From Treponema sp. (GTDB lineage Bacteria; Spirochaetota; Spirochaetia; Treponematales; Treponemataceae): 43,085 bases of DNA. The notes below the pieces were generated by a model. That model saw nothing but the letters and a program-made list of their open reading frames with translations. It did no database searches and was not told where the DNA came from. Shown here in pieces: positions 1 to 43,085 of this stretch. Position 1 is the first letter of the stretch; each line of letters starts with the position of its first letter. The translations under genes and the position numbers were made by a program. Location of the stretch: contig JAILKG010000281.1 of assembly GCA_024693915.1 (NCBI GenBank), positions 1 to 43,085 of the forward strand. Direction: 5' to 3'.

Positions 1-117
1 GTTTTTTGAGTACAGCCCCAGGGCATATTTTCTGGTTACACTCCAGGCATGTTCTCAAGCTTCATTCCATGAATCTCAAAATTTGACTTTTAACATTTCC
101 TTTATTATATTAAATTC

Positions 118-3042
118 ATGGCAGAAAAAGATAAGAAGAAAGATGAAGACATCGATTCAACAACAGATAAAATTCCCGGCGATAAAGAAATTGAAAGCAA
201 GCGAGCTCTTTTAAGAAAAGGACTTACAAAACTTCTGGATGAACTGGATGAATTCACTGATTCTGATTTTGATTACATGCAGGATGAAGATATGGATGAT
301 TTTGATGAATTTTTTTACAACCAGGATTTAGCAGAGGAACCTTCTAAATACGGTATCTTAGATTCTGATGATTTGAGTGACGGAAATTCCGGTGACTCCT
401 CTGACGATAATTCAGATGACATTGACGAATCGGATGATACAGAAGATTTTGATGATGATTCAGACGATGATTCAGATTCTGAAGATGATAAGAATGGCAA
501 AGGAAAAACAATTACTAATAAAAAAATAGATTCAAAAAAAGAAAAAAAATCTTTTGTGGCTAAAAAAGCTTCTTCTAAGGGAAGTTCTTCCGGCTCTGAT
601 GGAAAAAATAATGGTGGTAGTCAGATTGTTCCTGCTGACCAGATGCTTCCAAACAAGCTTTCAATTATTCCTTTGCAGGGGCGACCTATTTTCCCAGGAA
701 TTTTCACTCCTTTAATGATTACTGCCTCTGATGATATCAAGGTAATTGAGCATGCTTATAACGGAGACGGCTATATCGGAATTGTAATGCTCAAAAATGA
801 GAACGATATTCCAGAAGTAAAGGATTTGTACAATGTAGGAACGGTTGCCCGTATTATCAAAAAAATAAATTTGCCCGACGGAGGAGTGAACGTATTTATT
901 TCCACGATAAAGCGTTTTAAAATACGGAAAACTCTTCATTCAAGTGCACCAATTTGTGTTGCGGCAGAATATCTGGATGACGAAGAGGACGATACTTTTG
1001 AAGTAAAAGCCCTGACCAGAGCTCTTATCAGTGAAATGAAAGAAGTAAGCGAAAATAATCCTCTTTTTTCTGAAGAGATGCGCCTGAACATGGTGAATAT
1101 TGACCATCCTGGAAAAATTGCTGATTTTATCGCCTCTATTCTGAATGTTGATAAAAATGAGCAGCAGAAAGTTCTTGAACTTTTGAATGTCCGCCACCGA
1201 ATGGAGCAGGTTCTTGTTTACATCAAAAAAGAGCAGGAACTTTTACGGGTTCAGAAGAAAATTCAGAATGAATTGAACGAGCGGGTGGAAAAAAATCAGC
1301 GGGAATATTTCTTGCGGGAAGAAATGCGCTCAATTCAGGAGGAACTGGGCACTGATTCGGAAGGAAACGCAACTGATTACAATAAATTTAAAGAAAAAAT
1401 CAAGGCATTCAATTTTGAAGGTGAAATAAAAGAGACAGTAGAAAATGAACTGGAAAAATTTCAGCTTACTGAACCTAATTCACCGGAATACATGGTTTCA
1501 AGGAATTTTCTTGAGCTGGTATGCGCCCTTCCTTGGAATGAAGAGCTTAAAGAAAACTACGACCTGAATAACGCCAAAACTATTCTCGAAAACGACCACT
1601 ACGGTCTGGATGATGTAAAAAAGAGGATAATCGAATATCTTGCTGTAAGAAAGTTAAAGCAGGATGCAAAGGGCTCCATCCTTCTTCTTGTTGGACCTCC
1701 AGGAGTAGGAAAGACCAGTATTGGGCGTTCAATCGCAAATGCAATGAACAAGCCATTTTACCGTTTTTCAGTGGGCGGTATGCGGGATGAAGCAGAAATT
1801 AAGGGACACCGCAGAACTTATATCGGTTCTATGTGTGGTAAAATTATTCAGGGAATTCGCATAACAAAGACAAAATCACCGGTCTTCATGATTGATGAAA
1901 TTGATAAGATGGGTTCAAGTCACAATGGTGATCCTGCCAGTGCTCTTCTTGAGGTTCTGGATCCGGAACAAAATGTTACCTATCGCGATAATTATCTGGA
2001 TTTGCCATTTGATGTTTCCAATGTATTCTTTATTTTGACTGCAAATTCTCTTGATACAGTTCCTGAACCTCTTCTGGACAGGGCCGAAATTATTCAGCTT
2101 TCTGGATACATAGATCAGGAAAAACTTGAAATTGCTAAAAAATATCTGATTCCAAAGAATGCAAAGAAAAATGGACTTCGTAAAAATCAGGTGAAATTTA
2201 CCAAAAAAGCTATGCTTCGTATTGCCCAGGAATACGCAAGAGAGGCTGGTGTAAGAAACTTTGAAAAGTGTCTGGATAAGATACACCGAAAAATCGTAAC
2301 AGAACTTCTCTTTGAAGCAGAAACAAAGGCAGAAGAAGCCAGACAGGTTGGAAAAAACGAAGGAAAGTCGGCTGAAGAACTTAAAAATATCACGGCTTTT
2401 GATTTTATCGATTCCGGCAAAAAATATGATATCGATTCCGAGGATCTGGAAAAATATCTTGGAAAACCGGTGTTTGATGAATCAGAAATAAAAACAGCCA
2501 GTGTTCCGGGAACTGCAATCGGACTTGCCTGGACAAGCATGGGAGGAGACACTCTTTTGCTGGAAGCAACAAGCTTTGCAGGAAAGGAAGGGCTTATCCT
2601 TACCGGCCAGATGGGCGATGTAATGAAGGAATCTTCACGAATTGCTTTTAACTGGTGCAGAAAGTACGCCATCGAAAAGAAGATAAAGAAAGCAGACTGG
2701 TTTGATAAAAATACAGTTCATCTTCATATTCCGGAAGGGGCAACTCCAAAGGATGGTCCAAGTGCCGGTATCACAATGGCGGTAACATTCACTTCCCTTT
2801 TTACTGGAAAGAAGATAAAAAGCCATCTGGCTATGACAGGGGAACTTTCCCTGACTGGAAAAGTTCTTCCTATTGGCGGTTTGCGTGAAAAAACTGTTGC
2901 GGCAAAGCGCAATAAGATTAAGACAATTTTAATTCCTCAGGCTAATAAGCGGGATCTGGACGATATTCCGGAAAACGTAAAAGAGGGAATTACCTTTATA
3001 CCGGTAAGCAGGGTAGAGGAAGTTCTGGAACTTGCTTTTTAA
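118..3042 (+). CDS. lon: ATP-dependent endopeptidase La (Lon) with a long acidic N-terminal extension
   Basis: Walker A GPPGVGKT, Walker B VFMIDEIDK, catalytic Ser motif KDGPSAGITMAV and Lon C-terminal GGLREKTVAAKRNKIKTILIP. LON N-domain begins around LSIIPLQGRPIFPG, after about 180 aa of Asp/Ser- then Lys/Ser-rich sequence. Confidence 0.97.
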   Translation: MAEKDKKKDEDIDSTTDKIPGDKEIESKRALLRKGLTKLLDELDEFTDSDFDYMQDEDMDDFDEFFYNQDLAEEPSKYGILDSDDLSDGNSGDSSDDNSDDIDESDDTEDFDDDSDDDSDSEDDKNGKGKTITNKKIDSKKEKKSFVAKKASSKGSSSGSDGKNNGGSQIVPADQMLPNKLSIIPLQGRPIFPGIFTPLMITASDDIKVIEHAYNGDGYIGIVMLKNENDIPEVKDLYNVGTVARIIKKINLPDGGVNVFISTIKRFKIRKTLHSSAPICVAAEYLDDEEDDTFEVKALTRALISEMKEVSENNPLFSEEMRLNMVNIDHPGKIADFIASILNVDKNEQQKVLELLNVRHRMEQVLVYIKKEQELLRVQKKIQNELNERVEKNQREYFLREEMRSIQEELGTDSEGNATDYNKFKEKIKAFNFEGEIKETVENELEKFQLTEPNSPEYMVSRNFLELVCALPWNEELKENYDLNNAKTILENDHYGLDDVKKRIIEYLAVRKLKQDAKGSILLLVGPPGVGKTSIGRSIANAMNKPFYRFSVGGMRDEAEIKGHRRTYIGSMCGKIIQGIRITKTKSPVFMIDEIDKMGSSHNGDPASALLEVLDPEQNVTYRDNYLDLPFDVSNVFFILTANSLDTVPEPLLDRAEIIQLSGYIDQEKLEIAKKYLIPKNAKKNGLRKNQVKFTKKAMLRIAQEYAREAGVRNFEKCLDKIHRKIVTELLFEAETKAEEARQVGKNEGKSAEELKNITAFDFIDSGKKYDIDSEDLEKYLGKPVFDESEIKTASVPGTAIGLAWTSMGGDTLLLEATSFAGKEGLILTGQMGDVMKESSRIAFNWCRKYAIEKKIKKADWFDKNTVHLHIPEGATPKDGPSAGITMAVTFTSLFTGKKIKSHLAMTGELSLTGKVLPIGGLREKTVAAKRNKIKTILIPQANKRDLDDIPENVKEGITFIPVSRVEEVLELAF

Positions 3043-3097
3043 AAAAGTAGTTTCATAGAAAAAGCCTGGGAAGACAAGTTGACTGGATCAGTTAATC

Positions 3098-3130
3098 GGC
3101 GGTTCTGATAAAAAAGAGCCGCCTTTTTTT
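3098..3130 (+). terminator. Rho-independent terminator after lon
   Basis: GGCGGTTC-tgataaaaaa-GAGCCGCC stem (one G.U) followed by T7. Confidence 0.85.
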
Positions 3131-3163
3131 ACCCATTCCCCGAAAACATATTTTCCCTATAAT

Positions 3164-4069
3164 TTATAAAAGCTGGTTTTCTTCCAGCCAGAGCCAGACT
3201 TTTTCGTTCCAGTGAAAAGCCTTCATAAATGGTCCGTTCAGCATGCCAAAGCCGTGCTTTCCCCATTCGTAAACTTCAAGGTGGCAGTTTATCTTTTGAG
3301 CTTCAAGGGCCTGGTATAAAACCAGAGAATTGTGGTAATCAACAACATTGTCGTCTTTTGCCACCACAATGTAGGTTGGGCTCATATCGGCAGGAATTTG
3401 TTTTTCCATGGAAAATTCATCTTTTCTTTCCTGGCTCTGGTTCGTTCCCAGCAGACTTTTCCTTGACCAGCGGTGAGCAATGTCGTCCTGCATGGAAACT
3501 ACAGGATAAACCGGGATTACAAAAGCTGGTTTTAAGCTTACGCTGTGTTCTATCCCCAGTTTTTTAAGCTCATCGTGGCTTTGCCAGAAGGCTCCTCCCA
3601 TTGTTACAAGGTGCCCTCCTGCTGAATAACCGATTATTCCAACTTTTTCCGGATCAATTCCAAATTCATCAGCGTTTTCTTTTACCAGTTGAATTGCTCT
3701 CTGTAAGTCTTGCAGCATTGCAGGGTAATGGTTTCCGTCTTCTGCCGTTCTGTATCTGAGTGTAAAGGCTGCTACTCCTCTCTGGCTGAACCACTGGGCG
3801 CTTTTGAAACCTTCGTTGTAAAGTCCCAGATGATGGTAGCTTCCGCCCGGGCAGATGATAACTGCCGCACCTGGATTTTTACATGCGGGGTGATAATACA
3901 TTACCGATTTAATTTTTTTCATTGAAGGAATGTCTTTCCATAGCCAGATTGCTTTTCCTCCAAGGTCTCGCCTGTTTTTTGTTTCGACATTATTGTTGGC
4001 AAATATGAATGATGTAAGCAGAAGTGAAGTAAAAAAAATAATCTGCTTTTTATTGAAAGAAATCTTCAT
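3164..4069 (-). CDS. Secreted alpha/beta hydrolase (acetyl-esterase / BD-FAE-like)
   Basis: Signal peptide MKISFNKKQIIFFTSLLLTSFIFA; oxyanion motif CPGGSYHHL; nucleophile elbow GYSAGGH; C-terminal catalytic His region EWGKHGFGM. Confidence 0.85.
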   Translation of the reverse strand: MKISFNKKQIIFFTSLLLTSFIFANNNVETKNRRDLGGKAIWLWKDIPSMKKIKSVMYYHPACKNPGAAVIICPGGSYHHLGLYNEGFKSAQWFSQRGVAAFTLRYRTAEDGNHYPAMLQDLQRAIQLVKENADEFGIDPEKVGIIGYSAGGHLVTMGGAFWQSHDELKKLGIEHSVSLKPAFVIPVYPVVSMQDDIAHRWSRKSLLGTNQSQERKDEFSMEKQIPADMSPTYIVVAKDDNVVDYHNSLVLYQALEAQKINCHLEVYEWGKHGFGMLNGPFMKAFHWNEKVWLWLEENQLL

Positions 4070-4362
4070 AAAAAAAGAATAGCATATTTTTTTTTATTTA
4101 AGAAGACCAGAAGTTTTTTTAGCCCTCCTTTGCATTTCATTCATGATTTGTCTGAAAATCGAGTTATTTAACTCTAAAAAAAAATAGGGCCTGGCTTCAT
4201 ATTGCGATCCTTAAATCATTCTGCCACTGCGAAAGGGTAAAGCCTTTTTTTGCAGGCGCGTTTACACCGGGAGCCAATTTTATAGTTAAAATTATAAAAG
4301 ACGAAATTTAGGCTACTAAAATAAATTTGAAATATTTCGATATAGGTATTATATTTAACTTT

Positions 4363-5559
4363 ATGGGTACGATTATTGATTATCTTGAATGGCGGGGGGA
4401 TATTCCCTTTTCTGCATCTGGATTTAACGAAATTGATGCTTTAATTCTCTGTCAGATTTCTTATTTGAACTTTGACGGGCTTATGGACGACGGAAATTTT
4501 CTTAAGAGCGTAAAACTTTCTGAGCTTGCTGATGTATTTATGAACTCTCCGGATTTTGAAACCAGGGCAAACATGGGAATGCTGATTAATCAGGAGACAA
4601 GCAAGGTTCTTGAGCTGGCAGGAAAGTCCGAGCGCTTTAAGAATGTTCTTGTAACCGGTTACACATCTATAATCGATTTATCTAAGGAAGAGCAGTTTTC
4701 TGCAACAACATATATTATAAGTCCAAAAATAAACTATGTGGTTTATCGTGGAACTGACGACACAATTGTGGGTTTTAAGGAAGACTTTAATCTTGCAATT
4801 ATGGACGAAGTTCCGGCTCAAAATGATGCAGTCCGCTATCTGGAGTTAGCAGCTTCCTCTTTAAAAGGTGAAATTTATGTCGGCGGCCATTCTAAGGGCG
4901 GAAATCTTGCAGTTTACGCTTCCGCAATGGTAAAAGCGGATGTAAAAAAGCGAATCAGCTTGATTTACAATATGGATGGTCCTGGTTTTTCTGAAAAACG
5001 CCTTGCATCTCAGGAATTTTACGAGATTATTCCAAAAATCCGTTCTTTCTACCCTCACTTTTCTATTGTAGGAATGATTTTTAATCATGCAGGTGAATAT
5101 TCCGTTGTAGAAAGTGAACAGACAGGAATCATGCAGCACGATCCTTTTAGCTGGCATCTCAGCGGCAATAAATTTGTGCTTCTGGATGATTTTGATGAGG
5201 CTTCGTCTTTCTTTAATAAAGTTCTGAACAAATGGCTTCTTTCTCTTTCAAAAGAGCAGCAGACCCAGTTTATCGAAACTCTCTACAATATTTTGGAAGT
5301 TACGGATGCCCGCACAAATTCAGAAATCGAAAGCAATCTTTTGAAGAATTCTTTCAAAATATTAAAGGCCTGGAAAGAAACTCCACCGGATATTCGGGAC
5401 GCTGTAGAAAATACATTGCGCCAGCTTTTCAAGATTGCCCACAGGCAGTTGCCTTCTCCTCAGGAGTGGTTTGAAAAAAACACAAAAAGGGGAATCCATA
5501 AGGTAAAGGAAAATGTTTCGATAATGCAGAAATTTAACGGAAAATTGTCTGCAAAATAA
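4363..5559 (+). CDS. DUF2974 / Mbeg1-like (lipase-fold) protein; ATG at 4363 preferred over the TTG at 4327
   Basis: MGTIIDYLEWRGDIPFSASGFNEIDALILCQISYL start typical of DUF2974; YRGTDDT and GGHSKGGNLAVYAS lipase-like nucleophile motif. Confidence 0.8.
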   Translation: MGTIIDYLEWRGDIPFSASGFNEIDALILCQISYLNFDGLMDDGNFLKSVKLSELADVFMNSPDFETRANMGMLINQETSKVLELAGKSERFKNVLVTGYTSIIDLSKEEQFSATTYIISPKINYVVYRGTDDTIVGFKEDFNLAIMDEVPAQNDAVRYLELAASSLKGEIYVGGHSKGGNLAVYASAMVKADVKKRISLIYNMDGPGFSEKRLASQEFYEIIPKIRSFYPHFSIVGMIFNHAGEYSVVESEQTGIMQHDPFSWHLSGNKFVLLDDFDEASSFFNKVLNKWLLSLSKEQQTQFIETLYNILEVTDARTNSEIESNLLKNSFKILKAWKETPPDIRDAVENTLRQLFKIAHRQLPSPQEWFEKNTKRGIHKVKENVSIMQKFNGKLSAK

Positions 5560-5566
5560 AAGGTTG

Positions 5567-5582
5567 GGTTCGCCAGCGAACC
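5567..5582 (+). promoter_or_regulatory. Stem-loop GGTTCGC-CA-GCGAACC
   Basis: Perfect 7-bp arms with a CA loop; same loop and core as the hairpins before P4 and P5. Confidence 0.6.
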
Positions 5583-5594
5583 TAATATAAGAAG

Positions 5595-5640
5595 GTAAAG
5601 CTAAAAATTGCTGCCGCAATTTTTTTAACGCTTTTCTATA
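5595..5640 (+). repeat. Dispersed AT-rich hairpin repeat, copy 1
   Basis: GTAAAGCTAAAAATTGCTGCCGCAATTTTTTTAACGCTTTTCTATA; the stem TTGC/GCAA co-varies with ATGC/GCAT in the copy at 9762-9797. Confidence 0.75.
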
Positions 5641-5646
5641 AATCAG

Positions 5647-5665
5647 GAAGCAGCACAGCTGCTTC
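5647..5665 (+). promoter_or_regulatory. Stem-loop immediately before BI-1 Shine-Dalgarno
   Basis: GAAGCAGC-ACA-GCTGCTTC; CAGGAG begins 4 nt after the stem; ATG at 5681. Confidence 0.65.
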
Positions 5666-5680
5666 TCTCAGGAGCAAAAA

Positions 5681-6385
5681 ATGGAATCGGAAGAAAGAAA
5701 AATTGATATTGCAGAAATAGTTACCCGTAATCGCTTTTTGTCTAAGGTTTACCTCTGGATGACACTGGCCCTTTCAATCAGCGGGGGCGTTGCCGTGCTT
5801 ACGGCCAACAGTCCAAAGATGCTTTCAACTCTATTTGCAAACGGCGGGATGGGCTTTATAATTCTTTGTATTCTAGAAATTGTGATAGTTTCATTCCTAT
5901 CCCTTAGAATCAGGAAAATTTCTGCTTTTGCGGCCACAGTTGGTTTTGTAATTTATTCGGTTATAAACGGTCTTACTCTGTCATCGATTTTTCTTGCATA
6001 CCAGTTTTCTTCAATTGTTCTGGTATTCTTTATTTCTGCGGCAATGTTCCTTGTTATGGCAATTTACGGAAGCATAACAAAAAGCAAATTGACTTCCTTT
6101 GGTCGCTACTTTTCCATGGCGCTGATTGGAACAGTGATTGCCATTGTTGTGAATATTTTCCTTAAATCCTCGACGCTTGATATTCTGATTTCAATTGTTT
6201 CAGTTGTGATTTTTACAGGTCTTACTGCTTACGATGCTCAGAAACTTGCCAAAGCCAGCAAAAATGCTGAAAACCAGGAAGCAGATGTGTTTACAAAAGC
6301 CGCAGTAATCGGAGCCCTGGAACTTTATCTTGATTTTATTAATATTTTCCTTTCACTTCTGCGCCTTTTTGGAAGAAGAAAATAG
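5681..6385 (+). CDS. Bax inhibitor-1 / YccA family membrane protein
   Basis: Seven predicted TM segments; VYLWMTLALSISGGVA N-terminus and GLTAYDAQKL plus GALELYLDFINIFLSLLRLFGRR C-terminus typical of BI-1 family. Confidence 0.93.
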   Translation: MESEERKIDIAEIVTRNRFLSKVYLWMTLALSISGGVAVLTANSPKMLSTLFANGGMGFIILCILEIVIVSFLSLRIRKISAFAATVGFVIYSVINGLTLSSIFLAYQFSSIVLVFFISAAMFLVMAIYGSITKSKLTSFGRYFSMALIGTVIAIVVNIFLKSSTLDILISIVSVVIFTGLTAYDAQKLAKASKNAENQEADVFTKAAVIGALELYLDFINIFLSLLRLFGRRK

Positions 6386-6425
6386 TTTTTGAAGGATTGT
6401 TTTTAATTTTATCAGGGGCGGAAAA

Positions 6426-6455
6426 GGGGCTGTTTTAAAAATATTGAACAGCCCC
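6426..6455. terminator. Stem-loop after BI-1 gene, possible terminator
   Basis: GGGGCTGTT / AACAGCCCC perfect 9-bp arms, 12-nt loop, followed by a modest T-rich stretch. Confidence 0.5.
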
Positions 6456-6495
6456 TGCTTTTCCTACGGGCCTTCCGGGACTTGCTAAGCGCGCG

Positions 6496-6547
6496 GTCTG
6501 ACTTTTGGTCACTTCCTTCCCTAAAAGTCAGACTTGCCCAGGGGCAA
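6496..6547. repeat. Intergenic palindrome cluster
   Basis: GTCTGACTTTT (6496-6506) / AAAAGTCAGAC (6523-6533) perfect 11-bp arms, immediately followed by TTGCCC-AG-GGGCAA (6534-6547). Confidence 0.7.
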
Positions 6548-6603
6548 TCCCTACACGCCCGCCGCTTTAAAATTTCTCTGGCGGATATTTTTTCACCAAA
6601 AAA

Positions 6604-7209
6604 CTACTGTTTGATTACTTCTTTTATTGCATTTAAAAGCTCAGAATATTCTGTGAAAGCAGGATACTGAGGATAATCTTTTTTAATCTGGTCAGTTGTT
6701 CGGAAAAGGAAACCTGCTTTTGAAGCCTGAATCATTCCCAAATCGTTAAAAGAGTCACCGGAAGCGATTGTTTCAAAACCGCAGGACTGAAGGGCGCGAA
6801 CAGTTGTGAGCTTGGATTTTTCGCATCTCATTTTATAGCCGGTAATTTCACCTTTTGGACTTACTTCAAGTGTATTGCAGAAAATTGTTGGCAAACCAAG
6901 TTTTTTCATAAGAGGGGCGGCAAACTGCTCAAAAGTATCGCTTAAAATAATTGCCTGAGTGCAGCTTCTCAGTTCGTCCAAAAATTCCTTTGCACCTGGA
7001 AGGGGATCGATTTTTGCAATAGTCTCCTGAATTTCCTTGAGACCAAGACCGCGTTCCTTCAAAATATTGATGCGGTATTTCATAAGTTTATCATAATCCG
7101 GTTCATCTCTGGTGGTTTTTCTTAATTCAGGGATACCGGTTTCTTCAGAAAAAGCAATCCAGATTTCAGGAACCAGAACGCCTTCTAAATCCAAACAAGT
7201 TATATACAT
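6604..7209 (-). CDS. thrH: Bifunctional phosphoserine phosphatase / homoserine phosphotransferase (ThrH-like HAD)
   Basis: CLDLEGVLVPEIWIAFSEETGI, DEPDYDKLMKYRI, ILSDTFEQFAAPLMKKLG, ASGDSFNDLGMI are ThrH signatures. Confidence 0.92.
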   Translation of the reverse strand: MYITCLDLEGVLVPEIWIAFSEETGIPELRKTTRDEPDYDKLMKYRINILKERGLGLKEIQETIAKIDPLPGAKEFLDELRSCTQAIILSDTFEQFAAPLMKKLGLPTIFCNTLEVSPKGEITGYKMRCEKSKLTTVRALQSCGFETIASGDSFNDLGMIQASKAGFLFRTTDQIKKDYPQYPAFTEYSELLNAIKEVIKQ

Positions 7210-7431
7210 AAAAGCCTTCCTTTGTATTTTATAAGGGATTTTACCATTTTATAGGCTTAAAAATCAAGAAAAGCAGTTTTATAGACCTGGGCTAAGGCAT
7301 TTTTCTCTTGTATCTAAAAAAAGGAACTGGTAAAGCCACAAAATTTAGACGCAGACGAAAAACAGGGGCGGACCTAGGCTCTTGCAGAGTTACAAAAGCA
7401 ACTAGCAGTTTTTTTATATACTTTTTATAAT

Positions 7432-8220
7432 GTGGCCATGAGTTCATCCCAATATCAAAAAAAACTGGATTTATTGCTTGAGTATATGGGCCAAGCCGAA
7501 ACAGAAGTTCAGAATGGAAAAACTGATAAAATAAAACCTTCACTTTTGCTCCATGCCTGCTGCGGACCATGTTCTTCCTATGTACTTGAGTATCTTACCT
7601 CTTTTTTTGATATAACAATTCTCTACTACAATCCAAATATTTATCCGGAAGCAGAATATTTTCGCCGTCTGAATGAACTGAAAAATCTTCTGCCACGCTT
7701 TCCTGCAGCCTTAGAAAATAAGGTAAAACTTGTGGAGGATACATATAATCCGGATGATTTTTACAGGGCTATAGGAATAAAAGAAAATCCTGAATTGGCA
7801 GATGAAGAAGAGAAGGGTGAACGCTGCCGCCGCTGTTATGAGTTCAGGTTAAAAAGAGCTTATGAATATGCGGCAAAAAACAAATTTGATTACTTTTGCA
7901 CTACTTTAAGCATCAGCCCTTTTAAAGATGCGGAAAAGATTAATATTATTGGCCAGAAGCTGGAAAAAGAATCGGACAGTGTTTATGAAGGGCTGGAAGA
8001 AGAATCCGAAGGTAAGCTTTCTTTGGGCGCTCAAAGAGAAGAAAAAAAAATTGAGGGACCTCGCTGGCTTCCAAGTGATTTTAAGAAAAAAGGCGGTTTT
8101 AAAAGGAGCCTGGAATTGAGCGCGGAATACGGCCTTTACCGTCAGCAATACTGCGGCTGCGTTTACAGTAAAAAGAATACAGAAAAAGCAAGGGAAAAAT
8201 ACGGCCTTTCAGAAAAATAG
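7432..8220 (+). CDS. queH: Epoxyqueuosine reductase QueH
   Basis: LLHACCGPCSSYVLEYL, YYNPNIYPEAEY, CRRCYEFRL, WLPSDFKKKGG, YRQQYCGCVYS motifs. Confidence 0.93.
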   Translation: MAMSSSQYQKKLDLLLEYMGQAETEVQNGKTDKIKPSLLLHACCGPCSSYVLEYLTSFFDITILYYNPNIYPEAEYFRRLNELKNLLPRFPAALENKVKLVEDTYNPDDFYRAIGIKENPELADEEEKGERCRRCYEFRLKRAYEYAAKNKFDYFCTTLSISPFKDAEKINIIGQKLEKESDSVYEGLEEESEGKLSLGAQREEKKIEGPRWLPSDFKKKGGFKRSLELSAEYGLYRQQYCGCVYSKKNTEKAREKYGLSEK

Positions 8221-8293
8221 GCGACCTGCAGCCTGGGCCCACGCAGAGTCATATTAAGGCAAAGGCATTATATACAAAACTAACAAAAAAAAA

Positions 8294-8328
8294 GTGGTAA
8301 GGTCTGCGTACCACAGGCCAAAAAACGC
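8294..8328 (+). repeat. Dispersed intergenic repeat, copy 1
   Basis: GTGGTAAGGTCTGCGTACCACAGGCCAAAAAACGC closely matches the reverse complement of 21146-21179. Confidence 0.75.
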
Positions 8329-8399
8329 GCATTAATGCGCTAGACGCTGTTTGTGGCAAAGGAACAATTATATGCCGCTAACGCGGCAACCACAAACAG
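8327..8399. repeat. Palindrome cluster: GCGCATTAATGCGC and nested CTGTTTGTGG/CCACAAACAG
   Basis: 8327-8340 is a perfect 14-bp palindrome. 8347-8356 pairs with 8390-8399 (10 bp) and encloses TGCCGC-TAAC-GCGGCA (8373-8388). Confidence 0.8.
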
Positions 8400-8485
8400 A
8401 GTCTTTTTGCTTCGCGCACTTCGTGAGTCCGCGGCACGCTTTCCCCGTTTCAAATTTTTTGTGAATAGGATCTATAATGCCTTTG

Positions 8486-8577
8486 CCCGAAGAGCCCCGC
8501 AGCTTACCTGCGTAGCTTACAGCGTAAGGGACCCGAAGAGCCCCGCTGCTTGCCTGCTTTTCTTGCAGCGTAAGGGA
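8486..8577 (+). repeat. Two tandem 46-bp repeat units
   Basis: CCCGAAGAGCCCCGC[A/T]GCTT[A/G]CCTGC....CTT[A/G]CAGCGTAAGGGA at 8486-8531 and 8532-8577; roughly 39/46 identical by eye. Confidence 0.85.
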
Positions 8578-8586
8578 TAGTAGGGG

Positions 8587-8676
8587 CAGCCCGCAAGGGC
8601 TGTTCCGAAGGGCAGGAGCCCTGAGGAATGCAGGCGAAGGCCGGAACCCCGAATAGCCCGACCCGGCTTGCCGGGT
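8587..8676. repeat. GC-rich hairpins
   Basis: CAGCCC-GCAA-GGGCTG (8587-8602) and ACCCGGC-TT-GCCGGGT (8661-8676), both perfect. Confidence 0.7.
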
Positions 8677-8691
8677 TACGCCCTAAAAAAA

Positions 8692-9714
8692 TTAATTTAT
8701 GATTCCTGTTATGTTTCCCTGACTGTCGGTGGTAAAATCGTGGGCCTTAAGAGGTGCACCGCAGCCAGGACATTTTTTGTGAAATCCGATGAGGTATTCG
8801 GTGCCGCAGTATTCGCAATTGTCGTGTTCGTTGAAATTTTCCGGGCAAAGAGTTGCAGAGCGGTAGATTTCTTCTTTATTAGGATGGAAGCCACCAAAAG
8901 CAAAGAGAAATACAAGAATTATCAGGGCAAGGAACAAAATACTTAAGATAATTGAGCCTTTTGAAATATAAACCTGCATAACCCGCTGGTTTAAGTCGGT
9001 AAAAGCCATTGCCAGGGCTTCTTCCACAGAATATTTATCTTTTTGAAGAAGATATTTTTGAAGATGTCGGTTAAAAAATCTGCTTGCATCGACGGAAAGA
9101 ATATTATCGGTGTCCTTGCCCTGCATTCCTTCCCATTTCCAGTCCTGGAATTCCCCTTCCATAACTTGTGGAACAGAGTAAACGATAAGCCAGTGTTTTT
9201 CGTCCTCGAACATATTTACATAGAGTTCATAAGCATATATTTCCAGAGAATCGTAATTATTTATCCAGGATTCTTCCTTTACAGTAATAATTGCAGGACG
9301 AATTTTAGTTTGTTCGTAAAAGTCGCTCATAGCCTGGGAAAGACCTGTGGTGTCGCTGAAAAGATTTAGATCATCTTTGATTACAATTGTTTCCTGTCCG
9401 GCGCTGGCAATCTCTTCAGGACTCCAGTCAAGGGCTTTTGGATTGTGAATCTGGAGAACAACAGAAAGTACCCAGAATAAGAGAGCTATGATTAATTTAG
9501 TAACTTTTCGCCTGCTCTGCTTTGTTTTGGTGATATCGTAATTTGCCCAGATATAAACGGGTTTATTGTTTTCAAAATAAATGTAGCGCTGTGCCCCGGG
9601 GAATTTTTTTGACACTGCTTTATCGCTTTTGATTGTGGTGTGTCCTCCCAAGATGCTTTCTGAGCCAGAATGGCTTCCGCCAGAGTTGCTTTCCCCTTCA
9701 GATGAATGTGGCAT
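8692..9714 (-). CDS. Paralog P5: MPHSS-type two-TM protein with TPM-like domain and C-terminal zinc ribbon
   Basis: MPHSSEGESNSGGSHSGS start; AQRYIYFENNKPVYIWANY; hydrophobic helix; KHWLIVYS and WKWEGMQGKDTDNIL; second helix; CPENFNEHDNCEYCGTEYLIGFHKKCPGCGAP. Confidence 0.75.
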   Translation of the reverse strand: MPHSSEGESNSGGSHSGSESILGGHTTIKSDKAVSKKFPGAQRYIYFENNKPVYIWANYDITKTKQSRRKVTKLIIALLFWVLSVVLQIHNPKALDWSPEEIASAGQETIVIKDDLNLFSDTTGLSQAMSDFYEQTKIRPAIITVKEESWINNYDSLEIYAYELYVNMFEDEKHWLIVYSVPQVMEGEFQDWKWEGMQGKDTDNILSVDASRFFNRHLQKYLLQKDKYSVEEALAMAFTDLNQRVMQVYISKGSIILSILFLALIILVFLFAFGGFHPNKEEIYRSATLCPENFNEHDNCEYCGTEYLIGFHKKCPGCGAPLKAHDFTTDSQGNITGIIN

Positions 9715-9731
9715 GAATTACTCCTGTGATA

Positions 9732-9745
9732 GGCCGCTGGCGGCC
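9732..9745 (-). promoter_or_regulatory. 5'-UTR stem-loop upstream of P5 Shine-Dalgarno
   Basis: Minus strand GGCCGC-CA-GCGGCC, followed by tatcaCAGGAGtaattcATG. Confidence 0.65.
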
Positions 9746-9761
9746 GGTGTTTAATAGCAAA

Positions 9762-9797
9762 GCGTTAAAAAAAATGCGATAGCATTTTTTAGCTTTA
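9762..9797 (-). repeat. Dispersed AT-rich hairpin repeat, copy 2
   Basis: Minus strand GTAAAGCTAAAAAATGCTATCGCATTTTTTTTAACGCTTTGCTAT, near-identical to 5595-5640 plus strand. Confidence 0.75.
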
Positions 9798-9897
9798 CTT
9801 ACTGATATATTGAAAGTCCTTAAAAAATTGCGAAGGAAATTTTTAGGCTATCATTATGTATTTTTGGCCGGCGGGCCTAAGGCCGACGGGTCAAAAA

Positions 9898-10653
9898 TTA
9901 TCCGTAAATTGTTATGTAGTATTCCTTTATTTTTTTGACTTTTCCATCTTCTGTCAGTTCGTAAACAAAAAAGCTCTCAACTTCGTAATCGTCCTGCTTT
10001 TCACATGTAAAAAGCAGTTTTCCTTCTTTTGAATAAATATATTCTCTATAATTTCCGCTGGAATAGCTTTCTTTTATAAGACGGCCTTCTTCATCGTAGG
10101 AATAAAGGGTTGAATCTCCATAGGAATATTCCATTTTAACTTTCTGGCCGGCATTGTTGTATGTGTATCTTTCTGAGTAGAGAAGGATTTCCCCTTCGTC
10201 TTCTGATTCCCCTTGGGAAAATTCAATTTCTGAAAGTTCAATTAATTTTCCTGTCTGGTCGTAGGAATATTTTTTGCCGTAGCCTTCGCTGTTTTTTATC
10301 ATCAGAAGGAGGCCGTTTTTGTCGTATTCGTACCATTCTTCCAGACCGTCAGAATCTTTTGTGTGGGTAAGGAGGCCTTTTTTGTTGTAGTCGTAGCTTA
10401 TCTGAAAATCGCCGCTTGACAAAAGAAGGAGGCGCCCTTTTTTGTCGTAACTGTAAAAGGTTCGTGGACCGCTTTCGCTTTCTTCGCTTGTCACTCTTCC
10501 CTTGGAGTCCAGTTCCTGAATATGCTGCAGGCTTACTTCCCGGGTAAGTTTTCCTTTTCCGGGAATAAAGAAAGTTTTTTCTTCTGCACTGGCGTAAAGG
10601 GCAGAAAAAAGTAATGCAGAGCAAAAAGCAGCGATTTTTACTGTTTTTTTCAT
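9898..10653 (-). CDS. Small secreted YD/RHS-repeat protein (copy 2)
   Basis: Signal peptide MKKTVKIAAFCSALLFSALYASA; repeated YSYDKKGRLLLLSS / YDYNKKGLLTHTK / YEYDKNGLLLMIK / YSYDQTGKLIELS units; no polymorphic-toxin C-terminus. Confidence 0.8.
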   Translation of the reverse strand: MKKTVKIAAFCSALLFSALYASAEEKTFFIPGKGKLTREVSLQHIQELDSKGRVTSEESESGPRTFYSYDKKGRLLLLSSGDFQISYDYNKKGLLTHTKDSDGLEEWYEYDKNGLLLMIKNSEGYGKKYSYDQTGKLIELSEIEFSQGESEDEGEILLYSERYTYNNAGQKVKMEYSYGDSTLYSYDEEGRLIKESYSSGNYREYIYSKEGKLLFTCEKQDDYEVESFFVYELTEDGKVKKIKEYYITIYG

Positions 10654-10731
10654 TTATAAACTCCCGGAAAATGTAAAGTGAAATCTGTGGCTAATAAAAT
10701 TAGCGGAAATTGAAATCAACCAAAAATTAAA

Positions 10732-11466
10732 TTAGCCGAAAAGAGACCACATGTATTTTTTGGAACTTTTAAGCTTTCCTTCTTCAGATAATTCATAAAC
10801 ATAAAAAGTTTCTTCTTCAGACCCCTGGATTACAGTGTGACTGTAAAGAAGGTGGCCCCTTTCTGAGTAGAAATATTCTGTGTATGTATCGTCGGAATAG
10901 GTTTTTCTTACAAGTTTCCCCTTTTCGTCGTAAGTGTAGTTTTCTTCTTCTCCGAAAGAGGTGTATCTTTTGCTTCGCCTGCCGTTTGAATTATATTCGA
11001 AGAATTCTGAATAGAGAACAACATCTCCTTCATAATAAGTTATTTCTGCCAGACGGCCATTTTCGTTGTAGGTATATTTTCTGCCGGTGCTGTCGTTTCC
11101 TCGTTTTGCCAGAAGAACATTGTTTGCATCGTAGTCATACCATTCTTCAATGTCCTCTGAAGTTTTTTTGTGGATAAGAAGACCCTGCTTGTTGTATTTA
11201 AAAATTTCTTTGTAGCCGCTGTCGTGGGAAACAGAGGAGATTCTTCCCTTTTTGTCATATTTGTAAGTAATAAGAGGACCTGAGACCTGCTGAACGCTGA
11301 AAAGCCGTCCGTTTTTGTCAAAAGTTCTTTCTTCAATCAGAGTTACATCTTTTGTGATTTCCCCTTTGTCTGGAATGGAAAAAGTCATTTCTTCAGAGTG
11401 AATATAAAATGAGGAAAATAAAAGTGTTGTAAAAATTGCAGTTAATGTTTTTGTAATTTTTTTCAT
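10732..11466 (-). CDS. Small secreted YD/RHS-repeat protein (copy 1), paralog of 9898-10653
   Basis: Signal peptide MKKITKTLTAIFTTLLFSSFYIHS; YKYDKKGRISSVSH / FKYNKQGLLIHKK / YDYDANNVLLAKR / YTYNENGRLAEIT repeats; colinear with the neighbouring paralog. Confidence 0.8.
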   Translation of the reverse strand: MKKITKTLTAIFTTLLFSSFYIHSEEMTFSIPDKGEITKDVTLIEERTFDKNGRLFSVQQVSGPLITYKYDKKGRISSVSHDSGYKEIFKYNKQGLLIHKKTSEDIEEWYDYDANNVLLAKRGNDSTGRKYTYNENGRLAEITYYEGDVVLYSEFFEYNSNGRRSKRYTSFGEEENYTYDEKGKLVRKTYSDDTYTEYFYSERGHLLYSHTVIQGSEEETFYVYELSEEGKLKSSKKYMWSLFG

Positions 11467-11524
11467 GGATTTATGCTCCTAAATATATATTTTACAGCGT
11501 TTTGCTACAGTTTTCCACATTTTT

Positions 11525-12526
11525 CTAACTTTTTTGAGCAATCAGTGCACCGCAGTGAGGACATTTTTCATGAAGCCCTGCAATGTAGATACCCTGGCAG
11601 TAGGAACATGTTTCCTGGTCCGTATAACCTTCCGGACATTCCACAGCAGTTCTGTATTTTTTTGTTTTTTTGCTGTTTATAGTTAAATAAATGATAAATG
11701 GCAGGTAGAAAACAATTACCACATAGAGGTTAATAGCGATTATATAGAAATATGTGCTTCCTGGGATATATTTTTTCATTGCTACAGGAGTAAGAGTATC
11801 AAAAGATGTGATTAAAGCTTCTTCAAGACTATATTTTTCGGTCTGCAAAAGGCATTTCTGGAATGTTTTGTTAAATAAATCACTTTCTTTTGAAGAAAGA
11901 ATGGAATCTGTGTCGTCACCCTGCATTCCTTCCCATTCCCAGTTGTTAAAGCCGTCGCTTAAATCCGGGTCAGCAGAATAAACAATCAGCCAGTGCTTTT
12001 CGTCCTTAAAAAGATTTAGATATAAGGCAAAGGCATATTTTTCAAGTGACTGGAATTTTGGACTCCATTCATCCTTGTAGACTGTTTTTAAAGCCGGAGT
12101 GATGCCTGTTTCTTCATAAAAACGTTCAAAGGCTTCTATTACTGCCTGTTGATTGGAAATAATATTTGCATCATCTTGAATTACAATAGAAGTGTCGTAG
12201 TTGTTGAAGAGTTTGTCTGGAGCATGCTGGAAGCTTGCAAGAATTGCAAAAGTTGAAACCAGGGCGAATAAAAGCATAAAAGCAGTTGAGCATCCTGCTA
12301 CAGTCTTTTTTTCTCTGGAATTTTTTGGGTTCGGATTATAATTTGAATATATGAATTCAGGTTTATTGTTCACATAATAAACATATTTTTTTGCGCCTTT
12401 AAAAAAGCTTGATGAAATTTTATGTGCAGACGCAGAGGATGACGAGTGAGAGCGTCTGTATGAAGAATGGTGAGAAGAGGAATGATGTCCTCCCGAGTGG
12501 CTTCCGCCTCCAGATGAGTGTGGCAT
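11525..12526 (-). CDS. Paralog P4 of the MPHSS/TPM-like/zinc-ribbon family
   Basis: MPHSSGGGSHSGGHHSSSHHSS; GAKKYVYYVNNKPEFIYSNY; EKHWLIVYSADPD; WEWEGMQGDDTDSIL; CPEGYTDQETCSYCQGIYIAGLHEKCPHCGA. Confidence 0.78.
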   Translation of the reverse strand: MPHSSGGGSHSGGHHSSSHHSSYRRSHSSSSASAHKISSSFFKGAKKYVYYVNNKPEFIYSNYNPNPKNSREKKTVAGCSTAFMLLFALVSTFAILASFQHAPDKLFNNYDTSIVIQDDANIISNQQAVIEAFERFYEETGITPALKTVYKDEWSPKFQSLEKYAFALYLNLFKDEKHWLIVYSADPDLSDGFNNWEWEGMQGDDTDSILSSKESDLFNKTFQKCLLQTEKYSLEEALITSFDTLTPVAMKKYIPGSTYFYIIAINLYVVIVFYLPFIIYLTINSKKTKKYRTAVECPEGYTDQETCSYCQGIYIAGLHEKCPHCGALIAQKS

Positions 12527-12542
12527 TTTTTCTCCTGTGGAA

Positions 12543-12558
12543 GGCCCGCTGGCGGGCC
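12543..12558 (-). promoter_or_regulatory. 5'-UTR stem-loop upstream of P4 Shine-Dalgarno
   Basis: Minus strand GGCCCGC-CA-GCGGGCC followed by ttcCACAGGAG; same layout as before P5, with an extended compensatory stem. Confidence 0.65.
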
Positions 12559-12626
12559 GGTGTTTTATAGCAAGCCGTAAAGGTAAGCCCTGCTAATATC
12601 ATATAATTTTTTAAGGTCTGTTTAAA

Positions 12627-12691
12627 GTGCAGGATTGAAAGTGTGCAGGATTGAGAGTGTGCAGAATTGAGGGCAGTGCAGGTTTGAGAGC
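12627..12691. repeat. Degenerate 16-bp tandem repeat, about four units
   Basis: GTGCAGGATTGAAAGT / GTGCAGGATTGAGAGT / GTGCAGAATTGAGGGCA / GTGCAGGTTTGAGAGC at 12627, 12643, 12659, 12676. Confidence 0.75.
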
Positions 12692-12753
12692 ATTGGATTG
12701 AGGACTGTTCCGGATTTTCAAAACTGGATTGTGAGTAGTGCCGGATTTTCAAT

Positions 12754-12891
12754 TCAGGCTTGTAAGTAAACATATTTTGTGGCGCCCTTAAAGGAGCTGC
12801 GTCTTTTTGTTCTTGAAGAGCCGGAACCGGAATGACTGTGTCCTGAATGGTGTCCGCCAGAGTGGCTACCATCCCCTGATGAATGTGGCAT
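12754..12891 (-). pseudogene. Frameshifted relic of a sixth MPHSS-family paralog
   Basis: ATG at 12891 reads MPHSSGDGSHSGGHHSGHSHSGSGSSRTKRRSSFKGATKYVYLQA*. The shifted frame immediately gives YKPEL, matching paralog NKPEF, so about 10-11 nt is missing after KYVY. Confidence 0.85.
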
Positions 12892-12921
12892 AAATCCTTC
12901 TTTTTTCTTTTTTGGAGGTTC

Positions 12922-12962
12922 CAGCAGGCAGAGGGCTCATTTCATTCCCCCTCTGCCTGCTG
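12922..12962. repeat. Perfect 14-bp inverted repeat
   Basis: CAGCAGGCAGAGGG (12922-12935), 13-nt loop, CCCTCTGCCTGCTG (12949-12962). Confidence 0.85.
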
Positions 12963-13010
12963 TCGCGCTTTTCACCGTTCCGCGCTAACCGCGCTCCATT
13001 CCTTCGGAAC

Positions 13011-13026
13011 CAGCCGCAGGCGGCTG
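13011..13026. repeat. Short GC hairpin downstream of P3
   Basis: CAGCCGC-AG-GCGGCTG. Confidence 0.65.
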
Positions 13027-13048
13027 GCGGTTACAATCGCTAACCCTT

Positions 13049-13987
13049 TTATATTTCTGCACCGCAATGGGGGCAGTTTGTGTGAAAATCTTTTATGTAA
13101 ATTCCTCCGCAGTGGAGGCATTTTTCCTGATCTGTAAAATTTTCAGGGCATTCAACAGAAATTTTGTAAATTTTCTGAATTTTTAAAGCCTTGCGGCTGT
13201 CAAAGTAAATGTTTAACCAGACAACTGCAAAAAGAATGATTAAAATCCAGAGGTTAAGTTTGCTTATGTAAATTTTCATTACCACCGGAGTCAGGGTATC
13301 AAAAGCAAGGGTGATTGCCTGTCCTACATCGTATTTTTCCCTCTGCAAAAGGGCTTTGTGCAGGCATTCGTTAAAGACTTCAACTTCTTCGTCACCCAGA
13401 ATTCTGTCGGTTTTGTCCCCCTGCATTCCTTCCCAGCTCCAGTTTTCAAAGTCATCAGCGGAACTTTCCCCCTGGCTTTGCATGTCCTGACTTGAATAAA
13501 CAATCAGCCAGTGCTTTTCGTTTTCTTCAAAAAAATCTATATAGCGGTCGTAGGCATATTTTTCCAGATTTTCGTAGTCATTTTCCCAGTCTGAATTGTA
13601 AACAGTAAGAACAGAAGCTGAAATTCCGGTTTTTTCAAGAAAGCGGTCTAAGGCTCCGTAAACTTCTCCGGCATCTTTAATTACATTTGCTTTATCCATT
13701 ACAAAAGATTTTGTATCGTAATTCTGACGCAGTTTTACAGGCCAGTGCATCAGGTATAAAAAACAGATGGCAAAAATAAAGGCAAGAATTACAGAATACA
13801 TTAGTAAATTTGTTTTTTCTTCCTTTGTGATGTCCTGGTTTGTGTAAAAGAATTTTGGTTTATTGTTTTTGTAGTAAAGATATCTTGCTGCACCCTTGTA
13901 GTATCTTCTGCTAAAAGAGCTGGTGGTGCTAGAAACTCCAGAATGGCGTCCGCCTGAATGGCTTCCCCCTCCCGATGAATGTGGCAT
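13049..13987 (-). CDS. Paralog P3 of the MPHSS/TPM-like/zinc-ribbon family
   Basis: MPHSSGGGSHSGGRHSG; GAARYLYYKNNKPKFFYTN; EKHWLIVYS; WSWEGMQGDKTDRIL; CPENFTDQEKCLHCGGIYIKDFHTNCPHCGAEI. Confidence 0.78.
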   Translation of the reverse strand: MPHSSGGGSHSGGRHSGVSSTTSSFSRRYYKGAARYLYYKNNKPKFFYTNQDITKEEKTNLLMYSVILAFIFAICFLYLMHWPVKLRQNYDTKSFVMDKANVIKDAGEVYGALDRFLEKTGISASVLTVYNSDWENDYENLEKYAYDRYIDFFEENEKHWLIVYSSQDMQSQGESSADDFENWSWEGMQGDKTDRILGDEEVEVFNECLHKALLQREKYDVGQAITLAFDTLTPVVMKIYISKLNLWILIILFAVVWLNIYFDSRKALKIQKIYKISVECPENFTDQEKCLHCGGIYIKDFHTNCPHCGAEI

Positions 13988-14007
13988 TTTTTTTGAACTC
14001 TCCTTTT

Positions 14008-15051
14008 TTAATCTTTCTTTTGTATTTCAGCTCCGCAGTGAGGGCACTTTTCATGCAGGCCGGCAATGTAGATTCCCTGACAGAAAGGGCATTTTTCCTG
14101 GTCTGTGTAGCCTTCCGGGCATTCTACCGCACTTCTGTATTTCTTTTTTTTCTTGCTGTCGCTGATTATCAGAAGCATAGGCGGCAGGAACATAACAGAG
14201 AAGACGATGCAGGCTATTATGGCTATAGTTGTTGCAAATGGAGGAATATATTTTTCCATTGCAATGGGAGTCAGAGTATCAAAGGCGGATGAAACTGCTT
14301 CTCCTATGCTGTATTTGTTCCTCTGTAAAAGATATTTCTGAAAGTTTTCGTTGAATAATGAGGTTTCTCTGTCGCCTAGAATCGGGTCAGTGTCGTTTCC
14401 CTGCATTCCTTCCCATTTCCAGTCGTCAAAATTATCAGAAAGGTCAGAGTCCGGCAGATATACAATGAGCCAGTGTTTTTCGTCTTTAAAATTCTCTATA
14501 TACCAGTCGTAAGCATATTTTTCAAGCTGATCGTTTTCCGGAATATTCTGGTATTTCAGGACTTCTTTATCCCATTCTTCTCTGGAAAGAGTTTTTAAAG
14601 CCGGTGTAATGCCTGTCTGGTTAAAGAATCGCTCAAATGCATCTCTTACAAGAACTTTGTCTGAAATTATATCTGCGTCATCCTGGATGACTATTTCCGT
14701 ATTGTAATCGGTTAAAAGTTTTTTTGGGGCGTGCCTGCTTGTAAGCATAACCAGCCCAAGAGACAGGAATATAAAAAAGATCCAGATTGCAGAAAGACAG
14801 CCAAATGCAAGCGTTTTTTCGCAGCCGTCGTTGGGTTTTATGTCGTAGTTTGCGTATATGTATTCCGGTTTTTTGTTCACATAGTAAACGTATTTTTTTG
14901 AGCCTTCAAAATAACTTGAAGATTTTTTGAAGGTCGGCCTGTAGCTGGAAGAAGAGTATCCTCTGGAGTAGTGATAGCTGTGTGAACCTGAATGATGTGA
15001 ACCTGAGTGGTATCCGCCTGAGTGGCTTCCGCCGCCTGATGAATGTGGCAT
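14008..15051 (-). CDS. Paralog P2 of the MPHSS/TPM-like/zinc-ribbon family
   Basis: MPHSSGGGSHSGGYHSGSHHSGSHSYHYSRG; EKHWLIVYLPDSD; WKWEGMQGNDTDPIL; CPEGYTDQEKCPFCQGIYIAGLHEKCPHCGAEI. Confidence 0.78.
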   Translation of the reverse strand: MPHSSGGGSHSGGYHSGSHHSGSHSYHYSRGYSSSSYRPTFKKSSSYFEGSKKYVYYVNKKPEYIYANYDIKPNDGCEKTLAFGCLSAIWIFFIFLSLGLVMLTSRHAPKKLLTDYNTEIVIQDDADIISDKVLVRDAFERFFNQTGITPALKTLSREEWDKEVLKYQNIPENDQLEKYAYDWYIENFKDEKHWLIVYLPDSDLSDNFDDWKWEGMQGNDTDPILGDRETSLFNENFQKYLLQRNKYSIGEAVSSAFDTLTPIAMEKYIPPFATTIAIIACIVFSVMFLPPMLLIISDSKKKKKYRSAVECPEGYTDQEKCPFCQGIYIAGLHEKCPHCGAEIQKKD

Positions 15052-15063
15052 TTTTTTCTCTCC

Positions 15064-16230
15064 TTACAATCCGTGGTAATAAATATCTTCTTCGTCTTTG
15101 TCGCTGGCTTTTAAGATTTCTTCGTAATTTTTGATTTTGGAAGCAACATCTTCGCTTGTAGGACCATTTTTGCCGTAGGTGTAGGAAGCCTTGTTCTTGC
15201 CGGAAGCTTCTTTATCTTTAAAAACTGGATCAGACTGAATATCCGGCTGATAAGTTCCCGGCTGGTTTTGAAGTGGAATAGGTGCTCCGCATTGCGGACA
15301 TTTTTTGTGAAGCCCGGCAAGGTAAAGCCCATTGCAGTATTCGCATTTTTCCTGATTTGTGTAACCCGCCGGACATTTTTTTGCCATCCTGTATTTTTTA
15401 TTTAAAGGATGAACTCCAAATTGGGCAATTATAAAGATTATGGCAAATATTGAAGTAACAACAAATGACAGAACGGCATCCTTTTCGATATAGGTATCCA
15501 TTACGATGGGAGTAAGTTCGTCAAAGGCGAAGGTTATAGCCTGTCCAACGTCGTATTTGTCCCGCTGCAAAAGGCTTTTCTGCAACTCTGAATTAAAGAC
15601 ATCTCTTTCCCTTCTTTTCAGAATTGAATCAGTGCTATCGCCCTGCATTCCTTCCCAGGCCCAGTCGTCAAAATCGTCGGATAAATCGGTGTCTGCAGCA
15701 TATACAATCAGCCAGTGCATTTCATCGCTGAAATGATCCACATACCAGTCGTAGGCATATTTTTCAAGACTTGAGTAGGATTCCTTCCATTCTTTATCGG
15801 TTATTGTAAGGATAGCCGGAGTAATTCCTGTTTCATCCTGGAATCTTAAAAGGGAATCGTATAGACTTTCCCGGTCGCTAACTACATTCATTTCATCCAG
15901 AATCTGAATCTGGGTGTCGTAGTTCATGTTCAGCTTGTATGCCTTGCGTTTTATTGTTGAGAAGCTGATAAAACAGATGAAAATAGCAAATAAGCAGCGG
16001 AAAAAAGTTTTTGCAATATATTTTATGTCTTTAAAATCCGGTTTTACCGCAAAATTTGTAAAGAAATAAACCGGCTGTCCATTCTGATAGTAAACGTATC
16101 TTATGGCTCCCGGAAAATAGGTATTTTTTGAAATTCTTGATTGACCTGAGCCAGAGCCTGAACGGCTTCCAGAATGGCTTCCAGAGTGACTTCCACCTGA
16201 GTGACTTCCACCGCCTGATGAATGTGGCAT
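15064..16230 (-). CDS. Paralog P1 of the MPHSS/TPM-like/zinc-ribbon family, with extra about 70-aa C-terminal tail
   Basis: MPHSSGGGSHSGGSHSGSHSGSRSGSGSGQ; EMHWLIVYAADTD; WAWEGMQGDSTDSIL; CPAGYTNQEKCEYCNGLYLAGLHKKCPQCGAP followed by a hydrophilic tail. Confidence 0.78.
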   Translation of the reverse strand: MPHSSGGGSHSGGSHSGSHSGSRSGSGSGQSRISKNTYFPGAIRYVYYQNGQPVYFFTNFAVKPDFKDIKYIAKTFFRCLFAIFICFISFSTIKRKAYKLNMNYDTQIQILDEMNVVSDRESLYDSLLRFQDETGITPAILTITDKEWKESYSSLEKYAYDWYVDHFSDEMHWLIVYAADTDLSDDFDDWAWEGMQGDSTDSILKRRERDVFNSELQKSLLQRDKYDVGQAITFAFDELTPIVMDTYIEKDAVLSFVVTSIFAIIFIIAQFGVHPLNKKYRMAKKCPAGYTNQEKCEYCNGLYLAGLHKKCPQCGAPIPLQNQPGTYQPDIQSDPVFKDKEASGKNKASYTYGKNGPTSEDVASKIKNYEEILKASDKDEEDIYYHGL

Positions 16231-16414
16231 AAATTCTTTCTCCCCGATTACGATATATATTTTTGTAAGACGCGTCCGTTTTACACTTTAAAATATTTTA
16301 TTCAAAAGCCCTAATATCATTCCTATTATAGAATGAAAGGATAAAATGTGCTATATTATAATTGAAAGAAATAATCTGTATTAAATATTTAAGAAATTGT
16401 AAGGAGTAGTTTGG

Positions 16415-18151
16415 ATGGCAAAAACTTTTGACGACAAAAAAATCATCTACACAATGGACAGAGTTTCCCGTGCTTACGGAACAAAGGTTGTTTTAAAAGA
16501 TATAAGCATTTCTTATTATTACGGGGCAAAAATTGGTGTGCTTGGTGCTAATGGCGCCGGAAAATCATCTCTTTTTAAGATTCTGGCAGGAATCGATAAG
16601 GATTTTACAGGAGAAACAACTCTGGCTCCGGGATACACAATCGGCTATCTTGAGCAGGAACCATACCTTGAACCTGGAAAAACTGTAATGGAAGTTGTAA
16701 AAGAGGGCGTAAAGGAAATTACAGACCTTCTTGAAGAATTTGACAAAATTAACGAAGCATTTGGTGACCCGGATGCAGATATTGATAAACTCTGCACCCG
16801 CCAGGGTGAAGTTCAGGAAAAACTGGACGCTCTTGACGCATGGAATCTTGATAACAATCTTGAACTGGCTATGGATGCTCTCCGCTGTCCGCCAAGCGAT
16901 CAGGTGGTAGACGTACTTTCCGGAGGTGAACGCCGCCGAGTTGCCCTCTGCCGCCTTCTTCTTCAGAAACCGGATATCCTGCTTTTGGACGAACCTACCA
17001 ACCACCTGGACGCAGAAACTGTTGCCTGGCTTGAAAAGCACCTCCACGATTATCCGGGAACTGTTATTGCCATTACCCACGACCGCTACTTCCTTGATGA
17101 AGTTGCAGGCTGGATTCTGGAACTTGACCGCGGTGAAGGCTTTCCTTTTAAGGGAAATTATTCCAGCTGGCTTGAACAGAAGAATCAGCGTCTTGCACTT
17201 GAAAGCAAAAACGAATCTGCCCGCCAGAAGGAAATCCAGAGAGAACTTGAATGGATTCACATGGGCGCTAAAGGACGCCAGGCTAAGCACAAGGAACACA
17301 TTACCCGCTATAATGAACTTATGAGTCAGGAAGCAAAAAAGCAGCTTAAAGATACCCAGATAAGTATTCCTGCCGGGCCACGTCTTGGCGGGCAGGTTAT
17401 TGACCTGGAAGGAGTTTCAAAATCCTTTGGCGACAAGCTTTTGTTCGACAACCTGAGTGTTCACATTCCTGCCGGTGCAATCGTTGGTATTGTAGGACCA
17501 AATGGCGCCGGAAAAACAACACTTTTCAAGATGATTGCGGATGCCGCTGGTTTTGAAAATGGAGAAAAGCCTGATTCAGGAACAATCAAAGTTGGTTCAA
17601 CTGTAAAACTGGTTTATGTAGACCAGATGAGAAGCGGTCTTGATCCAAATAAAACAGTATATGAAACTTTAGGCGGCGGCGCCGATATGATTAAGCTTGG
17701 TGCTGTGGACGAAAAGGGCCGGGCTCTGGAAGGCGGTGTTCGTGAAGTTAATGCCCATGCCTACTGCGGCTGGTTCAACTTTGCCGGTGCAGACCAGAAC
17801 AAAAAGGTCAGCGTACTTTCCGGTGGAGAGAAGAACCGCCTGAATCTGGGTATGATGTTAAAGGAAGCAGGAAACGTTCTTTTGTTCGACGAACCTACAA
17901 ATGACCTTGATGTTCAGACTGTTCGTGCTCTGGAAGAAGCTCTTGAAGATTTTGCCGGCTGTGCCATGGTTGTAAGCCATGACCGCTGGTTCCTGGACAG
18001 AATTTGTACCCACATCCTGGCATTTGAAAACAATTCTGAAGTCCGTTTCTTTGAAGGAAACTGGTCAGAATATGCTGAATGGAAGATGAAGGAATTCGGA
18101 GAAGAAGCCGGAGTTCCAAAGAGAACTGTATACAGAAAACTTTCCAGATAG
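16415..18151 (+). CDS. ettA: Energy-dependent translational throttle protein EttA (ABC-F)
   Basis: Two ABC domains (GANGAGKSS, GPNGAGKTT), LSGGERRRVALCRLLL and LSGGEKNRLNLGMML, EttA-type linker and start MDRVSRAYGTKVVLKDISISYYYGAKIG. Confidence 0.93.
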   Translation: MAKTFDDKKIIYTMDRVSRAYGTKVVLKDISISYYYGAKIGVLGANGAGKSSLFKILAGIDKDFTGETTLAPGYTIGYLEQEPYLEPGKTVMEVVKEGVKEITDLLEEFDKINEAFGDPDADIDKLCTRQGEVQEKLDALDAWNLDNNLELAMDALRCPPSDQVVDVLSGGERRRVALCRLLLQKPDILLLDEPTNHLDAETVAWLEKHLHDYPGTVIAITHDRYFLDEVAGWILELDRGEGFPFKGNYSSWLEQKNQRLALESKNESARQKEIQRELEWIHMGAKGRQAKHKEHITRYNELMSQEAKKQLKDTQISIPAGPRLGGQVIDLEGVSKSFGDKLLFDNLSVHIPAGAIVGIVGPNGAGKTTLFKMIADAAGFENGEKPDSGTIKVGSTVKLVYVDQMRSGLDPNKTVYETLGGGADMIKLGAVDEKGRALEGGVREVNAHAYCGWFNFAGADQNKKVSVLSGGEKNRLNLGMMLKEAGNVLLFDEPTNDLDVQTVRALEEALEDFAGCAMVVSHDRWFLDRICTHILAFENNSEVRFFEGNWSEYAEWKMKEFGEEAGVPKRTVYRKLSR

Positions 18152-18158
18152 AAAATCA

Positions 18159-18193
18159 GGAAGCAGCGGGGTTTAAGCAGCCTGACTGCTTCC
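18159..18193 (+). promoter_or_regulatory. Stem-loop between ettA and pspC-like gene, just before the SD
   Basis: GGAAGCAG (18159-18166) / CTGCTTCC (18186-18193), then TTAAGGAGG; shares AAATCAGGAAGCAGC, or nearly so, with 5640-5654. Confidence 0.6.
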
Positions 18194-18211
18194 TTAAGGA
18201 GGGATAATTTT

Positions 18212-18514
18212 ATGGAAAAAAAACTATATCGTTCAAAAGACAAAAAAATCGCAGGCGTATGCAGCGGAATTGCAGAATACTTTGATATAGATCCTACAAT
18301 CGTTCGCATTTTGTGGGTTCTTTTTGTGCTTGCTGGCGGAAGCGGAATTCTCATCTACATTATCATGGCATTTATTGTTCCTGAAAAGCCGGCCAGCATT
18401 GAAAAAAAAGAATCCGGGGAAGCTTCTTCAGAAGGCTCTTCTTCTGCAGCAGGTGATAACTGGCAGGCTCAAAAAGAAAGTGCTCAGGAAACTGAAGCCC
18501 ATACCAGCGAATAA
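18212..18514 (+). CDS. PspC domain protein
   Basis: LYRSKDKKIAGVCSGIAEYFDIDPTIVRILWVLFVLAGGSGILIYIIMAFIVPEKP is a canonical PspC domain. Confidence 0.93.
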   Translation: MEKKLYRSKDKKIAGVCSGIAEYFDIDPTIVRILWVLFVLAGGSGILIYIIMAFIVPEKPASIEKKESGEASSEGSSSAAGDNWQAQKESAQETEAHTSE

Positions 18515-18531
18515 AAATAAGAAGCTTATAA

Positions 18532-19194
18532 ATGAATAATTTAAACTACTCTGTGGCAATTTTTGATATGGACGGCACAATTCTTGATACTTTAGAGGAT
18601 TTGTCCACCGCCATAAACAAAGCCCTGGTTGAAAATTCTTTGCCGGAAAGAAGCATTGAAGAAGTGAAGGGCTTTGTTGGGAACGGCCTTTACAAGCTTG
18701 TAGAAAGAGCTGTGCCTGCCTCTTCTTCTGATGAAGTTAAAAAGGCAGTTTTTAAAAACTTTAATGATTATTATGCCCTTCATTCTTCGGAAAAGACAAA
18801 GCCTTATCCTGGAATTGTGGAACTTTTGAAAAAACTAAAGGAGGGCGGCGTCAAAATTGCGGTCTGTTCAAATAAGCCTGACTACGCCGTTCAGGAATTG
18901 TGCAATATACATTTTCCCTCTCTTTTTGACGCCGCCCTGGGTGCAAAGGATAAAGAGCATGTAAAACCCTGCCCGGATGCGGTAAACAGAATCCTCGAAA
19001 AACTGGATATCCCTGCAAGTGAGGCAGTTTACATTGGAGATTCCGAAGTGGATATTCAGACGGCTGAGAATGCGGGAACAGCCTGTATTTCGGTTTGCTG
19101 GGGTTTTAAAAGCCGTGAATTTCTGGTTCAGAATGGAGCAAAATGCATTGTAAATTCTGCAGAAGAGCTTTCCTTTTTGCTTTTGGGATGCTAG
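18532..19194 (+). CDS. gph: HAD-family phosphoglycolate phosphatase-like hydrolase
   Basis: IFDMDGTILDTLEDL, AVCSNKPDYA, KPCPDAVNRILEKL, YIGDSEVDIQTAENAG. Confidence 0.88.
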   Translation: MNNLNYSVAIFDMDGTILDTLEDLSTAINKALVENSLPERSIEEVKGFVGNGLYKLVERAVPASSSDEVKKAVFKNFNDYYALHSSEKTKPYPGIVELLKKLKEGGVKIAVCSNKPDYAVQELCNIHFPSLFDAALGAKDKEHVKPCPDAVNRILEKLDIPASEAVYIGDSEVDIQTAENAGTACISVCWGFKSREFLVQNGAKCIVNSAEELSFLLLGC

Positions 19195-19292
19195 CTGATT
19201 TTGGTTTTTTATATAGAACAAAAAAAACGGCCTTAAGTCTGGGAAGAAAAACTTTTTGACAAAAACAGGCCGGGCAAGGATTGGAAGGGGGC

Positions 19293-19451
19293 GGGGGCTG
19301 TCCAATAATTTGAATGTCTATGGTCATTGTGTTTCGACAGGCTCAACAACCAAGGCTCTCGAAATAATCATGTGTACAAAAGATGGTGGTTGCTTCGCGC
19401 CTTCGGACGAGAACCTCAACCACCACAATTAGTACTTTTTGGACAGCCCCC
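19293..19451. repeat. Nested palindromic intergenic element
   Basis: 12-bp outer arms GGGGGCTGTCCA (19293-19304) / TGGACAGCCCCC (19440-19451), inner GGTGGTTG (19385-19392) / CAACCACC (19417-19424), and the REP-like string TTTCGACAGGCTCAACAACC. Confidence 0.75.
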
Positions 19452-19455
19452 AGCC

Positions 19456-19489
19456 GTAGCAGGACATGCACTTGTGCAGGTTCTGCTAC
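19456..19489. repeat. Nested hairpin adjacent to the above element
   Basis: GTAGCAG (19456-19462) / CTGCTAC (19483-19489) enclosing TGCAC-TT-GTGCA (19467-19478). Confidence 0.75.
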
Positions 19490-19572
19490 CGACCGCTAGG
19501 GTAGCCCTGGAAAGCCTTTGGGAAGAAAAGCTTCCCCCAAAAAATGAAAAAAAAGAAAATTGGAGATATATT

Positions 19573-20997
19573 ATGGCAAAGACTAAAAAAAAGAGCGGAA
19601 AAGCTTTTTACGGTGAAAATCTTGTAGAAAATTACAAGGATTTTTTGAACAATGGAAAAACTGAGCGTGAGTGCGTTGCCCAGATTATTGAAGGAGCAGA
19701 AGCCTGCGGTTTTAAAAATATTGCTGAATGCAAAAAACTTAAAGCTGGAGACAAGGTTTATGTTCAGAAAATGAACAAGGCAATTGCGCTTTTTGTGATT
19801 GGCTCTGGAGATATTGCAGATGGAATGAACATTTTAGGTGCTCATATCGATTCTCCTCGTCTGGATGCAAAACAGAATCCGATTTACGAAAAGGATTTTG
19901 TGACTTATCTGAACACTCATTATTATGGCGGAATAAAAAAATATCAGTGGGTAACTCTGCCTCTGGCAATTCACGGTGTAATCTGCAAGGCTGACGGCAC
20001 TGTGGTAAAAGTAAATGTTGGCGAAGATGAAGGTGATCCGGTTTTCTGTATTTCTGACATTCTGCCTCACTTGGCTCAGGATCAGATGAAAAAAGCTGGT
20101 TCTGATATCGTAAAGGGTGAAGATCTGGACGTAATCATCGGTTCAATCAAGCCTAGTAAAAAAGAAGAAAAAGCCGAAGACGAAGATAAAAAAGACAAGA
20201 AAAAGAGGAAAGAAGAAAAACTTACAAGCAAAAAAATCATCCTTAAGCTTTTGAAGGAAAAATACGGAATTGAGGAAAAAGACCTTGAATCCGCAGAGCT
20301 GGAAATTGTTCCTGCAGGTAAGGCTCGTGACTGCGGATTTGACCGTTCTCTGGTTCTGGGTTATGGCCAGGACGACCGTTCCTGCGCCTTTACTTCTTTT
20401 GCGGCTCTTATGGACGCCTGTGCTGAAGGCCTGAGCGCACCAATCCGCACAAGCTGCTGTCTCTGCGTGGACAAAGAGGAAATTGGTTCTGTGGGAGCAA
20501 CGGGAATGGGTTCTCACTTCTTTGAAAATGCGGTTGCAGAAGTTGTAAGCCGTCTTCAGACAATTTACAGTGAGTTGAGCTTGCGCCGCTGTCTTTCCAA
20601 CAGCTATATGCTTTCAAGCGATGTAAATGCCGCTTTTGATCCTATGAATCCAGGCCTTTACGACAAAGACAACGCTTCCTTCCTGGGTGGTGGACTTGTC
20701 TTTAACAAATATACTGGTTCCCGGGGAAAGTCCGGGGCAAGCGACGCCAATCCTGAATTTATTGCAAAACTTCGCGGCTGTATGAACCGGGCTGAAGTTT
20801 TGTATCAGATGGCTGAACTGGGAAGAGTTGACCAGGGTGGTGGCGGAACTATCGCTTATCTTGCGGCAAAATATGGAATGAACGTAATTGATGCCGGCGT
20901 TTCAGTTTTGAGCATGCACGCTCCATGGGAATTGACCGCCGCCAGTGATATTCAGCAGGCCTATAATGGTTACAGAGCCTTTTTGACTCTCTGCTAG
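19573..20997 (+). CDS. M18 family aminopeptidase
   Basis: ILGAHIDSPRLDAKQNP, CCLCVDKEEIGSVGATGM, SSDVNAAFDPMNP, SMHAPWELTAASDIQQAYNGYRAFL. The ORF track's start at 19327 reads through the palindromic intergenic repeat; ATG 19573 after ggagatatatt is preferred. Confidence 0.92.
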   Translation: MAKTKKKSGKAFYGENLVENYKDFLNNGKTERECVAQIIEGAEACGFKNIAECKKLKAGDKVYVQKMNKAIALFVIGSGDIADGMNILGAHIDSPRLDAKQNPIYEKDFVTYLNTHYYGGIKKYQWVTLPLAIHGVICKADGTVVKVNVGEDEGDPVFCISDILPHLAQDQMKKAGSDIVKGEDLDVIIGSIKPSKKEEKAEDEDKKDKKKRKEEKLTSKKIILKLLKEKYGIEEKDLESAELEIVPAGKARDCGFDRSLVLGYGQDDRSCAFTSFAALMDACAEGLSAPIRTSCCLCVDKEEIGSVGATGMGSHFFENAVAEVVSRLQTIYSELSLRRCLSNSYMLSSDVNAAFDPMNPGLYDKDNASFLGGGLVFNKYTGSRGKSGASDANPEFIAKLRGCMNRAEVLYQMAELGRVDQGGGGTIAYLAAKYGMNVIDAGVSVLSMHAPWELTAASDIQQAYNGYRAFLTLC

Positions 20998-21072
20998 ACT
21001 TTGCGGGAAGTGCAGGAAGATATTTTATTCGGGTTTTGCACGATGTTTTGCAGCTAAAAATTGTTTTTTTAG

Positions 21073-21105
21073 GCGGGTGCTCTTTTAAGAGCCCCCGCTT
21101 TTTTT
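21073..21105 (+). terminator. Rho-independent terminator after M18 gene
   Basis: GCGGGTGCTCTT-TTAAGAGCCCCCGC followed by T7. Confidence 0.85.
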
Positions 21106-21145
21106 ATAGTCGGCGAGATGTATCGCAAAACTGGGCATAAATAGA

Positions 21146-21179
21146 GCGTTTTTTGGACCCTGGTACGCAGACCTAACCA
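21146..21179 (-). repeat. Dispersed intergenic repeat, copy 2 (inverted relative to 8294-8328)
   Basis: Reverse complement TGGTTAGGTCTGCGTACCAGGGTCCAAAAAACGC. Confidence 0.75.
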
Positions 21180-21289
21180 TTTTTTTTGCAGCTTACTTAT
21201 AAAGCGCTTGACCTGCTATTCCAGGCATATGCTCTCTTTAATTTTTTGCACCTACTTGAAAATCTCTTGTTAAAAATCTATTATACGGT

Positions 21290-21829
21290 ATGGCTAATTC
21301 AGAAAAGATTAAAAGCTTGATACAGGAATTCGTTGATGCTGATACGATAAATGCTGTTGAAAGTTTTGCGCAGAATAAAGAAAATGACAATAAAGATGCT
21401 GATTTAATAGCAAAAATGTTCGGATACAGCTTGAGCGGAAGTTTTTCTTCTTCTTCTGAAGATGAACAGAAAAAGCAGGTTATCAGTTTTAAGAATAATC
21501 TTAAACTTTTGATTCAGAAAACATGGGTTGAAAAAGACGATGTAACCTTAAAAGAAGAAATCCTTGGTCGTCTTGAAGATTTAGACTGCGGTCAAGGAAA
21601 ATGGAAAGAAGTTTATACAGAATTTTTGACCATAATCGGAAGTTCGGTATATCTGATGTTCGGTCAGCAGACAAAATCCGATGATTTTGGAGAGTATTCA
21701 CTCAGAATTGATCCTGAATTTGGTATTTTCTGGTGGTTCATAAAAAGTCTGCCCGAAAAAGCAGAATGGTCTGATGAAAAATGTCGTAATGCCGTTCTGC
21801 TTGGAATGTATTTCCTTGCAAATTACTAG
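21290..21829 (+). CDS. Hypothetical protein, 179 aa
   Basis: Intact ORF with its own terminator; no family recognised. Confidence 0.65.
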   Translation: MANSEKIKSLIQEFVDADTINAVESFAQNKENDNKDADLIAKMFGYSLSGSFSSSSEDEQKKQVISFKNNLKLLIQKTWVEKDDVTLKEEILGRLEDLDCGQGKWKEVYTEFLTIIGSSVYLMFGQQTKSDDFGEYSLRIDPEFGIFWWFIKSLPEKAEWSDEKCRNAVLLGMYFLANY

Positions 21830-21842
21830 TTTTTTATATAAG

Positions 21843-21878
21843 GCCGGAGCTTTTAAGGGTTCCGGCTTATTTTTTTAT
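21843..21878 (+). terminator. Rho-independent terminator
   Basis: GCCGGA...TCCGGC stem followed by a T-rich run. Confidence 0.8.
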
Positions 21879-21922
21879 GGGATTGGATTTACCGGCTCAA
21901 AAAGTGAAAGATAGAGGAAAAT

Positions 21923-23239
21923 ATGAGTTTGGAAGAAAGTTATAAGATTTTACGGAAGGGTGCAGAAGTTCTTGCCCTGCAGAATGCTCAGACCAAAAAC
22001 AGAGTTTTGAAAATTGTAAAAGAAGCGCTGGATAAAAACCGCCAGAAAATTCTTGCAGAGAATGCAAAGGATGTAAAAAGAGCCCGGGATGCTGGTGTAA
22101 AGGATTCTCTGGTGGACAGGCTCTCCCTGGATGACAAAAAAATCAACGGAATTTTGGAAAGCATGGATGTGGTTATCGCACAGACTGACCCCATCGGTGA
22201 AGAAGTTGCCGGCTGGAAAACTCCAAACGGTCTTTGCATCAGGCAGGTGCGTGTACCTATTGGAGTGGTTGGTATTATTTACGAAAGCCGCCCTAATGTT
22301 ACCGTTGATGCTTTCTGTCTGGCTTATAAAAGCGGAAACTCAATTCTTTTAAGGGGCTCTTCCAGCGCATATGCTTCTAACCGCGCCATTGTGGATGTGA
22401 TTAAGGAAGCTCTGGATAAGGCTGAGGGCGGCGTGCCTGATGCAATCGAGCTTGTTGAAACAAAAGAAGGCGATCACTCTGATGTTGATGCAATTTTGAA
22501 CGCAGTGGGAAAAATTGATGTTGTACTTCCTCGCGGTGGAAAAAAACTGATTCAAAATGTTGTGCAGAATGCCCGTGTACCGGTTATTGAAACTGGAAGT
22601 GGTGTTTGCCATCTTTATGTTGACGAAAGTGCCGATCTTGAAATGGCTGTAACAATTGCCGAAAACGCAAAAATTCAACGCCCTGGAGTTTGCAACGCTA
22701 TTGAATGTATTCTTGTAAACAGAAAAGTTGCAGAGGACTTCTTAGAGCGGCTGGTTGAACGTTTTGCAGGCCGTGTAACTTTCCATGCTGACCCGGAAGC
22801 TCTTACAATTTTGAAGGAAGCCGCCTTAAGGGAAGCAATTGCCCAGAATGCAGAAGAAGGTTCCTCAGGAAAAAATCCTGCTACAAAAATTCTTGCAGCA
22901 AGAGAAGAGGATTTTGGAAACGAATATCTTGATTACGAGTGCTGTGTAAAAATTGTAGATGATGTAAATGAGGCAATTTCTTATATTAATGCTCACAATA
23001 CAAAGCATTCAGAAAGCATCATCACACAGGATATGAAAAATGCCCGCCTTTTCCAGTCAAAGGTGGATGCGGCCTGCGTTTATGTGAATGCTTCAACCCG
23101 TTTTACAGACGGAGGAGAATTTGGTTTTGGCGCAGAACTTGGAATCAGTACCCAGAAACTTCATGCCCGGGGACCAATGGGAATAAAGGCATTAACCACA
23201 ACAAAATATTTAATTGAAGGCGAAGGACAGATAAGATGA
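21923..23239 (+). CDS. proA: Gamma-glutamyl phosphate reductase
   Basis: VRVPIGVVGIIYESRPNVTVDAFCLAYKSGNSILLRGSSSA; QRPGVCNAIECILV; STRFTDGGEFGFGAELGISTQKLHARGPMG. Confidence 0.97.
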   Translation: MSLEESYKILRKGAEVLALQNAQTKNRVLKIVKEALDKNRQKILAENAKDVKRARDAGVKDSLVDRLSLDDKKINGILESMDVVIAQTDPIGEEVAGWKTPNGLCIRQVRVPIGVVGIIYESRPNVTVDAFCLAYKSGNSILLRGSSSAYASNRAIVDVIKEALDKAEGGVPDAIELVETKEGDHSDVDAILNAVGKIDVVLPRGGKKLIQNVVQNARVPVIETGSGVCHLYVDESADLEMAVTIAENAKIQRPGVCNAIECILVNRKVAEDFLERLVERFAGRVTFHADPEALTILKEAALREAIAQNAEEGSSGKNPATKILAAREEDFGNEYLDYECCVKIVDDVNEAISYINAHNTKHSESIITQDMKNARLFQSKVDAACVYVNASTRFTDGGEFGFGAELGISTQKLHARGPMGIKALTTTKYLIEGEGQIR

Positions 23240-24036
23240 ACGAAGCAATCGCAAAGGCAATTAATTCTGCCAGAAAAATAGTAATTAAAATTGGAAGCAA
23301 TACTCTGGCAAAACCTGATGGAACTCAGAATACTCAGTTTATGGCAAATTTTGCTGCTCAGTGCAAAAAACTTGTGGAGCAGGGAAAGCAGATTGTTGTA
23401 GTTTCTTCCGGTGCTCAGGTTAGCGGAGTTTCTACCCTCAAGGAATGGGCTAGAAAAAAGGACGTGCATTTTCGTCAGGCTCTTTGCGCTATCGGCCAGG
23501 TTGAACTGATGGCTCAGTGGCGAAAGGCTTTTGCTGAACAGTCCCTTCACATCGGTCAGCTGCTTTTTACCAAAGAAGATTTCGAAAATGATCACCGTTC
23601 GCTGAATATCAGAAATACGCTTTTTACTCTTACTGATGAAGGGGTAATTCCTATCATCAACGAAAATGACTCGGTTTCCATTGACGAATTTTCTATTGGT
23701 GACAACGATAACCTTTCCGCCCTCACTTCAATTCTCTGGTCTGCAGATTTGCTGATTCTCTTTAGTGATATTGATGGAATTTTTACTGACAATCCAAAAA
23801 CCAATCCGGATGCTAAACTGATTGAAACAGTGGATGATATTCCTGCTCTGCGTTCAAAAATTAAAATCGGCTCTACAAATGCCTTTGGAACGGGCGGAAT
23901 CGAAACAAAAATTCAGGCCGCTGAAAAAACAACAGTTTACGGAATTCCAGTTGTTCTTGCCAATGGAAGCGAAGAAAATATTCTGGAAAAACTGAGTCTG
24001 GGTCAGGCAAAGGGTACATTGTTTTTGGAGAAATAG
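23236..24036 (+). CDS. proB: Glutamate 5-kinase lacking the C-terminal PUA domain
   Basis: IVIKIGSNTLAKPDG, VVVSSGAQVSGV, IPIINENDSVS, FSDIDGIFTDNPKTNPDA, GTGGIETKIQAAE; 266 aa only; ATGA overlap with proA. Confidence 0.95.
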   Translation: MNEAIAKAINSARKIVIKIGSNTLAKPDGTQNTQFMANFAAQCKKLVEQGKQIVVVSSGAQVSGVSTLKEWARKKDVHFRQALCAIGQVELMAQWRKAFAEQSLHIGQLLFTKEDFENDHRSLNIRNTLFTLTDEGVIPIINENDSVSIDEFSIGDNDNLSALTSILWSADLLILFSDIDGIFTDNPKTNPDAKLIETVDDIPALRSKIKIGSTNAFGTGGIETKIQAAEKTTVYGIPVVLANGSEENILEKLSLGQAKGTLFLEK

Positions 24037-24062
24037 AAAAGCTGTGCTATAATTTATGACAC

Positions 24063-25397
24063 ATGAATCTAGATTATCGGATAGAATTTGATATTGCTGG
24101 TCTTATTTTTGATTTCCTCATTCTTTTGATTGTCAAAAAATTGTATGGCTACACATCAAAAAATAACCGACGTTTTAAAACTTTTCTGATAGTCTGCATT
24201 TTTTCTGGAATTCTGGATATCATAACGGCATACACTTTTAGCAATGCCGCTTTTATCCCGGGAATCCTTAATTTTTTATTAAATTATTTCTATCTTTCTA
24301 CCGCTTTTTTTACGGCCTACCTTGTTCACGAATATCTGATTTGTGTACTTCAGTATGAATCAAAACTTTGCACAATTTTAAGAAAAGGATTTGTTTATCT
24401 TTTTATTGCGGTTTTTTCAGTTAATCTGATTTTTGCTATTCTTCACCAGCTGGATATTTTAAATTTTGTACTTATTTTTGATTTTAAAGACAGGACTTAC
24501 AATAAGGGACCTCTTTTCTATTTGAATTTTGCTCTTCCTTCATACTATCTTTTTCATTCCGGATTTCTTTTCTTTTTTAAGGGAAAACTTTTTACGCAAA
24601 AACAGCGCTACCTCTGCGCTTCGATTTTTGCTTTCCCTTTGATTGCGGTGATTATTCAGGTTTTGATGCCTGAATATTTGATGACTTTCTTTTCATATTC
24701 AGCTTTTACTTTTGTAATTCTATTTTCTCTGGAAACTCCAGATTTTCAGCAGTTAAAATATCTAAGGGAAAATCTTGAAAAAGAGGTAAAAAGGCAGACG
24801 GCGGTGGCTTATGACCGCCAGTTAAAAATTCAAAAACTTTCCATTGAGATTGTAGAAACTCTTGCCCAGGCAATTGATGAAAAGGATGAATACACCAACG
24901 GTCATTCCAGGCGTGTAAGTGAATATTCAGTTTTGCTTGCCAATGAAATGTGCTGGCCATCTGAAAAAATAGAACAATTAAGGGTTTCGGCTCTTTTGCA
25001 CGATGTAGGAAAAATTGGTATTCCTGATAATATTCTTTTAAAACCTGGCCGGCTTACGGACGATGAATATGAAATCATCAAATCTCATGCGGCTAAAGGT
25101 GGAAAAATTCTTCAAAACGTTTCTTCTCTTCCTATCGCGGCGGAAACTGCAAATTATCACCATGAACGCTTTGATGGAAAAGGCTATCCAAAGGGACTTA
25201 AGGGAACGGAAATTCCTGAATATGCCAGAATTGTTTCAATTGCCGATGCCTATGACGCAATGAATTCCAGACGAGTTTACCGAGATGCTCTGCCCAGGGA
25301 AGAAATTCGCCGCCGTCTGGAGGAAGGCAAGGGAAGTCAGTTTGACCCATGTTATCTGGATGTATTCTTAATTCTTTTTGATAAAGGTATTGTCTAG
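24063..25397 (+). CDS. Multi-TM HD-GYP domain protein (putative c-di-GMP phosphodiesterase)
   Basis: N-terminal polytopic region; NGHSRRVSEYS, LLHDVGKIGIPDNILLKPGRL, HHERFDGKGYPKGLKG, IADAYDAMNSRRVYR. Confidence 0.92.
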   Translation: MNLDYRIEFDIAGLIFDFLILLIVKKLYGYTSKNNRRFKTFLIVCIFSGILDIITAYTFSNAAFIPGILNFLLNYFYLSTAFFTAYLVHEYLICVLQYESKLCTILRKGFVYLFIAVFSVNLIFAILHQLDILNFVLIFDFKDRTYNKGPLFYLNFALPSYYLFHSGFLFFFKGKLFTQKQRYLCASIFAFPLIAVIIQVLMPEYLMTFFSYSAFTFVILFSLETPDFQQLKYLRENLEKEVKRQTAVAYDRQLKIQKLSIEIVETLAQAIDEKDEYTNGHSRRVSEYSVLLANEMCWPSEKIEQLRVSALLHDVGKIGIPDNILLKPGRLTDDEYEIIKSHAAKGGKILQNVSSLPIAAETANYHHERFDGKGYPKGLKGTEIPEYARIVSIADAYDAMNSRRVYRDALPREEIRRRLEEGKGSQFDPCYLDVFLILFDKGIV

Positions 25398-25510
25398 TTT
25401 TTTGTAAATCAATAATATTTCTTCTAAAATGGAAGCTTGAAAATGTTTATTCAGAAATTCCTTTGTTCGGGCATTTTGGATAACATTGTTTTTAAAGGCC
25501 ATATTTAATT

Positions 25511-26317
25511 TTGGAGTGTAAAAATATGAAAATCGCTTGTATTGGAACTGGAGCCATGGGCGGAGCAATTATCCGTTCAGTCAGCAAAAAATACGATGTA
25601 AAAAATATCACCGTTACTGACAAAAATACCGAAGCAGGAAAAGCTTTTGCTGCTGAAACAGGAGTTAATTTTACAGAAAGCAATATTGAAGTTTTAAAAG
25701 ATGCTGATTTTGCTTTTATTGCCGTAAAACCTCAGTTTTTGAAGGATGTTTTTGATGAGATTAAGGGATATGTTGAAGCAAAAACTGTTCTTATTTCCAT
25801 GGCTGCAGGCGTAAAAATTGAAAAACTGAAAGAATATTGTCCAGAAGGACGTTTTGTCCGCATGATGCCAAATGTTTGCGCTCAGATTGGGCAGGCAATG
25901 ACCGCTGTAACAAAGGGAGAAGGTGTAAGCCAGGAGGAATTTAATACAGCAAAAGAAATTCTTTCTGCGGCTGGAGTTGTAGAAGAAGTTCCTGAAAAAC
26001 TTATGGACTGCGTAACTGCTGTAAGTGGTTCCGGCCCGGCTTTTGTTTTTATGTTTATAGAAGCCCTGGCAGATGCCGCTGTTCGTTGCGGTATGCCTAG
26101 AGCTCAGGCCTACACCTATGCCGCACAGACTGTAAAAGGTTCTGCGGCCCTGGTAATGGAAACAAAAAAACACCCTGCAGTTTTAAAAGATTCTGTGTGC
26201 TCTCCTGCAGGAACAACAATTGAAGGTGTAAAAGCCCTAGAAGAAAACGGCTTTAGAAACAGCGTAATTCAGGCTGTCTGTGCGGCAAACGATCGTTCTG
26301 CCGCGCTTGGTAAGTAA
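25511..26317 (+). CDS. proC: Pyrroline-5-carboxylate reductase
   Basis: IACIGTGAMGGAIIRS, FAFIAVKPQFL, RMMPNVCAQIGQAMTAV, TAVSGSGPAFVFMFIEALADAAV, VCSPAGTTIEGVKALEE. Confidence 0.96.
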   Translation: MECKNMKIACIGTGAMGGAIIRSVSKKYDVKNITVTDKNTEAGKAFAAETGVNFTESNIEVLKDADFAFIAVKPQFLKDVFDEIKGYVEAKTVLISMAAGVKIEKLKEYCPEGRFVRMMPNVCAQIGQAMTAVTKGEGVSQEEFNTAKEILSAAGVVEEVPEKLMDCVTAVSGSGPAFVFMFIEALADAAVRCGMPRAQAYTYAAQTVKGSAALVMETKKHPAVLKDSVCSPAGTTIEGVKALEENGFRNSVIQAVCAANDRSAALGK

Positions 26318-26343
26318 GCAGAAAAATGTAAGTTAAATAAATA

Positions 26344-26379
26344 AGCGCCACTGGATTTTTTTTCATGGCGCTTTTTTTT
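26344..26379 (+). terminator. Terminator after proC
   Basis: AGCGCCA...TGGCGCT stem followed by T8. Confidence 0.8.
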
Positions 26380-26392
26380 GCCGGTAAACTGA

Positions 26393-27727
26393 TTATTTGT
26401 TAAGTTCTGCTCTGATTACATCGGCAACAATGGCACGGTTTGAATCTGACACAAAGGCTGCGTCGCTAAGGGGTGTAAGTGGTTTTTCTGTTGCGGCAAT
26501 CCAATAGCGGGCATCGTCGGCCTGTTTATCAGGAATTGCACAGTTTGCCATGGCAGGAGCAAGTCCACTTCCAAAAGTCAATTTTTCCTGTAGATTTCTA
26601 CCCAAAAGTTTTATTGAGTTTCTGCACATTTCTTTTTTTGAAAGGCTGACTGCCATAATAACTGGAGCAGTAAAGCTTCTGGTCTGGTTTCCTGCGTCTG
26701 AAGGAAAGTAAATTGACCGGTATTTTCTGATTATGGAGTCGCTGTATGTTCTGTGGGCTTCAAGACTCATTAAAAGAATTGCAGTTTCATCAGAATTTGC
26801 ATAGGCCATAAGGTCATTTTTTTTAAGCTGGGTAAAAATTCTAGGTAGATAACCTTTTGCTTTCCAGTCTTTTAAGAATTGTACTGCTGAGTAAAGGGGG
26901 TTTCCTTCAGAAATCAATTCTTGAGTAGCTTCATAAAGCTCTGAACCGGCTTTTTTTCTGGAAGAAACGGCTCCTGCCAGCTTTTTTACGGCTTTTTCAT
27001 AATCACTTCTTCCGGAGAGAGATTCTGTAAGAGCTCCTACAATGTTCAAAAGTTCCCTGTCATCGCCGCCGGCAAAAAGGAGGGGAATTAAGCCCTGTTC
27101 TTTGCTGAATTCAGATAATTTTTCCAGGTCTTTCCAGTTGTTGATGCTTCCGATTTTGCTGTTTGTAAAGACTTCATATTTTACATCGATTTCATAATTA
27201 TCCAGAAGAATTGGAATAGCAGTGGTTTTTAAGTAAAAGCGGTTTTCTTCCTGAATGTGTTTTCTCTGTTCTTCTGAAAGATTTTCAGGAATTTTTTCGA
27301 TGTATTTTTTATCTTTGTAATCGGTGACTGTCTGCTTAATAGAAGTTGTCATTCCGCTTAGTACTTCATCTTTTGGGAAACCCAGATTTTTCTGTATTAC
27401 ATAGTCGTAAGCATAGCGGGCATTGGCACCATCTTTGATAAAAAGAATATCAATTTTTTTTGTATTTTTCATAGCTTCCGGAAGGGAAATTTTGTCGTTG
27501 AGAACAAGAATATCGTAAGCTCTTTTTCCTTCCCGGGTTTTTACGCTGGATTCAAGATTTTGAACGATAATGTCGCGGGTTTTATCAGAAATACCGTAAA
27601 AAGCAGCAAGTGGTTTTCTGTTTAAAAAATAGAGAACTGCAAAAAGAATGATAAGCAGCAGAATTAAGGCCATTGACGAAATCAAGGCGATTTTTATGAT
27701 TGAATCTTTTATTTTCTTTTCTTCCAT
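26393..27727 (-). CDS. Membrane-anchored extracellular solute-binding-like protein; start trimmed to ATG 27727
   Basis: MEEKKIKDSIIKIALISSMALILLLIILFAVLYFL anchor; SBP-type segments KIDILFIKDGANARYAYDY, AIPILLDNYEIDVKYEVF, INNWKDLEKLSEFSKEQGLIPLLFAGGD. The ORF track start 27835 would overlap the divergent gene. Confidence 0.7.
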   Translation of the reverse strand: MEEKKIKDSIIKIALISSMALILLLIILFAVLYFLNRKPLAAFYGISDKTRDIIVQNLESSVKTREGKRAYDILVLNDKISLPEAMKNTKKIDILFIKDGANARYAYDYVIQKNLGFPKDEVLSGMTTSIKQTVTDYKDKKYIEKIPENLSEEQRKHIQEENRFYLKTTAIPILLDNYEIDVKYEVFTNSKIGSINNWKDLEKLSEFSKEQGLIPLLFAGGDDRELLNIVGALTESLSGRSDYEKAVKKLAGAVSSRKKAGSELYEATQELISEGNPLYSAVQFLKDWKAKGYLPRIFTQLKKNDLMAYANSDETAILLMSLEAHRTYSDSIIRKYRSIYFPSDAGNQTRSFTAPVIMAVSLSKKEMCRNSIKLLGRNLQEKLTFGSGLAPAMANCAIPDKQADDARYWIAATEKPLTPLSDAAFVSDSNRAIVADVIRAELNK

Positions 27728-27797
27728 AACTACAATTTTATCACAAAGAAATACTTTTTCAATTGCTTTAGTCGATGAAATGAGGTAACTTTTTATT

Positions 27798-28436
27798 ATG
27801 AGTTCTCTTTTGTTTGTTACTGCAGATGATGCCACTCCATTTCAAATTTCTCTTTCAAATCTTGAAGTTTTTAAGGATTTTAAGCGTCTATTAAAGGTTC
27901 AGGGAATTCAAAATGCCAGGGATGCCCTTTGTTATGAAGATTTTGATGCCCTTGTTCTCTGCTGTAATTCAATTGAGACTGTAAAAAAAGTTGAAATAAA
28001 GTCTGTAAAAAAATCCACAGGGGCTGATTCTATCTTTGATTTTTTACAGGAAATTGAATGCTCTTGTATTCTTCTTGTTGAAAAAATTTCTGTGGACCTT
28101 GCCAGAAAACTTGAAAACTCAGGAATATTTGTAATTGAAAGAGATTTTGCTCCTGCCTGCTATCTGGATGATAATGCCGTAGAAACTCTCCTTATAAAAA
28201 TGCTGAAATTTATACTGTTAAAGACAAAAGAAAGGCAGAAAAGTCAGAGGGAAAAGCTGAAACTTGAAAACAGTCTGCAGGAAGAACGCCTTGTAAACAG
28301 GGCAAAATGTATTTTGATGCAGTATTTGAACATGAGCGAAAGTCAGGCTCACCGCTATATTGAAGTTCAATCCATGCAGCTGCGCCAGACCCGTCTTCAG
28401 ACTGCGGAAAGCATTCTGAAGACTTACGAAATCTAA
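27798..28436 (+). CDS. ANTAR-domain regulator with degenerate receiver-like N-terminus
   Basis: C-terminal LKLENSLQEERLVNRAKCILMQYLNMSESQAHRYIEVQSMQLRQTRLQTAESIL matches ANTAR; N-terminal region lacks a clear phospho-acceptor Asp. Confidence 0.83.
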   Translation: MSSLLFVTADDATPFQISLSNLEVFKDFKRLLKVQGIQNARDALCYEDFDALVLCCNSIETVKKVEIKSVKKSTGADSIFDFLQEIECSCILLVEKISVDLARKLENSGIFVIERDFAPACYLDDNAVETLLIKMLKFILLKTKERQKSQREKLKLENSLQEERLVNRAKCILMQYLNMSESQAHRYIEVQSMQLRQTRLQTAESILKTYEI

Positions 28437-28509
28437 CTTTTTGCCGTCTGCTGAACTTTATCCAGCCTTAAGTCCAGTTTTTCAAGTTGAAAATTAAGAC
28501 TAGATATTT

Positions 28510-30870
28510 TTATTTTGAAGTGACAGCAATAATACTGATTGTGGTACTTATAGCGGTCAGCAAAGTTGTGATAACAGGGGCGTATTTACTGAAATAGAAT
28601 GTAAACTCTGTTGTTTCAGCGGTAATTGTTGATTCTGGTGAGATAAATTCCTTTTTACTGTATTTTTTGTTGTGCTTATCAGTAATTTTGATCATATCTC
28701 CGGCATTTTTGTTTTTATCAAATCCACCGGCAAGACCAACATAGTAATCCCAGGTTCTGTCCGGAATGTATGGATAGCGACCAGGAACCTGAACGGCACC
28801 TGCAACAGTTACAAAGGCCTGTTCAAAAGGAACCATAAGTACATCGTAAGGCTGAACTTCAATTTCTGTAGCATAGTTTTTGTCGTAAAGTATTGTTTCC
28901 AGGTTGATTGGTATTATTTTTTCCTGACGAATGATGTAGGCGTTTTTAAGGTCACTGGCATCAGAAAAAAGGTCTCTGTAACGGCGGACAAAATAAGCAT
29001 AATTTTCCCCTTCGTTAAATTCCAGTGACAGCTTGTTTGAAGCTTCAAGAACAGAAGCATCTTTTTCCATTTTTACGGCACCTTCAAGGAAGGCAACCTG
29101 GCGCAAGTCGTCGTAGGTTGGAATAAAGAAGGAGTCCATGTCAAAAACTTCGAAGGTTGTTTCAAAGCATATTTCTTTAAGATACTGTTTTCGTCCGCTT
29201 GTTCCGTCTGTGTCGTACTTTCTGAAAAGTTCTGTGCGGGTTTTGTCTGCTCTATCCAAAAGTCCGCCGCCGTAAAGAGTGTAGAGTTCTGTAAAGTTTT
29301 CTCCATCAAGCAATTCGTATGTTCCAGGGCGCTCAACACCACCGGAAATGCTTGCTCTTCTGGTAAGTCTGTTCAATGTGATGGTGCAGCCTGCCTGAAT
29401 GTATGGATTCTGGCTCATGTCACCAAAGCGGCTTGCCTTAAAAAGGTCGCAGTTTGAAATATGTCCTTCCGGGTCAGTTATTGTAATGTTTCTGGTGGAA
29501 GAAAAATCTGTGAGAACAGGCTTGATGATTTCTGAAAGGCGTTTTAATGGCCATGCTTCAATTTCTGTAACTTCCTTAACTTCTCCAGTGATTAAAATTT
29601 TAGTAGTTAAGTTCTGGCTGTAAGGTATTACGAGACGGTCATTTTTCATTACAAAAACTTCGCTTTGAACCTGAGGGTTATGGAGGAAGTAGTAAATGTT
29701 CATGTTGATTTTATTACCATCTCTGATGATGTAGGAATTTTCCAGGTCAGAATAGCTGGAATAGTAATTTGAAATTCTTTTTACAAGGGCAGCGTAGTTT
29801 TCACCATCGTAGAAACGGATGCTGGTTTTAAAAGAATTAATTGCAGGCGCTTTTTCATCGCTGCCTGTAAGGAGTGTCTGCTGACTTTCAGGATCTGGAT
29901 TTTTAATAATTCCTTCCAGAGTAATTGATGGTCGGAGTTCTGTAAAGCTTGGAATGTGTACCCTATCCTTGTTCTTTAATTCATAATTTGAAGAAATTGC
30001 AGAAGCAGAAAGATAAAGCGTATTTCCGGCTGGGTTTTCGGAGCCTTCTATTCTTTCTATGTAAATTCTTGAAGTATCTGCGGTTGCCTTTAAGCCCTTT
30101 CCGTAATTTTCGATAAGCTCTTTGAGGTTTTCGTTTGGCAAAAGTTCGTAGCTTTCAGGTCTTTCTACATCTCCATAGAGGGTAACCTGTCTTTCAAACT
30201 TTTTGATGATGATTGTGTCTTCCGGACGAACATATGGATCCTGGGAAAGGTCGCCGTCTCTGTAGGCTTTAAAAAGGTCGTAGTCAGTTTTTTTACCATC
30301 TTTTGAAATTACCTGAACAAAGCGTGTGGAAGAAAAATCTGTAAGGTAGTCGCCCTTAAGAATTGTGGAAAGGCGGTTCATTGCCCAGGAGGATTTTACC
30401 TGAGTTTGTGTTACTTCGCCTTTAATGGTGATAGAAAATACAGAAGGTTTCAGGATAAAAAACTGTACGCCACCCATTGGGTAGTTTCTGTTTACAATTG
30501 CTTCAACCTGAGTTTTTAACTGCATGAAAGTTTTGCCGTTTCCGTTCAGGGTGGCTAAGTTTGCAACTTTTATGGTGTAGGAAGAGTCTACTGGGATTGT
30601 GTAGCTGACAGGACTTGTGCCGGCCGCAAAAGAAAGCTGGTATACATCACCTGCAGTTACAGGATAATCTTTTGATGCGTTTGCAAGCTGGGCTTTTTCC
30701 TGGGCTTCCAGTTCTGCGTTTCCCAGCATGGCGGCTGTCTGACTTTGATTTTTTGTGGCAGCCTGCTGTAGTCTTTGTTGAAGGGATTGCTGGGCAAAGG
30801 AATTTTCTGCAGAGAAGAATGCGGCAAAAAGTGCCGTAAAGGAAATAATGCTTCTGATACTCTTTTTCAT
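28510..30870 (-). CDS. SLBB-domain polysaccharide-export-type periplasmic protein with internal duplication and C-terminal TM helix
   Basis: Signal peptide MKKSIRSIISFTALFAAFFSAENSFA; YPVTAGDVYQLSF Poly_export start; repeated SLBB modules (GDVERPESYELLPNENLKELIENYGKGL, GGVERPGTYELLDGENFTELYTLYGGGL, GAVQVPGRYPYIPDRTWDYYVGLAGGF). Confidence 0.88.
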   Translation of the reverse strand: MKKSIRSIISFTALFAAFFSAENSFAQQSLQQRLQQAATKNQSQTAAMLGNAELEAQEKAQLANASKDYPVTAGDVYQLSFAAGTSPVSYTIPVDSSYTIKVANLATLNGNGKTFMQLKTQVEAIVNRNYPMGGVQFFILKPSVFSITIKGEVTQTQVKSSWAMNRLSTILKGDYLTDFSSTRFVQVISKDGKKTDYDLFKAYRDGDLSQDPYVRPEDTIIIKKFERQVTLYGDVERPESYELLPNENLKELIENYGKGLKATADTSRIYIERIEGSENPAGNTLYLSASAISSNYELKNKDRVHIPSFTELRPSITLEGIIKNPDPESQQTLLTGSDEKAPAINSFKTSIRFYDGENYAALVKRISNYYSSYSDLENSYIIRDGNKINMNIYYFLHNPQVQSEVFVMKNDRLVIPYSQNLTTKILITGEVKEVTEIEAWPLKRLSEIIKPVLTDFSSTRNITITDPEGHISNCDLFKASRFGDMSQNPYIQAGCTITLNRLTRRASISGGVERPGTYELLDGENFTELYTLYGGGLLDRADKTRTELFRKYDTDGTSGRKQYLKEICFETTFEVFDMDSFFIPTYDDLRQVAFLEGAVKMEKDASVLEASNKLSLEFNEGENYAYFVRRYRDLFSDASDLKNAYIIRQEKIIPINLETILYDKNYATEIEVQPYDVLMVPFEQAFVTVAGAVQVPGRYPYIPDRTWDYYVGLAGGFDKNKNAGDMIKITDKHNKKYSKKEFISPESTITAETTEFTFYFSKYAPVITTLLTAISTTISIIAVTSK

Positions 30871-30898
30871 TGTTCGCCTTTGTAAATAGAATTAAAAA

Positions 30899-30946
30899 GT
30901 AAAAAAAAAGACTGTCCAAAATGACTAGTTATAATCATCAGGCAGC
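30899..30946 (-). terminator. Terminator-like hairpin in the leader of the SLBB gene
   Basis: Minus strand GGGGCTGCC...GGACAGTC with a bulged A and one G.U, followed by T9, about 30 nt upstream of the start codon. Confidence 0.45.
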
Positions 30947-31486
30947 CCCTTCCATATAGTGAAATACTACTATATAACGCATTTTTATTCAACAAGAGGG
31001 ATTCTTTTCTGAAGTGTGGGGGAAAGAGGTAAAAATTCCAGTAAAAAAGGAAAGAGGTGCAAAGCCTGGTAGGAAAAGTAAGAGCAGGACAAAGGCAGGA
31101 AAGCTTTTTGGTTATTGGAAAGTATTATAAAGAGACCGGAAAGAAAGGCTGTGTGCGCGCCTATGGAGCGGTTGCCGCCTGCGGCAAGGCGAGCGTTTTT
31201 TTTTGAGTCCTGCATGACTTGAGCTTAAAATCCACTGGTGAAAAAAAGACAGTTTTTTGAGATATAAGAAGCGAGACCGAGCGTTAGCGGGCCGCGGAAC
31301 AGGCGTAGGTGAAGGGGGTCGCACCCTAAAAAAAAGAAAAAAAGCCGGTGAAATAAAGAGGATAGGCCTGGGAATTAACAATATGGGCCCAAGCATTATA
31401 AAGTGGAATTTTTGGCATGGGCCGCTAAACACATTTTCAAAAATGTAATTATATGATAAAATGCAGTTTCATTAGGTTATGAAAAT

Positions 31487-31506
31487 TGCCGCATAAAAAT
31501 GTGGCA
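31487..31506 (+). promoter_or_regulatory. Stem-loop upstream of the SBP Shine-Dalgarno
   Basis: TGCCGCAT-AAAA-ATGTGGCA (8 bp, one G.U), then gccAAAAGGAGtgaatcataATG. Confidence 0.6.
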
Positions 31507-31526
31507 GCCAAAAGGAGTGAATCATA

Positions 31527-32297
31527 ATGAAAAAAATTATTGGAATTTTTGCCGCAGTAATGGCACTTGCATCTGTAGGTTGTTCAAAAAAAGCTCAGGT
31601 TCAGATTAATTCTGCTGCTGACCTGGCTGGAAAAGTAATAGGTTGTCAGGCTGGAACCACCGGAGAAATGTACGCTCAGGATGAGTCTGGAGCAAAAACT
31701 GTAAAATCTTTTAAAACAGGAATTGACGCTGCTCTTGCCCTCAAAAATGGTGCAATCGACGCTATCGTTCTTGACGAGCTTCCTGCAAAAGAAATCGTAA
31801 AAAGAAATCCTGATCTTGTAATTGTGAACGACCAGTTTTCTTCTGAAGAATACGCTATTGCTGTAAAAAAAGGAAATACTGAACTCCTTGATTCTGTAAA
31901 CAAGACAATTGCTGCTATTAAGGAAGACGGAACCTACGAAAAACTTATCGAAGCTTTTATGCCTGTTGATGGAAATATCGTAATTCCTGAAGTTGCCCTT
32001 GTAGATTCTAAAGAAGTTATCAGAATGGGAACAAATGCTGCTTTTCCTCCATTTGAATATGTTGAAGGTTCTGAAGTTGTTGGTTTTGACGCTACAATGA
32101 GCCGTCTGATTGCCCGTGATTACGGAAAAAAATTGAACATCATCGACATGAGCTTTGACGGACTTATCGCTGCCCTTCAGGCTGGTTCTATCGACTTTAT
32201 TGCTGCAGGAATGACTGCAACTGATGAAAGAAGACAGAATGTTGATTTTTCTGAGCCATATTACAAGACAAATCAGGTAATTGTAATCAGAAAATAG
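31527..32297 (+). CDS. Amino-acid ABC transporter substrate-binding lipoprotein with circularly permuted SBP_bac_3 fold
   Basis: Lipoprotein-like signal ending GCSKK. Lobe-II block (SAADLAGKVIGCQAGTTGEMYAQ...AIDAIVLDELPAKEIV) and terminal helices (YAIAVKKGNTELLDSVNKTIAAIKEDGTYEKLIEAF) precede the lobe-I block (VIRMGTNAAFPPFEYVEGSEVVGFDATMSRLIARDYGKKLNIIDMSFDGLIAALQAGSIDFIAAGMTATDERRQNVDFSEPYYKTNQVIVIRK*). Confidence 0.9.
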   Translation: MKKIIGIFAAVMALASVGCSKKAQVQINSAADLAGKVIGCQAGTTGEMYAQDESGAKTVKSFKTGIDAALALKNGAIDAIVLDELPAKEIVKRNPDLVIVNDQFSSEEYAIAVKKGNTELLDSVNKTIAAIKEDGTYEKLIEAFMPVDGNIVIPEVALVDSKEVIRMGTNAAFPPFEYVEGSEVVGFDATMSRLIARDYGKKLNIIDMSFDGLIAALQAGSIDFIAAGMTATDERRQNVDFSEPYYKTNQVIVIRK

Positions 32298-32400
32298 TTT
32301 AATCAGCCGTAATTTTGAGTTGTGTACCTTGAAACCACTTTTTCATTTTTATGTTACTAACTCGAAATTAAAACAAATCAGGCTATAAAGAAATAATTGT

Positions 32401-32430
32401 GGCGCAGTAATGCGGTAATGCAAAAGCGCC
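32401..32430 (+). promoter_or_regulatory. Possible stem-loop upstream of the permease SD
   Basis: GGCGC (32401-32405) / GCGCC (32426-32430), then AAAGGTGtaagtATG. Confidence 0.4.
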
Positions 32431-32452
32431 TGCATAATCAAAAGGTGTAAGT

Positions 32453-33115
32453 ATGTGGAACAGTTTTTACGAAACTATGATAGCAAAGGGAAGATGGCTC
32501 TTGATTCCTAAGGGATTGGGAACTACTCTTCTGATTGCAATTTGTGCTGTGCTTATTGGTTCCGTTCTGGGCTGCATATTTGCACTTTTTAAAATTTCAA
32601 AAAACCGATTTTTGAGGGGCTTTGCGGAATTCTATACAACTGTAATCCGCGGAATTCCTATGGCTACTCAGCTGATGATTTTCTATTTTGTTATTTTTTC
32701 ACCAATGGGAATGTCAAATGCTGTGGTTGTTGCCATTATTGCCTTTGGAATTAACTCCGGTGCTTACTGTACAGAAATTTTCCGTGCAGGTATTCAGGGA
32801 GTTGATAAGGGTCAGAATGAAGCCGGTCGTTCCCTTGGACTTACCTGGTGGCAAACTCTGGTAAAAATCATTCTTCCACAGGCTATCCGAACCTCTCTTC
32901 CTACCTACACAAGTGAATTTATTACTCTTATAAAAGAAACTTCAGTTGCCAGTTTTATTGCAGTTGTGGATTTGCAGAAAGCCTGCGATAACATCAGAAA
33001 CGCAACTTATAATGCCTGGATTCCTCTTCTTTCCTGCGCGGTAATCTATCTGTGTCTGACTGTAGGCCTTACAAAGATTTTTTCTATTCTGGAAAGACGC
33101 TTTATCAAGGCTTAG
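32453..33115 (+). CDS. Amino-acid ABC transporter permease (HisM/GlnP family)
   Basis: LGTTLLIAICAVLIGSVLG, TVIRGIPMATQLMIFYFV, GINSGAYCTEIFRAGIQGVDKGQNEAGRSLGLTWWQT, ILPQAIRTSLPTYTSEFITLIKETSVAS (EAA loop). Confidence 0.95.
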   Translation: MWNSFYETMIAKGRWLLIPKGLGTTLLIAICAVLIGSVLGCIFALFKISKNRFLRGFAEFYTTVIRGIPMATQLMIFYFVIFSPMGMSNAVVVAIIAFGINSGAYCTEIFRAGIQGVDKGQNEAGRSLGLTWWQTLVKIILPQAIRTSLPTYTSEFITLIKETSVASFIAVVDLQKACDNIRNATYNAWIPLLSCAVIYLCLTVGLTKIFSILERRFIKA

Positions 33116-33199
33116 AAAAAAATTGATAAAATCTGCAGCAAATTAAAATCCCGGAAAAGGATTTAAAATGCGCCCTAAATTATAAAAAAAGAGGCAGTT

Positions 33200-33685
33200 A
33201 TGAAAAAGACAAATGCCATGCGCATTCTTGATTCAAAAAAAATCAAATACGAAGCAAAAGAATACGATGATGATGGAGAACACGCTCTTGAGTTGGGAGC
33301 GGCTGCCAGAACTGCTGAAAAACTTGGAGTTGATCCAAAAACTGTATTTAAAACTATTGTGATGAGAACGGATTCCAGGGAAATTTGCGTATTTTTGCAG
33401 AATGCAACCGGGGAAATAAATCCTAAAAAAGCCAGAAATGCCTGCGGTGCAAAGGAAATTTCTTCTGTAAAGCCGGACGAACTTTTAGGACTTACTGGAT
33501 ATGTTCGGGGCGGCTGTTCCCCTCTTGGGATGAAGAAGCAGTACAGAACCTTTATTGATCAGAGCGCTATGGAATGCGAGAAGATTTGTGTTTCTGCAGG
33601 AGTTCGTGGTCAGCAGTTGATTTTAGCGCCTGGGGACCTTGTTACCGCCTGTGGTGCCAGCCTTTGTGACCTGAGCCTAGACTAA
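33200..33685 (+). CDS. ybaK: Cys-tRNA(Pro)/Cys-tRNA(Cys) deacylase, YbaK/EbsC family
   Basis: MKKTNAMRILDSKKIKYEAKEY, LGVDPKTVFKTIVMR, GYVRGGCSPLGMKKQYRTFIDQSA, RGQQLILAPGDLV. Confidence 0.93.
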   Translation: MKKTNAMRILDSKKIKYEAKEYDDDGEHALELGAAARTAEKLGVDPKTVFKTIVMRTDSREICVFLQNATGEINPKKARNACGAKEISSVKPDELLGLTGYVRGGCSPLGMKKQYRTFIDQSAMECEKICVSAGVRGQQLILAPGDLVTACGASLCDLSLD

Positions 33686-33690
33686 ATATT

Positions 33691-35043
33691 TTACCCTTCG
33701 ATAAGGCGGTATTGGGCTATATTGCTTATTCCTGCCCGCTTGCAGCGTTCCAGGCAAAGTTGACTGATATCTGAAAAAATATTTCTTTCATTGCTGATTT
33801 CTTCCGCTTTCTGGATGAGGATGCATTTTCTTTTTCCGCCGTCTTTTTGATTCAGACTGTAAACCGCTTCCATGGTTGTACCGCTTCCGGCAAAAAAATC
33901 TAAAATTCGTATGTCATTTTTCATTCCGGTGATTTTTATAAAATGTTCAAGAAGGGCAACAGGTTTTGGGTTGTCAAAGGCATTTTTGATTCCCAGCAGC
34001 TTGTCCACATAATTTTGAGCATCTCTTGTGGTTCCAACTCCTCCTGGGCCCTGACCTTCAATCATATTTTTGGGAATAATCTCTGTTTTCTGTCCGTTAA
34101 ATATTTTGCTTCTTGGCACATTTGAATATTCAGGAGCCGGGCCCCAGTAAATTCGGTTATCTTTTATCATGTCTTCAATTTCCTGACGGGAATGGAGCCA
34201 CTGCCTTTTCCAGCGGATACCGCTTGGGGAAAGTATTTCAAAATAATTTTTGTGCTGGGGGTTTGACCGTTTTTCTGAAAAACTTATGCTGCCGGAAAAC
34301 CATGGTCCCCGGCTGTCATTATCAAGATTTTCTTTAGCCCAGGCGCTTTCCTGAAATTCGGAAAATTCTTTTAAGCGGCGGATATTTTTGGCGTAACACA
34401 GGTGGGATTGCTCCAGTGTTCTGGAAAATTTATCTTTTTTCCCTTTGCCGCAGAGCCATTTAAAATCGTTTACAAAGTTTTTTTCACCAAAAATCATGTC
34501 GCATAAAAGTTTCAGGTGGTAAAGCTCTTCGCTTCCGATTGCGATAAAAATACATCCTTCTTCTTTTAATACTTTTTTTGCAAGTTCAAGGCGTCTTTGC
34601 ATAAAACTGAGCCATACAGAGTGGCTGTCTTTGTTACTGCTGTATTTTTTTTCGTCATTATTTTCATGTTTGCCTGAAAAAAAGGCGTCGTTATAGACAA
34701 ATTTTTTACCGGTGTTGTAGGGCGGGTCTATGTAAATTAAATCGATTTTTTCAGAAAGTTCATCCTGTAAAAGTTGTAAAACCGGATAGTTGTCTCCTGA
34801 AATAAAAGTGTAAAGTTCTTCCAGATTCAGAATGTTTTTTTTATTTGCTGCCAGCTGGCTGTGTTCAGAATCAACTTTGCTTTGGTAAGAATGTGAATCT
34901 GGGGTAAATGATTCTTCTGAGTTTTTTTCGCTGGGATTTCTGTTTTCAGATTTTTTGTTAACAGGAATTATACGGCAGTTTTTTATGTAGTCCTGCTTAT
35001 CTGCATCTTCTGGATAATTGGTCCATGAAATAGAAAAAGGCAT
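33691..35043 (-). CDS. Beta-class site-specific DNA methyltransferase (type III Mod-like), no adjacent restriction subunit
   Basis: Motif IV DLIYIDPPYNTG precedes motif I ILDFFAGSGTTMEAV. No Res helicase or nuclease among the neighbours. Confidence 0.88.
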   Translation of the reverse strand: MPFSISWTNYPEDADKQDYIKNCRIIPVNKKSENRNPSEKNSEESFTPDSHSYQSKVDSEHSQLAANKKNILNLEELYTFISGDNYPVLQLLQDELSEKIDLIYIDPPYNTGKKFVYNDAFFSGKHENNDEKKYSSNKDSHSVWLSFMQRRLELAKKVLKEEGCIFIAIGSEELYHLKLLCDMIFGEKNFVNDFKWLCGKGKKDKFSRTLEQSHLCYAKNIRRLKEFSEFQESAWAKENLDNDSRGPWFSGSISFSEKRSNPQHKNYFEILSPSGIRWKRQWLHSRQEIEDMIKDNRIYWGPAPEYSNVPRSKIFNGQKTEIIPKNMIEGQGPGGVGTTRDAQNYVDKLLGIKNAFDNPKPVALLEHFIKITGMKNDIRILDFFAGSGTTMEAVYSLNQKDGGKRKCILIQKAEEISNERNIFSDISQLCLERCKRAGISNIAQYRLIEG

Positions 35044-35246
35044 GGTTAATTTTATATTGAGGATAAAATCAGTTCAAGTGATATTTTTTGCGATATTTTT
35101 GGGCCGGTGTCTTAATCGTCTGCAAACAAAAAAATTGTTTCATAAAAAAACAATCATGGAAACATAGTCAAAAAAAAATGTACAATAGCCAAAAGTCAAG
35201 ATATAATAACTCTGAATAGCGTCTTAACGATATTTAAGGATGGTAG

Positions 35247-36944
35247 ATGTTACTGTATTATTTTATCGCCCTGATAGCTTCTTTACTTTTTACCTGCTAC
35301 TTCATCGCAAAATGGGGAAGGAATGTTTCTGTTTACGTTTCCCAGCTATTCCTTCTGATTCCTTTTATCAATCTCTGTTATTTGAAATACGCACAAGCCT
35401 CTTCTATTGATGAAGCGCTTCTTGCCAATGGTCTTCTCTATCTTTTGAATTTTTATATTCAGTTTATCTTCTTTTTATATGTCTTTTCTTTTTGCAAAAT
35501 TAAAATAAAGCGAAGTGTAATTTTTACGATTTTTCTTTTGCTGATTTCTGCACTTTATACAATTTCTCTTTCCAGATACACAATTCCTCTTCTGTATAAG
35601 AGTGTAGAGCTGGAATCTTTGAACGGAGTTTCTTACCTGCGAAAAGTGTATGGACCTGCTCATGGGGTTTATTATGCAATGCTTTTTGCCTTTGTGATTC
35701 TGGGACTGACAATTTTGATTTATAATTTGCGAAAGAAAACCAATTCCAGAAAAAATATTTCGCTTTTAATTCTGCTTTATGTTGTTGTTGTATTTTCATT
35801 TTTGATTGGTCGTTTCTTCTCTCAGGCTGTAGATGTTCTGCCAGTTACTTTTATTATTCTGCAGTTCAGCCTTTTGATGCTGGTGCGCCGACTTTATATT
35901 TATGATCTGGATTTAATTGTTTCCAGTTCAATTTCCCATGGAAATGTTATTGGTATTGCCTGTTTTGATTTTTCCCATAATTTTTTAGGCTGTAATAAGC
36001 AGGCAATCTCTTTTATTCCTGAACTGGATTCCCTCTATGTTGATGCAAAACTCAAAAATACCTGCCAGCTTTATGAAAAAATAAATGTTCTTATGGAAGA
36101 ATTTGAGCAGAGTGGAAAGCCAACCCGCCTTTTCTTAAAAAGTGAAAAGCAGACTTTAAGGCTTACTGCTGAATTTTTGATTTCCAATAAAGTTCCCCGT
36201 GGTTTCCAGATTAGAATTGAAGACAATACCAAGGAGCAGGAATATATCCGCCTTTTGAACAATTACAATTCGGATTTGGAAAAGGAAGTTACCCAGAAAA
36301 CCGCTTCCATGCAGGAGTTGATGTCAAAATTTGTGATGGGAATGGCAGAAATGGTTCAGAACCGGGACAACAATACGGGTGGTCACATTAAAAGAACCAG
36401 TGAAGTAATAAAAATTCTTACTGACGAAATGCGAAAAGAAAATAAGTTTGGCCTTTCAAAGAAATTTTACGATGACCTGATAAAAGCGGCCCCAATGCAC
36501 GACCTGGGTAAAATTGCTGTTGATGATGCAATTTTGAGAAAACCTGGAAAGTTTACTGAAGAAGAATTTGCCGTTATGAAAACTCATGCTGAAAAGGGTG
36601 CAGAAATTATCAAAAAAATTCTTGGGGATACTGAAGATAAGGAATTCCTTTTACTGGCCGAAAATGTTGCCTGCTACCACCACGAACGTTTTGACGGTTC
36701 CGGTTATCCTAAAGGTATTTCCGGAAAAGAAATTCCACTTGAGGCCAGAATAATGGCAATTGCCGATGTTTACGATGCACTGGTAAGCCGGCGCTGCTAT
36801 AAGGATGCCTTTTCTTTTGAAAAAGCCTGGTCTATTATTGAAGATGGAATGGGAAATCAGTTTGATCCTGAATTAAATCCCTATTTTGTAGCCTGCCGAA
36901 AGCAGATTGAGGAATACTATAAGTCTGCTCCAGCAGGAGATTAA
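35247..36944 (+). CDS. 7TM/PAS-like HD-GYP domain protein (putative c-di-GMP phosphodiesterase)
   Basis: Polytopic N-terminus, PAS-like middle (NVIGIACFDFSHNFLGCNKQA), NTGGHIKRTSEVI, MHDLGKIAVDDAILRKPGKFT, HHERFDGSGYPKGISG, IADVYDALVSRRCYK. Confidence 0.92.
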   Translation: MLLYYFIALIASLLFTCYFIAKWGRNVSVYVSQLFLLIPFINLCYLKYAQASSIDEALLANGLLYLLNFYIQFIFFLYVFSFCKIKIKRSVIFTIFLLLISALYTISLSRYTIPLLYKSVELESLNGVSYLRKVYGPAHGVYYAMLFAFVILGLTILIYNLRKKTNSRKNISLLILLYVVVVFSFLIGRFFSQAVDVLPVTFIILQFSLLMLVRRLYIYDLDLIVSSSISHGNVIGIACFDFSHNFLGCNKQAISFIPELDSLYVDAKLKNTCQLYEKINVLMEEFEQSGKPTRLFLKSEKQTLRLTAEFLISNKVPRGFQIRIEDNTKEQEYIRLLNNYNSDLEKEVTQKTASMQELMSKFVMGMAEMVQNRDNNTGGHIKRTSEVIKILTDEMRKENKFGLSKKFYDDLIKAAPMHDLGKIAVDDAILRKPGKFTEEEFAVMKTHAEKGAEIIKKILGDTEDKEFLLLAENVACYHHERFDGSGYPKGISGKEIPLEARIMAIADVYDALVSRRCYKDAFSFEKAWSIIEDGMGNQFDPELNPYFVACRKQIEEYYKSAPAGD

Positions 36945-36952
36945 AAAGGCTG

Positions 36953-36972
36953 AGGGCTGGTTTACCAGCCTC
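36953..36972. terminator. Stem-loop between convergent HD-GYP and P1B-ATPase genes, possible bidirectional terminator
   Basis: GGCTGGT-TT-ACCAGCC core (36955-36970). Confidence 0.5.
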
Positions 36973-36984
36973 TGCTTTATAATT

Positions 36985-39330
36985 TTATGCCTTCTGGCTT
37001 TTTGCTTGATTAAAGCGAAGGGCGCGGAGTGCGTTCAGAACGGCAAGGAGGGCAACTCCTGTATCGCCAAATACGGCCAGCCACATGTTACCAATTCCGG
37101 TGGCACCCAGTATCATTATTAGAACTTTTATTCCCAGACTAAAAACAATATTCTGTTTTACAATAGAAATTGTCTTTCGGGCGTTCAGAATTGCTGAGGA
37201 AATGAGAGCCGGCGAGTCGTTCATTATTACAACATCTGCGCTTTCGATTGCGGCATCTGTACCAATGGCTCCCATGGCAATTCCAACATCAACTCTGGCA
37301 AGAACTGGAGCATCATTTATTCCGTCACCAGCAAAGGCAACTGTTGAAGAAAGGGCTTTACTTTCTTTTTTTGCAGCTTCACTTTTCAAGGAATTGTTAT
37401 TTTTATCGTAGTTTGCAGAATTATTTGCATTGAAAGTCTGGCCATTTTCTTTCAGTATCTCTTCCACAATTCTTACTTTGTCTTCTGGTAAAAGGGAAGC
37501 ATAATAGTTTGAAATTCCCAGCTCCTGGGCGGTTTTTCTGGCAGCATCATTGTTGTCGCCTGTGAGCATTGTAATATTTTTCACACCTGCTTTTTTAAGG
37601 CTGCGGATTGCCTGGCGGGCGTCATCCTTTGTAACGTCACTGATTACAATGTAGCCGCAGTATTCGCCGTCTACAGCCAGATGAATAACAGTTCCGCCTC
37701 TGCTATTAGAAGCTTCTGAATAACCTTTTACCGAATTGTCTTTCATAAGACGATCATTACCGGCAAGAACGATTTTTCCATCAAGGTTTACTTTTATTCC
37801 CTGTCCGCTTATTTCCTGTGCGTCGCTGATGTTTACAAGTGAACAGCATTCTGCATTGTGGGCTTTTTTTAGGGATTTTGAAACCGGATGATTTGAATAA
37901 GTTTCGGCATGGGCAGCCAGAGCAACAAGTTCGTCTTCCTGAATTTTTCCAGCAACAGGGTGTACTTCTGTAACTTCAAAAACGCCCTTGGTCAGAGTTC
38001 CTGTTTTGTCAAAAATAACTGTTCTTACTTTTGAAAGTGAGTCCAAAGCTGCACTTCCCTTTATCAGAATGCCCTGTTTTCCACTGGAACCGATTCCTGC
38101 AAAAAAAGTCAGAGGAACGGAAATTACAATTGCACAAGGGCAGGATACTACAAGGAAAATGAGGGCTCTTGAAATCCAGACGCTCCAGCCGTAAGTCTGG
38201 AAGAGGGCAGGGAAGAAGAGCATAAGTGTAAGTGGAGGCAGAAGGGCAACTGCCAGAGCCAGGGCGCATACGATTGGAGTATATACTTTTGAAAAGCGGG
38301 TAATAAATCTTTCTGTCTTTGTTTTTTTGGAAGATGATTCTTCCACCAGCTCAAGAATTCTTGCTGCTGCGGATTTTTCGCTGGTTTTCTCGGCTTTAAT
38401 TTGTATCAGAGAATCCTTGTTTACAGAACCGCTGAAAACCTGATTTCCTTCGAATATTTCAAGAGGAAGGGATTCACCGGTAAGGGCTGAATTGTCTACA
38501 AAACTTTTTCCGGAAACGACTATGCCGTCAACAGGAATGCGTTCTCCCGGGCGGACAACAAGGATTTCGCCAATTTGAACTTCATCTGCTTTTACTTGAA
38601 CTTCTATCCCGTCTCTAAGAACTACGGCTTTGTCCGGGCGGATTTCCATAAGAGATTTGATGGATTTTCTGGATTTATCTACAGCGTAGTCCTGGAACCA
38701 TTCACCAACCTGATAGAAGAGCATTACTGCAACAGCTTCCGGCATTTCGCCGATTAAAATTGCTCCCAGAGAAGCTATGGTCATTAAAAATTGTTCGTCA
38801 AAAATTGCGCCTTTTACAAGATTTTTGATTGCACCGATGACAACGTTTTTTCCAACCATAATAAAGGAAAGGAAAAATAAAACTATGCTCAAAAGGTGAA
38901 TAGTCTGATTGAAGCCTCCAAGTGCCAGAGTCAGGTTTTCTAAATAAGGCAGGACATTTGAGAAGGAAGGAAAAAATCTTGAAAGAAAATTTGTGTTTGT
39001 GTGTTCAAGGGCAAGTCCCAGGGCAAAAAGAATGAAAGCGATGATTATTTTTTTGAGGGACATTTCCTCTTCTTCATCCTCATCCTGGTCATGGTGACTG
39101 TGCCCGTTTTCATGATTTTCGTGCTTATCTTCCTGATGTTCATGGTGTTTGTGATCGTGCTCACAGTGTCCACAGCCGCAGCTTATATCGTCACCAAAAT
39201 GAGACTTTTTTTCCTTCTGCTCATCATGCTCGTGATTGTTGCAGTGCTGGTGTTCAGACTCTTCCATCTTATGCTTATGGTTTAATTCTTCAGTTATTTC
39301 TTCTGTATTTTTATTTTTTTCCAGATTCAT
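36985..39330 (-). CDS. Heavy-metal P1B-type ATPase (Zn/Cd/Co class) with His-rich N-terminus
   Basis: SCPCAIVIS (CPC), FDKTGTLTKG, HPVSKS, MLTGDNNDAA, GDGINDAPVL; N-terminus HDHKHHEHQEDKHENHENGHSHHDQDEDEEEE replaces a canonical HMA domain. Confidence 0.94.
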   Translation of the reverse strand: MNLEKNKNTEEITEELNHKHKMEESEHQHCNNHEHDEQKEKKSHFGDDISCGCGHCEHDHKHHEHQEDKHENHENGHSHHDQDEDEEEEMSLKKIIIAFILFALGLALEHTNTNFLSRFFPSFSNVLPYLENLTLALGGFNQTIHLLSIVLFFLSFIMVGKNVVIGAIKNLVKGAIFDEQFLMTIASLGAILIGEMPEAVAVMLFYQVGEWFQDYAVDKSRKSIKSLMEIRPDKAVVLRDGIEVQVKADEVQIGEILVVRPGERIPVDGIVVSGKSFVDNSALTGESLPLEIFEGNQVFSGSVNKDSLIQIKAEKTSEKSAAARILELVEESSSKKTKTERFITRFSKVYTPIVCALALAVALLPPLTLMLFFPALFQTYGWSVWISRALIFLVVSCPCAIVISVPLTFFAGIGSSGKQGILIKGSAALDSLSKVRTVIFDKTGTLTKGVFEVTEVHPVAGKIQEDELVALAAHAETYSNHPVSKSLKKAHNAECCSLVNISDAQEISGQGIKVNLDGKIVLAGNDRLMKDNSVKGYSEASNSRGGTVIHLAVDGEYCGYIVISDVTKDDARQAIRSLKKAGVKNITMLTGDNNDAARKTAQELGISNYYASLLPEDKVRIVEEILKENGQTFNANNSANYDKNNNSLKSEAAKKESKALSSTVAFAGDGINDAPVLARVDVGIAMGAIGTDAAIESADVVIMNDSPALISSAILNARKTISIVKQNIVFSLGIKVLIMILGATGIGNMWLAVFGDTGVALLAVLNALRALRFNQAKSQKA

Positions 39331-39355
39331 ATTTACCTCTCTTTTTACTTATGAT

Positions 39356-39745
39356 TTATTTAAGTTCCAGAAGATGTTCTACACCCAGTTGTAATATCTG
39401 TGTAACATGTTCATCGGCCAGGGTGTAAATAAGGGATTTTCCTTCCCGTCGGTATTTTACAAGACGGTTTGTTTTTAAGATTCTAAGCTGGTGGCTGATT
39501 GCTGACTGGGTCATAGAAAGTTCGTCAGCGATGTCGTTTACGGACATTTCTCGTGAAAGGAGAGAAAAAAGAATTTTTACTCTGCTGGAATCACCAAAAA
39601 TTTTGTAAAGCTCTGCAAGGTCAAAAAGAGTGTCTTCGTCTGGAATCTGCATTTCTGCAGTAGAAGTTTCCAGTACATATTCTGTTTGAGAATCAGTAAA
39701 ATTATTAGTTTTATTTGCCATAGTAGCTTCCTTATGTTTGGCCAA
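39356..39745 (-). CDS. ArsR/SmtB family metal-sensing repressor (alternative start 39721)
   Basis: LAELYKIFGDSSRVKILFSLLSREMSVNDIADELSMTQSAISHQLRILKTNRLVKYRREGKSLIYTLADEHV; directly upstream of the P1B-ATPase on the same strand. Confidence 0.94.
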   Translation of the reverse strand: MAKHKEATMANKTNNFTDSQTEYVLETSTAEMQIPDEDTLFDLAELYKIFGDSSRVKILFSLLSREMSVNDIADELSMTQSAISHQLRILKTNRLVKYRREGKSLIYTLADEHVTQILQLGVEHLLELK

Positions 39746-39825
39746 ATGTATCGGCCTGTTTTTTTTTGATAAGTAAGAGACATTATTTTGAAGATTCGTT
39801 CAAAAAATATCTTTGATTACTTAAA

Positions 39826-39847
39826 CATATGAACACTTGTTCATATG
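39826..39847. promoter_or_regulatory. ArsR/SmtB-type operator
   Basis: CATATGAACA-CT-TGTTCATATG, perfect 10-2-10 palindrome upstream of the arsR-like gene; resembles CzrA/SmtB-type ATATGAAc..gTTCATAT operators. Confidence 0.85.
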
Positions 39848-39998
39848 ATAAAAAGAAAAACTCTTTGTGTCAAGAAATTTTACTTTATGTGAAATAAATT
39901 GTATTTGAAAATTGAGATAAAAAATGGAAGGAAATAATAGATAATTAGCTGGGGTTACACTAAAAGGCTGGTATAAAATTTGAATGAAAGGGGGTCTT

Positions 39999-40110
39999 AG
40001 GGGGAGGCCTGAGCTTTGGGAAGGCTTCCCCCTAGGAGAATGGGGTGTGGCAAAAACCCGCCTTGAGTTTGCGAAAGGAGGGGTTTTGCCCAGGGGAAAG
40101 GCTTTTCCCC
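39999..40110. repeat. Cluster of three hairpins downstream of the MarR gene
   Basis: AGGGGGAGGCCT (39999-40010) / AGGCTTCCCCCT (40022-40033); GGCAAAAACCCGCC / GGAGGGGTTTTGCC; AGGGGAAA-ggc-TTTTCCCCT. Confidence 0.65.
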
Positions 40111-40117
40111 TCAAAAA

Positions 40118-40561
40118 TTACTGCTGACTTAAAAGTGAGTAGAGAATTCTGTAGAGTTCTTTTGCGTCTTCTTGTGGCAGAGAAATGCATTTTCCGATTT
40201 GCTGAGGAATCTGGCTGGCTTTTTCTTTGAGAGCTTCTCCCTCCGGTGTGATGGCAATTTTTACGATTCTTTCGTCGTTTTTGTCCCGGGTGCGGCAGAG
40301 CAAATTGCGGCTTTCCATGGACTTTAAAAGCGGGGAGAGGGTTCCTGTATCAAGAAAAAGTTTTTTTCCAATTTCGCCAACAGTGGTTTCTTTTACTTCC
40401 CACAAAACCATTAGAACAATGTACTGGGTGTAGGTTATGTTGAGTTCTTTTAAAAATGGCGTATACTTGCGTAAAATTTCTCTGGATGCCGCATAGAGCG
40501 GAAAACAGAGCTGGTTTTCAAGTTTTAGGCAGTCGTAATTGATTTCAGTATTTTCTTCCAT
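40118..40561 (-). CDS. MarR/OhrR-type transcriptional regulator
   Basis: LENQLCFPLYAASREILRKYTPFLKELNITYTQYIVLMVLWE with the OhrR-type N-terminal Cys; winged-helix GTLSPLLKSMESRNLLCRTRDKNDERIVKIAITPEG. Confidence 0.92.
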   Translation of the reverse strand: MEENTEINYDCLKLENQLCFPLYAASREILRKYTPFLKELNITYTQYIVLMVLWEVKETTVGEIGKKLFLDTGTLSPLLKSMESRNLLCRTRDKNDERIVKIAITPEGEALKEKASQIPQQIGKCISLPQEDAKELYRILYSLLSQQ

Positions 40562-40586
40562 GATTATCCTCTATTTTAATGTTCTA

Positions 40587-40616
40587 ATTATAGCGCATTA
40601 ATAATTTTAATGTCGA
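40587..40616 (-). promoter_or_regulatory. Promoter with overlapping operator-like inverted repeat for the MarR gene
   Basis: Minus strand TCGACA - 18 nt - TATAAT. CATTAA-AATTA-TTAATG inverted repeat (40596-40612) lies in the -35/-10 spacer. ACATTAAAAT also recurs just upstream of the start codon. Confidence 0.65.
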
Positions 40617-40627
40617 GTTTAGTAAAG

Positions 40628-40725
40628 GTCAGGCGGCCTACTGAAAATTTCATAATTTGAAAGCGGAATTTCAATCTTCTTTTCAAGAAGTCAGGCGACC
40701 TACTGAAAATTTCATAATTTGAAAG
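40628..40725. repeat. Two 36-bp direct repeats
   Basis: GTCAGGCGGCCTACTGAAAATTTCATAATTTGAAAG (40628-40663) and GTCAGGCGACCTACTGAAAATTTCATAATTTGAAAG (40690-40725), one mismatch, 26-bp gap. Confidence 0.9.
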
Positions 40726-40733
40726 AGCTCTTC

Positions 40734-41855
40734 TTAGTCGCTCATGTCATTATCAAGCTGCAATGCAAACTGGTATTCCGGGAAAAGCTCTGAAATTTCC
40801 TTATGATATTTGAGCAGGCATTCAGAGCGGTTTTGGCAATCAAAAGAGACCACCACATCCAGTCTGACCATTTTAGAATCGGTATCTACATAAAAACCGT
40901 GAAGCTGAAGAATGTCGGGATAATTTTTTGCTACAGCTTCGATTTTTTCCTTCATTTGAGCAATTTTGGAATTTTTTGAATTAACGGAATAAATTCCAAC
41001 TGCGGTGAGCATAACATTGTGGTCATTAAAAACCCTGTTCTGAATTTTTCTGGTGACACCGTCGATTTTTACCGCGTCCCAGGAAGCTGGAACTTCGATA
41101 TGCACTGAGCCCCAGTAGGTGTTTGGGCCGTAATTGTTTAAAATCAGGTCGTAGGCGCCTTTTATTTCCGGATCCACGGAGATTATTGTATTTTTTATTT
41201 CCCTGGAGAGGGTGGATTCAATTCTTTCTCCAAGAATCTGGCTGACGGTTTCCAGTACCAGTTCAATACCGCTTTTTATAATCAGGCAGGAAATCAGAAG
41301 ACCGATATAGGCTTCAAAGGATTTTCCGGTAATCATAAAAATTGCTGCAGCAATAACGGTGGAAGTAGAAACTATGGAGTCCATCAGGGCGTCCTGGCCG
41401 GAAGCCACAAGGGAAGTTGAATTTACCCTTCGACCTGTTTTTTTAACGTAGAGTCCCAGAAAAATTTTTACAAAAACTGCCAGAATAAGTAAAGCGATGG
41501 AAATGTAATTGTATTCCGGAGTTTTTGGGCTGGTGATTTTTTTTACCGATTCAATCAGAGAGGTTGTACCGGCGTAAAGAATGATAACTGAAATTATCAG
41601 GGCAGAAAGGTATTCACTTCTTCCGTGACCAAAGGGGTGCTTTTTGTCGGCCGGTTTGAGGGCCAGCTTTGCTCCAATTACTGTAATAATAGAAGAAAGA
41701 GCATCGCTTAAATTGTTCAGGGAGTCCAGAATAATAGCAATTGAGTTGGAAAAAAATCCAACTACCGCCTTTGTGAGGGATAGAAGAATATTTGTGATAA
41801 TTCCAGCAATACTGGTGCGAACAATGATCTTTTCACGTGAAATTTCTTTTGCCAT
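40734..41855 (-). CDS. Cation diffusion facilitator (CDF) family transporter
   Basis: SIAIILDSLNNLSDALSSIITVIGAKLALKPADKKHPFGHGRSEYLSALI and cytoplasmic domain start; family-typical HPFGHGR motif. Confidence 0.94.
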   Translation of the reverse strand: MAKEISREKIIVRTSIAGIITNILLSLTKAVVGFFSNSIAIILDSLNNLSDALSSIITVIGAKLALKPADKKHPFGHGRSEYLSALIISVIILYAGTTSLIESVKKITSPKTPEYNYISIALLILAVFVKIFLGLYVKKTGRRVNSTSLVASGQDALMDSIVSTSTVIAAAIFMITGKSFEAYIGLLISCLIIKSGIELVLETVSQILGERIESTLSREIKNTIISVDPEIKGAYDLILNNYGPNTYWGSVHIEVPASWDAVKIDGVTRKIQNRVFNDHNVMLTAVGIYSVNSKNSKIAQMKEKIEAVAKNYPDILQLHGFYVDTDSKMVRLDVVVSFDCQNRSECLLKYHKEISELFPEYQFALQLDNDMSD

Positions 41856-41905
41856 ATTTCGACCTGTGATTTTCTTTTCAGATAATCTTTGAATTTGTTT
41901 TTAGC

Positions 41906-43072
41906 TTATTTTTTTAAGCTTTTTACATATTCTATCGCAGAAAGGCCGGCTACGCCACCCTCGTAAACAGCTTTACATACCTGAAGAAGTCCCCCATTAA
42001 CATTTCCGCAGGAAAAAATACCTTTGGCAGCTGTCTGCATTTTTTCGTCAGTTTTTATGCTGTTTCCTTCAAGGGTCAGCCCAAGTTTTTTGGCAAAATC
42101 GGCACCGCCTGCGCTTCCAAGGGCAACGAAAAGGCCTTCGCAGGATATAGGTTCTCCTTCTTCAAAAGTAACTGCAGAAACCTTGTCCTGAAAGTCTCCT
42201 TTTGGAGAGTTTGCAGAGTCGACTGAAGCAAGGCCTGCAGACTGACTTTCATTTTTCTGACTGTCTGAGGCCTGGCTGGATGCCGCAATGCCAGAAGAAG
42301 CAAGAGCAGAAGATGCTAGACCTGCGATTGAGGCAATTTTTCTGCTGTCAATCCGGATTTTTGCAAGTGGAGATGAATTTGCGTTTTCTGTATTTCCACT
42401 GGATGCAGAATTAGTTGCAGAATCAGCTGTAGAATCAGCGGTTCCGCCTTCGTTTTTTATTTTTGTGCTACAGTTTTCAGATTCACAGTAGGCTTTTCCA
42501 CTGTTGGCCTGGGCGTAGAGAGCTTTTAATTCTGAGTCGTCTTTGCCGTCTGTTAAAATTGTAACTGAAGAAGCCATATTTGCCAGATAACTTGCCTCTT
42601 CCCAGGCGTAAAGCTGGTTTCCGATTACGCAGACATCTTTTTTTCTGTAGAAAAAGCCGTCGCAAACTGCGCAGTAGGAAACGCCGTGGCCTTCCAGCTC
42701 TTTAAGTCCAGCAATATCCGGGCTTAGGCGTTTATTTCCTGTGGCAATTATTACGGCAGGGGCCTGGTAATCTGTGGAGGAAGAACCGTCGTTTGCAGTT
42801 AGAATGTAGAGAGAAGGTCCGCCGTACTGAATATTCGTAACTTCTGCCTGAAGCACCTGAACTCCAAGATTTTTTGCCTGAGCAATACCTGCCTGATATA
42901 AATCTTTTCCTGAAATTCCTTCTTCAAAGCCGTAGTAGTTATCAATTTTGTGAGCTTTTTCCAGCTGGCTTTCTCCGTGGTAGAGAACCAGAACATTCAG
43001 ATTTGCTCTTTTTGCATATAAAGCGGCAGAAATTCCAGCCGGCCCTGCACCAATTATAATAACATCGAACAT
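41906..43072 (-). CDS. Thioredoxin-reductase-like FAD/NAD(P) oxidoreductase with a Ser/Ala-rich insertion
   Basis: DVIIIGAGPAGISAALYAKRANLNVLVL, CAVCDGFFYRKKDVCVIG, GIFSCGNVNGGLLQVCKAVYEGGVAGLSAIEYV. Confidence 0.9.
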   Translation of the reverse strand: MFDVIIIGAGPAGISAALYAKRANLNVLVLYHGESQLEKAHKIDNYYGFEEGISGKDLYQAGIAQAKNLGVQVLQAEVTNIQYGGPSLYILTANDGSSSTDYQAPAVIIATGNKRLSPDIAGLKELEGHGVSYCAVCDGFFYRKKDVCVIGNQLYAWEEASYLANMASSVTILTDGKDDSELKALYAQANSGKAYCESENCSTKIKNEGGTADSTADSATNSASSGNTENANSSPLAKIRIDSRKIASIAGLASSALASSGIAASSQASDSQKNESQSAGLASVDSANSPKGDFQDKVSAVTFEEGEPISCEGLFVALGSAGGADFAKKLGLTLEGNSIKTDEKMQTAAKGIFSCGNVNGGLLQVCKAVYEGGVAGLSAIEYVKSLKK

Positions 43073-43085
43073 ACAGTTCCTCCTG

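Follow-up and report, generated by a model that had tools for sequence, protein, structure and literature searches.

The gene at positions 31527-32297 of a 43,085-nucleotide stretch of DNA from a gut/rumen-type spirochaete, Treponema sp. (contig JAILKG010000281.1; the whole stretch is referred to below as the window) raises the question of whether an amino-acid-binding protein whose segments are encoded in exchanged order can be a working member of its family, and how it came by that order. The ORF, located on the + strand as are its parts and the permease gene described below, starts with ATG, contains no internal stop and encodes 256 residues. Its product is a confirmed SBP_bac_3 (PF00497, family 3) lipoprotein with both segments swapped: lobe II and the C-terminal part of lobe I come first, followed by a linker and by the N-terminal part of lobe I. 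Residues 1-19 (31527-31583) comprise the signal peptide and the lipobox cysteine (ASVGC19), as read from the sequence, lipidation being predicted only. Lobe II (residues 26-103, 31602-31835), located mid-protein in canonical members, forms here the mature N-terminus, as delineated by canonical alignment and the AF2 model. The C-terminal part of lobe I (residues 104-146, 31836-31964), assigned by alignment with canonical C-termini and by AF2, comprises the hinge strand crossing back and the two usual C-terminal helices. A linker of ~17 residues (residues 147-163, 31965-32015, VDGNIVIPEVALVDSKE) then joins the old C-terminus to the old N-terminus. Finally, residues 164-256 (32016-32294; PF00497 model positions 1-92 and AF2) correspond to the canonical mature N-terminus, which is here C-terminal and ends exactly at the first hinge crossing. 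The covalent cut affects the first hinge crossover only, the second being retained, and each 256-residue chain contains one lobe I-N and one lobe II.

The PF00497 profile scores the protein at 126.9 bits, well above the gathering threshold of 26.4, and matches it twice (total E 5.4e-37): model positions 1-92 align with residues 165-256, while positions 97-130 match upstream of them, at nt 31755-31961. The colinear order of the family (lobe I-N, lobe II, lobe I-C) is not met and no colinear full-length match is returned, in contrast to the single colinear match of an unpermuted ortholog (residues 25-239, model 1-130) used as a control. Judged by sequence homology, the window protein is a member of SBP_bac_3 and a topological variant of it; chance resemblance was ruled out, as PF00497 matches 63 out of 63 aligned permuted homologs. 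A phmmer search of the PDB likewise reports canonical family-3 proteins as two swapped stretches. The closest solved relative in this search, TmArgBP (6svf, E 9e-49), aligns its residues 7-104 with residues 160-256 and its residues 113-226 with residues 30-144. Canonical chains in general align with the lobe II block from about their residue 96-113 onward, and residues 6-95 of GlnBP (1ggg) match residues 166-255 without a gap, giving the register for GlnBP counterparts. The initial annotation had proposed swapped SBP_bac_3 blocks, the new ends of the chain being placed at the hinge between the lobes and the old ones connected by a linker. Of the outcomes that it named as refuting, neither a colinear full-length profile match nor a misassembly occurred, and the AF2 model is confident. 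The reversed profile stretches and swapped PDB matches bear out the order, and the canonical alignments support the placement of both pairs of termini; its block composition needs one correction, the first block being lobe II plus the C-terminal part of lobe I.

Among solved chains, the GlnPQ SBD1-SBD2 tandem (6h30) alone can be aligned with the window protein from one end to the other; the alignment spans the junction between its two units, where the lobe order reads as the permuted order. The same tandem ranks first in Foldseek, a sequential aligner, whose global TM-scores against single canonical SBPs stay below 0.5. However, GlnPQ and other multi-SBP proteins contain two complete canonical units, whereas a single unit is found here, and the definition of a GlnPQ-like tandem (at least two complete SBD units per chain) is not met. 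No solved permuted family-3 chain was found with several queries.

An artificial junction near nt 32016, introduced by assembly or binning, might be suspected since the window is one contig of a fragmented draft genome of 332 contigs. This possibility is negligible: the identical order occurs in dozens of independent assemblies, some of them of 1-2 contigs or finished, and purifying selection acts along the whole ORF (dN/dS 0.064 between the window gene and an 89% identical ortholog). A pseudogene was rejected as well. Full-length colinear homologs sharing the permuted order are present in 73 of the 146 genomes sampled from the genus (50-89% identity), several of them 1-2-contig assemblies, in Treponema saccharophilum DSM 2985 (71% identity), in at least 9 further genera of the same family and in three more spirochaete families (f10, f31 and f18). 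The window permutation is not unique, as a spirochaete clade shares its order and independent counterparts exist in other phyla. In two f31 spirochaetes (G386 and G407; L222 and L223), the permuted SBP is 72-75% and the permease 80-83% identical to those of the window, and this operon was likely acquired horizontally. The other PF00497 proteins of the window genome are distant. Among them, L001 is canonical, with a single colinear PF00497 match, and the identity of L001 and L002 is at most 36% per lobe. Four genomes of the genus also carry ORFs of ~1000 residues with several SBP_bac_3 units (G100:C76, G036:C2, G047:C8 and G113:C129), possibly multi-domain receptors.

The structure prediction, computed with AlphaFold2 (AF2) from an alignment of the 63 permuted homologs, is confident (pLDDT 91.4, pTM 0.84) and displays the expected order of elements, without permutation-aware superposition or ligand. 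Lobe II is modelled as strands and helices from E37 to E97, and the C-terminal part of lobe I as E97-109, H118-133 and H136-144; the linker is ordered, with a pLDDT of about 85-88, and the pLDDT is 96-97 in E246-255, the hinge strand that now forms the C-terminus. The model of an unpermuted ortholog, built as a control, is weaker (pLDDT 79.5, only 15 sequences in the alignment) and aligns colinearly with canonical SBPs (E 1e-27). The ligand residues expected of SBP_bac_3 (Arg, Asp and GTT loop) are all present. Thr44-Thr45 (31656-31661) belong to the GTTG loop, which is established as binding the carboxylate in family-3 SBPs; among the 63 permuted homologs Thr45 is invariant and Thr44 is at least 90% conserved. 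Asp83 (31773-31775), the counterpart of GlnBP Asp157, is invariant in the same set; its role as amino-group ligand follows from family knowledge. Arg235 (32229-32231), equally invariant, is the counterpart, in the 1ggg register, of GlnBP Arg75, a carboxylate ligand.

TmArgBP forms swapped dimers. Given that it is the closest solved relative and that the linker could permit an exchange, the permuted chain might, instead of closing as a monomer, function as a domain-swapped or intertwined dimer. We consider this very unlikely in view of the compact model with its high pTM, ordered linker and two confidently predicted hinge ends, although only a monomer was modelled.

Downstream of the gene, ORF 32453-33115 encodes a HisM/GlnP-type amino-acid ABC permease (PF00528 and TIGR01726, both above cut-off). 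A permease of this type sits directly downstream of permuted and unpermuted orthologs alike, and in nearly all loci of sufficient length the distance to it is between 1 and about 350 nt. In relatives, a GlnQ-like ATPase usually comes next. It is missing after the permease in the window genome, where the best ATPase match (65%) lies on another contig (G000:C308:5198-5914, L284); the family criterion of a HisM/GlnP permease and a GlnQ-like ATPase is fulfilled, with an ATPase that is adjacent in most relatives and unlinked here. Seven deep-branching permuted homologs (L101, L102, L103, L104, L127, L148 and L227) have no matching permease in the DNA examined; they are possibly orphan SBPs or sensors, and not all permuted homologs need be importers. 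Upstream of the gene, the intergenic stretch 31140-31345 has a G+C content of 50% as compared with 40%, and about 17 full or partial copies of it occur elsewhere in the genome (the best being 81% identical over 192 bp); it is an interspersed repeat.

The observed order, conservation, operon, selection and predicted fold lead us to the reading, to which we give a probability of about 90%, that the gene product is a functional SBP of family 3, lipid-anchored and circularly permuted in a single event of duplication, fusion and trimming, which closes on an amino acid and feeds the permease encoded at 32453. Its function and the effect on the hinge are inferred, in the absence of binding data. The chain would start at the first hinge crossover, end at the hinge and fold as an ordinary two-lobed flytrap, with the ~17-residue linker spanning the old termini, which would both lie on lobe I and be adjacent. 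It would close on the amino acid between Thr44/Thr45 and Asp83 on one side and Arg235 on the other, and hand it over to the permease, power being supplied by an ATPase from elsewhere in the genome. Of the two covalent hinge crossovers only one would be left, and the hinge would be where the lipid anchor enters. The ligand is inferred to be a polar or basic amino acid; that it is of the arginine/glutamine type is only a guess.

The mechanism of origin is also an inference. The swapped order would result if the gene were duplicated in tandem, the copies fused and the outer halves trimmed away. The required type of precursor exists: in related spirochaetes (L228, 3644-5143; L229, 3623-5122), two unpermuted SBP genes lie in tandem, separated by 15 nt. 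A tblastn search for half-gene relics of the duplication beside permuted and unpermuted genes returned none that were convincing.

The permutation may instead have been selected because tethered SBPs benefit from a lipid anchor that is attached at the hinge or lies far from the ligand site, an advantage that was proposed for TpMglB-2. Such a permuted type I SBP does occur in the same bacterial family (PMC4990184), and 52 of the 63 aligned permuted homologs have a lipobox-like motif and are predicted lipoproteins. However, the remaining 11 have no lipobox, and each of the 15 unpermuted orthologs that occupy the same slot of the operon carries one and is a predicted lipoprotein, so that lobe order and anchoring are uncoupled. 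The lipid anchor is not the whole reason for the permutation, and selection for anchoring remains an unlikely explanation.

These unpermuted orthologs bear on the direction of the change. They occupy the same operon slot as the permuted gene in about 15 congeners (L050-L059 and L131-L135), have the canonical order and are 65-78% identical to the window protein (64-80% for the lobes). The permease, where found, lies 1-117 nt downstream and is 72-82% identical to that of the window. As far as the old N-terminus, the linker of the permuted proteins (AFMPVDGNIVIPEVALVD-SKEVIRMG) corresponds to their C-terminal tail (AFMPVDGEIKVLSVEDL-stop), whereas canonical relatives end at the last helix or with unrelated ends, and outgroups lack such a linker-like tail of 13-15 residues. 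Whether built from the two lobes, from the permease or from lobes and permease combined, the trees place the unpermuted sequences among the permuted ones, and with a spirochaete outgroup (f25) the root splits two permuted clades, one of which holds them. In the rpoB tree, unpermuted species stand at about four positions, all inside one genus, and the unpermuted G055, G097 and G135 are sister to the permuted G000, G110 and G081. Since the unpermuted orthologs nest in the permuted clade and end in a linker-like tail, they probably represent a reversion to the canonical order.

Alternatively, the unpermuted orthologs of the genus could be ancestral, a single permutation having given rise to all spirochaete permuted proteins without any reversion. 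The unpermuted sequences form almost one clade, and a single clade of all permuted sequences is not rejected by AU tests (p=0.277, 0.26 and 0.124). This history nevertheless has a likelihood 10-16 units lower, and none of 200 bootstrap trees (0%) has a single change of order. It also has to accommodate the nesting found in all trees, a tail that matches the permuted linker and is absent from canonical outgroups, and unpermuted species scattered within one genus while the permuted order extends across many genera and families. We therefore hold a single permutation to be doubtful but still possible, and because the AU tests do not reject it (p 0.12-0.28) the odds in favor of reversion are only roughly three to one. 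The simplest reading is that the order was permuted once, early in the spirochaete clade, and that one sublineage later reverted, the reversion being spread by transfer.

The permuted order is also found outside the Spirochaetota. It is common in the Bacteroidota: of 297 genomes searched with a profile, 47 match at E <=1e-12, and lobe II precedes lobe I in all 30 of the 30 loci fetched; in one Bacteroidia sequence (L013) the permuted SBP is fused to a permease. Forms seen among these loci (L242-L271 and L013) are single proteins of ~260 residues, tandem II-I units and permease fusions, often side by side. In the Bacillota, L272 and L273 are hinge-permuted. Other Bacillota proteins display different breakpoints: L275 (1390-2196) and L279 (654-1550) lack the first ~30 residues of lobe II at their start and carry them at their end, and L278 (1213-2070) starts near lobe II position 68 and ends with positions 10-71. 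In the tree, L272 groups with canonical proteins (support 100/97), and L273 falls among the forms with other breakpoints (98/95). AU tests reject one common origin for all hinge-permuted forms (p=0.0099) and also the placement of L272 in the spirochaete clade (p=0.003), while an origin shared by Spirochaetota and Bacteroidota is not rejected (p=0.18). With moderate confidence, we favor the view that permutation at the hinge point has occurred repeatedly, and can be undone, in the evolution of the commonest family of amino-acid-binding proteins. It would have been gained independently in Spirochaetota, Bacteroidota and Bacillota, the last also having further breakpoints, and one Treponema sublineage would have returned to the canonical order, its earlier linker being kept as a C-terminal tail.

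In binding proteins, circular permutation mostly serves the engineering of biosensors. The family-3 proteins TmArgBP (6svf), AncQR (4zv1), GlnBP (1ggg/1wdn) and HisJ share with the window protein both lobes, the ligand-contact residues and an operon with a HisM/GlnP permease, but only the window protein is permuted at the first hinge crossover, with its old termini joined by a linker. The type I/type II domain dislocation is reportedly an ancient strand-order change within a lobe. Both it and the present case alter topology in the PBP superfamily; the dislocation, however, is not a circular permutation within one recent family. PMC12718374 cites Fukami-Kobayashi 1999 for it. Natural permutation of a binding protein is already known. 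Tp0684 (TpMglB-2) of T. pallidum, of type Ic (cluster Bc), is a crystallised permuted type I glucose-binding lipoprotein of an ABC importer that binds and closes normally (PMC4990184) and comes from the same bacterial family as the window protein. Its cut lies inside the N lobe of a type I (cluster B) sugar fold and adds a fourth hinge crossing (PMC4990184), whereas the window protein is a type II amino-acid SBP of PF00497, cut exactly at the hinge and losing one of two crossings, which does not fulfill the type Ic definition (type I sugar fold with a split N lobe). This type I precedent goes beyond the initial annotation, which named no natural example. For family 3, no report of a permuted SBP was found in the open-access literature. 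As far as open-access papers tell, a family-3 case cut exactly at the hinge, recurring at several breakpoints and having close canonical orthologs, is new.

The wide spread of the permuted order implies a different topology for many proteins that carry the annotation of an ordinary family-3 SBP or appear as split partial-domain matches. Permuted and unpermuted orthologs in one operon slot constitute a natural experiment on hinge cutting, by which the role of the two covalent hinge crossings in closure, affinity and permease docking becomes directly testable.
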